64,000 nucleotides of DNA, taken from positions 620,001 to 684,000 of the forward strand of contig NZ_CP102275.1 of the NCBI RefSeq assembly GCF_025149465.1, read 5' to 3'. A program made the position numbers and the translations under genes. This DNA is from Thomasclavelia spiroformis DSM 1552. Lineage in GTDB: Bacteria > Bacillota_I > Bacilli_A > Erysipelotrichales > Coprobacillaceae. The notes beneath the pieces are model-generated. The model was not told the DNA's origin, did no database searches, and worked only from the letters and a program-made list of their open reading frames with translations. Positions 1 through 64,000 of the stretch are shown in pieces (within the stretch, counting starts at the first letter, position 1; every line of letters begins with the position of its first letter).

Positions 1-1
1 A

Positions 2-1060
2 TTCAAAAAAGCATTAGTATGTTCAGATCCTGATTTAATTAAATTTAATGTAACAAAGAAAGTCACTAATTTATTAGACGAAGCGGGATTGGCTTATGAA
101 ATTTTTTCGGATATTAAAGCAAATCCAACGATTGAAAATGTTCAACATGGTGTACAAGCATTAAAAGATGCTAAAGCTGATTATATCATTGCAATTGGTG
201 GAGGTTCTTCAATGGATACAGCAAAAGCTGTAGGAATTATTGATCGTAATCCTGAATTTAGCGATGTTAGAAGTCTTGAAGGGGTAGCTGATACTAAAAA
301 TCCATGTACACCAATTTTTGCTGTACCAACAACAGCAGGAACAGCTGCAGAAGTTACTATTAATTATGTTATCACTGATGCAAAAAATGATCGAAAAATG
401 GTATGTGTAGATGTGCATGATATTCCAGTAGTAGCTTTTGTTGATCCTGATATGATGGCATCGATGCCAAAAGGATTAACTGCTGCAACTGGTATGGATG
501 CTTTAACTCATGCAATTGAAGGATATATTACTAAAGGTGCATGGCAATTAAGTGATATGTTCCATCTTAAAGCAATAGAAATTATTTCTAAATCATTAAG
601 AGGTGCTGTAGATAATACACCAGAATGTAGAGAAGGAATGGCATTAGGTCAATATATTGCTGGCATGGGATTTTCAAATGTTGGATTAGGATTGGTTCAT
701 TCAATGGCTCATCCATTAGGAGCACTATATGATACACCTCATGGTGTTGCTAATGCAATTATTTTACCAACAGTTATGGAATACAATGCTGAATATACTG
801 GTGAAAAATATAAGGATATTGCAAAAGCTATGGGTGTTGATGTTACAGGTATGTCACAAGATGAATATCGTAAAGCTGCAGTAGAGGCAGTTAAAAAGTT
901 ATCTCAAGATGTTGGGATTCCGGCTGATTTAAAAGAAATTGTTAAAGTTGAAGATTTAGACTTTTTAAGTGAATCAGCATTAGCAGATGCGTGTTGTCCA
1001 GGTAATCCAAGAGATACAAGTGTTGGAGAAATTAAAGAGTTATATAAATCTCTATTATAA
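2..1060 (+). CDS. fucO: Lactaldehyde reductase / iron-dependent alcohol dehydrogenase, 5'-truncated
   Basis: Group III Fe-dependent alcohol dehydrogenase, very close to FucO, which reduces lactaldehyde to 1,2-propanediol with NADH during fucose and rhamnose breakdown. The frame is open from base 2, so the start codon and roughly the first 30 residues lie outside the window. Visible are the NAD-binding GGGSSMDTAKA stretch, TTAGTAAEVT, and the iron ligands in DALTHAIEG and in HSMAHPLGALYDTPHG (Asp and three His). It runs to a normal C-terminus (GNPRDTS, then IKELYKSLL) and is followed at once by a terminator. Similarity to E. coli FucO is strong along the whole visible length, so FucO is preferred over 1,3-propanediol dehydrogenase. 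The upstream operon is unseen. Confidence 0.9.
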   Translation, partial: FKKALVCSDPDLIKFNVTKKVTNLLDEAGLAYEIFSDIKANPTIENVQHGVQALKDAKADYIIAIGGGSSMDTAKAVGIIDRNPEFSDVRSLEGVADTKNPCTPIFAVPTTAGTAAEVTINYVITDAKNDRKMVCVDVHDIPVVAFVDPDMMASMPKGLTAATGMDALTHAIEGYITKGAWQLSDMFHLKAIEIISKSLRGAVDNTPECREGMALGQYIAGMGFSNVGLGLVHSMAHPLGALYDTPHGVANAIILPTVMEYNAEYTGEKYKDIAKAMGVDVTGMSQDEYRKAAVEAVKKLSQDVGIPADLKEIVKVEDLDFLSESALADACCPGNPRDTSVGEIKELYKSLL

Positions 1061-1069
1061 AAATTTTTT

Positions 1070-1107
1070 AACTAGATGAATTTGATATTTCATCTAGTTA
1101 TTTTTTT
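1070..1107 (+). terminator. Intrinsic terminator after fucO
   Basis: Inverted repeat AACTAGATGAA (1070-1080) and TTCATCTAGTT (1089-1099), 11 perfect pairs with an 8-base loop, followed by A and seven T. Confidence 0.85.
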
Positions 1108-1182
1108 CCTGATTTATTATATCTAAATAAAAGAATGTGTATATTTTTTAAAATCTTTCATAAAATAAATGTGATTAGGTTA

Positions 1183-1210
1183 TTGTCAATAATAATAATT
1201 ATGATATAAT
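1183..1210 (+). promoter_or_regulatory. Sigma-A promoter for the rodZ-pgsA-cinA cluster
   Basis: TTGTCA (1183-1188), 16-base spacer, TATAAT (1205-1210), about 50 bases before the rodZ start codon and downstream of the fucO terminator. Confidence 0.7.
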
Positions 1211-1260
1211 TTAGATGTTTATTAGAGGTTTTTAATTAAATATAAAAAGGAGGATAGCTC

Positions 1261-2259
1261 ATGGAAAATATTAGTGAACATGTAAAAAGAGAGCGTGAGG
1301 CTAGAGGGATTACATTAGAAGAATTAGCCAAAGGAACATTTATTTCTGTAGCTGTCTTGAAAGATATAGAATCCGGAGCATTTGACAAGTACAAAGGTGA
1401 TGAATTGTACTTGAAAATGTATTTACGAAAAATTGCTAAATATTTAGGAATGGAAGAAAAGGAGCTTGATGCTGAGTTTGAAGCATTGACTCAAGAAATA
1501 CAATTGGATAAAAGTTATCAAGGCAATAATGATAAAAAATTAGTAGATGAAAATAAGAAAAATGTTACTATTTCTGGAAAAGTTAGTGATACATTTAAAG
1601 ATTTGAAAAATGTTAAACCGAAAAAAACAATATCAAATAAAAAAGTGTATGAAGATAGATATTTGATGAGATATTTTAAGTATGTATTAGTTGCTTTAGT
1701 TTGTATAGGAATTGTTTTTGTTGTTTGGTATTCTATTGTTGCAACAAGAACTCCTAGTAGCAATGAAGATTTTAAAGATAATAATACCCCGACTGTAGAA
1801 GGTAATAATGATGTTCAAGATCAAAATACTGATAATGGAAATAATGAAACTGATACAACTGAGGAAAATAATAAAAAAGATGAGATAAAACCTACCCATA
1901 CTGTTGAAATAACTAAGAATGGTAATTTGGATTATAGTTTTAAACTAGCTCCAGAACAGACAACTTTTAAATTTAAAGCTGAATTTGTAGGACGTTCATG
2001 GTGTCAATTAAGAGTTAATGGTACTGAATATAGTGGTTTTAAAAGTGGGATTTATAATGATGCTAATAAAAGCAATTCTTTAGATGCTACACCAGAAGTA
2101 GTAGAGTTAGAATTTAATGCTACTGATTTTCAAGATCTAGAATTGGTAATTGGATATTTTATGGGACATCGTTTTTATATCAATGATACGTTATTAGAAA
2201 TTGATCCAAGTGAATATAATGGGGGAAGACAAACCCTTAAAATTACGCAGGTGAAATAA
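1261..2259 (+). CDS. rodZ: RodZ-type cytoskeletal membrane protein (HTH + TM + DUF4115)
   Basis: 332 residues. The N-terminal 70 residues form a Cro/C1-type helix-turn-helix (REREARGITLEELAKGT), the MreB-binding module of RodZ. A basic linker leads to one transmembrane segment at about residues 139-160, then an Asn/Asp/Glu-rich spacer (165-210) and a C-terminal beta domain of the DUF4115 type. The family links MreB filaments to the envelope and sets rod shape. The start is fixed by AAAGGAGG just upstream. The stop overlaps pgsA by one base (TAATG), so the two genes are translationally coupled. The same rodZ(ymfM)-pgsA-cinA-recA order is found in Bacillus. Confidence 0.88.
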   Translation: MENISEHVKREREARGITLEELAKGTFISVAVLKDIESGAFDKYKGDELYLKMYLRKIAKYLGMEEKELDAEFEALTQEIQLDKSYQGNNDKKLVDENKKNVTISGKVSDTFKDLKNVKPKKTISNKKVYEDRYLMRYFKYVLVALVCIGIVFVVWYSIVATRTPSSNEDFKDNNTPTVEGNNDVQDQNTDNGNNETDTTEENNKKDEIKPTHTVEITKNGNLDYSFKLAPEQTTFKFKAEFVGRSWCQLRVNGTEYSGFKSGIYNDANKSNSLDATPEVVELEFNATDFQDLELVIGYFMGHRFYINDTLLEIDPSEYNGGRQTLKITQVK

Positions 2260-2852
2260 TGAATTTACCTAATAAATTAACGGTCATAAGAGTATTATTA
2301 GTACCATTATTGATTTTAGTATATATGTTTCCATATGATACGACAGGAATTAGTGTTCCTGTCTATCATATCTTAGATACAGATATTTCGTTAGTAAATA
2401 TTATTATTTTAGTTATTTTTATAATTGCTTCAATTACAGATTATTTTGATGGAAGAATTGCAAGAAGCAAAAAGTTGATTACAACTTTTGGTAAATTTGC
2501 TGACCCAATTGCTGATAAACTATTAGTCAATACAATTTTTTTATTACTGGCAAGTGATGGGAAAATTAATATAATTATTCCAATAATTATGATATCACGT
2601 GATACAATTGTTGATGCTATAAAAATGTCAGCGGCTAGTAAGCAAGTAGTAGTTGCAGCAAGTAAGTTAGGAAAATTGAAAACAGTTAGTCAAATGATAG
2701 CACTATGTTTTTTATTAGTGAACAATTTTCCTTTTTCAGTACTAGGAATTGATTTGGCAACGATTTTAGCTTGGATAGCTACTGTAATATCAGTAATTAG
2801 TGGGATTGATTATTTTATAAAAAATCGTGAGATGCTTATGGAGACAATGTGA
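2259..2852 (+). CDS. pgsA: CDP-diacylglycerol-glycerol-3-phosphate 3-phosphatidyltransferase
   Basis: 197-residue integral membrane enzyme that makes phosphatidylglycerophosphate, the precursor of phosphatidylglycerol and cardiolipin. The full CDP-alcohol phosphotransferase signature D-x2-DG-x2-AR-x8-G-x3-D-x3-D is present (Asp61, Asp64-Gly65, Ala68-Arg69, Gly78, Asp82, Asp86). Several hydrophobic segments flank it, and the N-terminus NLPNKLTVIRV is typical of PgsA. It overlaps rodZ by one base and the next gene at its TGA. Confidence 0.93.
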   Translation: MNLPNKLTVIRVLLVPLLILVYMFPYDTTGISVPVYHILDTDISLVNIIILVIFIIASITDYFDGRIARSKKLITTFGKFADPIADKLLVNTIFLLLASDGKINIIIPIIMISRDTIVDAIKMSAASKQVVVAASKLGKLKTVSQMIALCFLLVNNFPFSVLGIDLATILAWIATVISVISGIDYFIKNREMLMETM

Positions 2853-3310
2853 TGGATGAATTAGCAAAATTATTAATACAATTTAATATTAGTATATCTA
2901 GTGTAGAGAGTTTTACAGTAGGTAACTTTGCGACAATGCTAGGAAGTGTTCCTGGCATTTCTAAGGTTTATAAAGGAAGTTTGATAACTTACCAAAATGA
3001 AACAAAAGAAAGGCTATTAAGTATACCACATGATATAATTGAAAAATATGGAGTAGTTAGTAAAGAAATTGCTTCTTTAATGTGTATAAATGGTAAACAA
3101 ATATTAGATAGTGATATTTGTATTTCTTTTACTGGAAATGCCGGTCCTGATGCAATGGAAGGTAAACCGGTGGGACTTGTATATATTGGAATTTTATATA
3201 AAGGTGTAAATGTATATGAATTGAATTTAAAAGGAACACGTCAAGAAATTCAGCAACAGGCAATTGATTTTGTGGTAAGAAAATTAATTGAAAAGTTTAA
3301 AGTAAATTGA
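2852..3310 (+). CDS. Stand-alone CinA C-terminal domain (nicotinamide-nucleotide amidase-like, PncC)
   Basis: 152 residues starting at ATG 2852, whose A is the last base of the pgsA TGA stop; a GTG three bases upstream is the alternative. It covers only the CinA_C domain (YgaD/PncC), which deamidates NMN to nicotinate mononucleotide. The N-terminal MoCF-like half of full-length Bacillus CinA is absent. The frame SVESFT, then YQNETKERL, then GPDAMEGKPVG follows the family. Two usually Gly-rich motifs are altered: ESxTGG reads ESFTVG, and GIAGPGG reads GNAGPDA. Its place before recA matches the cinA-recA order of other Firmicutes. Family is confident; amidase activity is less sure because of those changes. 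Confidence 0.8.
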   Translation: MDELAKLLIQFNISISSVESFTVGNFATMLGSVPGISKVYKGSLITYQNETKERLLSIPHDIIEKYGVVSKEIASLMCINGKQILDSDICISFTGNAGPDAMEGKPVGLVYIGILYKGVNVYELNLKGTRQEIQQQAIDFVVRKLIEKFKVN

Positions 3311-3347
3311 TCATTTAAATAGTATATGATAGTAGGAGGAAAATATT

Positions 3348-4379
3348 ATGGCAGAAGCAAAAGTGAAAGATAATAAAGAAGATGCTAAAAAAGTACAAGC
3401 TTTGGATGATGCAATTAAGCAGATTGAAAAAAAATATGGAAAAGGCTCTGTAATGAAGCTTGGAGATCGTGTTGCTGTTAGTGTTGATGTAATTCCTACT
3501 GGATCATTAACACTTGATTTAGCGTTAGGAATTGGTGGATATCCTAAAGGACGAATTATTGAAATTTATGGACCTGAATCAAGTGGTAAAACTACTTTAA
3601 CTCTTCATGCTATTGCTGAGTGTCAAAAACAAGGTGGACGCGCTGCATTTATTGATGCTGAACATGCAATTGATCCTGTTTATGCCCAAAATTTAGGAGT
3701 TAATATTGATGAATTGATTTTATCACAACCTGATTCTGGAGAACAGGGATTGGAAATTGCTGAGACTCTTGTTCGTTCTGGTGCAATTGACTTAGTTGTT
3801 GTAGATTCTGTTGCAGCATTAGTACCTCAGGTGGAATTAGATGGTGAAATGGGCGATGCTCAAATGGGGCTTCAAGCAAGATTGATGTCTAAAGCACTTA
3901 GAAAAATTGCAGCAGAATTGAATAAATCGGAATGTACAATCATTTTCATTAATCAATTGAGAGAAAAAATAGGAGTTATGTTTGGTAATCCTGAAACTAC
4001 AACTGGTGGAAGAGCTTTGAAATTTTATTCTTCAGTTAGAATTGAAATTCGCCGCGGTGAGGCAATTAAACAAGGGACTGAAATTGTCGGAAATAAAACA
4101 AATATTAAAGTTGTAAAAAATAAAGTAGCACCGCCATTTAAAACAACGCAGGTAGATATTATTTATGGTAAAGGAATTTCTCGTGATGGAGAAGTTTTAG
4201 ATTTAGCAGTTGAAAATGATATTGTAGAAAAAAGTGGTGCTTGGTATGCTTATAAAGGCGAAAAAATTGGACAAGGGCGTGAAAATGCTAAAACATATTT
4301 AACGACTCATCCAGATATAATGGAAGAAATTACACAAACAATTGTTAAGAATATAGAAGAAGCAAATAATCTAAAATAG
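3348..4379 (+). CDS. recA: Recombinase RecA
   Basis: 343 residues, full length. RecA polymerises on single-stranded DNA, catalyses strand exchange and triggers LexA cleavage. Walker [10 protein letters not shown] sits at residues 75-83. [25 protein letters not shown] marks loop L2 and its surroundings, split here as [14 protein letters not shown] and [13 protein letters not shown]. The C-terminal tail is fairly short. The start has GTAGGAGG just upstream. Only 37 bases separate it from cinA, and I see no GAAC-N4-GTTC LexA box there, so it may depend on upstream transcription. Confidence 0.98.
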
Positions 4380-4405
4380 TTCTTATTTTATAAGAACTAT
4401 TTTTA
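4374..4405 (+). terminator. recA terminator
   Basis: AAATAGTTCTTA (4374-4385) pairs perfectly with TAAGAACTATTT (4391-4402) around a 5-base loop. The stem includes the recA stop codon, and its 3' arm ends in the T-run. Confidence 0.85.
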
Positions 4406-4463
4406 TTACTAAATAAATACCACGTGCTATGCGTATGGTAAAATTAGCTTTAGCGTGATGAAA

Positions 4464-4523
4464 AACCTCCGATGATATAATCATATTTGAACTGGTAGCT
4501 AAATATGAAAATACAAGGAGGTT
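4464..4523 (+). promoter_or_regulatory. RBS-sequestering inverted repeat in the IS200 leader
   Basis: AACCTCC (4464-4470) is the exact complement of the Shine-Dalgarno GGAGGTT (4517-4523) just before the transposase ATG at 4527. In IS200 elements a leader hairpin hides the ribosome site and keeps transposase translation low; this pairing would do the same. Confidence 0.55.
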
Positions 4524-4526
4524 CTA

Positions 4527-5020
4527 ATGAAAGACACAAAAAGACACAAATAGTTTATTACACACGTCATACAGATGTAAATATCATATTGTAATAGTGC
4601 CAAAGTATAGAAGGATGATTATATATAATAGAATAAGAAGAGATATTATTCAAATATTAACACTTTTGATTAATAGAAAACCAGGCGTTAAATTAATAGA
4701 GGGGGGGAAAAACATGTCTGGATCATATACATATGCTTTTGGAAATGACACCAAAATATTCAGCAGCAAAATTTATGGGGTATTTGAAAAGTAAATCAAC
4801 ACTGATGATATTTGATCGACATGCAAACTTGAAATACAAATATGGGAGTCGACATTTTTGAGCGAAAGGATATTTTGTAGATACCGTAGGAAAGAATGAG
4901 AAAGTTATAAAGGAATATATACAAAATCAATTGCAGGAAGATAAGTTATATGATCAAATGAGTATGAAAGAATTTATAGACCCGTTTACGGGTGAGCCGG
5001 TAAAAGGAGGCAAAAAATAA
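4527..5020 (+). pseudogene. tnpA: IS200-type Y1 transposase TnpA, broken by four lesions
   Basis: Conceptual joining of three frames gives a complete IS200-like TnpA of about 160 residues: CKYHIVIVPKYRR, then DHIHMLLEMTPKYSAAKFMG, KSTLMIFDRHANLKYKYGSR, and the Tyr region EYIQNQLQED. The HIH metal motif and the tyrosine context survive. Lesions: a 10-base tandem duplication AAGACACAAA (4531-4550) shifts the frame and brings TAG at 4551; an extra G in the G run at 4701-4707 shifts it again; the usual Pro of CPDHIHM is Leu; and TGA at 4859-4861 replaces the conserved Trp of RHFWAKGY. The longest intact piece is a 65-codon fragment at 4597-4794. Not functional as read. Confidence 0.85.
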
Positions 5021-5021
5021 A

Positions 5022-5111
5022 AGCCCTTTAAGGGCTAGCCAGTAAAGGCGTTGCAGCTGTCAGGCTTCAGTGTTTAAAACATGATGCAACAGCATGCCCT
5101 TCTAGGGCGTG
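5022..5111 (+). other. Palindrome-rich, possibly structured RNA segment downstream of tnpA
   Basis: Three nested or sequential stems: AGCCCTT/AAGGGCT (5022-5036), GTTGCA (5050-5055) with TGCAAC (5085-5090), and CATGCCCT (5093-5100) with AGGGCGTG (5104-5111). They fill the non-coding 3' part of the IS before its right-end hairpin. Function unknown; they could protect the transcript, terminate transcription or help form the single-stranded end. Confidence 0.45.
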
Positions 5112-5144
5112 TACATACCACGTCTTTTAGGCGTGGTTATGATT

Positions 5145-5439
5145 AAAAATGTGTATTTTAAATAAATTATTGTATTGTTTTATTTGATTTTAATTTTAAA
5201 TTTATAAATGATAACGCTATCTTTTTTTTGTTAGAAATAATCGAATATATTTTATGATACGAATAATTGTAATCATGTATTTGATGGTAAAATAATTAAC
5301 AGATTATAATTAAAAATTTTATGGAATAACAGTTTTGATTGTAAACAGGCCAAAAATATTATACAATACTATTGTGTATTTCGCACATGAATGCAAATAT
5401 ATTCAAAATAAATACATAGAAGAAAATGGGGGTTAAATA
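5145..5439 (+). promoter_or_regulatory. AT-rich leader with candidate rny promoter
   Basis: No gene seen in this stretch. A candidate promoter is TTGATT (5335-5340), 16-base spacer, TATTAT (5357-5362), about 75 bases before rny. A short GATA-ACGC-TATC stem followed by eight T (5210-5229) could be a weak terminator for reads leaving the IS. Confidence 0.4.
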
Positions 5440-6996
5440 ATGTCAGATATTGATATTGTTTCTATTTTAACCTATGTTCTAGCTGTAGCTTTAGGTTTTT
5501 TTATTAATTATTTTATAAATAAATTAAAAATTTCTAAAGCAAACGTAAGTGCTGCAAAAATTATAGATGAAGCAACTGTTAAAGCTGATAATCTTGTAAA
5601 AGAAGCGATTTTAGATGCTAAAACAGAAGCATATGAGTTAAAACTTCAAGCTGAAAAAGAAGCTAAAGAGCAAAGACAAGAAATTAATGAACTTGAAAAT
5701 AAACTTTTACAAAGAGAACAAACTATTGATAGAAGGGATATTGCTGTTCAAGGTAGAGAAGATGTTTTAGCACAAAAAGTAGTACAAATAGAAAAAAAAG
5801 AAGCGGAATTAGGGAAACTAGAAGCTGAATTAAAAGAGAAAATTAATGCCAAAGTAGGTGAATTAGAAAAAATTGCTGCTATGTCAGCGAACGAAGCTAA
5901 ACAGGAATTGTTTAGACAAGTTGAACAACAAATTGCAACAGAAATGACGGCATATATAAAAGAACAAGAAGAGGAGGCTAGATCAAAAGCTAGTTTAATT
6001 TCTCGTGATATAATTGCTAATGCAATTAACCGTTATTCTCAAGAAGAAACTGTAGAAAGAACTGTTTCTGTAGTTGCTTTACCTAGCGAGGAAATGAAAG
6101 GAAGAATTATAGGTAGAGAAGGTAGAAATATTAAAGCGATTGAACAATCTACTGGAGTTGATTTAATTATTGATGATACTCCTGAGGCAATAACTATTTC
6201 ATGTTTTGATCCAGTACGTCGTGAAATAGCGAGATTGTCATTAGAGACTTTGATCCGAGATGGACGTATTCAACCTGGTAGAATTGAAGAAGTTGTTCAA
6301 AAAACAAAGAATGAATTAAATGAAGTAATTAGAAAAACTGGGGAAGATGCGATATTTGAATTAGGTATTTCTAAAATTGATAAAGATATTATTATGATGT
6401 TAGGAAAATTAAAATATCGTACTAGTTATGGTCAAAATGCTTTACAACATTCATTGGAAGTAGCGCATTTAGCAGGAATAATGGCTGCTGAATTAGGCTT
6501 GAATCAACAATTAGCAAGACGTGCAGGATTGCTACATGATTTAGGAAAGGCAATAGACCATGAGATGCAAGGTAGCCACGTTGAATTAGGAGCTAAGTTT
6601 GCTAAAAAGCATGGAGAACATCCTGTAGTTGTAAATGCAATTGAATCGCATCATGGTGATGTACCTGCAACTAGTGTCATTTCAATTTTAGTTGCTGCTG
6701 CTGATACATTGAGTGCTGCACGACCAGGAAGTAGGAGTGAAACAATTGAAAATTATATTCAACGGTTGGAAAAACTTGAAGAAATGGCAAAAAGTTTTGA
6801 TGGTGTAGATCGTGTATTTGCAATTCAAGCTGGCCGAGAAATACGTATTGTAGTTAAACCTGATAAGGTTGATGATTTAATGGCACATAAAATTGCTCGT
6901 GACATTAAAACAAAAATTGAAGAAGAACTTACATATCCTGGACATATTAAAGTAACGGTGATACGTGAAGTTCGTGCCAATGAAATAGCTAAATAA
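5440..6996 (+). CDS. rny: Ribonuclease Y
   Basis: 518 residues, the usual RNase Y length. One N-terminal membrane anchor (about residues 8-26), a long charged coiled coil (30-190), a KH RNA-binding domain (about 208-270, [15 protein letters not shown]) and an HD domain with [10 protein letters not shown] and HDLGKA (His366-Asp367). It is the membrane-bound endonuclease that starts bulk mRNA decay in Firmicutes. ymdB follows, as in Bacillus, and two partner proteins that set its specificity (RicA, RicF) are also encoded in this window. GGGGG precedes the ATG. Confidence 0.97.
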
Positions 6997-6998
6997 TG

Positions 6999-7021
6999 GG
7001 ATAGGCTTAGCCTATCCTTTT
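6999..7021 (+). terminator. Hairpin between rny and ymdB
   Basis: GGATAGGC (6999-7006) and GCCTATCC (7010-7017) form 8 perfect pairs with loop TTA, followed by TTTTAT. It lies 3 bases after the rny stop and about 20 before ymdB, so it may attenuate read-through rather than end the operon. Confidence 0.75.
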
Positions 7022-7039
7022 ATATGAAAGGATCTGAAT

Positions 7040-7819
7040 ATGAAAATATTATTTATTGGAGATGTATTTGGAGAAATTGGGCGTGAAATGATCAATGATT
7101 ATTTACATCGTTTAGTTAAAGATAAAGAAATTGATTTTGTTATAGCGAATGTTGAAAATACTAGTCATGGTAAAGGGTTGTTAAAGAGACATTATGATGA
7201 ATTATCATTTCAAGGAATTCAAGCAATGACAATGGGAAATCATACTTTTGATAAAAAAGAGTTATATGATTATATTGATGAGGCCGATAAATTAATTGTA
7301 CCTATTAATCAACCTAAAGTTTTACCTGGAGTGAAATCAAGAGTATTTGATGTTTTAGATAAAAAAGTAAGAGTTACAAATGTTTTGGGTGCAGCTTTTA
7401 TGGATAGTCGTAATAGTAATCCATTTGATGTTATTGATGATTATTTAGATTTACAGCAGGATATCCATATTATTGATTTTCATGGTGAAACAACAAGTGA
7501 GAAAATTGCTTTTACACATTATGTAAAAGATAAAGTCAATGGTGCTATATTAGGTACCCATACCCATGTTCAAACGGCAGATGAAAAAATAATAGATGGA
7601 AAGGTAGCGTTTATTAGTGATGTAGGAATGACAGGTCCATATATGAGTGCTATTGGGTGTGATTTAGATGCTATTGTAACTAGATTAAGAGGATTTGGAG
7701 CACCATTTATTGTTGCTAAAAGTAGTGGACAATTATCTGGGGTAATCATTACTTTTGAAGAAAATCGACCTGTAAAAATTGAAAGAATCTTAATCAATCA
7801 AGATCATCCATATAATTAG
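7040..7819 (+). CDS. ymdB: YmdB-family metallophosphoesterase (2',3'-cyclic-nucleotide phosphodiesterase)
   Basis: 259 residues. The calcineurin-like core is visible: GDVFGEIGR at the N-terminus, ANVENTSHGKG, MGNHTFDKKE and GTHTHVQTAD. These supply the Asp/Glu/Asn/His ligands of the dimetal site. In Bacillus YmdB hydrolyses cyclic phosphates and affects late developmental choices (biofilm, sporulation). The gene directly follows rny, a conserved pair. GAAAGGATC precedes the ATG. Confidence 0.93.
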   Translation: MKILFIGDVFGEIGREMINDYLHRLVKDKEIDFVIANVENTSHGKGLLKRHYDELSFQGIQAMTMGNHTFDKKELYDYIDEADKLIVPINQPKVLPGVKSRVFDVLDKKVRVTNVLGAAFMDSRNSNPFDVIDDYLDLQQDIHIIDFHGETTSEKIAFTHYVKDKVNGAILGTHTHVQTADEKIIDGKVAFISDVGMTGPYMSAIGCDLDAIVTRLRGFGAPFIVAKSSGQLSGVIITFEENRPVKIERILINQDHPYN

Positions 7820-7864
7820 GTATATTTTTTATAAGTTTTCATATGTTAAATTAGGAGGTAATAT

Positions 7865-8125
7865 ATGGAAACAATCAAAGTATCGTCATCATCTAGCCCT
7901 AATAATGTTGCTGGGGCTATTGCAAGTATGATTAGAAGTGAGTCAAAATTACAAATTCAAGTTATTGGAGCTGCAGCTTTAAATCAGGCAATCAAAGCTA
8001 TTGCAATTGCTCGGGGATATATAATTCCTACTGGAAATGAGATTATTTGTATCCCATCATTTCATGATTTAATGGTTGAGGGTAAAGAAATTACAGCACT
8101 TAGATTGTCTTTAGAATTACGATAA
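7865..8125 (+). CDS. spoVS: Stage V sporulation protein S
   Basis: 86 residues, the exact size of SpoVS, a small Alba-like protein needed for late sporulation (coat assembly and core dehydration). Diagnostic stretches are VSSSSSPNNVAGAIASMIR, IGAAALNQAIKAIAIARG and the C-terminal TALRLSLE. It follows ymdB as in Bacillus and is strong evidence that this organism sporulates. TTAGGAGG lies before the start. Confidence 0.96.
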   Translation: METIKVSSSSSPNNVAGAIASMIRSESKLQIQVIGAAALNQAIKAIAIARGYIIPTGNEIICIPSFHDLMVEGKEITALRLSLELR

Positions 8126-8171
8126 TTATTAACTTTAATTAAAATATAAGTTAGGTTCAAATATATAAATG

Positions 8172-8196
8172 CTAGAGATATATCTCTAGTTTTTTA
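8172..8196 (+). terminator. spoVS terminator
   Basis: Perfect 18-base palindrome CTAGAGATATATCTCTAG (8172-8189) followed by a T-run. Confidence 0.8.
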
Positions 8197-8256
8197 TTTT
8201 TATAATTTATAATATAAAAATTAATCTAGCATAATGTTTTATTATCAATTTTTTTG

Positions 8257-8285
8257 TGGAAAAGTTTTGAAATTATGTATATAAT
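8257..8285 (+). promoter_or_regulatory. Candidate miaB promoter
   Basis: TGGAAA (8257-8262, 4 of 6 consensus), 17-base spacer, TATAAT (8280-8285), 22 bases before the miaB ATG. The -10 is good; the -35 is weak. Confidence 0.4.
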
Positions 8286-8307
8286 ATGTAAGAAAAGTGG
8301 TGAGTAA

Positions 8308-9753
8308 ATGAAAGATTATAGTAATTATTTTAAAAAACCTTCATTAAATGAAGCAAAAAGAAGAAGTCGTAATGAGATTGGCCGTTATGATGATGTATAT
8401 CATGTTCCAGCGGATATGATAAAAGCTGGTGTAGGTAAAAAGTATTATATCCAAACATATGGATGTCAAGCTAATGAACGTGATAGTGAAACATTATCTG
8501 GTATATTAGAAAGTATGTCTTATAGAGCGACGGATGAAATTAAAGAAGCTGATATTATTATTTTAAATACTTGTGCGATTCGAGAAAATGCTGAAGAAAA
8601 AGTATTTGGGAAAGTTGGATATGTTAAAAATTTGAAAAAAACAAATCCAAACTTAATTTTTGCAATGTGTGGGTGTATGGCACAAGAAGAAGTTGTTGTA
8701 AATAGAATTTTAGAAAAACATCCACATGTTGATTTGATTTTTGGAACACACAATATCCATCGTCTTCCTGAGTTATTAAAAGAAGCTTTTTATAGTAAGG
8801 AGATGATAATTGAGGTGTGGTCAAAAGAAGGTGATGTTATTGAAAACGCGCCAGTTAAACGTGATAGTAAACATAAAGCATGGGTAAATATTATGTATGG
8901 ATGTAATAAATTTTGTACATATTGTATCGTTCCTTATACTCGTGGTAAAGAACGTTCTCGCTTAGCAAAAGATATTGTCAAAGAAGTTGAAAGTTTAGTT
9001 GCTGATGGATATCAGGAAATTACTTTATTAGGGCAAAATGTTAATAGTTATGGTAAAGATCTTGGAAATGATTATAATTTCTCTAATTTGCTTGAAGATG
9101 TAGCAAAAACAGGTATACCGAGAATTAGATTTACAACTAGTCATCCATGGGATTTTAGTGAGGATATGATTAAGATTATTGCAAAATATGACAATATTAT
9201 GCCAGCAATCCATTTACCAGTTCAATCCGGAAATAATGAGGTACTAAAATTAATGGGACGTCGTTATACTAGAGAGCAATATTTAGAATTATTTTACAAA
9301 ATTAAAAAATATATACCTGATTGTACTATTACAACTGATATAATTGTAGGTTTTCCAAATGAAACTCATGAACAATATTTAGATACATTATCTTTATATC
9401 AAGAATGTGAATATGATTTAGCTTATACATTTGTCTATTCACCTCGTGAAGGAACACCAGCAGCTAAAATGGTTGATAATGTTTCAAGTGAAGAAAAAGA
9501 TCAGAGGTTATATAGATTAAATGAAATTGTAAATGAAAAAGCATATAAACAAAATCAAAGATTTTTAAATAAAACTGTTGAAGTTCTAGTTGATGGAACT
9601 TCTAAAAAAGATGATACAATGTTGACAGGATATACACGTCATCAAAAATTAGTTAATTTTAAAGGTAATCCTAAAGATATTGGTAAAATAATTAAAGTAA
9701 AAATTACTGAAGCAAAAACTTGGGCTTTAAAGGGTGAAGCAATTGAATCATAG
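8308..9753 (+). CDS. miaB: tRNA-2-methylthio-N6-dimethylallyladenosine synthase
   Basis: 481 residues. A radical-SAM methylthiotransferase adding the 2-methylthio group to i6A37 of tRNAs reading UNN codons. The UPF0004 domain carries three auxiliary Fe-S cysteines (TYGCQANERDSE, LNTCAIRENAEE, MCGCMAQEE). The radical-SAM motif GCNKFCTYC has Cys199, Cys203 and Cys206, and a TRAM domain ends the protein. miaA, which makes the i6A substrate, is encoded 7 kb downstream. The 3' end overlaps ricA, as in the Bacillus ymcB-ymcA pair. Confidence 0.97.
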   Translation: MKDYSNYFKKPSLNEAKRRSRNEIGRYDDVYHVPADMIKAGVGKKYYIQTYGCQANERDSETLSGILESMSYRATDEIKEADIIILNTCAIRENAEEKVFGKVGYVKNLKKTNPNLIFAMCGCMAQEEVVVNRILEKHPHVDLIFGTHNIHRLPELLKEAFYSKEMIIEVWSKEGDVIENAPVKRDSKHKAWVNIMYGCNKFCTYCIVPYTRGKERSRLAKDIVKEVESLVADGYQEITLLGQNVNSYGKDLGNDYNFSNLLEDVAKTGIPRIRFTTSHPWDFSEDMIKIIAKYDNIMPAIHLPVQSGNNEVLKLMGRRYTREQYLELFYKIKKYIPDCTITTDIIVGFPNETHEQYLDTLSLYQECEYDLAYTFVYSPREGTPAAKMVDNVSSEEKDQRLYRLNEIVNEKAYKQNQRFLNKTVEVLVDGTSKKDDTMLTGYTRHQKLVNFKGNPKDIGKIIKVKITEAKTWALKGEAIES

Positions 9754-10072
9754 CTTGGATTATGCAAAAAAAATAAATGATTATTTATTAAATCTTGAAG
9801 TAATTAAAGAGTATCAAAAATATGAAAAAATAATACATCAAGATAATAAAATAATTGAATTAGAAGCAAAAATAAAAGCTTATCAAAAAAAGATAGTTAA
9901 TCAAAAAGCAAACCAAGACGAAAATGTTGTTGAAACAATTGAAGAGTATCAAAAAATAAAGAATGATTTTGAAAATCATCCAATAGTTGTAAATTATTTA
10001 TATTTAAAAGAAGAAGTTGATGAGATTTTACAATCAATTACTAGTTATATAAATGGGCAATTATTAAAATAA
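9743..10072 (+). CDS. ricA: RicA/YmcA-like YlbF-family regulator (short form)
   Basis: Helical, Lys/Glu-rich protein of the com_ylbF family. It sits directly after miaB, as ymcA (ricA) does in Bacillus. RicA, RicF and RicT form the complex that steers RNase Y toward operon mRNA processing and supports competence, biofilm and sporulation. I chose TTG 9743 (109 aa) because AAAGGGTG lies at the right distance; GTG 9734 (112 aa) is possible but sits on that site. The protein has no cysteine and is shorter than Bacillus RicA (143 aa as I recall), lacking the C-terminal Cys-bearing tail. The gene starts inside the miaB 3' end. Confidence 0.75.
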   Translation: MNHSLDYAKKINDYLLNLEVIKEYQKYEKIIHQDNKIIELEAKIKAYQKKIVNQKANQDENVVETIEEYQKIKNDFENHPIVVNYLYLKEEVDEILQSITSYINGQLLK

Positions 10073-10075
10073 GGG

Positions 10076-10104
10076 TTGACTTAGTTATTAAACATAATTA
10101 TAAT
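10076..10104 (+). promoter_or_regulatory. Strong sigma-A promoter for guaB
   Basis: TTGACT (10076-10081), 17-base spacer, TATAAT (10099-10104). It begins four bases after the ricA stop. Predicted transcription start is near 10111, which favours the guaB ATG at 10145 over any earlier in-frame start. Confidence 0.8.
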
Positions 10105-10144
10105 TTTGATATTAAACTTAGAGATAAAGAAAAGGAGACATAAC

Positions 10145-11659
10145 ATGGCATATTTTTTTGATGAACCATCACGCACATTTAATGAATATCTTTTAGTACC
10201 AGGGTATTCATCTAAAGAATGTCAAACAAAAAACGTTAGTTTAAAAACTCCACTAGTAAAATTTAAAAAAGGTGAAGAACCTGCCTTATCATTAAATATC
10301 CCGTTAGTTTCAGCTATTATGCAAGCTGTTTCTAATGATACAATGGCTGTTGCACTTGCAAGAGAAGGTGGAGTTTCATTTATTTATGGATCACAAACAA
10401 TTGAAGACCAAGCAGCAATGGTAAAACGTGCTAAAACTTATAAAGCAGGATTTGTACCAAGTGATTCAAATTTGAGTGTTAATGATACATTAGCAGATGT
10501 TATTGCTTTAAAAGAAAAAACAGGGCATTCAACTATGGCAGTTACTGAAGACGGTAGCGCTAATGGTAAATTATTAGGGATAGTAACAGGTAGAGATTAC
10601 CGTGTTTCAAGAATGGATTTAAATACTAAAGTTACTGAATTTATGACACCATATGATAAATTAGTTTGTGGACATATTGGAATTTCTTTAAAAGAAGCAA
10701 ATGATTTAATATGGGATAATAAATTAAATGCTTTACCAATTATTGATGATGATCAAAAATTAGCGTATTTTGTTTTTAGAAAAGATTATGAAACAAGAAA
10801 ATCAAATCCAAATGAATTATTAGATGATTCAAAACGTTACGTAGTTGGTGCTGGTATTAATACACGTGATTATGCTGAGCGTGTTCCTGCTTTAGTAGAA
10901 GCTGGAGCAGATGTTTTATGTATTGATTCGTCTGAAGGATTTACAGAATGGCAAAAAATGACAATTGATTGGATTAGAGAACATTATGGAGATAGTGTAA
11001 AAGTTGGTGCTGGTAATGTTGTTGATGCTGAAGGGTTTAGATTCTTAGCAGAAGCCGGAGCAGATTTTGTTAAAGTTGGAATCGGTGGCGGATCAATTTG
11101 CATTACTCGTGAACAAAAAGGTATTGGACGTGGACAAGCTACTGCGACAATTGAAGTTGCAAAAGCTCGTGACGAATATTTCAAAGAAACTGGAATATAT
11201 GTTCCTATTTGTTCAGATGGTGGAATCGTTCATGATTATCATATGACATTGGCTTTAGCAATGGGTTCAGATTTCATCATGCTAGGAAGATATTTTTCTA
11301 GATTTGATGAATCTCCAACGAATAAAGTAAGCATTAATGGACAATATATGAAAGAATATTGGGGTGAAGGTTCTGCTCGTGCTCGTAATTGGCAACGTTA
11401 TGACATGGGTGGTGATTCAAAACTTTCATTTGAAGAAGGTGTTGATTCATATGTGCCATATGCAGGAAGTTTAAAAGATAACGTTGGTTTAACTCTAAGC
11501 AAAATTAAATCGACAATGTGTAATTGTGGTGCGTTAACTATTCCTGAATTACAACAAAAAGCTAAAATTACACTTGTTTCTTCAACAAGCATTGTTGAAG
11601 GTGGAGCACATGATGTTGTTTTAAAAGATTCAACTTCAGGTAATGGACATAAAAATTAA
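10145..11659 (+). CDS. guaB: Inosine-5'-monophosphate dehydrogenase
   Basis: 504 residues; oxidises IMP to XMP, the committed step to guanine nucleotides. TIM barrel with a CBS pair inserted at about residues 110-230. The catalytic loop [17 protein letters not shown] contains the nucleophile Cys319, a variant of the usual GPGSICTTR found in a branch of Firmicutes enzymes. Other landmarks are [24 protein letters not shown] and the flap [15 protein letters not shown]. The start at 10145 has AAAGGAGA before it. In Bacillus guaB is elsewhere; here it sits between ricA and cotE with its own promoter and terminator. Confidence 0.93.
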
Positions 11660-11679
11660 TTTTAAATTTCTAATACATA

Positions 11680-11723
11680 AAGGTATGTTTAACTTATTTA
11701 ATTTAGGGAAAACATACTTTTTT
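11680..11723 (+). terminator. guaB terminator
   Basis: GTATGTTT (11683-11690) pairs with AAACATAC (11710-11717), extended by A-T and G-T pairs, then a run of T. The loop is long (19 bases). Confidence 0.65.
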
Positions 11724-11929
11724 AAATAGAAATTAAATTGTTTAAATGTGAATATTTGATATTGAAGTTATTGTAAAATCTAATATTTTATTATGTTGGA
11801 TTTTAATAACTAGATTTGTACTTTTTGCTTATTATCTATTTTAAAGCTATTTTGATTAGAATATTACAAAAAGTGTCTTTTATGGTATATTCTTTAAAGA
11901 AATTTGCATATATTAAAATAGGTGAGAAC

Positions 11930-12424
11930 ATGGCAAATAATATTCGTGAAATCATTACTCAGGCAGTTATTGCTAAAGGGAAAAAAAGAACCCTAAATAA
12001 ATATCCTTTTGTAATAGAAAATTATGATAAAATATTAGGATGTTGGATTACAAATCATCGTTATAGTGCAACTTTTAAAAATGGGCAACCTGTAGTATTA
12101 GGGACTTTTGATGTTCATATTTGGTATAGCAATAATGATGATAGTAGTGTTTTAAAACAAACTGTTAGTTATGTAAATGATTTGGACTTGGTTAGAAAAG
12201 ATAGTCGTGATTTTAATGAAAATGACGAACTAGTGGTTACATGTAATCGAGAACCTAAATGTATTGGGGTAAATAAATCAAAAGATGATATTATAATTGA
12301 AATAGAAAAAGAAATTTCTTTGAGTGTAATAGGTAAAACAACAATGAGAGTTGAAACAAAAGTAGAAAATGAATCATGGGATGAATTAGATAATATTACT
12401 GTTGATGAAAAATTTATTAAATAA
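11930..12424 (+). CDS. cotE: Outer spore coat morphogenetic protein CotE
   Basis: 164 residues. Starts REIITQAVIAKGKKRT and continues with ILGCWITNHRYSA and DVHIWYSNNDDSSVLKQTVSY, which follow Bacillus CotE (REIITKAVVAKGRK, ILGGWIINHKY, DINVWYSYADNTKT). CotE is deposited around the forespore and recruits outer-coat proteins. The Bacillus acidic C-terminal tail is much reduced here. The start is ATG 11930 with AGGTGAG before it, although the frame is open further upstream. Position immediately before mutS matches Bacillus. I could not assign a sigma-E or sigma-K promoter with confidence. Confidence 0.92.
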   Translation: MANNIREIITQAVIAKGKKRTLNKYPFVIENYDKILGCWITNHRYSATFKNGQPVVLGTFDVHIWYSNNDDSSVLKQTVSYVNDLDLVRKDSRDFNENDELVVTCNREPKCIGVNKSKDDIIIEIEKEISLSVIGKTTMRVETKVENESWDELDNITVDEKFIK

Positions 12425-12440
12425 GGCGTAAGCCTTTTTT
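12423..12440 (+). terminator. Short cotE terminator
   Basis: AAGGC-GTAA-GCCTT with a GNRA-type loop followed by TTTT. The stem starts inside the cotE stop codon. A TATAAT at 12457-12462 just after it may be the -10 of the mutSL transcript. Confidence 0.55.
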
Positions 12441-12494
12441 CTTTTTTTAGTTGTGTTATAATGGTGAAGTAATTTTTAGAAGTGGGGTAAATGT

Positions 12495-15008
12495 ATGAAA
12501 CCTAAATATAGTCCAATGATGATGCAGTATTTATCTATAAAGGAAGAAAATCAAGATTCAATAGTAATGTTTAGATTAGGTGATTTTTATGAAATGTTTT
12601 TTGATGATGCAATTTTAGTTTCTAAAGAATTAGAAATAGCTTTAACTGGAAAAAATGCTGGAGTTGCCCAAAGAGTTCCAATGTGCGGTGTACCTTTTCA
12701 TTCAGCAGCAACTTATATTCAAAGATTGGTAGATAATGGGCATAAAGTTGCTATTGTTGAACAATTAAGTGAGCCAGGAAAGAAAGGTATTGTTGAACGT
12801 GGTGTAGTTCAAATTATTACACCTGGTACAATTTTTGATGAATCTCTAACTAATAATAGAAATAATTATATTGCAGCAATTGAAGAATTTGACTTTAATT
12901 ATACACTTGCTTTTTGTGATATTTCTACTGGTGAATTTAGTGTTGTCAACATTGATAAAAAAGAAAAATTATTATTAAATCAATTACAAATGATGGCAGT
13001 TAAAGAAATTGTTTGTTTACCAGAACAGTCATTTGAATTTAAAGATATTTTATCTTCACCATTTCCTAATGATAAATATAATGATAAATATGATAAAATT
13101 TTTAGTAATATAAGTGATTTAAAGCAAAGAAAAACATCATCATTATTATTAAATTATCTATTAGATACTCAAAAAAGAGAATTAGAGCATCTTCAAAAAA
13201 TAGAAGAAATTGATAATAATGAATATTTAACTATGGATATATATACTAGAAAAGCTTTAGAATTAACAGCAAATAGTAAATCTAATGAAAAATATGGTAG
13301 TTTATATTGGTTATTAGATCAAACAAAAACTGCGATGGGATCTCGATTATTAAAACAGTGGATTGAAAGACCACTAATTAGTCAAGATAAAATAGAAAAA
13401 CGCTTAGATATTGTTGAAATTTTTACTAATAACTTTATTCAAAGAGAAAGTATTAAAGAAATTTTAAAAGATATCTATGATTTAGAAAGACTATCATCAA
13501 GAATTGCTTTTGGAAATATTAATGCTCGAGATTTAAAATGGATTAGTAATTCGCTAAAAGTTATACCGGAATTAAAAGGACAACTGTTATCAATAAATGA
13601 GCCATTATTAGATGAGTTGGCTAACAGACTTGTAGATTTAAATCATATATGTGAACTAGTAGATAAAGCGATTATTGATAATCCCCCACTAACAGTAAAA
13701 GATGGTGGGATTATTAAAGATGGCTTTAACGAAGAGTTAGATGAACTAAGATATATTCGTGATCATGGAAAGCAATGGTTAGCAAACTTTGAACAAAAGG
13801 AACGCGAAAAGACAGGAATTAAAGGATTAAAGATTGGTTATAATCGTGTTTTTGGTTATTATATAGAAGTAACTAAAGCTAATTTATCATTAGTTAAAGA
13901 TGAATTTAATTATACGCGCAAGCAAAGTTTAGCAAATGCTGAACGATTTGTTACACCTGAATTAAAGGAAATGGAATCAAAATTATTAAGTGCACAAGAT
14001 AAAATGATTAAATTAGAGTATGTATTATTTACGCAAATTCGTGATTATATAAAAAATGATGTTCATGTACTTCAGGATGTTGCTAAAATAGTTGCAATGG
14101 TAGATGTTTATCAATCAATGGCAGTATTATCAAGTGAAAATAGTTATGTTCGCCCCGTTTTTAATCAGGAAAAAACATTAAAAATAGTTGATGGACGTCA
14201 TGGAATAATTGAAAAAGTTATGTCACAAAGAACATATGTATCTAATGATATCGATATTGATAAGGAAAGTCCAGTATTGTTAATTACGGGACCTAATATG
14301 GGTGGTAAATCAACGTATATGCGACAAATTGCATTAATTGCTTTAATGGGACAAATTGGATGCTTTGTTCCATGTAGTATGGCTAATATTCCAATTTTTG
14401 ATCAAATTTTTACTCGTATTGGTGCAAGTGACGATTTGATTTCAGGACAATCCACATTTATGGTCGAAATGTTGGAAGCAAATAACGCACTAAGATATGC
14501 AACAGAAAATTCTTTAATTATTTTTGATGAAATTGGTAGAGGAACAGCAACGTTTGATGGAATGGCGATTGCTCAATCAATGATTGAATATATTGCAACT
14601 TCAATTAAATGTATTACACTATTTTCAACCCATTATCATGAGTTAACATTTTTGGAAGAAAAAAATTTAGGAATTAAAAATGTTCATGCTAGTGCATCGA
14701 TTGAAAATGATAACTTAGTATTTTTATATCGTATTAAACCAGGGCGTTCAAATAAATCATATGGGATTAATGTTGCTAAATTAGCAAAATTACCAGATGC
14801 CATATTGAATCGTGCTAATACTTTGTTAAAAAGTTTAGAAGAGAATAATATTGAACATCATTTAAGTAGTGATAAAGTAAAAGAAGCACCAATAGTTACC
14901 AGAAGTGAAGTAGAAAAATATCTTGATAAAATAGATCTAATGACTTTATCACCTCTAGATGCTTTATCAACATTAATAGAATTAAAGAAATTAAATGAAA
15001 GTAGGTGA
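12495..15008 (+). CDS. mutS: DNA mismatch repair protein MutS
   Basis: 837 residues, full length. The N-terminal mismatch-reading motif GDFYEMF is present. The ATPase shows Walker A GPNMGGKST at about residues 599-607, then DDLISGQSTFMVEM, Walker B LIIFDEIGRGT and the STHYHEL switch. It recognises mispairs and recruits MutL. It precedes mutL with a short overlap. The unusually long stretch of homologous flanking genes (cotE before, mutL after) is as in Bacillus. Confidence 0.98.
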   Translation: MKPKYSPMMMQYLSIKEENQDSIVMFRLGDFYEMFFDDAILVSKELEIALTGKNAGVAQRVPMCGVPFHSAATYIQRLVDNGHKVAIVEQLSEPGKKGIVERGVVQIITPGTIFDESLTNNRNNYIAAIEEFDFNYTLAFCDISTGEFSVVNIDKKEKLLLNQLQMMAVKEIVCLPEQSFEFKDILSSPFPNDKYNDKYDKIFSNISDLKQRKTSSLLLNYLLDTQKRELEHLQKIEEIDNNEYLTMDIYTRKALELTANSKSNEKYGSLYWLLDQTKTAMGSRLLKQWIERPLISQDKIEKRLDIVEIFTNNFIQRESIKEILKDIYDLERLSSRIAFGNINARDLKWISNSLKVIPELKGQLLSINEPLLDELANRLVDLNHICELVDKAIIDNPPLTVKDGGIIKDGFNEELDELRYIRDHGKQWLANFEQKEREKTGIKGLKIGYNRVFGYYIEVTKANLSLVKDEFNYTRKQSLANAERFVTPELKEMESKLLSAQDKMIKLEYVLFTQIRDYIKNDVHVLQDVAKIVAMVDVYQSMAVLSSENSYVRPVFNQEKTLKIVDGRHGIIEKVMSQRTYVSNDIDIDKESPVLLITGPNMGGKSTYMRQIALIALMGQIGCFVPCSMANIPIFDQIFTRIGASDDLISGQSTFMVEMLEANNALRYATENSLIIFDEIGRGTATFDGMAIAQSMIEYIATSIKCITLFSTHYHELTFLEEKNLGIKNVHASASIENDNLVFLYRIKPGRSNKSYGINVAKLAKLPDAILNRANTLLKSLEENNIEHHLSSDKVKEAPIVTRSEVEKYLDKIDLMTLSPLDALSTLIELKKLNESR

Positions 15009-15013
15009 TATCT

Positions 15014-16828
15014 TTGCAAAAAATAAAACAACTTGATGATATCTTTGCTAATAAAATCGCCGCTGGGGAAGTAATTGAAAGACCTGCAAATGTAGTAAAA
15101 GAATTAGTTGAAAATAGTATTGATGCAAATAGCAATAAAATTGATGTCATTATTGAAGAAGGTGGACTAAATTTAATTCAAGTAATTGATAATGGTGAAG
15201 GAATGGTAAAAGAAGATGCTTTATTATGCTTTAGTCGTCATGCTACAAGCAAAATAAAGGATGATCAAGATTTATTTTGTATACAAACATTAGGATTTCG
15301 TGGTGAAGCGATACCATCGATTGCATCAATAAGTAATTTTGAATTAAAAACAAGTACAGGTGAAAAAGGAACAACAGTAATATATCAATATGGTAAATTC
15401 ATTAGTTGTGATGAAAGTGATAGTAAAAAAGGTACTGATATAAAAGTAAAAAAATTATTTCAAAACGTACCAGCACGTTTGAAATATATTCGCTCAATTA
15501 ATGCAGAATTTGCAAATATTCAAACATATTTAGAACGTCTATCACTTTCTCATCCTGATATTTCATTTACATTAATAAATAATGGAAAAATAGTTTATAA
15601 AACAAACGGTAATGGTAATTTATTAGAAGTTATTTCCAATATATACGGATTGAATGTTGCTAAAAATATGATACCGGTTAATTTTGAAGATGATGAATTT
15701 ATAATTTCTGGTTTTATTTCAAAAATTGATATTAATCGTGCTAGTAAAAATCATATAGTAACGATGGTAAATTCTCGAGTTGTTAAAAATAAAATAACTA
15801 CTGATAGTATAAATAATGCATATCGGCGTTACCTTATAGATAAACGTTTTCCTATTGCTATTGTCAATATTGAAATAGATCCGTTTTTAGTTGATGTAAA
15901 TGTACATCCTTCAAAATTAGAAGTAAGATTTTCTAAAGAATATAAATTAAAAGATTTAGTATATCAAGGAATAAGTGATGCTTTATCTAAAGTTAATCTT
16001 ACATATTCCCCATCAGTAACTAATAGTAGACCTAAATTTGTTCCTGATTTACAACAAATGGATTTTGAATTTAAATATGATGAACAGAGTAATGATGAAA
16101 AAATAGAAAACGAAAATATCTTAGATAAGAGAATATATCAAGAAACAATTTTAGAAAATCAAATCAATACAATAAATGAATCAAAAAAAGAATATATTGT
16201 TCCAGATAAACAAACAATTGAAAGTAAGCTTGAACCTAAACCTAAAATAATGAAGAAGAAATTATTAGTTAAAGGACAAATTCATGGTAGTTATATTATT
16301 TGTGAAGATGAAACTGGAATGTATATAGTCGATCAACATGCAGGTCAAGAAAGAATAAATTATGAATATTATTTAGAAAAATATGCTAATCTTGATTTAT
16401 CGATGAGAGATTTATTAGTACCAATTACTTTAGAATATCCAATGAGTGAGTTTTTAATAATTGAAGAAAGAAAACAAATATTGGCTAAATTAGGAATTAA
16501 TTTAGAAATTTTTGGTGATAATGGTTATGTTATAAAACAATTACCAATGTGGATGCAAAATATCGACGAACATGTTTTTATTGAGGATATGGTAACACAG
16601 TTATTGCATGATAATAAAGTTGATGTAATTAAGTTACAAGAACATGCTATTGCTACATTAAGTTGTAAGGCTTCTTTAAAAGCTAATACACATTTATCAC
16701 AAGAAGGAATGCAAAATTTAATTGATAATTTAATGTGTTGTGATAATCCATATGTATGTCCTCATGGTAGACCAACAATTATTTATTATTCAACATATGA
16801 AATTGAAAAATTATTTAAGCGGGTGTAA
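15014..16828 (+). CDS. mutL: DNA mismatch repair endonuclease MutL
   Basis: 604 residues from TTG 15014, giving MQKIKQLDDIFANKIAAGE as in other MutL proteins, with AGGTG six bases upstream; GTG 15005 is possible but lies on that site. The N-terminal GHKL ATPase has ELVENSIDA, DNGEGM and GFRGEAI. A charged linker follows (about 335-415). The C-terminal domain contains DQHAGQERINYE, which matches the DQHA-x2-E-x4-E endonuclease motif. With CPHGRPT this indicates a nicking MutL, as expected in a bacterium without MutH. Confidence 0.96.
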   Translation: MQKIKQLDDIFANKIAAGEVIERPANVVKELVENSIDANSNKIDVIIEEGGLNLIQVIDNGEGMVKEDALLCFSRHATSKIKDDQDLFCIQTLGFRGEAIPSIASISNFELKTSTGEKGTTVIYQYGKFISCDESDSKKGTDIKVKKLFQNVPARLKYIRSINAEFANIQTYLERLSLSHPDISFTLINNGKIVYKTNGNGNLLEVISNIYGLNVAKNMIPVNFEDDEFIISGFISKIDINRASKNHIVTMVNSRVVKNKITTDSINNAYRRYLIDKRFPIAIVNIEIDPFLVDVNVHPSKLEVRFSKEYKLKDLVYQGISDALSKVNLTYSPSVTNSRPKFVPDLQQMDFEFKYDEQSNDEKIENENILDKRIYQETILENQINTINESKKEYIVPDKQTIESKLEPKPKIMKKKLLVKGQIHGSYIICEDETGMYIVDQHAGQERINYEYYLEKYANLDLSMRDLLVPITLEYPMSEFLIIEERKQILAKLGINLEIFGDNGYVIKQLPMWMQNIDEHVFIEDMVTQLLHDNKVDVIKLQEHAIATLSCKASLKANTHLSQEGMQNLIDNLMCCDNPYVCPHGRPTIIYYSTYEIEKLFKRV

Positions 16829-17754
16829 TGATGGAAAAAGTTATTGTTGTAGTTGGACCAACTGGAGTTGGTAAGACTAAAATGGGAGTTGCTTTAGCAA
16901 AATATTTTAATGGTGAAGTAATTAGTGGAGATTCAATGCAAATTTATAAAACTATGGATATTGGAACTGCTAAAGTAACAAATGATGAAATGGAAGGAAT
17001 TGTTCATCATTTAATAGATATTAAAGAACCAAGTGAAAGCTACAGTGTAAAAGATTTTCAAGATGAAGTTAGATTAAAAATAAAGGAAATAAGTAGTCGT
17101 AATAAAATTCCAGTTATTGTAGGAGGAACAGGATTGTATATAAAAGCAGCACTATATGATTATGAATTTAGTGATAGTCAAATTGAACATCAAGAATATA
17201 TTAATAAATATAAAAATTATACTAATGATGAATTATATAATTATTTGATGGAAATTGATCATTTATCTGCTTCTCAATTACATCCCAATAATCGTCAACG
17301 TGTTTTAAGAGCAATTGCTATTTATGAAAGTACTGGGATAAAGAAAAGTGAAACTTTGGCTAAACAAAATCATGAATTAGTTTATGATGCAAAATTTATT
17401 GGATTAACATTAGAAAGAAGTGTTTTATATAAACGAATTAATCAGCGTGTTGATTTAATGATTCAACAAGGCTTATTAAATGAAATAGATATGTTAATGA
17501 AAAAGAATCTTTCTGCTAATCTTCAAAGTATGAAAGCTATAGGTTATAAAGAATGGTTTGCATATTATCAAGGTGTACAAAATTTTGAAGAAACAGTTGA
17601 ATTGATAAAAAAGAATTCCCGTAATTATGCAAAGCGTCAATATACATGGTTTAATAATCAGATGCCTGTTAAATGGTTTGATGTTAATTTAGATAACTTT
17701 AATAATACAGTAGAAGAAGTTATTGAATATTTAAAATATGATGAATTTTTATAA
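16828..17754 (+). CDS. miaA: tRNA dimethylallyltransferase
   Basis: 308 residues. Transfers the dimethylallyl group to A37 of UNN-decoding tRNAs, the substrate later methylthiolated by MiaB (encoded upstream). P-loop GPTGVGKTK, then SGDSMQIYKTMDIGTAK, GGTGLYIKA, and the C-terminal RNYAKRQYTWF. The ATG overlaps the mutL stop (TAATG); the next codon is also ATG and could be the true start. Last gene of the mutS-mutL-miaA group. Confidence 0.96.
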   Translation: MMEKVIVVVGPTGVGKTKMGVALAKYFNGEVISGDSMQIYKTMDIGTAKVTNDEMEGIVHHLIDIKEPSESYSVKDFQDEVRLKIKEISSRNKIPVIVGGTGLYIKAALYDYEFSDSQIEHQEYINKYKNYTNDELYNYLMEIDHLSASQLHPNNRQRVLRAIAIYESTGIKKSETLAKQNHELVYDAKFIGLTLERSVLYKRINQRVDLMIQQGLLNEIDMLMKKNLSANLQSMKAIGYKEWFAYYQGVQNFEETVELIKKNSRNYAKRQYTWFNNQMPVKWFDVNLDNFNNTVEEVIEYLKYDEFL

Positions 17755-17796
17755 AAAAATAGCATTTAAATCTTAATAAATTTAAATGCTATTTTT
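17755..17796. terminator. Bidirectional terminator between miaA and rarA
   Basis: AAAAATAGCATTTAAAT (17755-17771) and its exact complement at 17780-17796 form 17 perfect pairs with an 8-base loop, A-rich on one side and T-rich on the other. It serves both convergent genes, and the rarA stop codon lies inside the right arm. Confidence 0.9.
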
Positions 17797-19051
17797 GTTG
17801 ATTTAATTTTTTGATATTACTTGTACGACCGTGTTTTAAAATTCGCTGATAATTTTGGGCAAGTGCTTTTTCATAATTACTTGTCATCCAAGGAATATAA
17901 AATTGCTCTCTTTCTAATTCTTTAGGTAAATATTGTATATATTCCCATAATTCCGGTCGATTATAATCATATTTTTCATCATCCTTTAATCCAACAGGAG
18001 TAAGTCTAAGATATTCAGGAATTTTTGATGAATTGGTATTTAGTGAAGATATAGCGGCATCAATTGCAGCTTCGCTTGATTTTGATTTTGGTGACAAACA
18101 TAAATCAATAATTACACTAGCAATAGGAATGCGTGCTTCAGGAAAGCCAATTATTTTTGCTGCTTGTAACGCCGTTACAGTACGCATACATGCATTTGGA
18201 TTTGCTAAACCAATATCTTCGTATGCTGTGGTGATTAATCTTCTTTCTAAAGATTCAATATCATTAGCTTTAATTAATTTTGCAAAGTAATACATTGCAC
18301 CATTTGGATCACTACCTCTAATAGATTTTTGTAGGCCACTTAAAGTATCATAATAATTATCTTCATTTTTATCATATGTAATGTTAGTTGTAATGGAACT
18401 ACGTTTTAAATCGTCAAGAGTAATATGATTGTCTTTACAAACAATTGAACAAATTTCTAGACAATTATAACCATAACGAATGTCACCATTACATGATTTG
18501 GCTATTTTAGCGAATACTTCATCATCAACAATATATTGATTATTTAAGCCGTTTAGTGAACTTGCTGCCCTTTTTAAACCAACTATAATTTCATTTACAG
18601 TTAATGATTTTACTTCTAAAATATGACAACGAGATCTAATTGCAGGATTTATTGAATGAAAAGGATTTGAAGTAGTGCATCCTGCAACTATAAGTAAACC
18701 ATTTTCCATATATGATAATAAATCATCTTGTCGAGCTTTATTTAATCGGTGAATTTCATCAATGATAATAAATAATCCATTACATAGTTTAGCTTCTTCA
18801 ATAATAATATCCATTTCTTTTTTATTACCAGTTGAAGCATTAAAAAAGCGACATGGAATATTAAGGTCGTTAGCTAAAGCATTTGCAATAGTTGTTTTTC
18901 CACAACCAGGATTCCCATATAAAATTATTGAAAAAGGATGTTTTTTTTCAACTATTTTTGTTAATATAGAATTTTCGCCAACTAAATGTTGTTGACCAAT
19001 TACATCACATAAATTTTTAGGTCGCATACGACTTGCAAGAGTTGATATCAT
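17789..19051 (-). CDS. rarA: Replication-associated recombination protein A (MgsA/RarA AAA+ ATPase)
   Basis: 420 residues. AAA+ clamp-loader-like ATPase acting at stalled forks. N-terminal RPKNLCDVIGQQHL, Walker A GNPGCGKTT, Walker B FIIIDEIHR, sensor TTSNPFHSINPA, and the RarA C-terminal domains including SDPNGAMYYFAKLI and TAYEDIGLANP. GGAAG precedes the start at 19051. It is divergent from dtd and convergent with miaA. Confidence 0.95.
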   Translation of the reverse strand: MISTLASRMRPKNLCDVIGQQHLVGENSILTKIVEKKHPFSIILYGNPGCGKTTIANALANDLNIPCRFFNASTGNKKEMDIIIEEAKLCNGLFIIIDEIHRLNKARQDDLLSYMENGLLIVAGCTTSNPFHSINPAIRSRCHILEVKSLTVNEIIVGLKRAASSLNGLNNQYIVDDEVFAKIAKSCNGDIRYGYNCLEICSIVCKDNHITLDDLKRSSITTNITYDKNEDNYYDTLSGLQKSIRGSDPNGAMYYFAKLIKANDIESLERRLITTAYEDIGLANPNACMRTVTALQAAKIIGFPEARIPIASVIIDLCLSPKSKSSEAAIDAAISSLNTNSSKIPEYLRLTPVGLKDDEKYDYNRPELWEYIQYLPKELEREQFYIPWMTSNYEKALAQNYQRILKHGRTSNIKKLNQQK

Positions 19052-19126
19052 ATTATCTTCCTTTCATTTTAAAAATCAGTTATAATAATTATAACATTTT
19101 TAAATATTGAAAGATAGGTGAATTAA

Positions 19127-19576
19127 ATGAGATTGGTAATACAAAGAGTAAGTAAAAGTAATGTGAAAGTTGATGGAAAAATTGTCGGCGAAATTGGAAA
19201 AGGATACATGGTTTTAGTTGGGATTACTGAAGGTGATGATGAAAAGATTGTTGATAAGATGGTAGAGAAATTAGTTAATCTAAGAATATTTGAAGATACA
19301 GAAAATAAAATGAATTTATCGTTAATAGATATTGGTGGAAGTATTTTATCAATATCACAATTTACGTTATATGCAAATTGTAAAAAAGGACGGAGACCAA
19401 GTTTTGTAGAAGCAGCAAAACCTGAAATTGCAAAACCACTGTATGAATATTTTAATAGCACACTAGAAAAAAAGGGTATTAAAGTAGAAAAAGGTATATT
19501 TGGGGCAATGATGGATGTATCATTGAACAATGATGGGCCAGTAACAATAATATTGGATAGTAAAGAGATTTTTTAA
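19127..19576 (+). CDS. dtd: D-aminoacyl-tRNA deacylase
   Basis: 149 residues, exact family size. Hydrolyses D-amino acids (and Gly from tRNA-Ala) off mischarged tRNAs. Both active-site signatures are present: SISQFTLYA (Ser-Gln-Phe-Thr) and the cross-subunit Gly-Pro motif NNDGPVTI. N-terminus RLVIQRVSKSNVKVDG is typical. A TATAAT at 19081-19086 in the short divergent gap may be its -10. Confidence 0.96.
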   Translation: MRLVIQRVSKSNVKVDGKIVGEIGKGYMVLVGITEGDDEKIVDKMVEKLVNLRIFEDTENKMNLSLIDIGGSILSISQFTLYANCKKGRRPSFVEAAKPEIAKPLYEYFNSTLEKKGIKVEKGIFGAMMDVSLNNDGPVTIILDSKEIF

Positions 19577-19670
19577 TAATATAATGGAGAACACAAACTA
19601 GTGTTCTTTTATATTTATATATTGTAAAGAACAGAGAATATAAAAAAAGATAAAAAAAGGCAAAAAAAGC
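19577..19670. other. A-rich gap between dtd and the rRNA promoters
   Basis: No gene. Purine-rich sequence with repeated A tracts, especially 19641-19670, which would act as an UP-element for the downstream rRNA promoter. The whole gene-free stretch to the 16S start contains the two promoters and leader listed separately. Confidence 0.4.
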
Positions 19671-19699
19671 TTTACAAAGGCAAAGGAATATGGTAAATT
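19671..19699 (+). promoter_or_regulatory. rRNA operon promoter P1
   Basis: TTTACA (19671-19676), 17-base spacer, TAAATT (19694-19699), preceded by A tracts. Confidence 0.6.
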
Positions 19700-19754
19700 A
19701 AGTGAGCACTCGAGAGAAGAGGAAAGAGGCTTTAGAAAAAGATGGAAAAAGATA

Positions 19755-19783
19755 TTGACTAAAGTCAAAAAAGAGTGTAAGAT
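19755..19783 (+). promoter_or_regulatory. rRNA operon promoter P2
   Basis: TTGACT (19755-19760), 17-base spacer, TAAGAT (19778-19783), 84 bases after P1. Tandem promoters are usual for Firmicutes rRNA operons. Confidence 0.75.
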
Positions 19784-19824
19784 AAGAAAGTCGGCAAAAG
19801 AGAGGCCGATAAGAGAGATCATTG

Positions 19825-21477
<1,653 letters not shown>

Positions 21478-21516
21478 GAGTGAAACTCGAAGAAGAGAGA
21501 AGCTCAGAGATCATTG

Positions 21517-24612
<3,096 letters not shown>

Positions 24613-24647
24613 GAGTGATTCTCGAAAGGAATTGCTTAAAAGAGAAG

Positions 24648-24757
24648 ATCTGGTAGCGATAGCATGATGGACACACCTGTACCCATACCGAACACAGAAG
24701 TTAAGCATCATAACGGCGACGATAGTACTGCGGTGCGACAATAGCAAGCTGCCGGTT
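24648..24757 (+). rRNA. rrf: 5S ribosomal RNA
   Basis: About 110 bases with the universally conserved CCATACCGAACACAGAAGTTAAGC core; the ends TCTGGTAGC and GCTGCCGG pair as helix I. A T-run follows immediately. It closes the rRNA operon. Confidence 0.93.
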
Positions 24758-24792
24758 CTTTTTTTATTTTGGGATCATATATTCTTCATCAT

Positions 24793-24822
24793 ATACCGGT
24801 ACCTTCTCCGGTATCTTTTTTT
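24793..24822 (+). terminator. rRNA operon terminator
   Basis: ATACCGG (24793-24799) with CCGGTAT (24808-24814), then C and seven T. The T-run right after 5S may be a first stop point. Confidence 0.8.
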
Positions 24823-24934
24823 GTTTCTTCTTCTTATACATGAATACATATTTTTTTGATTTTATTGATTTTTTTAGTAAATCGCATAAAATATAAATGA
24901 AATTTATGATATTTGTAAAAAAATATCTTTTTAT

Positions 24935-24963
24935 TGACATGGGAGTTATTTATAGGTATGATA
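24935..24963 (+). promoter_or_regulatory. Strong promoter of the liv operon
   Basis: TTGACA (24935-24940), 17-base spacer, TATGAT (24958-24963). It lies about 40 bases before the livK ATG and within an upstream open frame, so it supports the start at 25002. Confidence 0.85.
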
Positions 24964-25001
24964 ATAATAAATCTATAAAGAATATTAGAGGGGATGTCAA
25001 T

Positions 25002-26162
25002 ATGAAAAGAAATTTATCAAAATTCAAAAAAGTTATAGCTACTTTGTCAGTAGCAAGTATACTTGTTGCTTGTGGTGGCGGAGGAGGTTCTGCAACTACT
25101 GATATTAGTGAAGCAAAATTAGGTTTTATTGGACCATTATCGGGTGATGCTTCTCAATATGGCATTGCAGTAAAAAATGCAATTGAGCTTGCGATTAATG
25201 AATATAATGATGAGAATGATACAAATATTACAGCTGTTTATTTAGACGATAAAGCCGATGCAACTGAAGGTGTTAATGCTTATAATAAACTTGTAACAGA
25301 AGAAGGGGTAAATGCGATAATTGGATCAGTTACTTCTGGTTCAGCACTAGCTGTAGTTGCTACTGCTGAAGCTGATGGAATACCTATTTTAACTCCATCT
25401 GGTTCTGCAGACCAGATTACAATTAATGATGAAGGTGAAACATATGAAAATGTATTTAGAATTTGTACTAATGATTCATATGCTGGAACATTTTTAGCTA
25501 AAAAGTGTAATACAGATTTTAATTATAAAAAAGTAGCAATTTTATCAAATAAAGATTCTGATTATTCTACTGGGTTACGTGATGCATTTGTAGAAGAAGC
25601 AAAAAATCAAAATGTAGAAGTTGTATTTGATGAAACATATACTAAGGATACAAAAGATTATTCAACATATATTTCTAAATTAAAGAATGAAGAATATGAT
25701 ACAATTTTCTTACCTGATTATTATGAACAAGTAGTTACAATTGTCCAACAATTCCGTGATGCAGGAATTAATACTCCATTACTTGGTGCTGATGGATGGG
25801 ATGGAGTTTTAGGTGTTAGCGGTGTTGATGGAAACATCTTTAATGGAAGTTATTATACAAGTGGATTTGATAAAAATTCTTCTGATGAAAATGTTCAAAG
25901 ATTTGTAAAAAATTATACTGATAAATATAAAACTGAACCAAATATGTTTGCTGCATTTGCTTATGATGCTGTATTTGTAATGATGGATGCTATGGAAAGA
26001 GCAGGAACTACTGAATCTTCAAAAGTTAATGAGGCATTAGCTGATACTAATTATAAAAACGGTGTAGCAGGTGCATTTAAATATGATAAAAAACATAATC
26101 CAATTAAAGAAATGGTAATTGTAGGTTTTGAAAATGGTGAGTATGTAACTAATTCAAATTAA
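25002..26162 (+). CDS. livK: Branched-chain amino acid ABC transporter, substrate-binding lipoprotein
   Basis: 386 residues. Lipoprotein signal peptide with lipobox LVAC (Cys24), then a Gly/Ser linker and a periplasmic-binding type I fold: IGFIGPLSGDASQYG-like opening (KLGFIGPLSGDASQYG), IGSVTSGSALAVVATAE, PILTPSGSADQ, and LLGADGWDG. This family binds Leu/Ile/Val, sometimes other amino acids. AGAGGGG precedes the ATG. It is first in livKHMGF and separated from livH by a hairpin, which would give excess binding protein. Confidence 0.92.
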   Translation: MKRNLSKFKKVIATLSVASILVACGGGGGSATTDISEAKLGFIGPLSGDASQYGIAVKNAIELAINEYNDENDTNITAVYLDDKADATEGVNAYNKLVTEEGVNAIIGSVTSGSALAVVATAEADGIPILTPSGSADQITINDEGETYENVFRICTNDSYAGTFLAKKCNTDFNYKKVAILSNKDSDYSTGLRDAFVEEAKNQNVEVVFDETYTKDTKDYSTYISKLKNEEYDTIFLPDYYEQVVTIVQQFRDAGINTPLLGADGWDGVLGVSGVDGNIFNGSYYTSGFDKNSSDENVQRFVKNYTDKYKTEPNMFAAFAYDAVFVMMDAMERAGTTESSKVNEALADTNYKNGVAGAFKYDKKHNPIKEMVIVGFENGEYVTNSN

Positions 26163-26170
26163 GTTTAAGT

Positions 26171-26206
26171 AAAAAAAGCAATTGGAATATATTCCATTGC
26201 TTTTTT
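26171..26206 (+). terminator. Attenuating hairpin between livK and livH
   Basis: GCAAT/ATTGC around TGGAATA/TATTCCA with a bulge, flanked by seven A and followed by six T. Placed inside the operon, 10 bases after the livK stop. Confidence 0.7.
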
Positions 26207-26225
26207 AGAATAATGAGGTGAAAGA

Positions 26226-27101
26226 ATGGATTTTATAGAACAAATAATAAATGGACTAAGTACCGGAAGTATGTATGCCTTAGTTGCGGTTGGTTATACG
26301 ATGGTTTATGGAATTGCTAAAATGATTAATTTTGCTCATGGTGAAATTATTATGGTAGGTGCGTATATAACTTATGCATGTATGTCAGTATTTGGGTTAC
26401 CAATGATTTTAGCTGTAATCTTATCTATTATTGGATGTGCTCTATTAGGTATTGTAACAGAACGTGTAGCTTATCGACCATTGCGTGGTAGCGGGTCTTT
26501 AGCAGTTTTAATTACTGCCATTGGTGTAAGTTATTTATTACAAAATTTATTTTTAATTATTTTTGGCTCAGCATCATTAACATTTCCAAAAATAATTCCA
26601 TCTGGAACAATTCATTTAGGTGCTATTTCCATGTCATATGTAACAATTGCAACATTAGTAATTACAGCAATATCAACGGCATTATTACTTTTCTTTATCA
26701 ATAAAACAAAATTAGGTAAAGCAATGCGTGCTGTAAGTGAAGATGGAAAAGCAGCACAATTGATGGGAATAAATATTGATACAACTATTGCTTTAACTTT
26801 TGCAATTGGATCTGCTTTAGCAGCTATTGCAGGTGTAATTTATGGAACAAAATTTTCTTTAATTAACCCATATATTGGTGCAATGCTAGGAATTAAAGCA
26901 TTTATTGCAGCAGTATTAGGAGGAATTGGAAGTATACAAGGTGCGATGATCGGAGGCCTTATTATAGGAATAGCTGAATCATTTACAATTACCTATATTT
27001 CTTCAGCTTTTTCTGATGCAGTTGTTTTTGGAATTTTAATATTTATATTGCTTATTAAGCCTGCTGGTTTATTTGGAAGCAATGTAAGAGAGAAAGTATA
27101 G
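26226..27101 (+). CDS. livH: Branched-chain amino acid ABC transporter permease LivH
   Basis: 291-residue inner-membrane permease with about eight hydrophobic helices. N-terminal INGLSTGSMYALVAVGYTMV and the INFAHGEIIM motif are diagnostic of LivH. GKAMRAVSEDGKAAQLMGIN is the EAA-type cytoplasmic loop that contacts the ATPase. ATGAGGTGAAAG precedes the ATG. Confidence 0.93.
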   Translation: MDFIEQIINGLSTGSMYALVAVGYTMVYGIAKMINFAHGEIIMVGAYITYACMSVFGLPMILAVILSIIGCALLGIVTERVAYRPLRGSGSLAVLITAIGVSYLLQNLFLIIFGSASLTFPKIIPSGTIHLGAISMSYVTIATLVITAISTALLLFFINKTKLGKAMRAVSEDGKAAQLMGINIDTTIALTFAIGSALAAIAGVIYGTKFSLINPYIGAMLGIKAFIAAVLGGIGSIQGAMIGGLIIGIAESFTITYISSAFSDAVVFGILIFILLIKPAGLFGSNVREKV

Positions 27102-27111
27102 GTGATTGAAT

Positions 27112-28047
27112 ATGAAAAAACAATTTAAAAAGGTTGGTATATCATTTATAGGTACAATTTTACTATATTTTATTTTAACATTTTTAATATCTAGTGGTAT
27201 TATTTCTAATTATTGGTTAGGAATTATTATGATTGCAGGAATTAATATTATTTTAGCATCATCATTAAATTTAGCAACTGGATATTTAGGACAATTAACA
27301 CTAGGACATGCTGGATTTATGTCTGTAGGTGCATATGTTTCAGCGTTATGTAGTATTCATTTAGAATTGCCATTTATTGCTTCACTATTAATGGGAGCTA
27401 TTATAGCGGCTATTATTGGAATTATTATTGGAATCCCAACATTGCGTTTAAAAGGGGATTATTTATGTATTATTACATTGGCGTTTAATGAAATTATAAG
27501 AGTTATTATGGTAAACTTAAGCATTACTAATGGTTCGAAAGGATTAGTTGGAATTCCACGTAGTACAAATTTTGCAATTGTATTTTTTTCGGCAGCAGTT
27601 ACAGTTTTTGTAATATATTCGATTGTTAAGTCAAGACATGGACGTGCTATTATTTCTATTCGTGAAGATGAAACTGCGAGTGAACTAAGTGGAATACCTA
27701 CTACTTATTATAAAATATTAGCTTTTGCAATTTCTGCATTTTTTGCAGGGTTAGCTGGAGGATTGTATGCTCATTATATTACTGTAATTTCACCAAAAGT
27801 ATTTGATTATAATAAATCAGTAGAAATATTGGTTATCGTTGTGCTTGGTGGTATGGGAAATTGGAAAGGTTCAATTATTGCGGCTATTGTGATGACAATT
27901 TTACCAGAATATCTTAGAGCATTTTCACAATACAGAATGTTATTATATGCAGCAATATTGATTATTGCTATGATCTTAAAAGAAAAAAATATTTTTAAAA
28001 CTATTAAAAATTATATCCCTTTTCTAAAAGATAAGGAGGTAGTTTAA
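27112..28047 (+). CDS. livM: Branched-chain amino acid ABC transporter permease LivM
   Basis: 311 residues, polytopic. LSLNLATGYLGQLTLGHAGF-type motif (SSLNLATGYLGQLTLGHAGF) and AIISIREDETASELSGIPT identify LivM. The start ATG 27112 has AGGTGATT upstream; a TTG two codons earlier is less likely. It pairs with LivH to form the channel. Confidence 0.92.
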   Translation: MKKQFKKVGISFIGTILLYFILTFLISSGIISNYWLGIIMIAGINIILASSLNLATGYLGQLTLGHAGFMSVGAYVSALCSIHLELPFIASLLMGAIIAAIIGIIIGIPTLRLKGDYLCIITLAFNEIIRVIMVNLSITNGSKGLVGIPRSTNFAIVFFSAAVTVFVIYSIVKSRHGRAIISIREDETASELSGIPTTYYKILAFAISAFFAGLAGGLYAHYITVISPKVFDYNKSVEILVIVVLGGMGNWKGSIIAAIVMTILPEYLRAFSQYRMLLYAAILIIAMILKEKNIFKTIKNYIPFLKDKEVV

Positions 28048-28812
28048 ATGGCTTTATTAGAAGCAAAGGGTTTAGGAATTAGATTTGGTGGATTAAAAGC
28101 AGTCGACGAATTTAATTTTGAGATAGATGAAAATCAATTGTTTGGATTGATTGGTCCAAATGGTGCAGGTAAAACTACTGTTTTTAACTTACTTACAGGC
28201 GTATATAAACCAACAAGTGGCGGTATTGTCTTTGCAGGGAAATCAATTAATAAACTAACTCCTACAAAAATAACACAATTAGGAATTGCTCGAACATTCC
28301 AAAATATTCGTTTGTTTAAAGATATGACAGTATTAGACAATGTTAAAGTTGGGTTACATTATTCACAGAATTATTCTTTATTAGCGAGTATTTTACATTT
28401 ACCTAACTATTTTAAAGGTGAAGAACAAATGACAAAAAAAGCAATGGAATTACTGGAAGTCTTTGATTTAGATAAATATGCAGATGTTAAAGCATCTAAT
28501 TTACCATATGGTAAACAACGAAAATTGGAAATTGCTAGAGCTCTTGCTACTTCACCAAAATTATTGTTATTAGACGAACCAGCTGCTGGTATGAATCCTA
28601 CAGAAACTGCAGAACTAATGGAAACAATACAAATAGTTCGTAAAAAATTTCAAGTTTCTATTTTGTTAATTGAACATGATATGAAATTAGTAATGGGAAT
28701 TTGTGATAAAATAGCAGTATTAAATTTCGGGACAATAATTGCATTTGGTACACCAGATGAAATAAAGTCTAATCCAGATGTTATAGCTGCATATTTAGGT
28801 AATAGTGACTAG
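28048..28812 (+). CDS. livG: Branched-chain amino acid ABC transporter ATP-binding protein LivG
   Basis: 254 residues. Walker A GPNGAGKTT, the Q-loop in ARTFQNIRLF, Walker B LLLLDEPAAGMNP and the H-loop in LLIEHDM. The ABC signature is divergent: LPYGKQRKLEIARAL, normal for LivG. ATAAGGAGG lies before the start. Adjacent to livM without a gap. Confidence 0.94.
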   Translation: MALLEAKGLGIRFGGLKAVDEFNFEIDENQLFGLIGPNGAGKTTVFNLLTGVYKPTSGGIVFAGKSINKLTPTKITQLGIARTFQNIRLFKDMTVLDNVKVGLHYSQNYSLLASILHLPNYFKGEEQMTKKAMELLEVFDLDKYADVKASNLPYGKQRKLEIARALATSPKLLLLDEPAAGMNPTETAELMETIQIVRKKFQVSILLIEHDMKLVMGICDKIAVLNFGTIIAFGTPDEIKSNPDVIAAYLGNSD

Positions 28813-28822
28813 GAGGGTTAAG

Positions 28823-29524
28823 ATGTTAAAAGTTAATAATTTGAATGTTCATTATGGTGTTATTAATGCTGTTAAGAATGTTACATTTGATGTAAATGAA
28901 GGCGAAATAGTTGCGTTAATTGGTGCAAATGGAGCAGGCAAAACATCTATTATGCATGCTTTAAGTGGATTATTAAAATCTACAATTGGTGATATATTTT
29001 TTATGGATAAAAATATTAATAAGATGCCAGCTCATAAAATAATTGCAGAAGGTTTAGCACAAGTTCCAGAGGGGCGTAGAATTTTTGCTCAATTATCAGT
29101 TGAAGATAATTTGGAAATGGGTGCTTATTTAAGAACTGATAAAATCGGAATTGAAAGAGATTTAGAAAACATTTATAATAAATTTCCTCGTTTAAAAGAG
29201 CGTAAACACCAATTAGCTGGAACATTATCTGGTGGGGAACAACAAATGCTTGCAATGGGAAGAGCTTTAATGTCACGTCCAAAGTTATTGTTATTAGATG
29301 AACCATCAATGGGTTTATCACCAATTTTAGTTAATGAAATTTTTGAAATAATAAAAGAGATAAATAAAGATGGAGTAACTATTTTCTTAGTTGAGCAAAA
29401 TGCTAATAAAGCATTATCTATAGCTAATCGTGCATATGTTTTAGAAACAGGAAAAATTACTATTTCTGGAGAAGCATCAGATGTTGCAAATAATCCAAAA
29501 GTTCGTGAAGCATATTTAGGATAA
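28823..29524 (+). CDS. livF: Branched-chain amino acid ABC transporter ATP-binding protein LivF
   Basis: 233 residues. Walker A GANGAGKTS, VPEGRRIFAQLSVEDNLEMG (LivF hallmark), signature LSGGEQQMLAMGRAL and Walker B LLLLDEPSMGLSP. The ATG at 28823 has AGGAGGG six bases upstream; a GTG at 28805 overlaps livG and is unlikely. Last gene of the operon. Confidence 0.94.
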   Translation: MLKVNNLNVHYGVINAVKNVTFDVNEGEIVALIGANGAGKTSIMHALSGLLKSTIGDIFFMDKNINKMPAHKIIAEGLAQVPEGRRIFAQLSVEDNLEMGAYLRTDKIGIERDLENIYNKFPRLKERKHQLAGTLSGGEQQMLAMGRALMSRPKLLLLDEPSMGLSPILVNEIFEIIKEINKDGVTIFLVEQNANKALSIANRAYVLETGKITISGEASDVANNPKVREAYLG

Positions 29525-29534
29525 AAATGATAAT

Positions 29535-29569
29535 AAAAATGTCATGAGTTAAAACTCATGACATTTTTT
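29535..29569. terminator. Bidirectional terminator between livF and ptsI
   Basis: AAAAATGTCATGAGTT (29535-29550) and its exact complement at 29553-29568, 16 pairs with a 2-base nominal loop, T-run on the plus side and A-run on the other. Confidence 0.88.
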
Positions 29570-29583
29570 ATAATATATTTATA

Positions 29584-31293
29584 TTATAATTCAATATATT
29601 TTTTTACTAAAGCAACTACTTCATCCATTGTAGAACAATTAATAGCTTTAGCTGCTAATTCATTCATTTCAGATTTTTTCATTGATCTAATTAATTTTCT
29701 TTGAGCTAAAATAGATGTAGCTGACATAGAGAATTCATCTAGTCCTAAACCGATTAGTAATGGTGCTGCAATTGCTTCACCAGCCATTTCACCACACATA
29801 CCTGTCCATTTACCTTCTTTATGAGATGATTCAATTACATGTTTGATTAAACGTAAAATTGATGGATGGAAAGGTTGATATAAGTATGAAACTCCTGATG
29901 ACATTCTATCTGCAGCAAAAGTATATTGAACTAAATCATTTGTACCAATTGAGAAGAAGTCAACTTCTTTAGCAAATTGATCAGCTAATACTGCAGCAGC
30001 AGGGATTTCAATCATAATACCAACTTGGAAATTATCAGAAACAGCAATACCTTCATTTACTAATTTTTCTTTTTCTTCTAATAAAATTCCTTTTGCTTTT
30101 CTAAATTCATCTAAAGTAGCAATCATTGGGAACATAATTCTTAAATCACCATAGACAGATGCTCTAAGTAAAGCTCTTAATTGAACTCTAAAAATATCTT
30201 CTTTTTGGAAACATAAACGAATTGCTCTAACACCTAGGAATGGATTCATTTCTTCTGGTAATGGAAGAGCTTCAATTTTTTTATCTCCACCAATATCTAA
30301 TGTACGAACAACAACTGGTTTACCACTCATACCTTCTAAAACTTCCTTATATACAGAAAATTGTTGTTCTTCAGTAGGTAATTCAGCTGATTCCATATAT
30401 AAGAACTCAGTTCTAAATAAACCTACTCCTTCACCACCATTATCTAAGACAGCTTGAATATCTTTAGGAGAACCGATATTAGCTACTAACTCAACATGAT
30501 GATCATCTAAAGTAATAGATTTTTCGTTTTTTAATTTTTTTAATTCTTCTTTATAAGCAATAAATGCTTCACGTTTAGCTTGATATTCTTTAATTTCTTC
30601 TTCGTTTGGATTTACAATAACAATACCAGCTTCACCGTCTAAAATAATCATGTCATTTTCATTAACATCTTCAGTAATTGTTTTACAAGAAACAACAGCA
30701 GGAATTTCTAATGAACGAGCCATAATAGCTGAATGAGATGTTCTACCGCCAATATTAGTAGCAAAACCTCTTACTAAATTTTTATTTAATTGAGCTGTAT
30801 CTGAAGGAGTCAAATCATCAGCAATAATTACTACTTCCTCATCAATTAATGCAGGATTAGGTAATGATTTACCTAATAAATTAGCTAATAAACGACGAGA
30901 AACGTCTTTAATATCAGCAGCTCTTTCTTTGAAATAAGCATCATCCATGCTTTCAAACATTGCAATGAACATATTTGCAACTTCTTCTAATGCTGCAGCA
31001 GCATTAATTTTTTCATTTTTTATTTTGTCTTCAACTTGACTTTTTAATTCAGGATCTTGCAATACTAATGCATGCGCATCAAATACTGCTGCTTCTTCTG
31101 CTGATAAGTTCTTAGCAGCAGCTTCTTTAATAGATTCTAATTCTTTTGCAGTTTGTGTCATAGCATCATCATATTTTTTGATTTCAGCATCTGCATCTTC
31201 TACTGTAACTTTAGTCACAGTTAAATCAGGCATAACTAGTTTATAAGCTTTAGCGATAGCAATCCCACTAGATGCCCCAATTCCGTTTATCAT
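29584..31293 (-). CDS. ptsI: Phosphoenolpyruvate-protein phosphotransferase (PTS enzyme I)
   Basis: 569 residues. Enzyme I takes phosphate from PEP and passes it to HPr for all PTS sugars. The phosphorylated His is in [20 protein letters not shown]. The PEP-binding barrel shows [34 protein letters not shown] and the catalytic Cys region GMCGEMAGE. The start at 31293 ([15 protein letters not shown]) has GGAGGTG upstream. ptsH is not adjacent. It is divergent from nagB, which fits amino-sugar uptake by the PTS. Confidence 0.95.
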
Positions 31294-31432
31294 TATAAAA
31301 ACACCTCCGTACATCACTTATTCTACCTTATTTTATATGAAAAATAAAGAAATATTGTAGCCAGGTTTGTCTTTTTTTTAATCTACTTATAAATAGTAGG
31401 AGTAAAATAAAATATATTGTTTATACAAAAAT

Positions 31433-31481
31433 TATCAAAAGATAGCTTTAGCTTGAAGTTTTGATATAAAAATAGTATCAT
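31433..31481 (+). promoter_or_regulatory. nagB promoter with overlapping inverted repeat
   Basis: Promoter TTGAAG (31453-31458), 17-base spacer, TATCAT (31476-31481). An inverted repeat TATCAAAA (31433-31440) / TTTTGATA (31459-31466) spans the -35 and could be an operator. The regulator is not identified. Confidence 0.45.
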
Positions 31482-31501
31482 AATAAGAGGAGGGACAGAA
31501 T

Positions 31502-32233
31502 ATGAAAGTAATTATTTGTGAAAATTATGAAGAAGCAAGCCAAAAAGCGGCTGATATTATGCTGGAAGTTGTGAAAAATAAACCAACTGCTAATTTAGGA
31601 TTAGCTACAGGTTCAACACCAATTAAAATGTATGAATTAATGGTTAAAGATCATAAGGAGAACGGGACTTCTTATCAAGATATTAAATCATACAACTTAG
31701 ATGAATATTATGGATTAGAAAAAACACATCCACAAAGTTATTATTATTTTATGCAAGAGCATTTATTTTCAAGTATTGATATTAAACCTGAAAATATCCA
31801 TGTACCAAGTGGAGCAGGGGATATTCAAGAAAACTGTGATGAATATAATAAAATGTTAGCTGAAAATCCTATTGATATTCAATTATTAGGTATTGGTTCA
31901 AATGGACATATTGGTTTCAATGAACCAGGAACATCATTTGATGCAGTTACGCATAAGGTTGATCTAAAGCAAAGCACTATTGAAGATAATGCACGATTAT
32001 TTTTTGATGGCAAAATTGATGATGTGCCAAAACAAGCAATTAGTATGGGAATTAAAAATATAATGAATGCAAAAAGTATCTTGATTTTAGCATTTGGTAA
32101 AGGTAAAGCTGAAGCTGTAAAAGGAATGATTGAGGGTCCAGTTACAACTGATCTTCCTGCAAGTGTTTTACAAAATCATGATGATGTAACAGTTATTATT
32201 GATAAAGATGCTGCATCTCTTTTAACAAAATAA
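31502..32233 (+). CDS. nagB: Glucosamine-6-phosphate deaminase
   Basis: 243 residues. Converts glucosamine-6-P to fructose-6-P plus ammonia, the entry of GlcNAc, and of ManNAc from sialic acid, into glycolysis. Motifs: LATGSTPIKMYELM, YNLDEYYGL, GIGSNGHIGFNEPG with the catalytic Asp/His/Glu set, and ILILAFGKGKAEAVKGMIEG. It lacks the extra C-terminal allosteric segment of E. coli NagB, as in other Firmicutes. GAGGAGGG precedes the ATG. nagA is not in the window. Confidence 0.96.
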   Translation: MKVIICENYEEASQKAADIMLEVVKNKPTANLGLATGSTPIKMYELMVKDHKENGTSYQDIKSYNLDEYYGLEKTHPQSYYYFMQEHLFSSIDIKPENIHVPSGAGDIQENCDEYNKMLAENPIDIQLLGIGSNGHIGFNEPGTSFDAVTHKVDLKQSTIEDNARLFFDGKIDDVPKQAISMGIKNIMNAKSILILAFGKGKAEAVKGMIEGPVTTDLPASVLQNHDDVTVIIDKDAASLLTK

Positions 32234-32241
32234 TTATTAAC

Positions 32242-32269
32242 AGAAAGATTTAAAAATCTTTCTTTTTTT
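32242..32269 (+). terminator. nagB terminator
   Basis: AGAAAGATTT (32242-32251) with AAATCTTTCT (32254-32263), followed by T-run. Only about 45 bases before the next start. Confidence 0.8.
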
Positions 32270-32313
32270 ACACATTTTAGCAAAATATGTAAAGAATTAT
32301 TGGAGGAACTTGA

Positions 32314-33558
32314 ATGACAAAAAAAATATTTGAGCATGTAGCAATGAATGAAAATAATCCCGATTTTCAAAAAGCAATATCTCGATTACAACCACTATAT
32401 CAAAGAAGTAATGATTTAAGAAGTGAATTTGGACGTGATTATACACGCATTATTTTTAGCTTAGCTTATCGTCGCTTAAAACATAAAACACAAGTCTTTT
32501 TTGCAGTAAAAGATGATCATGTATGTACAAGAAGTGAACATGTAAATTTAGTAGAGTCAATAAGTTATACAATTGCAAATTATTTAGGTCTTAATACAGA
32601 ATTAACCAAAGCTATTGCAGTTGGACATGATTTAGGTCATGCTCCGTTTGGTCATGGTGGAGAGCGTATAATTGATGAAATTGCAAAGGAATATGGATTA
32701 CAATCGTTCTGGCATGAGCAAAATAGTTTACATTTTATTGATGAAATAGAAACATTAGAAGATAATTCACATCATCATCATAATTTAAATTTAACGTATG
32801 CTATCCGTGATGGAATAATTTCACATTGTGGTGAAATGAATCAAAAAAATATAATTAAACGTGAAGAATATATTGATTTAAATAATTATACTAAAGCAGG
32901 TCTGTATAACCCTTATACATGGGAAGGATGCGTTGTTAAAATGTCAGATAAGATTGCATATCTTGCAAGAGATATTGAAGATGCTTTAAGATTAAAAGTA
33001 TTAAAACAGACAAAAGTTGATAAATTAAAATTATTAATAAATAATGTTTGTAAAGAATATAAATTTACAGCAATTAATAATGGAACAATAGTAAATTATT
33101 TTATTCAAGATGTTTGTAAAAATAGTAATTTAAGCGATGGCATAGCATTATCTGATGAAGCACATGAAATTATGAAAATAATTATGAAATTCAATTATGA
33201 AAATATTTATTTAATCGACAGATTAAAAATACATGCTAATTATGTCAAATTAATATTAAATTCGATTTTTGATTTCTTATTAAAATATGATAAATTAGCA
33301 AAAGAAAAAAACACTAGTATAATTGATGAATTATCAAAAGATCGTAATAATTATCCTCAAATTATTGATAGTTTTATATGTTGGTTAGAAAAATATAGTA
33401 AAATAATAGGAATGAAACGTCCTGAAATATATCAAAATAAGATAATATATGATTTTACAAAAGATGACAAAGCAATTATTAGATGTATAATTGATTATTT
33501 ATCTGGAATGTCTGATGAATACATTATTAAAATATTTAATGAATTAATTTCATTTTAG
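32314..33558 (+). CDS. dGTP triphosphohydrolase-like HD protein
   Basis: 414 residues of the dGTPase (Dgt) family, which hydrolyses dNTPs to nucleoside and triphosphate and limits the dNTP pool. N-terminal RSEFGRDYTRIIFSLAYRRL with KHKTQVF, then TRSEHVNLVE, the HD motif GHDLGHAPFGHGGE, and KMSDKIAYLARDIEDAL supply the metal ligands. TTGGAGG precedes the ATG. Substrate among dNTPs cannot be told from the sequence. Confidence 0.88.
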   Translation: MTKKIFEHVAMNENNPDFQKAISRLQPLYQRSNDLRSEFGRDYTRIIFSLAYRRLKHKTQVFFAVKDDHVCTRSEHVNLVESISYTIANYLGLNTELTKAIAVGHDLGHAPFGHGGERIIDEIAKEYGLQSFWHEQNSLHFIDEIETLEDNSHHHHNLNLTYAIRDGIISHCGEMNQKNIIKREEYIDLNNYTKAGLYNPYTWEGCVVKMSDKIAYLARDIEDALRLKVLKQTKVDKLKLLINNVCKEYKFTAINNGTIVNYFIQDVCKNSNLSDGIALSDEAHEIMKIIMKFNYENIYLIDRLKIHANYVKLILNSIFDFLLKYDKLAKEKNTSIIDELSKDRNNYPQIIDSFICWLEKYSKIIGMKRPEIYQNKIIYDFTKDDKAIIRCIIDYLSGMSDEYIIKIFNELISF

Positions 33559-33621
33559 TATTTATACTTAAATTCTAATCATAAATATGTTAAACTTATG
33601 ACTAATGAGGGGGTGAAAATA

Positions 33622-34563
33622 TTGCCTATTAAAATACCAAATGACTTGCCAGCAAGCAAAATTTTAAAAGATGAAAATATATTTGTAATGGATGAAAATA
33701 GGGCTTTAACACAGCAAATTCGACCATTAAAATTATTAATTTTAAATATAATGCCTACAAAAATAGTAACAGAGACACAATTATTGAGAATGCTATCAAA
33801 TACGCCACTACAAATAGAAGTTGATTGGATTCATATGGCAAGTCATGAATCTAAAAATATATCTCAAGAACATCTTTTAGCATTTTATAAAACATTTGAT
33901 GAAATAAAAGAAAATCGTTATGATGGTTTGATTATAACAGGTGCGCCAGTAGAAAGATTAGAATTTGAAGATGTTGATTATTGGCAAGAAATGGAAAAAA
34001 TCCTAGAATGGTCAAAAAGGCATGTATTTAGTTCATTTTTTATTTGTTGGGCATCACAAGCAGCACTTTATCATTTTTATGGAATTAAAAAATATGAGTT
34101 AAAAGAAAAATTAACTGGGGTATATTGCCATCATACTAATGTAGAAAAAATGAAACGTAAAATTTTACGAGGTTTTGATTATCAATTTTATGCACCACAT
34201 TCTAGATATACAACAATCAAAAGGGAAGATATAGAATTAATTGATAATTTAGATATTTTAGCAAGTAGTAATGAAGCAGGAGTATATCTTATTGCTGAAA
34301 AAGATGGTTCTCGTTTTTTTGTAACAGGACATCCTGAATATGATCCTGATACATTAGATAAAGAATATAGACGAGATCTTGCGATTTCAAATGATGCAAC
34401 TATGCCAAAAAATTATTATGAAAATGATGATATTAATGGAGAAATATTAGTGAAGTGGCGTTCTCATGCATATTTATTATTCAGTAATTGGTTAAACTAT
34501 TATGTATATCAATTAACACCTTATGACTTAGATGATCTAGAGGAAATAAAAAAAAATCAATAG
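33622..34563 (+). CDS. metA: Homoserine O-acetyltransferase (MetA family)
   Basis: 313 residues from TTG 33622 (PIKIPNDLPASKIL, the standard MetA start, with GAGGGGG upstream). Acylates homoserine in the first committed step to methionine. The catalytic Cys is in FFICWASQAAL, and the His/Glu pair in TGHPEYDPDTL. Residue 111 is Glu in ITGAPVE; studies of the family link Glu here to acetyl-CoA and Gly (as in E. coli) to succinyl-CoA. O-acetylhomoserine is therefore the predicted product, matching the metY gene at 53 kb. No SAM or T-box riboswitch fits in the 63-base gap upstream. Confidence 0.93.
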   Translation: MPIKIPNDLPASKILKDENIFVMDENRALTQQIRPLKLLILNIMPTKIVTETQLLRMLSNTPLQIEVDWIHMASHESKNISQEHLLAFYKTFDEIKENRYDGLIITGAPVERLEFEDVDYWQEMEKILEWSKRHVFSSFFICWASQAALYHFYGIKKYELKEKLTGVYCHHTNVEKMKRKILRGFDYQFYAPHSRYTTIKREDIELIDNLDILASSNEAGVYLIAEKDGSRFFVTGHPEYDPDTLDKEYRRDLAISNDATMPKNYYENDDINGEILVKWRSHAYLLFSNWLNYYVYQLTPYDLDDLEEIKKNQ

Positions 34564-34564
34564 T

Positions 34565-34599
34565 AAGAAATTAGTTATTGTAACTGATTTCTTTTATTT
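34565..34599 (+). terminator. metA terminator
   Basis: AAGAAATTAGTTA (34565-34577) with TAACTGATTTCTT (34581-34593), 12 pairs plus one G-T, then TTATTTT. Confidence 0.8.
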
Positions 34600-35098
34600 T
34601 ATATAAAATAAAAAATTATAAATTCTAGATTTTTTTATTGCTGTTTCGTAAATAATCCAGCGATATCTTTTGTAAAAACTATGAAAGGAATTGACATGTT
34701 AAGTTATTTTAACTGTCGCTATAGAGGCAACAGGCTACGATTCTAATATGATGTTACAGGGTACATTGTTTGCATTTATAACGGTTAATATTGATTAGGA
34801 AAAATGAAAGAATTATACAGTTATAATATCCGATATATGTGACTGGTTAATGATAAAACTCTTTTTTACGGTTTTTCAAAGATTTATATTAGAAAATGGT
34901 ACTATGTCAAGAAAAAGTGCCAGTTAAATAGAGAAATGTCAGTAAAATGAAAACAGTATACAAAGTTTTTTTAAGTGGAATAAAATTGTTCATAAGCCAT
35001 ACCTCCAAAAGTTCATACTTATAAACAATTGGTTTATTATTCATAAAAGATATGAATAATAAGTTTCACAAACTCATTTAAATGTCAACACTTTTTTA
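34600..35098. other. Gene-poor stretch, probably decayed sequence
   Basis: About 500 bases with many stops in all frames. A short open piece near 34710-34800 reads VAIEATGYDSNMMLQG before a stop, which looks like part of a membrane transporter, but this is too short to assign. TGTCAAGAAAAAGTGCCAG near 34905 resembles the start of an IS21-type end; no transposase is visible. I see no RNA gene. The most likely reading is remnants of former genes or an element at the edge of the surface-protein island. Confidence 0.35.
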
Positions 35099-35165
35099 TA
35101 AAAAAAGAGGACACTAATATAAGATATCAGTGTCTATAATGTCATTTCCTTAACTTAATGACATT
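35099..35165 (-). terminator. Tandem hairpins ending the FIVAR/anchor gene
   Basis: On the minus strand, AATGTCATT/AATGACATT (35138-35146 with 35157-35165) is followed by GACACT/AGTGTC (35129-35134 with 35110-35115, with further inner pairing) and then CTC and seven T. The second hairpin is a good intrinsic terminator. Confidence 0.7.
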
Positions 35166-35184
35166 GGCTAGGTCAGTGGCTTTA

Positions 35185-36051
35185 TTAATTTTCTCTTCTT
35201 TTTGTCAGCTTAATTCCAACTAAACTTAATAACGCTAATCCTGCAAACATTCCAACTAAATCACTATCTCCAGTTTTTACACTTATGGTATCACCATTAC
35301 TTACTGGTGTTGTCGTAGTATTGTCTATTGGTGTGTTATCTCTAGGTGTTGTTATATTTGTTTCTAAGCTATTGATTGCTTTTTCTAATACATCTTTTGC
35401 ATTGTCTACTTCTTCTTGAGTGGCATTTGAATTTTCAAATACTGCCTTTGCTTCATTTAATGCTTTTGTTAATCCATCTAATGATGCTTTTGTATAATTT
35501 GCAGCATTTAATCCATTTGCTTCATTGATTAAATCTTTTAATAAATCTTTATTTGGTTTTAATCTTAAGTTCAAGAATGCTGTTACTAAATTTGTATATG
35601 CTTCATTTACTTCTGGTTGCATTGCATTTATATCGTTATATACACTAGTTGCTGCTGTTAAGGCATCATTAAATTCTGTCCATGTAGCTTCTGTATATTT
35701 AGTTGATTCTAATCCGCTTACTTTATCGATGAATGCTTTTAATGCTGTTTTATCTCCTTTGAAGAATTCTAATTTTTGCATGATACTTGCAAGTCTGTCA
35801 AATGCATTATTTATTTCAACTTGTGAAGCACTTGCATTATTGTAAACTTCATTAGCTTCATTTCTTGCCGCCTTGAATTCATCAGCTACTGCTGGAATTA
35901 CTTTTTCCAAATCTTTATCAGTAATTGCATTAGATAGATCTACCGCAATCTTTAATGCTGTTTTATCTGTTGATATATTTGTCATATTTCTTTTAATAAC
36001 AACTGGTTCGATGATTTTTTCTCCACCATTTTTAACACCATGATTTTTCAT
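35185..36051 (-). CDS. FIVAR-repeat wall-anchor segment, cut off from the upstream phosphoesterase
   Basis: 288 residues with no signal peptide and no ribosome site before the ATG at 36051. Three FIVAR-type helical repeats (about residues 28-235, with TKYTEATWTEFNDAL, ANYTKASLDGLTKALNEAK) lead to a Thr/Asn-rich linker. A sorting signal SVKTGDSD (about 255), a hydrophobic helix and RREN at the end complete it. The reading frame is the same as that of the phosphoesterase gene upstream, from which it is separated only by TGA (36064-36066) and 12 bases. By itself it could not be exported. I read it as the C-terminal half of one secreted, sortase-anchored protein, now split. Confidence 0.75.
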   Translation of the reverse strand: MKNHGVKNGGEKIIEPVVIKRNMTNISTDKTALKIAVDLSNAITDKDLEKVIPAVADEFKAARNEANEVYNNASASQVEINNAFDRLASIMQKLEFFKGDKTALKAFIDKVSGLESTKYTEATWTEFNDALTAATSVYNDINAMQPEVNEAYTNLVTAFLNLRLKPNKDLLKDLINEANGLNAANYTKASLDGLTKALNEAKAVFENSNATQEEVDNAKDVLEKAINSLETNITTPRDNTPIDNTTTTPVSNGDTISVKTGDSDLVGMFAGLALLSLVGIKLTKRREN

Positions 36052-36063
36052 TTGTAATTCAAT

Positions 36064-37485
36064 TCAATCTTTATATACATACATCATTAAGTTTTGAACC
36101 ACTTTAGAATCTTCAACAGTTGGTCCATCTTCAATATTATTATTATAATAGCGAAGTGAACCCATAAATGTAGAAATAAAACTTGGTTCAGCAATTTTTG
36201 CATCACAAATACCATTTTCTGTTTTTTCAACATAAAGAGGTTCAAGACGAATACTTTCGCCAGTTGCTCCATTTGTAAGATTAGTTAAAGCATAATTTTC
36301 ATTAGAAACTAAAACATATTTAGCTCCTTCAGTTAAGCTATTACTTTCAAGATATTCTTCACCAATTTGTTGATAAAATTTAATTGGACTAGCAGAACCA
36401 AGTGAAAATTTATTACCAGTTCCAATATGAAGACTTCTACCATTTTCTAAATATTTTAAAGTAAAGCTATCATCATTTTTAACAATTTCCCAACTCGAAC
36501 GATTTTCAATAGTATTTAAATTACCATCATATCCTAAATATTTTCCGATTTGAACATTTTGTAATGAATATCCGTCATTAGTTTTTTCTAAAGTCCATAA
36601 AACACTATCTCCAATACCTGAAATTTCAGGTTTAATGCTACCATCAGCTAAATATTCTGTAGTTCGTTGAGCTGTATCACTACGAATATAAGCACTATCT
36701 GTACCATGGTCATGTCCATAAAAATATAAAACATTAGGGTATTTAGAAAGAATTGATTTGAATTTATTATCACATTCAACAGTCATACCTTTTGAAGAAG
36801 ATGATAAACTATGTGAATCTCTAAATGGGAAATGACCAATTACAAAAACTGTTTTATTTTTTCCCAGTTCTTCAAGTTTATTATCTACCCAACTCATTGT
36901 TCCATCACTATAAGCATAATTAGAATTTTGTTTTCCACCTTCTAACATTTCATGAGAAGTATTAAGACAAATAAAATCGAATCCTTTTATTACATAATGA
37001 TATGCAAGAAGTTGAGGTTCTCCTTTATATTCTTCATAATAACTTTCTAAATCAGATAATTCACCAACATTTTGTTTCATATAAAATTCATAATATGGTG
37101 CACTATCATAACCATCTCTTTCACCAGCATTGTAATCATGATTGCCAGTTATCCAAAGTGTATTTTTTGTTACTTTATTTGTTTCGTTTACAACTTTATT
37201 TAATACAGATTCTAAAACAGGTTTTGATACATAGGAATCCGATGTTACATCACCTCCAATAACTAAAACATCAGTATTTTCGTTTGTAGCTAAGTCGTCG
37301 CATACTTTAGTAATGGAATTTCTAATATTCCCACTTTCAAGTGTGCTTTGCTGATTATGTAAATCAGACATAAATGCAACTGTTAATAATGGTTCTTCAG
37401 TAGCACTGACAGGATTAAAAATACACAATCCTATTATTATCATTAAACAAATAGCGGTGGCAATAATTTTCTTTATTGCTTTCAT
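36064..37485 (-). CDS. Secreted metallophosphoesterase, N-terminal part of a split wall-anchored protein
   Basis: 473 residues from ATG 37485 (AAAGGGATG upstream). Signal peptide at residues 1-28 (KAIKKIIATAICLMIIIGL then SATEE). The calcineurin-like phosphoesterase domain has all five blocks: SDLHN (Asp41, His43), GGDVTSDS, ITGNHDYN, GHFPFRDSH and YGHDHG. The part after about residue 310 is beta-rich and may bind ligand or be a lectin-like module (unassigned). The protein ends at a TGA right where an in-frame FIVAR and anchor region would follow. Substrate unknown: nucleotide, phospholipid or sugar phosphate are all possible. If only this half is made, it would be released rather than anchored. 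Confidence 0.8.
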   Translation of the reverse strand: MKAIKKIIATAICLMIIIGLCIFNPVSATEEPLLTVAFMSDLHNQQSTLESGNIRNSITKVCDDLATNENTDVLVIGGDVTSDSYVSKPVLESVLNKVVNETNKVTKNTLWITGNHDYNAGERDGYDSAPYYEFYMKQNVGELSDLESYYEEYKGEPQLLAYHYVIKGFDFICLNTSHEMLEGGKQNSNYAYSDGTMSWVDNKLEELGKNKTVFVIGHFPFRDSHSLSSSSKGMTVECDNKFKSILSKYPNVLYFYGHDHGTDSAYIRSDTAQRTTEYLADGSIKPEISGIGDSVLWTLEKTNDGYSLQNVQIGKYLGYDGNLNTIENRSSWEIVKNDDSFTLKYLENGRSLHIGTGNKFSLGSASPIKFYQQIGEEYLESNSLTEGAKYVLVSNENYALTNLTNGATGESIRLEPLYVEKTENGICDAKIAEPSFISTFMGSLRYYNNNIEDGPTVEDSKVVQNLMMYVYKD

Positions 37486-37588
37486 TTTTGATTCATCCCT
37501 TTCTATAATTAATTCTAATTTAATCTTATCCAATTTATAAAGAAAAAAGTAGGTAAAAAAATGTAAATTATTATACAATTTTTTACAC

Positions 37589-37615
37589 AAAAAAAAACAA
37601 TCAAAAAAATGATTG
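37589..37615 (-). terminator. Terminator of tRNA-Leu
   Basis: On the minus strand CAATCA / TGATTG (37610-37615 with 37598-37603) closes a 6-base T loop and is followed by nine T. Confidence 0.75.
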
Positions 37616-37655
37616 ATTTTATATTAAAATACGATTAATTTGAACAATTTTACAA

Positions 37656-37742
37656 TGGTGCAGACAGCGAGATTTGAACTCGCACGAGCAATTGCTCACT
37701 ACCCCCTCAAGATAGCGCGTATACCAGTTTCGCCATGTCTGC
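37656..37742 (-). tRNA. tRNA-Leu (GAG)
   Basis: 87 bases including an encoded CCA. Acceptor stem GCAGACA with TGTCTGC, discriminator A. The D-arm has GGCGAAACTGG, the anticodon arm CTATCTTGAGGGGGTAG gives GAG, a long variable arm (GAGCAATTGCTC) marks a class II tRNA, and the T-arm is GCGAGTTCAAATCTCGC. It decodes CUC/CUU. Confidence 0.95.
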
Positions 37743-37765
37743 AAGTAAATATAGTTTAACAAATT

Positions 37766-37807
37766 ATTTAATTAAAGTCTAGAATATATTCTAGACTTTA
37801 ATTAAAT
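37766..37807 (-). terminator. 42-base perfect palindrome at the 3' end of pepV
   Basis: The arm 37766-37786 is the exact complement of 37787-37807 (21 pairs, no spacer). It begins inside the last five sense codons of pepV and contains its stop. It is followed on the minus strand by AATAATTTG, a moderate U tract. Probably a terminator; the length is unusual. Confidence 0.65.
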
Positions 37808-39158
37808 TATAGATAGCTTGACAATAAATTTCAGTTGCTTTTAATAACGATTCAATTTTAATATTTTCATTATTACCATGAATCAAATTATCTTCACCTA
37901 AAAATTCAGCACCAAAAGCAACACAATTAGGCATTGATTTAGCATATGTTCCACCACCCATAGTTTGTGGTTTATTAACTGTATCACCAGTAACATTTAC
38001 ATATGCTTCATGTAAAGTTTTGATTAATTTTGAATCAGGATCAACATATAAAGCTTTTCCAATATTATGTGATTCATTAAAACCATAATTTGCACAAACT
38101 GTTTGGAATTTAGAAATCATATTATCAAAGTCCATATCATGAGGACAACGTAAATCAAGAGTTATTTTGAAATTTTCTTTACAATAAGAAATAATGCCAA
38201 GATTTAAAGTTAGAGGTCCCATTACGCCTACATGATCAATACCTAGCTTTTTACCGTTACAATCATCAAGATACTCTAAAATAAAATTAACTAATTTATT
38301 ATCAACAACTGTTGCAAGATATTTACATAAATAAACAACAGCATTAATTCCTTCTTCAGGGGTACTTGCATGTGCAGATTTACCTTTTAAAACAAGTTTA
38401 GTATGATTACCTTCTTCTTCAATATCACCAGTTAAGTCATTTATACTTAAAAAGCTTTTATAAGAATCTACATATTGTTTATAATTACCACAAATTACTG
38501 CCTCACAAGTTTCTGGTACAATATTAGCTCTATTACCAGCACTTAAATAAATTAAACCGCCTTTTTCAACATTACCTTCAATTACAAATTCACCACCAGC
38601 TTTTTCACCATAAACAACTGGAAAAGAAGCATCAGGTGTAAATCCCATTTTAGGATATGGTTTTTTAGAAAAATAATATTTTACACAGCGACTACCTAAT
38701 TCTTCATTACAACCAAAAATGACTCTAATTTTCATTTTTACAGGTAAATTTAAAGAATTAATAATTTTAGCTGCATAATATCCAGCTAAAAGAGGCCCCT
38801 TATCATCAGCCACACCGCGACCATATAATTTATCATCTTTAATAATCACTTCAAAAGGATCACTATCCCATCCTATCTCATTTACAGGAACGACATCTAG
38901 GTGTCCTAAAATTCCAAATGTTTCATTACCTTCACCAATATCAATGTGTCCAGCATATCCATCAACGTCTTCTACTTTAAAACCATCACGTTTACCGATT
39001 TTTAACATAGCATCTAATGCTTGGCGATTTGCTTTACCAAAAGGAGCAAATTCAGCAACTGTATTATCGTCTTGAGTTGATGGAATAGCACATAACATTT
39101 TTATATCTTCAATCATTTGATCTTTTATTTTTAAAACTTCTGATTTGAAATCTATCAT
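37791..39158 (-). CDS. pepV: Dipeptidase PepV (M20 family)
   Basis: 455 residues from ATG 39158 (GAGGTGAT upstream). Zn-dependent M20 peptidase that cleaves dipeptides and some tripeptides inside the cell. Ligand motifs: ILGHLDVVPV, GRGVADDKGP (bridging Asp), GCNEELGS (catalytic and ligand Glu), TPDASFP and, near the end, the GGGTYAKSMPN stretch. Length fits PepV rather than carboxypeptidase or DapE. Monocistronic. Confidence 0.92.
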   Translation of the reverse strand: MIDFKSEVLKIKDQMIEDIKMLCAIPSTQDDNTVAEFAPFGKANRQALDAMLKIGKRDGFKVEDVDGYAGHIDIGEGNETFGILGHLDVVPVNEIGWDSDPFEVIIKDDKLYGRGVADDKGPLLAGYYAAKIINSLNLPVKMKIRVIFGCNEELGSRCVKYYFSKKPYPKMGFTPDASFPVVYGEKAGGEFVIEGNVEKGGLIYLSAGNRANIVPETCEAVICGNYKQYVDSYKSFLSINDLTGDIEEEGNHTKLVLKGKSAHASTPEEGINAVVYLCKYLATVVDNKLVNFILEYLDDCNGKKLGIDHVGVMGPLTLNLGIISYCKENFKITLDLRCPHDMDFDNMISKFQTVCANYGFNESHNIGKALYVDPDSKLIKTLHEAYVNVTGDTVNKPQTMGGGTYAKSMPNCVAFGAEFLGEDNLIHGNNENIKIESLLKATEIYCQAIYNLIKV

Positions 39159-39259
39159 ATAAATATCACCTCTTGTCAATTATAACATTAATATTAAAAA
39201 AAATTAAACAATTTTATTAATAATAGTGATAAGATATATATATTAAATGGAGGTAGAAC

Positions 39260-39682
39260 ATGGAAAATGTAAGATTTCATATAACTGTAAAAGGTATTGT
39301 CGTATTAAATAATCAAATTTTATTAATGAAAAGAGCTCGTCCCTCAAGTGATGGACTTGGATATTGGGAATTACCAGGGGGTGGTTTAGAATATGGAGAA
39401 ACCCCTAATCAAGCATTAATTCGTGAATTAAAAGAAGAAACAGGATTAGACATAATAATTATTAAACCAGCTTATACTTTTTCTAAAATTAGAAAACATT
39501 ATCAAACAGTTGGAATTGGTTATTTATGTATTCCCAAAAATGATCATGTTCAATTATCTGATGAGCATACTGATTATCTATTTGCTACAATTGATAAAGC
39601 TAAGGAATTATTGGATGAAGAAATTTTTAATGACATAATTTATACTATTAATGAATATTATGATAAAATGTCAAAAAAATAA
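39260..39682 (+). CDS. Nudix hydrolase
   Basis: 140 residues. The Nudix box G-x5-E-x7-REUxEExGU is present: [18 protein letters not shown] then KEETGLDI. Such enzymes hydrolyse nucleoside diphosphate-X compounds; substrate cannot be told. ATGGAGG precedes the ATG. Confidence 0.88.
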
Positions 39683-39716
39683 ATAAAATCTACAAAGACA
39701 AAATAATTTTAAATAT

Positions 39717-39741
39717 TATAATATTAATGTAAGCGTATACT
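39717..39741 (+). promoter_or_regulatory. Sialidase -10 and cre-like catabolite box
   Basis: TATAAT (39717-39722) is followed by TGTAAGCGTATACT (39728-39741), which matches 12 of 14 positions of the CcpA cre consensus TGWAANCGNTNWCA. A cre near the start site would give glucose repression. The -35 is poor (AAAGAC). Confidence 0.5.
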
Positions 39742-39770
39742 TTAAAATGCTATAAAAGGAGGAAAGGAAA

Positions 39771-42700
39771 ATGAAAAAAGAAAAGGAGTTGGATGTCTAG
39801 TTCTAACAACTTTGTTGTTTGGAACAACAGTTACGACTCCACTAATGAGTGTCCCGATTTATGCACAGGAAAGTAGAATTGCTCCAACTAATCAATATTC
39901 AGTTGATCAAGTAACTACTATAACTAATGGATCAGGGGCGATTAATGCCAGTGAAGATGTTGCAAACTATGCTAATTTAGATCAGTTTACATTAAATGGA
40001 ACTTTCAGTTTTACAAGCAACAGTAATAGTGGTGTTAATGCAATCTTCTTTATAGGAGATAATACGACTGCAAACAATTATTTTACGTTGTATGCAATTC
40101 CAAGTTCAAAAAGATTAGGAGTAGAGTTAAGAAATATTTCTGGAAATCAGATGTTAAGTAATTCTTATGTAACTCTTAATGATGTCGATTTTACGATGGA
40201 ACATAAAGTTACTTTTACAATGTCTAAAAATAACTATTTCCGTATTTATTTAGATGGAAAAAAAGTATTAGAAGGAAATGCACCATCTGGCTTTACTAAT
40301 GAAGTAATTGATAATCCTAATTATATGGGATTTGGTGTTGGAAGTAGAGCTAGTGGAAATAATTATCCAATGACTGGTAATTTAAAAAATTTAGAATTGT
40401 ACAATTGTGCTTTAAGTGAAAGTGAAATTATGTCTTATCATTTAGGAGCACTTGAAAGTATTGCATATAAATATGAAAATATTTATTATCAAGATAGTAA
40501 TGTGCAAAGAGTGCAAGATAATGAAAATATTTCTAAGTTAGTTTCTATGGATAGTGGAAGTATTTCAATTAGATATAAAGTTAATGATCAGAATTTAGGA
40601 AGAATGTCATTGTTTTCTATCTCAGATAATCTTAGTGAAAATAAATATATAGATTTATATGTAGATCCAAGTAACAATATTTTTGGATTAGATGTAGAAG
40701 GAACAAAAGATTTTGTTATGCCAACTACATCACTTAATCGAGCTAATCGAACAGTCAAAGATACATCTTGGCATACAATTACGATTACAAAAGAAAATGG
40801 TAATGCTAAAGGATTTATGTTTTATTTAGATGGGGCTTATGTTGATAAATATACTTCAGCAGTTCCAGAAGGATTCTTTAGTCTTTTAGCTGATGCTAAT
40901 GCTGTTAACTTTGGTTTTATTGATACATCAGGAGATGACTTAGAATCATTGACAGGTGCAATTGATTATGTTAGAGCATACAATGAAATATTAGATCCAA
41001 GTACAATTTTACAAGAACATACTCTAACAAATTGGCAACCTGGTCAAGAAATCGATATGACTAATGCAATAAAAACAGAAAATGAAGATTTATATTATGC
41101 GGGATATGAAAATTCAAGTTCATATCGAATTCCATCATTATTAAAAACTTCAAAAGGTACCTTATTAGCTGCAATTGATAAACGAATTACAGGTGCACAA
41201 GATTGTGGAAATATTGATATTGCAGTTAGAAGACGTGAAGCTAATCAAGAAAATTTTGGAGATCCAATTATTATTAACGATTTAATTTCTAATCCAAACA
41301 ATCCTTCATCATCAGCTTTTTTAATTGATAGTAGCATGGTCGAAGATAAAGAAACAGGTCGTATTTTTTTGCTTGCTGACATGTTTCCAGAATCTTCTGG
41401 GTTAATGGATACAAGTCAGTTAACAACAGGAACAGGATATAAAGAAATTGATGGCGTTGATTATTTACAGTTATTTGACCAAGCAGGTAATGAATATACT
41501 GTTAGACCGGAAGATGGATTTGGGTATGTTTATGATAGTCAAAATAATAAAACTGGCTATACAGTTATTTTAGAAAGTGATGCTCCATATCACGAACGTG
41601 GTAGCCTTTATTTAAATGGTGAATATAAAGGTAACATTTATATGTTAAAAAATGGACCTGAAAAAGGTGAATTACATGTATTAAATACACAATATTTATG
41701 GTTATATTATTCTGATGATGATGGTAAAACATGGTCTAATCCAATTGATATAACACCTCAGGTTAAAGCTGATTGGATGATGTTTTTAGGAACAGGGCCT
41801 GGCGTTGGAATTCAAATGGAAGATGGTACTCTAGGTTTTCCAGTTTATAGTGCAAATAAAAATGTTGGAGGTAGCCAGTCTTCAGCTATGATTATTAGTA
41901 ATGATGGAGGAAAAACTTGGCAGTTAGGTGATTCACCACAAACTAATATGGGTAATGACCGTGAAACAATGAATAATAGCGGTAAAATGTTTACAGAATC
42001 ACAAGCAGTTCAATTAAATAACGGACAAGTTAAATTATTTATGAGAAATACTTATGCAAACAAGGTGTATGTTGCAACAAGTAGTGATAATGGATTGACT
42101 TGGGATAAAGTAGAACAAATTGATATTAATGAGGTATATTGTCAATTATCAGTAACTAATTTTACTCGTAATGGAAAAGAATATGTTGTAATGACAAATC
42201 CAGATCATTCTCCAAGAACACAGGGAATGGTTCATATTGGTGAGGTAGATCAAGCAACAGGTGATATTACATGGTTAGATAGCCAAATTTTAAATACAGG
42301 AAAATTTTTATACTCATGTCTAAGCGTATTACAAAATGATGATGAAGATGTTCGTTTTGGTTTGTTATATGAAGATGATACTGATGGAACATTTAGAATA
42401 AAGTATACAGAATTTAATGATGATTTTATTTATGCTGGAACTAAAACGGAAGAATTAAAAGATCCAAAATTAGTAGATTATAACGTTAGTTTTGATAATG
42501 ATAAAATTAATGTAGCTTTAACATTTGATCAAGAACTACTAGCAATTGGAAATCCACAATTAAAATTAAATGTAGGTAGTCAAGAAATAATTGCTGATTA
42601 TAAAGAAGGTTCTAGCAGTGATACAATCTTTTTCGAAGCTACATTACCAAAACAAATCAATGGTGTAATGAAAGCAGTCGAATTACTTGAAACTAATGGT

Positions 42701-44569
42701 ATTATTGAAAATATTAAAAATGGTAAAGTAGCTGTATTAAATACTAATATTTACGATTTTACTGAAATTACTAGCGGTATTACTGTTTCTAGCTATACAT
42801 CACAACATTCATCTAGTACTGCAGAAAATACAGATGGTGCAGCAGTTAATGTTATTGATGGTAATATAAATACATATTGGCATTCAACATGGGGAAATGC
42901 AAATATCAACTTACCACAATCAGTAACTCTAAAATTAGATAAAACAAAAACACTATATAAATTAGCATATACACCACGTCAAAATAGTAATAATGGTAGA
43001 ATTAAAGAATATGAAATTGCAACAAGTATTGATGGTAACGAATTTACAACAGTTGCCTCAGGACAATGGGTAGATAGTAAAGATATTCAATATGTTGAAT
43101 TTATTCCTACTGATGCAAATTATATTAAAATAACAGCAACAGAAGCATATGGCGGTGGTGCAAAACAAAGTTGTAATATTGCAGAAATTGGTTTATTTGA
43201 ATATAGTGATGGGGTAATTAATGTGGGTGATAAAACTGCATTAACTAACTTAGTTAATACAGTTAAAGATTTAGATACATCTATTTATGCAAAACCTACA
43301 GTTGATAATCTTATTAATGCAATAAATGAAGCTCAAAAATTATTAGATACAAATCTTGTATCACAACAAATGCTAGATAATGCATATACAAAATTAATAA
43401 ATGCAAAAACTGCATTGATTAATATTAGTAAAGCTACTAATGCACTAGCAAAATTAGATGAACTAAAAGAAGAAAATTATACACCAGAATCATGGCAAAT
43501 CTTTATCAATGAATTAACAACATTAAAAGAACAATTAAATGATATAACATCATCAAGAGAAGTTTTAGATATTGTTGTTAAAGCAGATTATATTGAAAGT
43601 CAATTAATTAAGGCAGAAATTACAGATACAAATAAAACAGCATTAAAGATTGCAATTGATATAGCAAGCTTAATCAGTGAAGAAAGTTTAGAAAATGTAA
43701 TACCTGTTGTAGTTGACGAATTCAAAGCAGCATTAAGTGAAGCAAATGAAGTATACAATAATACTAGTGCTACTCAAAAAGAAGTAAATAATGCATTTGA
43801 TCGACTTGCAAATGCAATGCAAAAATTAGAATTTTATAAAGGCAATAAAACTAAATTAATTGAGGCAATCGAAGAAGCTAACAGTAAACAGGAAGAAGAT
43901 TATACAGCAAATTCATGGAAAGCATTGCAAGAAGCATTACAAGAAGCTAATAAAATATTAGCTGATGAAAATGTAATGCAAAAAGAAGTAGATGAAGCAA
44001 CAAATAAATTACAAGAAGCACTTGATAATTTAGTAACAACAGTTGATAAGAGTTTATTACAAGTATTTGTAGAATATGTAAGTGGATTAGATTCAAATAA
44101 ATATACAGAAGCTACATGGAAAGCATTTGAAACAGAATTAACTGAAGCAAATGTGATATTAAAAGATGCAAATGCAACACAGGAACAAGTAGACAATGCT
44201 TATAATCAACTAGTAAAAGCATACTTAGATTTAAGATTAATTCCAGATAAGAGTTTATTAGAAGAATTAATCAATAAGGCAGAAGGATTAAACGTAGCAA
44301 ATTATACAAAAGCAACATTTGATGGCTTAACAAAAGCATTAAATGAAGCAAAAGCAGTATATGAAAATCCAAATGCCACTCAAAAAGAAGTAGATAGTGC
44401 AAAAGCTACATTAGAAAAAGCAATCAATAACTTAGAAGTAACACCAATAAATAATGGTGATACTACAAGTGTAAAAACTGGAGATTCTAGTTATATTACA
44501 ACAAGTTTAGGCTTGATTATGACATCTGGATTAATTGCAAGCTATTTAAAAAAGAAAAAGAAATCATAA
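39771..44569 (+). CDS. Multidomain wall-anchored sialidase (NanA-like), frameshifted at its start
   Basis: About 1,600 residues. The main frame is open from 39779 on, but the only ATG with a good ribosome site (AAAGGAGGAAAGG, ATG 39771) is out of frame: six A follow it where seven would give MKKRKGVGCLVLTTLLFGTT, a normal signal peptide. As read, it stops after nine codons. Counting from 39812: two concanavalin-like domains (about 27-211, 223-403), sialidase propeller (413-876) with YRIPS, Asp-boxes SDDDGKTW, SNDGGKTW, SSDNGLTW, catalytic Tyr context KFLYSCLSV; an F5/8 discoidin domain (985-1130); about five FIVAR repeats (1140-1546); sorting signal VKTGDS, hydrophobic helix and KKKKKS. The propeller follows pneumococcal NanA closely. 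It would release sialic acid from host glycans at the cell surface. Confidence 0.88.
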
Positions 44570-44589
44570 AAATTGATTAATAAATTTTT

Positions 44590-44613
44590 GGCTCACTTAT
44601 GTGGGCCTTTTTA
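44590..44613 (+). terminator. Sialidase gene terminator
   Basis: GGCTCAC-TTAT-GTGGGCC (44590-44607, seven pairs with one G-T) followed by five T. Confidence 0.8.
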
Positions 44614-44643
44614 TTATTAAAATTAAAAAAGTGATTTCAAGAG

Positions 44644-44671
44644 TTGATATTTTATTAAATTGAGATAGAAT
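44644..44671 (+). promoter_or_regulatory. Candidate tex promoter
   Basis: TTGATA (44644-44649), 16-base spacer, TAGAAT (44666-44671), 33 bases before tex. Confidence 0.55.
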
Positions 44672-44703
44672 ATTATAGTTAAAATAAATGATAAGGAGTT
44701 ATT

Positions 44704-46848
44704 ATGAACGAAGAAATTATCAAAATAGCAGCAAAAGAATTAGAAATCACTGAAAAACAAATTAATGCAGTTTTAGAATTATTAGAACAAGGAAATACGG
44801 TACCATTTATTGCCCGTTATCGTAAAGAAGCAACAGGTGGGTTAGATGAAGATCAAATAAGAAATATTGATAAATATTATCAATATCAAGTTAATTTATT
44901 AAAACGTAAAGAAGATGTAATTAGATTAATTGATGAAAAAGGTATGTTGACAAAACAGCTAGAGGCAGATATTTTAAAAGCAACTAAATTAAATGAGGTT
45001 GAAGATCTATATCGTCCTTACAAGGAAAAAAGAAAAACAAAAGCTACAGAAGCAAAAGTAAAAGGATTAGAACCATTAAGTAAATGGATATTATCTTTAC
45101 CAAAAGGAAATATAGATGAAGAAGCAAAAAAATATCTAAATGATAAAGTAGAAAATATTGAAGATGCTATTCAAGGAGCATTAGATATTATTGCAGAAGT
45201 TATTAGTGATGATATAAAATATCGTAAATTTGTTAAAGATATAATATATAAATCTGGAGTAATTGAAACTAAAGTTAAAAAGAAAAATTCTGATGAAACA
45301 AAAGTATATGAAATGTATTATGATTATCATGAACGTGTTAATCGAATAGTATCACATCGTATTTTAGCGATAAATCGTGCTGAAAAAGAAAAAGTAATTA
45401 CTGTCAATATTAATGTAAATAAAGATTTTTTAATTGAGTATATTAATCGAGGAGTAACAAAAAATCGAAACAGTAGCGTTAATGAATATATATTAAAAGC
45501 TGTGGAGGATAGTTTAAATCGATTATTATTACCATCGATTGAAAGAGAAGTACGTAATGAATTAACAGAAAAAGCAAGTGAACAAGCATTAAAAGTATTT
45601 TCAATTAACTTAGAAAAATTACTTATGCAAGCTCCATTAAAAGATAAAATGGTTTTAGGAGTTGACCCTGCCTATCGTACAGGATGTAAATTAGCAGTAG
45701 TTGATCAAACTGGAAAAGTATTAAAGATTGATAAAGTATTTATTACCATTCCTAAAGATAACTATGATAAAGAAAAGAAAATACTTTTAGATATTATTAA
45801 AACTTATAAAATTGAAATCATTGCAATTGGTAATGGTACAGCTAGTCGTGAAAGTGAAGCTTTTATTTCAAAATTAATTAAAGACAATAATCTTGATGTT
45901 GATTATGCAATTATTTCAGAAGCTGGAGCATCTGTTTATTCAGCAAGTAAGCTTGCTAAAGAAGAATTTCCGGATTATCAAGTAGAAGAACGTTCAGCAG
46001 TATCAATTGCTCGAAGATTACAAGATCCATTAGCTGAGTTAGTAAAAATTGAGCCAAAAGCAATTAGTGTAGGACAATATCAACATGATATTGCACAAAA
46101 ACAACTAGAAGAACAATTAGATTTTGTTGTAGAAAAAGCCGTAAATAGTGTAGGGGTTGATATTAATACAGCGTCTGTATCTTTATTACAATATGTATCT
46201 GGATTAAATAGTGCTGTAGCAAAAAATATCATTAAATATCGTGATGAACATGGTAAATTTACTAATCGTGAAGAAATTAAAAATGTAAATAAATTGGGTT
46301 CAAAAACATATCAGCAGTCAATTGGTTTTTTAAGAATTCCAGGTGCTAATGATCCTTTTGATGCAACTGCAATTCATCCAGAAAATTATCAACAGGCAAA
46401 AGCATTATTAAAATTAATTAATGCTAGTGAAAAAGAACTAGGTACTAAGGAAATTGCATCTAAATTAACAACAATTAATAAAGAAAATATATTAGAAGAA
46501 TTAAAAATAGATAGTTATACACTTGATGATATTATTGATAGTTTTATCAAACCTAATCGTTCACCACGTGATAACTATGCTACGCCGCTTTTAAAGAAAG
46601 ATATTTTAAAAATTGAAGACTTAAAACCAGGAATGGTTTTAGAAGGTACAGTTAGAAATGTAGTTGATTTTGGAGCATTTATTGATATTGGTCTAAAAAA
46701 TGATGGATTAGTACACATTTCTAAGATTTCACATGAAAGAATTAAGCATCCTTTGGATAAACTAAGTATAGGAGATATAGTAGAAGTTTATGTTATTGAT
46801 GTAGATGTTAATAAACATCGTGTTGGTTTAAGTATGATAAAAGATTAA
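44704..46848 (+). CDS. tex: Tex/YhgF RNA-binding transcription accessory protein
   Basis: 714 residues, full length. Helical N-terminal part (PFIARYRKEATGGLDE is diagnostic), a YqgF/RNase H-like fold (VLGVDPAYRTGCKLAVVD), helix-hairpin-helix units (GLNSAVAKNIIKYRDEHG) and a C-terminal S1 domain (GTVRNVVDFGAFIDIGLKND). Binds RNA non-specifically; role in transcription or decay is only partly known. AAGGAG precedes the ATG. Confidence 0.95.
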   Translation: MNEEIIKIAAKELEITEKQINAVLELLEQGNTVPFIARYRKEATGGLDEDQIRNIDKYYQYQVNLLKRKEDVIRLIDEKGMLTKQLEADILKATKLNEVEDLYRPYKEKRKTKATEAKVKGLEPLSKWILSLPKGNIDEEAKKYLNDKVENIEDAIQGALDIIAEVISDDIKYRKFVKDIIYKSGVIETKVKKKNSDETKVYEMYYDYHERVNRIVSHRILAINRAEKEKVITVNINVNKDFLIEYINRGVTKNRNSSVNEYILKAVEDSLNRLLLPSIEREVRNELTEKASEQALKVFSINLEKLLMQAPLKDKMVLGVDPAYRTGCKLAVVDQTGKVLKIDKVFITIPKDNYDKEKKILLDIIKTYKIEIIAIGNGTASRESEAFISKLIKDNNLDVDYAIISEAGASVYSASKLAKEEFPDYQVEERSAVSIARRLQDPLAELVKIEPKAISVGQYQHDIAQKQLEEQLDFVVEKAVNSVGVDINTASVSLLQYVSGLNSAVAKNIIKYRDEHGKFTNREEIKNVNKLGSKTYQQSIGFLRIPGANDPFDATAIHPENYQQAKALLKLINASEKELGTKEIASKLTTINKENILEELKIDSYTLDDIIDSFIKPNRSPRDNYATPLLKKDILKIEDLKPGMVLEGTVRNVVDFGAFIDIGLKNDGLVHISKISHERIKHPLDKLSIGDIVEVYVIDVDVNKHRVGLSMIKD

Positions 46849-46856
46849 AGGATGAG

Positions 46857-47591
46857 ATGATGAGAAAAATTCTTTTAGGAATAGTATTAGTATTACTAAT
46901 AGGTGGTTGTTTATATGAAAATAAACCTGATGAACAAACAGTTGTTGTTGAAGATTCAACTGATAATCAAGAAGTAATTGAATATCAAGAGTTATTAGAT
47001 TATACAGAACTTTTTAAAGTTGGTGATATAATAAATCTTGAAAATGTTAATTATTTAAGCTCATATGCTATTCCTGGAAGATGGAAACATTCATTGTTTT
47101 ATCTAGGAAGCTATCAACAATTTACATCTTTTTTTAATGAAAATGATAAATATTATCAAGAGATTGTAAAACATTATCAAAATAAAGACGAGATTTTAGT
47201 ACTAGATAGTAATTCAACTGGAGTAAAAATTAGAACTTTTGATCAAATGGCAAATTTAAAAAAAGAATCTTATTTAAAAGCATTATCTGGATATCGTTTT
47301 AAAGAAAATGATGAATTTATAAAGAAATATTTGTATCATGCACTAGATTATCTAAATACACCATATGATTATGCAATGGTTACGTATGATGAAAAAAATT
47401 TATATTGCAGTGAATTAGTATATTATGCATTGCAAGCTGTTAATATTGAAGTGACTAAAACTAGTAAAATTTTAGATCATGAAATAATCACGCCAACTGA
47501 TATAGGTATTTTTTTAGAATCATTGCCTAATACTGAACATAGTTATTTATTAAGTAAACAAAATAATTGTATAGAAAATAATACAAAATAA
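46857..47591 (+). CDS. Lipoprotein with permuted papain-like (YiiX/C92) hydrolase domain
   Basis: 244 residues. The lipoprotein signal ends in LIGGC (Cys20 or 19 depending on which of two adjacent ATG codons is used). The domain carries the permuted NlpC/P60 pattern of YiiX/YaeF proteins: His in GRWKHSLFYLGS first, and Cys in NLYCSELVYYAL later, as in C92 amidases. This suggests an amidase or thioesterase on envelope material; the substrate is unknown. It starts 8 bases after tex and is probably cotranscribed. Confidence 0.75.
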   Translation: MMRKILLGIVLVLLIGGCLYENKPDEQTVVVEDSTDNQEVIEYQELLDYTELFKVGDIINLENVNYLSSYAIPGRWKHSLFYLGSYQQFTSFFNENDKYYQEIVKHYQNKDEILVLDSNSTGVKIRTFDQMANLKKESYLKALSGYRFKENDEFIKKYLYHALDYLNTPYDYAMVTYDEKNLYCSELVYYALQAVNIEVTKTSKILDHEIITPTDIGIFLESLPNTEHSYLLSKQNNCIENNTK

Positions 47592-47650
47592 GTAAAATAC
47601 GCTTGTATTTGTTATGTAATATCAGTATTATAATAGCGAGGTGGACATAA

Positions 47651-48097
47651 ATGAAAATTTCAACTAAAGGTCGCTACGCTTTAAGAATAATGTTAGATAT
47701 TGCTATTCATGATGATGGTAAATATATACCATTAAAAGATATCGCAAAAAGACAAAATTTAACAGTTAAATATTTAGAACAAATTATTTCATTATTAAAC
47801 AAAGCAGGATACTTACAAAGTTTAAGAGGGAATACTGGGGGATATCGTTTAGCTAAAAATTTAGATGAATATGTTGTTGGTGATATATTGCGAGTTACAG
47901 AAGGAGATTTGGCTCCAGTAGCTTGTTTAAAAAAATGTGGGGATTTTTGTCAACGAGAAGATATTTGTAATACAGTATTGTTTTGGCGAGGTCTAGATAG
48001 AGTAATTAATGAATATGTTGATAGTTATACATTAAAAGATTTGCTTGAACAATCTCAAGATAAAGATAATAATAAAAAGCTACATTATACAATGTAG
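47651..48097 (+). CDS. Rrf2-family transcriptional regulator (CymR/IscR-like)
   Basis: 148 residues. N-terminal winged helix (KISTKGRYALRIMLDIA, NLTVKYLEQIISLLNKAGYL, RGNTGGYRL). The middle has four cysteines in ACLKKCGDFCQREDIC, the Fe-S ligand spacing of IscR-type members; Bacillus CymR lacks such a full set. Its neighbour is cysK, transcribed toward it, and in Firmicutes CymR works with CysK to control sulfur genes. It could therefore be a cysteine regulator or an Fe-S sensor. GCGAGGTGG precedes the ATG. Confidence 0.85.
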   Translation: MKISTKGRYALRIMLDIAIHDDGKYIPLKDIAKRQNLTVKYLEQIISLLNKAGYLQSLRGNTGGYRLAKNLDEYVVGDILRVTEGDLAPVACLKKCGDFCQREDICNTVLFWRGLDRVINEYVDSYTLKDLLEQSQDKDNNKKLHYTM

Positions 48098-48103
48098 CTT
48101 TTT
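48074..48103. terminator. Bidirectional terminator between the Rrf2 gene and cysK
   Basis: AAAAAGCTACATT (48074-48086) and its exact complement at 48091-48103. The Rrf2 stop codon lies in the right arm and cysK ends two bases beyond it. Confidence 0.88.
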
Positions 48104-48104
48104 G

Positions 48105-49019
48105 CTATTCAAATAAAGCCGTTGATAGATAACGTTCACCAGTATCCGGTAATAATACAACAATATTTTTATTTTCACCAGGTAATTTACTTGCAGCTGC
48201 TAATGCGGCTCCTGAAGATATACCAACAAGCAATCCTTCTTTTTTAGCTAATAATCGTGACATTTGATATGCCTCATCTAAATCAATTGTAATAACTTCA
48301 TCAATTATATTTAAATCAAGAATTTCAGGAATAAAATTAGCACCAATTCCTTGAATTCCATGACTACCTGCTTTACCTTTTGAAATTAACGGAGAATCAC
48401 TTGGCTCAACTGCAATAATTTTTATTTCAGGATATTTTTCTTTCAATACCTTAGAAACCCCAGTGATTGTTCCACCAGTACCAATTCCAGCAACAAAATA
48501 ATCAATTTTATCATTAAAATCATCAATTATTTCAAGTGCTGTGGTTTCAATATGAATGAGAGGATTATTTGGATTAACAAATTGTCCAGGGATAAAGGTA
48601 TTTTCAATTTCATTAGCTAATGAATTTGCTTTATCAACAGCACCTTGCATTCCTTTTTTACCTTCTGTTAAAACAAGATTAGCACCATATGCTTTTAATA
48701 ACTTCTGTCTTTCAATAGACATTGTTTCAGGCATTGTTAAAATTAACTTATTACCATAAATTGCACAAGCAATTGCTAAACCAATTCCAGTATTACCACT
48801 AGTTGGTTCAATAATAGTAGTATTTTCATCAATTAATTTATCTTGATAAGCTTGTTTAATTAAATTCAAACCAACACGATCCTTAACACTTCCACCAGGA
48901 TTAAAAAATTCTACTTTTGTATATAAATTGTTTTTGATATTAGTAGCCTCTTTAAAACGATCAATTTCAATAAGAGGTGTTTTACCAATAGTTTCCAAAA
49001 CACTTTTTTTAATATTCAT
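48105..49019 (-). CDS. cysK: Cysteine synthase A
   Basis: 304 residues. PLP enzyme making cysteine from O-acetylserine and sulfide. PLP Lys in NPGGSVKDRVG, EPTSGNTGIGLA, the phosphate loop GTGGTITGVSK, and GISSGAALAAA. Divergent from a MocR-type regulator and convergent with the Rrf2 regulator. GGAAG precedes the ATG. Confidence 0.95.
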   Translation of the reverse strand: MNIKKSVLETIGKTPLIEIDRFKEATNIKNNLYTKVEFFNPGGSVKDRVGLNLIKQAYQDKLIDENTTIIEPTSGNTGIGLAIACAIYGNKLILTMPETMSIERQKLLKAYGANLVLTEGKKGMQGAVDKANSLANEIENTFIPGQFVNPNNPLIHIETTALEIIDDFNDKIDYFVAGIGTGGTITGVSKVLKEKYPEIKIIAVEPSDSPLISKGKAGSHGIQGIGANFIPEILDLNIIDEVITIDLDEAYQMSRLLAKKEGLLVGISSGAALAAASKLPGENKNIVVLLPDTGERYLSTALFE

Positions 49020-49080
49020 AATTTCACTTCCTTACCTTTATTTGATATACCAAGTTATAGCACATAAACTAAAAAAAAGA

Positions 49081-49126
49081 TATTAAAATGATAATTAATA
49101 TTTCATTGTCGTTATTAAAATGATAA
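49081..49126 (+). promoter_or_regulatory. Direct repeat, candidate MocR operator
   Basis: TATTAAAATGATAA occurs twice, at 49081-49094 and 49113-49126, 32 bases apart (about three helical turns). It lies between cysK and the MocR gene. MocR proteins such as GabR and PdxR bind direct repeats in their own promoters. Confidence 0.5.
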
Positions 49127-49153
49127 AATATGATAAAAAAAGAAGGACTGTTT

Positions 49154-50470
49154 ATGAAAGAATATAAATATTTACTAGTTTATAAGGCAATAATAGAAGA
49201 TATTGAAAAAGGATATCTAAAATATAATGATAAAATACCATCAATTAGACAAATGGCAAAACGATTAGATGTAAGTCGAACAACAGTAGAAAGTGCATAT
49301 TTACAGTTATTAGTAGAAGGTTATATCTATTCAAAAGAAAAAGTAGGTTATTTTGTTGATGTTGAATATAATAATCATGATATAAATGAAAATATAAATC
49401 AAAATGATGAAAATGATGATTACCATAAATATAAATATGATTTTAGTGGAAGATTAGTAGATGGTGAAAGTTTTAATTTAGATATATGGAAAAAATATAT
49501 AAAAAAAGCATTAAATCAAGGTGATGATTTAATGAGTTATGGTGATGTGCGCGGTGAAATCAAGCTAAAAAAAGCTCTTCAAAAATATAGTCATGAATAT
49601 CGCGGGTTAAGTAGACCGGTTAATAATTATATAATTGGTGCAGGATTCCAAATTTTACTTTATTATGTTTGTAGTTTATTTCAAAATGATGAAATTGTAG
49701 GAATAGAAGAAAAAGGATTTATGCAGGCAGAAACAGTTTTTGATGATTGTCATATGAAAGTAGTAAAATTACCAGCTGATGATCAAGGATTAACGCTTGA
49801 GGGATTAAAAATGTATAATTTAAAACTACTTTATTTAAATAGTTCTTCAGGTGGCTATCATGGTCATCCTATTAAACAACAACGTCGATTGGAAATTATT
49901 GAATATGCTAAAAAAAATGGTATATATATTATTGAAGATGATCATAATGGTGAACTAAAGTATAATACTAAACCAATTGATGCAATGGCAAAATTGGATA
50001 ATGATAATATTATTTATATTGGTTCTTTTTCAAAATTACTGTTACCTTCAATTAGAATTAGTTACATGGTATTACCTGATAAATTATTATCAATATTTAT
50101 AAAAAAAATAGATGGTTATCATCAAACAGCATCTAAATTAGAGCAGTTAGCTTTAGCTATGTATATTGAAGATGGACAACTAGCTAGACATCTAAAAAGG
50201 CTACGAAAACATTACCGTAATAAAAGTAAACATCTTTTAACTAATTTACAAAAATCATTTCCTAAATATAAATTTGTTTTATATGAAACAGCATTAAAAA
50301 TAACTATGTATATTGAAGATGATTTAGTTGACAAATATATTCAATTAGCAAAAGAAAATGATATTTTAGTATATAAAAATAAAAAAAATCAAATCACGTT
50401 TTCTTTCTCTGGAATTCTTGATCAAGATATTGATCAAGCTACAAGAGTATTAAAACAAATATGGCAATAA
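49154..50470 (+). CDS. MocR-type transcriptional regulator (GntR HTH + aminotransferase fold)
   Basis: 438 residues from ATG 49154 (AAGAAGGA upstream; ATG 49130 is less likely). N-terminal GntR winged helix (GYLKYNDKIPSIRQMAKRLD, SRTTVESAYLQLLVEGYI), then a type I aminotransferase-like domain. The PLP Lys is predicted in GSFSKLLLPSIRISY, and EDDHNGEL, YLNSSSGGYHGHP are fold markers. These regulators sense PLP plus an amino compound. The target is unknown; cysK divergent to it is the simplest candidate, with PLP synthesis or amino acid genes as alternatives. Confidence 0.87.
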   Translation: MKEYKYLLVYKAIIEDIEKGYLKYNDKIPSIRQMAKRLDVSRTTVESAYLQLLVEGYIYSKEKVGYFVDVEYNNHDINENINQNDENDDYHKYKYDFSGRLVDGESFNLDIWKKYIKKALNQGDDLMSYGDVRGEIKLKKALQKYSHEYRGLSRPVNNYIIGAGFQILLYYVCSLFQNDEIVGIEEKGFMQAETVFDDCHMKVVKLPADDQGLTLEGLKMYNLKLLYLNSSSGGYHGHPIKQQRRLEIIEYAKKNGIYIIEDDHNGELKYNTKPIDAMAKLDNDNIIYIGSFSKLLLPSIRISYMVLPDKLLSIFIKKIDGYHQTASKLEQLALAMYIEDGQLARHLKRLRKHYRNKSKHLLTNLQKSFPKYKFVLYETALKITMYIEDDLVDKYIQLAKENDILVYKNKKNQITFSFSGILDQDIDQATRVLKQIWQ

Positions 50471-50474
50471 TAAA

Positions 50475-50495
50475 AGGATTGGCAATGCCAATCCT
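50475..50495. terminator. Terminator between the MocR gene and pfp
   Basis: AGGATTGGC-AAT-GCCAATCCT (50475-50495), nine pairs; the pfp stop overlaps its right arm. Useful in both directions, with ATTTGTTT on the plus side. Confidence 0.75.
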
Positions 50496-51732
50496 ATTTG
50501 TTTAAATGACTACAACTATAATAAGCTGGAATACCATTTTGGTAATTAACACTAACTTCACCTTGAATTAACGGGAATAAATAATCATATAATTCCTGAG
50601 TAATATTATTACCATCTTTATTAATCCATTCAGTTGGAATCTTCTGTTCCAAATTAGCAATTTTTCTAACATCACTAGAAATATAATCAACTTGATAAGG
50701 ATTGTTAGAAATACGTTTAAATCCCATAACATGACCAGATTTATTAGCTAATGCAGTGTCAATTGCTTTTTGCCCAATTACAAAAGATTCATCCAAATCA
50801 GTTTTACTAGCAATATGCATAGCACAACGTTGTAATACATTTAATTCAATACTTCTAACCTTACATTGGAATTCCTTAAATACTAATGACTCCAACATTT
50901 TACCAGTACCAGAATGCAATACATGACCAAAAGCATCTTTTTTAGCATATTTAGAATTATCATCTAAGAAATTTCCATTTGCATCTTTAATACCTTCACT
51001 AACAGCAATAACTACACAATTTTTTCTTTCAAAAACTTCATGAATATCTCTTAAGAAACGTTCTTTATCAAAAACTACTTCAGGAAGATAAATTAAATCT
51101 GGAGCATCATTATACTCGTTTCGAGCTAAAGCCGCTGCCGCAGTTAACCATCCAGCATTTCTTCCCATGATTTCAATAATTGTTACTGATTTTAATTGAT
51201 AGATTAGACTATCATGAACTACTTCTAAAATTGATGACGCCACATATTTAGCAGCTGAACCAAAGCCCGGCGTATGATCAGTTCCCATTAAATCATTATC
51301 AATGGTTTTAGGTATACCTATAAAATTAATATGACTATTAATACTTTTTGCATAATCATCTAATTTCATGACCGTATCCATTGAATCATTTCCACCAATA
51401 TAATAAAAATCAGTAATATCTAATTTAGTTAAAATATCAAATATTTTAACATATACATCAAGATTCTCTTTATATGTAGGTAATTTAAAACGACAAGAAC
51501 CTAAATACATTGCAGGGGTCTGTTTTAAAGCATTGATCTTTTCATCATTATTAAATTCTTTAAGAAGATCAATATAACGATTCTCTAATAATCCCATGAT
51601 ACCATGGATCATCCCATAAACATTTTCATATTCATTACTATACTTAGCACCATAAATTACTCCAGCAAGACTTGCATTAATTGCTGCTGTTGGTCCACCA
51701 GATTGTCCAATAATACAATTTCTTTTTTTCAT
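50494..51732 (-). CDS. pfp: Diphosphate-fructose-6-phosphate 1-phosphotransferase (PPi-dependent PFK)
   Basis: 412 residues. Phosphorylates fructose-6-P. N-terminal GQSGGPTAAINASLAG. The donor site reads GGNDSMDT and GIPKTIDNDLMGTDHTPGFG: ATP enzymes have GGDGS and PGTIDND, while Lys in PKTIDND and a bulky residue after the GGx pair mark PPi-dependent enzymes. MGRNAGWLTA follows as expected. This suggests PPi-linked, reversible glycolysis, at least as one of the PFKs. GAGGAG precedes the ATG. Confidence 0.88.
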   Translation of the reverse strand: MKKRNCIIGQSGGPTAAINASLAGVIYGAKYSNEYENVYGMIHGIMGLLENRYIDLLKEFNNDEKINALKQTPAMYLGSCRFKLPTYKENLDVYVKIFDILTKLDITDFYYIGGNDSMDTVMKLDDYAKSINSHINFIGIPKTIDNDLMGTDHTPGFGSAAKYVASSILEVVHDSLIYQLKSVTIIEIMGRNAGWLTAAAALARNEYNDAPDLIYLPEVVFDKERFLRDIHEVFERKNCVVIAVSEGIKDANGNFLDDNSKYAKKDAFGHVLHSGTGKMLESLVFKEFQCKVRSIELNVLQRCAMHIASKTDLDESFVIGQKAIDTALANKSGHVMGFKRISNNPYQVDYISSDVRKIANLEQKIPTEWINKDGNNITQELYDYLFPLIQGEVSVNYQNGIPAYYSCSHLNK

Positions 51733-51787
51733 TTTATTCTCCTCTACTGACTAATTCTAACATCTTTAGACAGTAAAAAAAAGTTAA

Positions 51788-52453
51788 TTATTTACTTTTT
51801 CTAATAATTCGATAAAGAATAAAGATTAAGATTATAATAACGATAAAATTTATAACAAAAGAATTATTGGTTTTTTCTTTAGAAACAAGAGAAATTGTAG
51901 ATATTTTATCTTGAGTTAATAAATCAAGAAGATTAATTTGTACTTTGTTATTATTAATTTTACCAACATTGGTTTTAATAATTTCTCCAGGCATTATAAT
52001 ATTTAAATTTACTTCTAAGCCCATATCTTTTAAATTTTCTAGTGAATAATTACTTATGTTTTTTAACTCACTAGTATCATAAATATTGTTAATTGTATTT
52101 AAATCAATTTCAACATGATAATTATTTTCTTGTTTGTTAAAATAAAAAAAGGATAATAGTAGTTTATTAATTGTTTCAGGTGCAATAAAATTAAAACCTA
52201 AGTAACTTACCCCATTAATAGATTTTTTAAGATCTTCACTTTGCCAATCTCTAAAATTTTTTTCTTTTAATGCATTTTTCAATTCATCAATTGGAGTAGC
52301 ATAGCTATTATAAAAGCTTTTAGGAAGCAAAATTTCTACATTCATTTCAACATCATCAATATTTTGAAAATCAATATTTACATTCCCTTTAACACATCCA
52401 GTCAATAAAAAAAGTAAACACAAAACTATAATATAAAACTTCTTATACCTCAT
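51788..52453 (-). CDS. LppM-like (DUF3153-type) membrane lipoprotein
   Basis: 221 residues from ATG 52453. Signal peptide with lipobox LTGC, then VKGNVNIDFQNIDDVEMNVEI, the beta-rich opening usual in the LppM/DUF3153 group, and a C-terminal transmembrane helix followed by a basic tail (RIIRKSK). It would be tethered at both ends on the outer face. Function unknown. It stands alone between pfp and a divergent flavodoxin-like gene. Confidence 0.6.
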   Translation of the reverse strand: MRYKKFYIIVLCLLFLLTGCVKGNVNIDFQNIDDVEMNVEILLPKSFYNSYATPIDELKNALKEKNFRDWQSEDLKKSINGVSYLGFNFIAPETINKLLLSFFYFNKQENNYHVEIDLNTINNIYDTSELKNISNYSLENLKDMGLEVNLNIIMPGEIIKTNVGKINNNKVQINLLDLLTQDKISTISLVSKEKTNNSFVINFIVIIILIFILYRIIRKSK

Positions 52454-52553
52454 CAATAACCAATACCTTTCTATCCTATAAAATAAGTATTATACTAAAG
52501 ACAAGTTTATATACAGTTCACAAATAGAATTTAAAATATACTCGGTGATATAA

Positions 52554-52976
52554 ATGAAAATAGAAATTTTATATACAAAAAAGTCTAAACACATTAAACC
52601 AGTTGCTGAAGCAATGGCAAGATGGGTTAAAACATATGCAAAATCTATTGATGATTTTGATGATTGCAATTGTATTGATTTATTAATAATTGGATTCGAT
52701 GATTCTATTTGGAAAGATTCTCAACTTGAGAATTTTATTAAACATTTAAATCGTCATAAAGTACGTAATTTAGCATTATTCAATGCTTTCTACATAAATG
52801 ATCATAAAATGCAAAATATGATTAAACTATGTCAAGAAACTGATTTACCGTTAATGCGTGAACAATATTCATTTAAGTTGACTTTTAAGCAATTAAAGGA
52901 AATTGATCAAAATGTTATTGATGGAGCTCGCTTATATGTTGAAGATATGGTTAACTTGGTTAGAGATTATTATTAA
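52554..52976 (+). CDS. Flavodoxin-like protein
   Basis: 140 residues. N-terminal strand and loop KIEILYTKKSKHIKPVAEAM takes the place of the flavodoxin phosphate loop, but without the usual T/S-rich GxT pattern. DLLIIGFDDSIWKDSQLENFIKHL resembles the next flavodoxin strand and helix. FMN binding is doubtful. No clear operon partner; followed by a terminator. Confidence 0.55.
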   Translation: MKIEILYTKKSKHIKPVAEAMARWVKTYAKSIDDFDDCNCIDLLIIGFDDSIWKDSQLENFIKHLNRHKVRNLALFNAFYINDHKMQNMIKLCQETDLPLMREQYSFKLTFKQLKEIDQNVIDGARLYVEDMVNLVRDYY

Positions 52977-52990
52977 TAAATAATAATATG

Positions 52991-53013
52991 GTGGCAGTGC
53001 TTGCCACTTTTTA
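52991..53013 (+). terminator. Terminator after the flavodoxin-like gene
   Basis: GTGGCA (52991-52996) with TGCCAC (53002-53007), then five T. Confidence 0.7.
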
Positions 53014-53070
53014 TTATGGAAAATTTTTAATAATTATGATACAATTTTCTAAATTTGAGGAGGAAATTAT

Positions 53071-54354
53071 ATGGATAGTAAAAATTTTGGTTTTGAAACA
53101 TTACAAATACATGCAGGACAAAAACCTGATGCTACAACTAAGGCAACAGGGTTACCACTATACTTATCAAATGCATTTACATTTGATGATGCAAATCAAG
53201 CAGCTAGAATTTTTGCATTAGAAGAAGGAGGATATTTTTATTCACGTTTATCAAATCCAACTGTTGATGCCCTTCAAACAAGAATGGCAGCGCTTGATGG
53301 TGGAGTTGGAGCAGTAGCGTTTTCTTCTGGTACAGCAGCAATCATGGGGTTAATAATGACAGTTTGTCAAAGTGGTGATGAAATTGTTGCCGCAAATAAT
53401 TTATATGGTGGAACAATTGGTTCTTTATCAGGAACAATGGTGGCAATGGGATTTAAATCACATTTTGTTGATCCAAAAGATTTAAATGCATTAGAAGCAG
53501 CAATTAATGATAAAACAAAAATTATTTTTGTTGAATCAGTGGGGAATCCTAATGGTGATATGTTAGATTTTGATGCAATTAGTGCGATTGCAAAAAAATA
53601 TGGTATTTTATTTGTTGTTGATAATACCACACCAACACCATATTTATTTAGACCAATTGAACATGGGGCAGATTTAGTTGTTTATTCAACGACTAAATAT
53701 TTAGCTGGACATGGTAATGTTATGGGTGGTGTAGTTGTTGATAGTGGTAATTTTAAATGGAAAGATAATCCACGTTATCCATTATTTAATACACCAGATA
53801 AAGCATATCATGATCTTGTATATGCTAATTTAGGTAAAGAGGCATTTTGTACTAAAGCAGTTGCTAAAACATTGCGTGATTTAGGAGGATGTATGTCACC
53901 ATTTAATGCATATATGACATTATTAGGTTTAGAAACTCTATCATTACGTATGAAAAAACATGTTGAAAATGCCCGAAAATTAGCTGATTTTTTAAATGAA
54001 TGTGAAGATGTAGAATGGGTAAGTTATGCTGAATTACCAGATAATCCTAATTATGAACTAGCAAAAAAATATTTTCCTAATGGTTTTGGAGGATTATATA
54101 CTTTTGGGGTAAAAGGTGGTGTTGATGGCGGTAAAACAGTCATTAATAATATTAAATTATTTATCCACGTTACCAATTTTGCTGATTCACGTTCATTGTT
54201 AACACATCCAGCTAGTACTACACATGCTCAAATGTCAAAAGAAGAACAACTTGCTGGTGGAGTAAAAGAAGAAACAATCAGAATGTCAGTTGGTTTAGAA
54301 GATGTAAATGATTTAATTGCAGATTTAAAACAAGCATTTGTGAAAATTAAATAA
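53071..54354 (+). CDS. metY: O-acetylhomoserine sulfhydrylase (MetY)
   Basis: 427 residues. PLP enzyme of the Cys/Met metabolism family; with sulfide it turns O-acetylhomoserine into homocysteine. TLQIHAGQKPD, YSRLSNPTVDALQTRMAALD, FSSGTAAIM, the PLP Lys in VVYSTTKYLAGHGNVMGG, and SLLTHPASTTHAQM are diagnostic. The length and the NLYGGT segment fit MetY rather than MetB/MetC (about 380 aa). It complements MetA (33.6 kb), whose Glu111 predicts O-acetylhomoserine. GAGGAGG precedes the ATG. Confidence 0.93.
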   Translation: MDSKNFGFETLQIHAGQKPDATTKATGLPLYLSNAFTFDDANQAARIFALEEGGYFYSRLSNPTVDALQTRMAALDGGVGAVAFSSGTAAIMGLIMTVCQSGDEIVAANNLYGGTIGSLSGTMVAMGFKSHFVDPKDLNALEAAINDKTKIIFVESVGNPNGDMLDFDAISAIAKKYGILFVVDNTTPTPYLFRPIEHGADLVVYSTTKYLAGHGNVMGGVVVDSGNFKWKDNPRYPLFNTPDKAYHDLVYANLGKEAFCTKAVAKTLRDLGGCMSPFNAYMTLLGLETLSLRMKKHVENARKLADFLNECEDVEWVSYAELPDNPNYELAKKYFPNGFGGLYTFGVKGGVDGGKTVINNIKLFIHVTNFADSRSLLTHPASTTHAQMSKEEQLAGGVKEETIRMSVGLEDVNDLIADLKQAFVKIK

Positions 54355-54362
54355 TAATTTTT

Positions 54363-54393
54363 ATAGGCACTTAAAACAAAGTGCCTATTTATT
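54363..54393 (+). terminator. metY terminator
   Basis: ATAGGCACTT (54363-54372) with AAGTGCCTAT (54379-54388), then TTATT. Confidence 0.8.
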
Positions 54394-54442
54394 ATGAAAT
54401 AATGTTTTTAAATTACTAAGAAATTTAAAAGCATTAGTTTAA

Positions 54443-54481
54443 AATAAAAAGTTAGAAACCTATATATCTAGATTTCTAACT
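54443..54481 (-). terminator. def terminator
   Basis: On the minus strand AGTTAGAAA / TTTCTAACT (54473-54481 with 54450-54458) followed by TTTTATTTT. Confidence 0.7.
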
Positions 54482-54488
54482 TAATAAT

Positions 54489-55058
54489 TTATTCAATAAC
54501 CATAGCATTTTCAATTGGGGCAAATGGATTATCTTTATTAATACGATCATAGAAAAGAGTACCTTCAAAATGGTCTAATTCATGTTGTAAACAAATTGAT
54601 AAAAATCCTCTAGCAACAATTTTAACTTCTTGATCAGTTAAAAGATCATATCCCTCAACTGTCACTTTAGCATGGCGTGGTACATAACCTTGAACTTCTT
54701 TATTAACTGATAAACAACCTTCACCATCTCTTAAAAAGGAATTCTTTTGGGTATAAGATACGATTTTAGGATTGACTAAAGCATAATCGTTAGCTTTAAC
54801 AACATTTCCTTTACTATCATAATCTAATACATGAATTGCACACATTCTTTTAGGAATTCCTAATTGAATAGCTGCAATTCCTACTGCAGGACGTAAATCA
54901 TATTTTTTAGAAAGTTCAGGATCTTGAGAATTTACAAGAAATTCATGCATCTTAAACAGTAAATCTCTATCATCATCACTTAATGGTAATGGTACTTCTT
55001 TAGAAACTTCACGAATTTTTTTATTACTATCGTCGATTATATCTTTCATTGTTAACAT
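54489..55058 (-). CDS. def: Peptide deformylase
   Basis: 189 residues. Removes the formyl group from nascent proteins. All three motifs are present: VGIAAIQLG, EGCLSV (metal Cys) and QHELDH (metal His and catalytic Glu). The insertion between the first motifs is that of Gram-positive type II deformylases. GAGGTGAAG precedes the ATG. Confidence 0.96.
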   Translation of the reverse strand: MLTMKDIIDDSNKKIREVSKEVPLPLSDDDRDLLFKMHEFLVNSQDPELSKKYDLRPAVGIAAIQLGIPKRMCAIHVLDYDSKGNVVKANDYALVNPKIVSYTQKNSFLRDGEGCLSVNKEVQGYVPRHAKVTVEGYDLLTDQEVKIVARGFLSICLQHELDHFEGTLFYDRINKDNPFAPIENAMVIE

Positions 55059-55117
55059 ATCTTCACCTCATCTAATTTCGATAGTATTATAGCACAAAAT
55101 GAGGTGAAATAAATAGC

Positions 55118-55324
55118 TTATCCGACTCTAATTTTTGAATTTCCACAAATAATTAATAGTAAGAATACTACTAATACAATTGCAAACCAGTTTGTTGAAC
55201 CAAAATTGCTATAACCACATCCACAATTTGACATATTGCTACAACCACAGCAGCTAAATGGATTAGTTACAAATGGACTATATGAATTACATCCGCAACC
55301 TGAATAATTAAATCCACAATTCAT
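55118..55324 (-). CDS. Small Cys-rich YjcZ-like spore protein
   Basis: 68 residues. The first two-thirds is rich in Cys, Gly, Ser, Asn and Tyr (eight Cys within about 37 residues, such as SCCGCSNMSNCGCGYS). The end is one hydrophobic helix, NWFAIVLVVFLLLIICG, as in the small sporulation proteins of the YjcZ family. A perfect AAAGGAGGTGAT precedes the ATG. Probably a spore coat or forespore membrane protein; disulfide crosslinking is an inference. Confidence 0.65.
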   Translation of the reverse strand: MNCGFNYSGCGCNSYSPFVTNPFSCCGCSNMSNCGCGYSNFGSTNWFAIVLVVFLLLIICGNSKIRVG

Positions 55325-55437
55325 ATTATCACCTCCTTTAGTATATCCTATTCCAATAATTATCTTTTGATTGGGTTATTGTAGATAATCATTAAAAATT
55401 AAGCTATAATATAAAAAAAATACGAGGAGTGATAAAT

Positions 55438-55704
55438 ATGGAATATAATTACCCGCTTGATTATCATTGGTCAACTGAGGAGATTATTGATGTAATTGCA
55501 TTATATAATGCAGTAGAAAAAGCATATGAAGTAGGGATTAGTAAAGAAGAATTTATGAATAGTTATCATAAATTCAAACTAATTGTTGATAGTAAAAGCG
55601 AAGAAAAAAGCTTAGATAAACAATTTTATGAAATCTCACATTATTCAATTTATCAAGTAGTAAAAGCTGCAAAAGAAAATGATTGGATTTATTTAGGTGA
55701 GTAA
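55438..55704 (+). CDS. UPF0223 family protein (YktA-like)
   Basis: 88 residues from ATG 55438 (GAGGAGTG upstream). NYPLDYHWSTEEIIDVIALY is the family signature. All-helical, of unknown function, common in Bacilli. It overlaps the following ftsW-type gene and may be cotranscribed. TATAAT at 55405-55410 is a likely -10. Confidence 0.85.
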   Translation: MEYNYPLDYHWSTEEIIDVIALYNAVEKAYEVGISKEEFMNSYHKFKLIVDSKSEEKSLDKQFYEISHYSIYQVVKAAKENDWIYLGE

Positions 55705-55705
55705 T

Positions 55706-56980
55706 TTGATAAAAAAATTAAGAATGAAAATAAAAAAGATATTTGATAAATTGAAACGATTATTTACAAGTCGTGGGACTGATAAAAGTATTTATGCAAG
55801 TGTTATAATTTTATCAGTTTTAGGAGTAGTAATGATTGGTTCAGCAGCAGTAGGTGGAGTTACAGATGAAAGTGAAACCATTACTTTAGCAGTAAGGATG
55901 ATGATTTCGCAGACTGTCTTTGTTATTGCTGGTGTGATCATGATGATCTTTTTAGCAAGAGTATTTAAAACTCGGTTTATTGGTCATACTTCTTCATTAA
56001 CGATATATGTTGTTGGAATTATTGCAATGATCATATGTGTTTTTTGGAGTGATTCTAAAGGATCGCATGCATGGATCAAGCTTGGTTCAATTAGTATCCA
56101 ACCAGCTGAGTTTATGAAAATTGCAATGATTTTGATTTTAAGTTATTTTTTAACTGAAAATGAATCTTCATTTAAAGTAAAAGGTGAATTTAGAGATGAA
56201 GAGATGAAAAGGGAATTTTATCGTGAAAAGCTGATGAAATGTGTTGTTTTACCGATGATTTTAGTAGGTGTTGTTGTTTCAATTGGGTTATTTGTTCAAG
56301 ATGACTTTGGAACGACTGTGATACTTGCTTTAATTTGTTTTATGTGTTTTATTGCTACACCACGAAGATATTATAAAAAATATAAGCGATTTGCTTGGCT
56401 TATTATTGCAATTGGTAGTGTTGTATTAGTAGTGTTAGGTACACTTGTGTTAGAACCTTATCAATTAAATAGAATTTATATTTGGTTAGATCCCTTAATT
56501 GATCCAAGTAATCGTAGTTATCAAATTATAAATTCATTAATTGCATTTAGTAATGGAGGTTTATTTGGATTGGGATTTGGAAATTCTAAACAAAAGTTTG
56601 GTTATATTCCTGAATCTCACAATGACTTTATTGGTGCGATAATTTATGAAGAACTAGGATTGTTTGGTTTAGCATTGATTATTGTTCCAACTGGTATTAT
56701 TATTTTTAAATTGTTGAAGTATTCAAATGAAGTTAAAGAAAATAAATCTAAAATTATTTTACTTGGTATTGCTTCATATTTCTTTTTTCATTTGTTAATT
56801 AATTTAGGTGGAGTTTCTGGTTTGATTCCAATGACCGGAGTACCGATATTGTTAGTTTCTGATGGAGGTTCTTCAACGATTTGTGCGTTTATTTCAATTG
56901 GTATCGCTCAAGCAATAATTGCTAAACATAACCGACAAAAATATTCACTAGATTCTAAATATGTACCAGATTTACAATAG
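55706..56980 (+). CDS. SEDS peptidoglycan polymerase (FtsW/SpoVE/RodA)
   Basis: 424 residues from TTG 55706; GTG 55697 lies on the ribosome site AGGTGAG. About ten membrane helices. SEDS landmarks: GSHAWIKLGSISIQPAEFMK, FVQDDFGTTVIL (the catalytic Asp lies in this loop in the family), LIAFSNGGLFGLGFGNSKQK, IPESHNDFIGAIIYEELG, and LIPMTGVPILLVSDGGSS. It polymerises lipid II with a partner class B PBP. The GNSKQKFGYIPESHNDF stretch fits FtsW/SpoVE better than RodA, but assignment to division or sporulation is not possible here. Confidence 0.85.
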   Translation: MIKKLRMKIKKIFDKLKRLFTSRGTDKSIYASVIILSVLGVVMIGSAAVGGVTDESETITLAVRMMISQTVFVIAGVIMMIFLARVFKTRFIGHTSSLTIYVVGIIAMIICVFWSDSKGSHAWIKLGSISIQPAEFMKIAMILILSYFLTENESSFKVKGEFRDEEMKREFYREKLMKCVVLPMILVGVVVSIGLFVQDDFGTTVILALICFMCFIATPRRYYKKYKRFAWLIIAIGSVVLVVLGTLVLEPYQLNRIYIWLDPLIDPSNRSYQIINSLIAFSNGGLFGLGFGNSKQKFGYIPESHNDFIGAIIYEELGLFGLALIIVPTGIIIFKLLKYSNEVKENKSKIILLGIASYFFFHLLINLGGVSGLIPMTGVPILLVSDGGSSTICAFISIGIAQAIIAKHNRQKYSLDSKYVPDLQ

Positions 56981-57006
56981 TTACATATAATATACTAGGT
57001 GATATC

Positions 57007-57309
57007 ATGGATGAATTTAAAGAATTCTTAAAAACTATTCCTAGTATAAAACAAGATGTTTTAAATGGACGCTATACTTGGCAACAACTATATGAAATTT
57101 TTGTTATGTATGGAAAAGATGATAAATTTTGGCAACCATATAAAACAGGTAATAATTTTGATTTAAACATGTTAGTTGAAATTATTAAAAATATTGATTT
57201 AAATGCGTTATCAAACAGTTTAAATTCAATTGAAAAAGTATTAAATGTAGTAAATACATTTTTAGATAAAAGAGAACCAGAAAAAGAAAAAAAGTGGTAC
57301 GATGGATGA
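57007..57309 (+). CDS. ylbD: YlbD-like putative coat protein
   Basis: 100 residues. FKEFLKTIPSIKQDVLNGRY with TWQQLYEIFVMYGKDDKFW matches the YlbD family, annotated as a putative spore coat protein. It is followed by YlbE-, YlbF-, RsmD- and CoaD-like genes in the same order as in Bacillus, which supports the call. AGGTGAT precedes the ATG. Confidence 0.78.
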   Translation: MDEFKEFLKTIPSIKQDVLNGRYTWQQLYEIFVMYGKDDKFWQPYKTGNNFDLNMLVEIIKNIDLNALSNSLNSIEKVLNVVNTFLDKREPEKEKKWYDG

Positions 57310-57481
57310 TCAATTAAGATATTATCTTCGTTACCATCCTCACTGGTATCTTATTTTATCTAGGTATCCTCAAGAATATAATCGCTTGATTCAAGAGTAT
57401 AAAGATGAAAAAAATCAACATTTTATAGATAAAATAGAACAAGTATCAATGTTAATAAATATGGTGGAGATGATGTTATAG
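57302..57481 (+). CDS. ylbE: YlbE-like small protein
   Basis: 59 residues, starting inside the last codons of ylbD in another frame and ending one base before the next gene (TAGGTG). The N-terminus DDQLRYYLRYHPHWYLILSR is typical of the YlbE family (Tyr/Arg/His-rich), and the rest is helical. Function unknown. Small and easily missed; position between ylbD and ylbF is exactly that of Bacillus. Confidence 0.75.
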   Translation: MDDQLRYYLRYHPHWYLILSRYPQEYNRLIQEYKDEKNQHFIDKIEQVSMLINMVEMML

Positions 57482-57835
57482 GTGGAATTAAATGAATTAT
57501 TAGACAATCTAATTAAGGAAATAAAATGTGATCAACGATATATAGATTATCTTGAAGCAGAAAAAAAATTATATATTCCGGAAAATAAATCGTTATTAAA
57601 AACTTATCAAAGTAAACTAGATGAATATGAAGAATTAAAAAAATACGAACAATATATCAATAACACCGATATTAAAGAGGAAATTAAAAAATTAAAAAAA
57701 CAAATTAGTCAAAATAGTGATATCATTGATTATTATCAAAAATATCATTGCTTAAATGATTTTTTAGAAGAAATAACAAGTGTAGTTTTTAAAGATATAT
57801 CAGAAGAATTAAATTTATCACCATATAGGTTATAA
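57482..57835 (+). CDS. ricF: RicF/YlbF-like regulator (short form)
   Basis: 117 residues from GTG 57482 (GGAGATGATG upstream). Helical com_ylbF-family protein, second of the Ric (Y-complex) subunits found in the window. Its place before rsmD and coaD is that of ylbF. It has two Cys (about 16 and 91) but lacks the C-terminal Cys tail of the longer Bacillus protein (149 aa as I recall). Likely part of the complex guiding RNase Y. Confidence 0.75.
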   Translation: MELNELLDNLIKEIKCDQRYIDYLEAEKKLYIPENKSLLKTYQSKLDEYEELKKYEQYINNTDIKEEIKKLKKQISQNSDIIDYYQKYHCLNDFLEEITSVVFKDISEELNLSPYRL

Positions 57836-57843
57836 GGGGAGTT

Positions 57844-58392
57844 ATGAGAGTAATTGCAGGAAAATATAAAAGTAGACAATTAAAAAGTGTTAAATCAAAC
57901 TTAACACGACCAACAACTGATCGTAATAAAGAAAATATGTTTAATATAATTGGACCTTATTTTGAAGGAGGCAATGTATTAGATTTGTTTGCTGGAAGTG
58001 GTGGTCTTGGCATTGAGGCATTATCAAGAGGTTGTGATTTTCTTTATAGTGTAGATAATCAATATGCAGCTTTTCAAATTATTAAAGAAAATCTTAATGC
58101 TTTAAACATTGAAAATGCAAGAGTGTTTAAATTAGATTATCGAAAAGCATTAAAAAGATTTAATGAGGAAAAGATTAAATTTGATTTAGTGTTGTTGGAT
58201 CCACCATATGGTAAAGGATTAGTTGATGGAATATTAGAATTTTTGATTGAAAATAAAATGTTGAATAATGATTGTATTGTTATGGTAGAAGAATTAAAAG
58301 AAGTTGTTTTTAAACCATTTGAGCAATTGAATTTAATTAAAAAAAATGACTATGGCATTACAGCGTTAAACGTTTTTAAATATCAGGAGTAA
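57844..58392 (+). CDS. rsmD: 16S rRNA m2G966 methyltransferase
   Basis: 182 residues. RVIAGKYKSRQLKS and RPTTDRNKENMFNII at the N-terminus, SAM motif VLDLFAGSGGLGIEALSRG, and catalytic motif VLLDPPYGKG. Modifies G966 in 16S rRNA. Adjacent to coaD, a widely conserved pair. AAGGGGAG precedes the ATG. Confidence 0.94.
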   Translation: MRVIAGKYKSRQLKSVKSNLTRPTTDRNKENMFNIIGPYFEGGNVLDLFAGSGGLGIEALSRGCDFLYSVDNQYAAFQIIKENLNALNIENARVFKLDYRKALKRFNEEKIKFDLVLLDPPYGKGLVDGILEFLIENKMLNNDCIVMVEELKEVVFKPFEQLNLIKKNDYGITALNVFKYQE

Positions 58393-58396
58393 GAAT

Positions 58397-58879
58397 ATGA
58401 AAAAAAATATTGCAGTATATGCAGGAACATTTGATCCTGTAACTAATGGACATTTAGATATAATTGAACGTGCTAGTAGAATGTTTGATACTTTGTATGT
58501 AACTATATGTATTAATCCAAATAAAGTTGGCTTATTTACAATTGATGAAAGAAAAGAATTATTAAGACGTTCATGTAAACAATTTGGAAATGTAATTATT
58601 GATTCGTCTAATAAATTATCAGTTGAATATGCTAAAGATGTTGGATCAAGTATACTTGTAAGAGGAATTCGAGCGACAATGGATTTTGAATATGAATTAC
58701 AATTAGCTTTTTCTAATCAATATTTAGATAAAGAAGTTGATATGGTTTTTTTAATGACTAGACCGTCACATTCATTTATTTCATCATCAGCCGTTAAAGA
58801 GATGGTTAGTCATAATCGTCGTGTTACTGGTTTAGTACCACCTTGTGTAGAGGAAGCATTACAAAAGAAACTTCTATAA
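58397..58879 (+). CDS. coaD: Phosphopantetheine adenylyltransferase
   Basis: 160 residues. Fourth step of CoA synthesis: 4'-phosphopantetheine plus ATP to dephospho-CoA. YAGTFDPVTNGHLDIIERA with the T/HxGH nucleotidyl motif, LVRGIRATMDFEYE, and FISSSAVKEM. Starts four bases after rsmD. Confidence 0.97.
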   Translation: MKKNIAVYAGTFDPVTNGHLDIIERASRMFDTLYVTICINPNKVGLFTIDERKELLRRSCKQFGNVIIDSSNKLSVEYAKDVGSSILVRGIRATMDFEYELQLAFSNQYLDKEVDMVFLMTRPSHSFISSSAVKEMVSHNRRVTGLVPPCVEEALQKKLL

Positions 58880-58899
58880 ATTATTGTTATTTAAAAGAA

Positions 58900-58928
58900 T
58901 TGTCAAAATTAATGATATTTGATATGAT
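58900..58928 (+). promoter_or_regulatory. pyr operon promoter
   Basis: TTGTCA (58900-58905), 17-base spacer, TATGAT (58923-58928). Transcription would start near 58935, giving an 80-base leader. Confidence 0.75.
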
Positions 58929-58953
58929 GTTTAAAGAAAGAAAATACGTCAAC

Positions 58954-59004
58954 TGGGTATAATAAATATTATTTCCCAATTATACCTCGTTAGAGGTATT
59001 TTTT
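58954..59004 (+). promoter_or_regulatory. Transcription attenuator of the pyr operon
   Basis: Terminator ATACCTC-GTTA-GAGGTAT (58982-58999) plus six T. An alternative pairing GGGTATAAT (58955-58963) with ATTATACCT (58979-58987) would take up the left arm of the terminator. A third hairpin TGGG/CCCA (58954-58957 with 58975-58978, plus ATAATA/TATTAT) would block that antiterminator. The layout is that of a classic pyr attenuator, but I do not recognise the conserved PyrR-binding loop. Confidence 0.65.
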
Positions 59005-59017
59005 ATGGAGGAAAAAG

Positions 59018-59890
59018 ATGAATATATTTACATTAAAAGATTTTTCAATTGCAGATATTAATCAAATTTTAGATGAGGCTGAAGAGTTTAAAAATGGAAA
59101 AAAAGTTGATTATCACGGAAAAAAAGTAGTGGCAAACTTATTTTTTGAACCTTCTACTAGAACCCATTATAGTTTTGATAAAGCAGCATATAATTTAGGA
59201 TGTCGTACTCAGAATTTTGAGGCAGGTAATTCTAGTGTGCAAAAGGGAGAAACACTTTATGATACAGTAAAGTTTTTTGAATCGATAGGATGTGATGCTG
59301 TAGTAATTCGTCATCCAAAAGAAAATTATTTTGATGATTTAATTGGAAAAGTTAGTATTCCAGTAGTAAGTGGTGGTGATGGAACAGGTAATCATCCTAG
59401 TCAATCGTTACTGGATTTAATGACTATTCGCGAAGAATTTGGTCACTTTGAAGGATTAAAAATTGTTATTGTTGGTGATATAATTCATTCTCGAGTTGCT
59501 CATAGTAATTTTGAAATAATGCAACGACTTGGCATGGAAGTATATACAAGTGGTCCTCGTGAATTTGAAGAACCAGGTTATAATTATGTAGATTTTGATT
59601 CAATTTTACCTGAAGTGGATATTGTGATGCTTTTGAGAGTACAACATGAACGTCACCAAAATCTAATGAAATTATCTAAAGAAGAATATCATAAATTGTA
59701 TGGTTTAAATCAAGAAAGAGTTAATAAAATGAAAGAAAGGGCAATAATAATGCATCCTGCTCCATTTAATCGTAATGTTGAAATTGCTGATGATATTGTT
59801 GAATGTGATAAGAGTCGTATTTTTAAACAGATGAAAAATGGGGTATTTGTAAGAATGGCATTATTAAACAAGGTATTGAATAATGACTAA
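59018..59890 (+). CDS. pyrB: Aspartate carbamoyltransferase catalytic subunit
   Basis: 290 residues. Joins carbamoyl phosphate and aspartate in UMP synthesis. FFEPSTRTHYSF is the carbamoyl-phosphate signature; HPSQSLLDLMTIREE, GDIIHSRVAHSN, and MHPAPFNRNVEI follow. No pyrI regulatory gene is next to it, as in Bacillus-type enzymes. GGAGGAAAA precedes the ATG. Confidence 0.96.
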   Translation: MNIFTLKDFSIADINQILDEAEEFKNGKKVDYHGKKVVANLFFEPSTRTHYSFDKAAYNLGCRTQNFEAGNSSVQKGETLYDTVKFFESIGCDAVVIRHPKENYFDDLIGKVSIPVVSGGDGTGNHPSQSLLDLMTIREEFGHFEGLKIVIVGDIIHSRVAHSNFEIMQRLGMEVYTSGPREFEEPGYNYVDFDSILPEVDIVMLLRVQHERHQNLMKLSKEEYHKLYGLNQERVNKMKERAIIMHPAPFNRNVEIADDIVECDKSRIFKQMKNGVFVRMALLNKVLNND

Positions 59891-61151
59891 AATATTATTT
59901 AAAAATGGTAATGTGTTTTATCATGGTAGATTACAAAAATTAGATGTATTAATTGAAGGAAAAAAAATAATTGAGATAGATGAAAATATTGATGTTGCTG
60001 ATAAAGTAATTGATTTAAAAGGAAAATTATTAACTGCAGGATTTGTTGATTTACATGTTCATTTAAGAGAACCAGGTTTTGAACATAAAGAGACAATTGC
60101 AACAGGTACTAATTCTGCAAAATATGGTGGTTATACTCATTTAGTTGCAATGGCTAATACAATTCCTTGTATGGATGATGTTGAAACGATTAAGGATTTT
60201 ACTAACCGAGTAGAAAAAGATGCTAAAGTGCATACTTATACATATAGCGCAATTACTAAAGAATTAAGAGGATTAGAATTAGTTGATTTTAAAGCTAATA
60301 ATGAAGAAAAAATAGTTGTTGGATTCTCTGATGATGGTAGAGGTGTTCAATCAAAAGAGATGATGGAAAAAGCAATGAAAGAAGTAAAAGCAATTGACTC
60401 AATTATTGTAGCTCATTGCGAAGATGAGAGTGAATTGCAGCCTGGTGCTTGTATCAATGAAGGAAATTATGCAAAAGAACATGATTTAGTGGGAATTAAT
60501 AATGCTTCTGAATATAATCATGCAATTCGTGATCTAAAATTAGCAGATGAGATTAAAAATCGTTATCATATTTGTCATATCTCTACTAAAGAAACTGTAT
60601 TGGCTCTAGCTAAAGCTAGAGAAACTAATAAATTAGTAAGTGGTGAAGCTTGTCCACATCACTTGATTTTAACTGATGAAAATATTAAAGATTTAAATCC
60701 TAATTATAAAATGAATCCACCTTTAAGAAGTAAAGCTGATTTAGAAGCATTAATTAAAGGAATAAATGATGATGTAGTGACAGTTATTGCTACTGATCAT
60801 GCACCTCATGCAATTGAAGAAAAAAATAAACCAATTGATAAAGCTCCTTTTGGAATTATTGGTAATCAACATGCTTTTAGCTTAATGTATACATATATTG
60901 TAAAAAAAGGGTTAATTTCTTTAGAAAAAGTCCTTACTTGTATGTCATTAAATCCTGCTAAGATCATTGGAATTGATCATGATTTAGAAGTTGGAAAAAT
61001 GGCTAATTTTGTAATTTTTGATCTTGATGAAGAATATACAATAACTAAAGATAATATTAAGTCTAAATCGATTAATACACCATTTTTAGATACTAAGTGT
61101 TATGGGGTATTAAAATATCATGTTTTAGATGGTGTAGTTAGTGAGATATAG
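59883..61151 (+). CDS. pyrC: Dihydroorotase
   Basis: 422 residues, long (type I) form. DLHVHLREPG carries the metal His pair, HICHISTKETV and the second metal site are present, the end of the barrel has IATDHAPHAIEEK. Overlaps pyrB by 8 bases. Converts carbamoyl-aspartate to dihydroorotate. Confidence 0.96.
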   Translation: MTKILFKNGNVFYHGRLQKLDVLIEGKKIIEIDENIDVADKVIDLKGKLLTAGFVDLHVHLREPGFEHKETIATGTNSAKYGGYTHLVAMANTIPCMDDVETIKDFTNRVEKDAKVHTYTYSAITKELRGLELVDFKANNEEKIVVGFSDDGRGVQSKEMMEKAMKEVKAIDSIIVAHCEDESELQPGACINEGNYAKEHDLVGINNASEYNHAIRDLKLADEIKNRYHICHISTKETVLALAKARETNKLVSGEACPHHLILTDENIKDLNPNYKMNPPLRSKADLEALIKGINDDVVTVIATDHAPHAIEEKNKPIDKAPFGIIGNQHAFSLMYTYIVKKGLISLEKVLTCMSLNPAKIIGIDHDLEVGKMANFVIFDLDEEYTITKDNIKSKSINTPFLDTKCYGVLKYHVLDGVVSEI

Positions 61152-61162
61152 GAGGAAATATT

Positions 61163-62828
<1,666 letters not shown>

Positions 62829-62832
62829 GTTA

Positions 62833-62875
62833 AAAAGCTGTTGAAAAAATAAATAAAGCTCAACAGCTTTTTAGT
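62833..62875 (+). terminator. pyr operon terminator
   Basis: AAAAAGCTGTTGA (62833-62845) with its exact complement TCAACAGCTTTTT (62861-62873), 13 pairs, 15-base loop. Confidence 0.82.
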
Positions 62876-62923
62876 ATCTTTTTGAATTTACATGAGTTAT
62901 AATGATTTAATGGTGGTGATTAG

Positions 62924-64000
62924 ATGGATTTAGATAAATTATTAAATAAAAATCAAAAAGAAGCAGCTACTTATCTTGATAGTCATTTAAGAATAATAGC
63001 CGGTGCGGGTTCTGGTAAAACACGTGTTATTACATATCGAATAGCATATTTGATCGATGAAATTGGGGTTGATCCAAGAAAAATTTTAGCGATAACTTTT
63101 ACTAATAAAGCAGCTAATGAAATGAAAGAAAGAGTTGTTGATTTATTGGGTGTTCATGCTTTAGGTTCATTGATTTGTACGATTCATTCATTATGTGTAA
63201 GAATTTTAAGACAACATATTAATGTAATCAATTATCCTAGTAATTTTACTATTATGGATGAAGAAGATCAAAAAGCATTAATTAAAAAAATCTATAATCA
63301 ATTACAAATTGATGCAAAAACAATTAGTATAAAAAGCATGATTGCAACTATTTCTAATTATAAAATGGCAAACATTACACCAGAAAAAGCATTAGAATTT
63401 GCTGGTTCATTTCAAGGAGAAATAAAAAAAGCAAAAGTTTATAAAGAATACTTAGAATATCAAGAAAATCATTTTTTATTAGATTTTGATGATTTGTTAT
63501 TAAAAACGGTATATATTTTTGAAAACTATCCTGATGTATTAGAAAAATGGCAATATCGCTTTCAATATATTCATGTTGATGAGTTTCAAGATGTTGGTAA
63601 TATTGAATATCGTTTAGTTAAATTAATGTCAGATAAAGCAATTACATGTGTTGTTGGAGATCCTGATCAAACAATTTATTCATTTAGAGGTGCTAATGTT
63701 AACTATATTTTGGATTTTGATAAAGATTTTAAACCATGTAAAACAATTGTTTTAAATCAAAATTATCGTTCAACAGGAAATATTTTAAATATATCTAACT
63801 GTTTAATTAGAAAAAATAAAAATCGTTTAGAAAAAGAATTGTTTACTGAAGCTACTGGTGGTGGTGAAGTTATTCATTACACTGCTAAAAATGAACAAGA
63901 TGAAGCAGAGTATATCTGTAGTGAAATTGAAAAAATAATTAATGATGTTGATGGTGTAAATTATCGTAATTTTGCGATTTTATATCGTGCAAATTATTTA
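62924..64000 (+). CDS. pcrA: UvrD/PcrA-family DNA helicase, 3'-truncated by the window end
   Basis: 359 codons visible, open to the last base; the usual length is about 700-750. Superfamily 1 helicase motifs in order: Q-motif LNKNQKEAA, Walker A AGAGSGKTRV, Ia ITFTNKAANEMKERV, II HVDEFQDV, III VVGDPDQTIYSFRGA and IV QNYRST. The N-terminus and motif set fit PcrA, the essential Gram-positive helicase, over RecB or Rep. ATG 62924 has GGTGGTG upstream; a TATAAT at 62898-62903 may be its -10. ligA, often next, is unseen. Confidence 0.92.
   Translation, partial: MDLDKLLNKNQKEAATYLDSHLRIIAGAGSGKTRVITYRIAYLIDEIGVDPRKILAITFTNKAANEMKERVVDLLGVHALGSLICTIHSLCVRILRQHINVINYPSNFTIMDEEDQKALIKKIYNQLQIDAKTISIKSMIATISNYKMANITPEKALEFAGSFQGEIKKAKVYKEYLEYQENHFLLDFDDLLLKTVYIFENYPDVLEKWQYRFQYIHVDEFQDVGNIEYRLVKLMSDKAITCVVGDPDQTIYSFRGANVNYILDFDKDFKPCKTIVLNQNYRSTGNILNISNCLIRKNKNRLEKELFTEATGGGEVIHYTAKNEQDEAEYICSEIEKIINDVDGVNYRNFAILYRANYL

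What the first reader, a model, noticed from the sequence alone, without database searches (positions are those of the whole stretch)
35185..37485. Secreted phosphoesterase separated from its own FIVAR/wall-anchor tail by one in-frame TGA
The phosphoesterase ends at TGA (36064-36066). Reading on in the same frame gives four codons, then the ATG of a 288-codon region with three FIVAR repeats and a sortase-type C-terminus. The downstream part has no signal peptide and no ribosome site. Joined, the two make a complete secreted and anchored enzyme of about 765 residues. The stop therefore turns an anchored protein into a released one, or has killed the gene, or is recoded or a base error.
Basis: partly seen in the sequence, partly recalled or inferred. 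Interest (0 to 1): 0.6.

Follow-up and report, generated by a model that had tools for sequence, protein, structure and literature searches.

The report
Surface phosphoesterase gene broken by stop
A bacterium carries an imported gene for a wall-anchored phosphoesterase that is broken by one stop codon inside the enzyme domain itself, which makes it an ordinary decaying gene and not an enzyme switched from anchored to released.

Summary
On the minus strand a secreted metallophosphoesterase frame (37485-36067) ends at TGA 36064-36066. The same frame then continues for 292 codons with three FIVAR repeats and a C-terminal sorting-type tail, without its own signal peptide or ribosome site. The interpretation has to change. 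Five relatives from Clostridia and Bacteroidales genomes, all open at this point, place the stop inside the catalytic domain. The segment is YVYxD-[stop]-IELQMKNHG; the stop column is Arg in four and His in one, and ten further homologues all have Arg. In a model of the intact Clostridia orthologue, the stop falls in the turn between the last two long strands of the fold. It therefore removes core strands together with the anchor, so release of a working enzyme is unlikely. Reassignment of TGA and selenocysteine are not supported. The gene is absent from the eight other species held of its genus. It sits beside transposase remnants where relatives carry tRNA-Thr(GGU), which this genome lacks. 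At least five other FIVAR surface genes here look broken too, by TAA, TAG or frameshifts. Best reading: a horizontally acquired surface enzyme gene recently inactivated by one nonsense substitution. Sequencing error cannot be excluded.

The parts
36067..37485 (-). Upstream part: signal peptide, Metallophos domain and a beta-rich, weakly ricin-like insert, up to the stop (473 aa)
   Evidence: weak ricin-like match in the orthologue L084
36064..36066 (-). In-frame TGA; the column is Arg in 4 and His in 1 of the five relatives read, and Arg in ten further homologues
35986..36063 (-). C-terminal strands of the phosphoesterase domain, beyond the stop (IELQMKNHGVKNGGEKIIEPVVIKRN)
   Evidence: Conserved in relatives; core strands in the model of L084; inside the range aligned to solved phosphatases
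35185..36051 (-). 288-codon frame from the first ATG after the stop: end of the enzyme domain, three FIVAR repeats, SVKTGD sorting-type C-terminus
   Evidence: tail shape shared with other FIVAR genes of the genome
35110..35134 (-). Terminator-like hairpin after the end of the tail
   Evidence: pattern match only
34894..34959 (.). Remnants of IS ends repeated elsewhere in the genome; a full copy carries an IS3-type transposase
34625..34896 (.). Decayed fragment of a transposase gene, 83% identical to five copies elsewhere; the copy read encodes a 528-aa IS1182-like protein (family named from memory of the sequence type)
37656..37742 (-). tRNA-Leu(GAG); in seven related species examined a tRNA-Thr(GGU) lies next to it, here replaced by the phosphoesterase gene

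Best explanation
A horizontally acquired gene for a secreted, surface-anchored calcineurin-like phosphoesterase was recently inactivated by one nonsense substitution. Shown: the stop lies within the catalytic fold; the rest of the frame is still open and shows coding constraint; the gene is absent from sister species; insertion-sequence remnants lie beside it; sister FIVAR genes in the genome are also broken. Inferred: translation stops at a turn before the last long strand, so the product lacks the last strands of the enzyme as well as FIVAR repeats and anchor, and is probably misfolded and degraded; the downstream part is not made, except perhaps by rare read-through.
For: Relatives are open through the position: L084 with FIVAR-type repeats downstream, L083 to its contig end two residues later, L085-L087 with other tails; the column is Arg, Arg, Arg, His, Arg in L083-L087. 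Ten further homologues have Arg; three of them (L136-L138) are enzyme-only proteins that end about 30 residues after it. AlphaFold model of L084 (mean pLDDT 73, pTM 0.70): strands 433-440 and 444-452 form a hairpin with 465-468 behind; the stop column is 444. Solved metallophosphatases align over model ranges that end at 451-474 (2nxf Z 21.5, rmsd 3.4, 262 aligned; Lmo2642 2xmo Z 20.3, rmsd 4.0, 275 aligned). No close relative in 8 other species of the genus or in 315 genomes of the order; closest are two Clostridia MAGs at 57-59%. Flanks are conserved in relatives, the gene is not. IS remnants beside it. Other FIVAR genes are broken by TAA, TAG and apparent frameshifts.
Against: No other strain of the species could be read, so neither the age nor the fixation of the stop is known. 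The frame has only this one lesion, which also fits a base error or a young polymorphism. Expression and stability of the truncated product were not tested.
Confidence: 0.75

Rival explanations
1. Base error in the assembly: the real gene is intact and makes an anchored enzyme.
For: Single lesion in an otherwise open frame; no raw reads or second strain could be checked.
Against: The genome is one contig, 100% complete. The interruptions found by the same-frame scan all lie in FIVAR surface genes, although the sampled stretches also hold other genes; this bias is only suggestive, because the stretches were chosen for FIVAR genes.
Confidence: 0.12
2. The stop turns an anchored enzyme into a released, working one, as premature stops in Listeria inlA yield a truncated, secreted InlA (PMC6558679).
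For: Signal peptide and the metallophosphatase motif region lie upstream of the stop; premature-stop release is documented for InlA. A second gene of this genome (L055) also has stops downstream of its enzyme region.
Against: Here the stop is inside the enzyme fold and removes its final strands, at a conserved position. Other broken FIVAR genes have the lesion near the start or are spread over several frames, which would not release an enzyme.
Confidence: 0.08
3. The TGA is read as an amino acid (reassigned codon, selenocysteine or programmed read-through), so the full anchored protein is made.
For: The downstream frame is intact and shows coding constraint. UGA followed by A is, from general knowledge and not tested here, a comparatively leaky context.
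Against: The column is Arg/His, not Trp or Cys. Eight of 129 long frames in the sampled stretches end in TGA; sister genes are interrupted by TAA and TAG. No SelB match reaches the cut-off. No stable structure after the stop (z 0.77).
Confidence: 0.04

Closest known systems
Calcineurin-like phosphoesterases of the Metallophos family (PF00149), surface-attached forms in Clostridia
   Same: Motif region and signal peptide; L084 has enzyme plus FIVAR-type region in one frame and ends in SLH domains
   Different: Frame interrupted within the last strands; sorting-type tail where L084 has SLH domains
Premature stops in Listeria monocytogenes inlA (PMC6558679)
   Same: A nonsense codon separates a secreted surface protein from its anchor
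   Different: There a truncated, secreted InlA is produced; here the catalytic fold itself is cut
FIVAR surface enzyme genes of the same genome, e.g. the sialidase at 39812-44569
   Same: FIVAR repeats and SVKTGD C-terminal tail
   Different: Most are intact; this one and at least five others look broken

Membership tests
Metallophos (PF00149) phosphoesterase | Profile match over the motif region | tested here: met
   E 1.8e-14, 55 bits against a cut-off of 21.5
Metallophos (PF00149) phosphoesterase | Complete fold including the C-terminal strands in the translated product | tested here: not met
   Stop before strand 444-452 of the L084 model; so the gene descends from the family, but a working product is not claimed
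FIVAR repeat surface protein | FIVAR domains over the cut-off | tested here: met
   Downstream part, 88.6 bits against 29.2, three stretches
Sortase-anchored protein | LPXTG-like motif, hydrophobic stretch and positive tail | tested here: inconclusive
   SVKTGD + hydrophobic + KRREN by eye, shared by sister genes; no anchor profile was listed by Pfam or NCBIfam
Pseudogene by nonsense substitution | Relatives open through the stop; stop inside a conserved domain; no separate start for the rest | tested here: met
Pseudogene by nonsense substitution | Loss of function of the product | not testable with these tools
   Needs expression and assay
Selenoprotein | SelB, SECIS-like hairpin, Cys/Sec column | tested here: not met
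TGA reassigned to Trp (table 4) | TGA not used as a stop; Trp at the column | tested here: not met
   TGA ends 8 of 129 long frames; column is Arg/His

The most novel reading that the evidence does not exclude
The in-frame stops in several FIVAR surface enzyme genes of this genome are reversible or selected changes that vary, from strain to strain, which enzymes are anchored, released or silent.
Probability: 0.05. Interest if true: 0.5.

Novelty: new member of a known kind. Interest (0 to 1): 0.15.

Why it matters
Mostly as a caution: an annotation would show a 'secreted phosphoesterase' and a separate 'FIVAR protein', whereas this is one broken gene. It also shows a surface-enzyme repertoire in which about six of some 43 FIVAR genes look broken, and an insertion site where a tRNA gene was lost.

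Tried and rejected
The first genome-collection and viral scans, and phage and plasmid searches, with the whole upstream part found no relative; a query of two motif stretches did. Folding the read-through window protein alone gave a useless model (pLDDT 37). Sequence searches of solved structures gave nothing. Before the relatives were found, a Trp column seemed possible; the alignment shows Arg/His. No remnant of the lost tRNA-Thr was found near the gene.

Full report
What is there. The gene runs on the minus strand. From ATG at 37485 a frame of 473 codons encodes a signal peptide, a calcineurin-like phosphoesterase domain (Pfam Metallophos, residues 35-260) and a further beta-rich region, and ends at TGA 36066-36064. 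The same frame continues for 292 codons with three FIVAR repeats and a tail SVKTGD-hydrophobic-KRREN to TAA at 35185. The downstream part has no leader and no ribosome-site-like sequence before its first ATG. A terminator-like hairpin follows the tail, and none is found on that strand after the TGA.

Relatives. No close relative was found in the eight other species of the genus, in 315 genomes of the order, in phages, in plasmids or in viral contigs. A query of two motif stretches found two Clostridia MAGs (L083, L084) and two Bacteroidales MAGs, one with two loci (L085 and L087; L086). L083 and L084 are 59% and 57% identical to the upstream part. All five frames are open at the position of the TGA: L084 continues into FIVAR-type repeats and SLH domains (964 residues from its ATG), L085-L087 continue into other C-terminal regions, and the L083 contig ends two residues after the preceding Asp. 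The residue at the stop column is Arg in L083, L084, L085 and L087 and His in L086. Ten further homologues from other genomes (L129-L138) all have Arg there; three of them consist of the enzyme domain alone and end about 30 residues later.

Where the stop lies. It is therefore not in a linker. In an AlphaFold model of the L084 enzyme domain, built on six sequences (mean pLDDT 73, pTM 0.70), strand 433-440 and strand 444-452 (RIELQMKNY) form a hairpin, followed by strand 465-468; the stop column is 444, at the turn. Solved metallophosphatases align to model ranges that end at 451-474, for example the zebrafish dimetal phosphatase 2nxf (Z 21.5, to 470), Lmo2642 (Z 20.3, to 468) and purple acid phosphatases (Z about 18, to 472). 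So the post-stop strands belong to the common fold. The product of the 473-codon frame lacks them. That it misfolds is inference.

Recoding. The column is not Trp, Cys or Sec. TGA ends 8 of 129 long frames in the sampled stretches. SelB matches stay under the cut-off. The RNA after the stop folds no better than shuffles. Programmed read-through remains possible but nothing supports it.

Origin of the locus. In the relatives whose contigs span the site, pepV, tRNA-Leu(GAG), tRNA-Thr(GGU) and metA lie together, with extra DNA in some. In this genome the phosphoesterase gene and remnants of two kinds of insertion sequence lie between tRNA-Leu and metA, and tRNA-Thr(GGU) is missing. It was found in all eight other species and not in this genome by the same search. 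This supports arrival by transfer and rearrangement; the direction and the vehicle are inference.

Decay of sister genes. The genome has 140 FIVAR matches in 44 open frames (counted by hand). In the stretches examined, in-frame stops split the window gene (TGA), a gene in L055 (TAA twice, in two of three tandem repeats that are 95-97% identical), a GH3-like gene in L058 (TAG) and a gene in L073 (TAA). Two more, in L059 and L065, are spread over several frames. The stretches were chosen because they carry FIVAR genes, so the rate cannot be compared fairly with other genes. The tail of the window gene keeps dN/dS of 0.28-0.69 against 28 sister tails, which reflects its whole history and fits a recent lesion.

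Conclusion. The best reading is a horizontally acquired surface phosphoesterase gene recently inactivated by one nonsense substitution. A base error cannot be excluded without reads. A released working enzyme, as in Listeria inlA (PMC6558679), is unlikely here because the catalytic fold is cut.

Noticed in passing
window 34560-37660; L102-L108: tRNA-Thr(GGU), present in all eight other species of the genus, is absent from this genome; the phosphoesterase gene and IS remnants occupy its place.
   Followed up: partly
L055:3279 and L055:3783 (G000:C1:90000-109999): The same TAA interrupts two of three tandem repeats (95-97% identical) between a glycoside-hydrolase-like region and its FIVAR tail.
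   Followed up: partly
L058:12172; L073:6677: In-frame TAG in a GH3-like gene near its start, and TAA in another FIVAR gene of the same genome.
   Followed up: partly
L059, L065: FIVAR genes spread over several reading frames, probably frameshifted.
   Followed up: partly
L007, L013: Distant phosphoesterase homologues in two other genomes of the order also contain in-frame stops; one of the genomes is only 58% complete, so errors are possible.
   Followed up: no
L085, L086, L087: Bacteroidales forms carry other C-terminal additions, and L086 has extra copies of the beta-rich insert between the motif region and the last strands.
   Followed up: no
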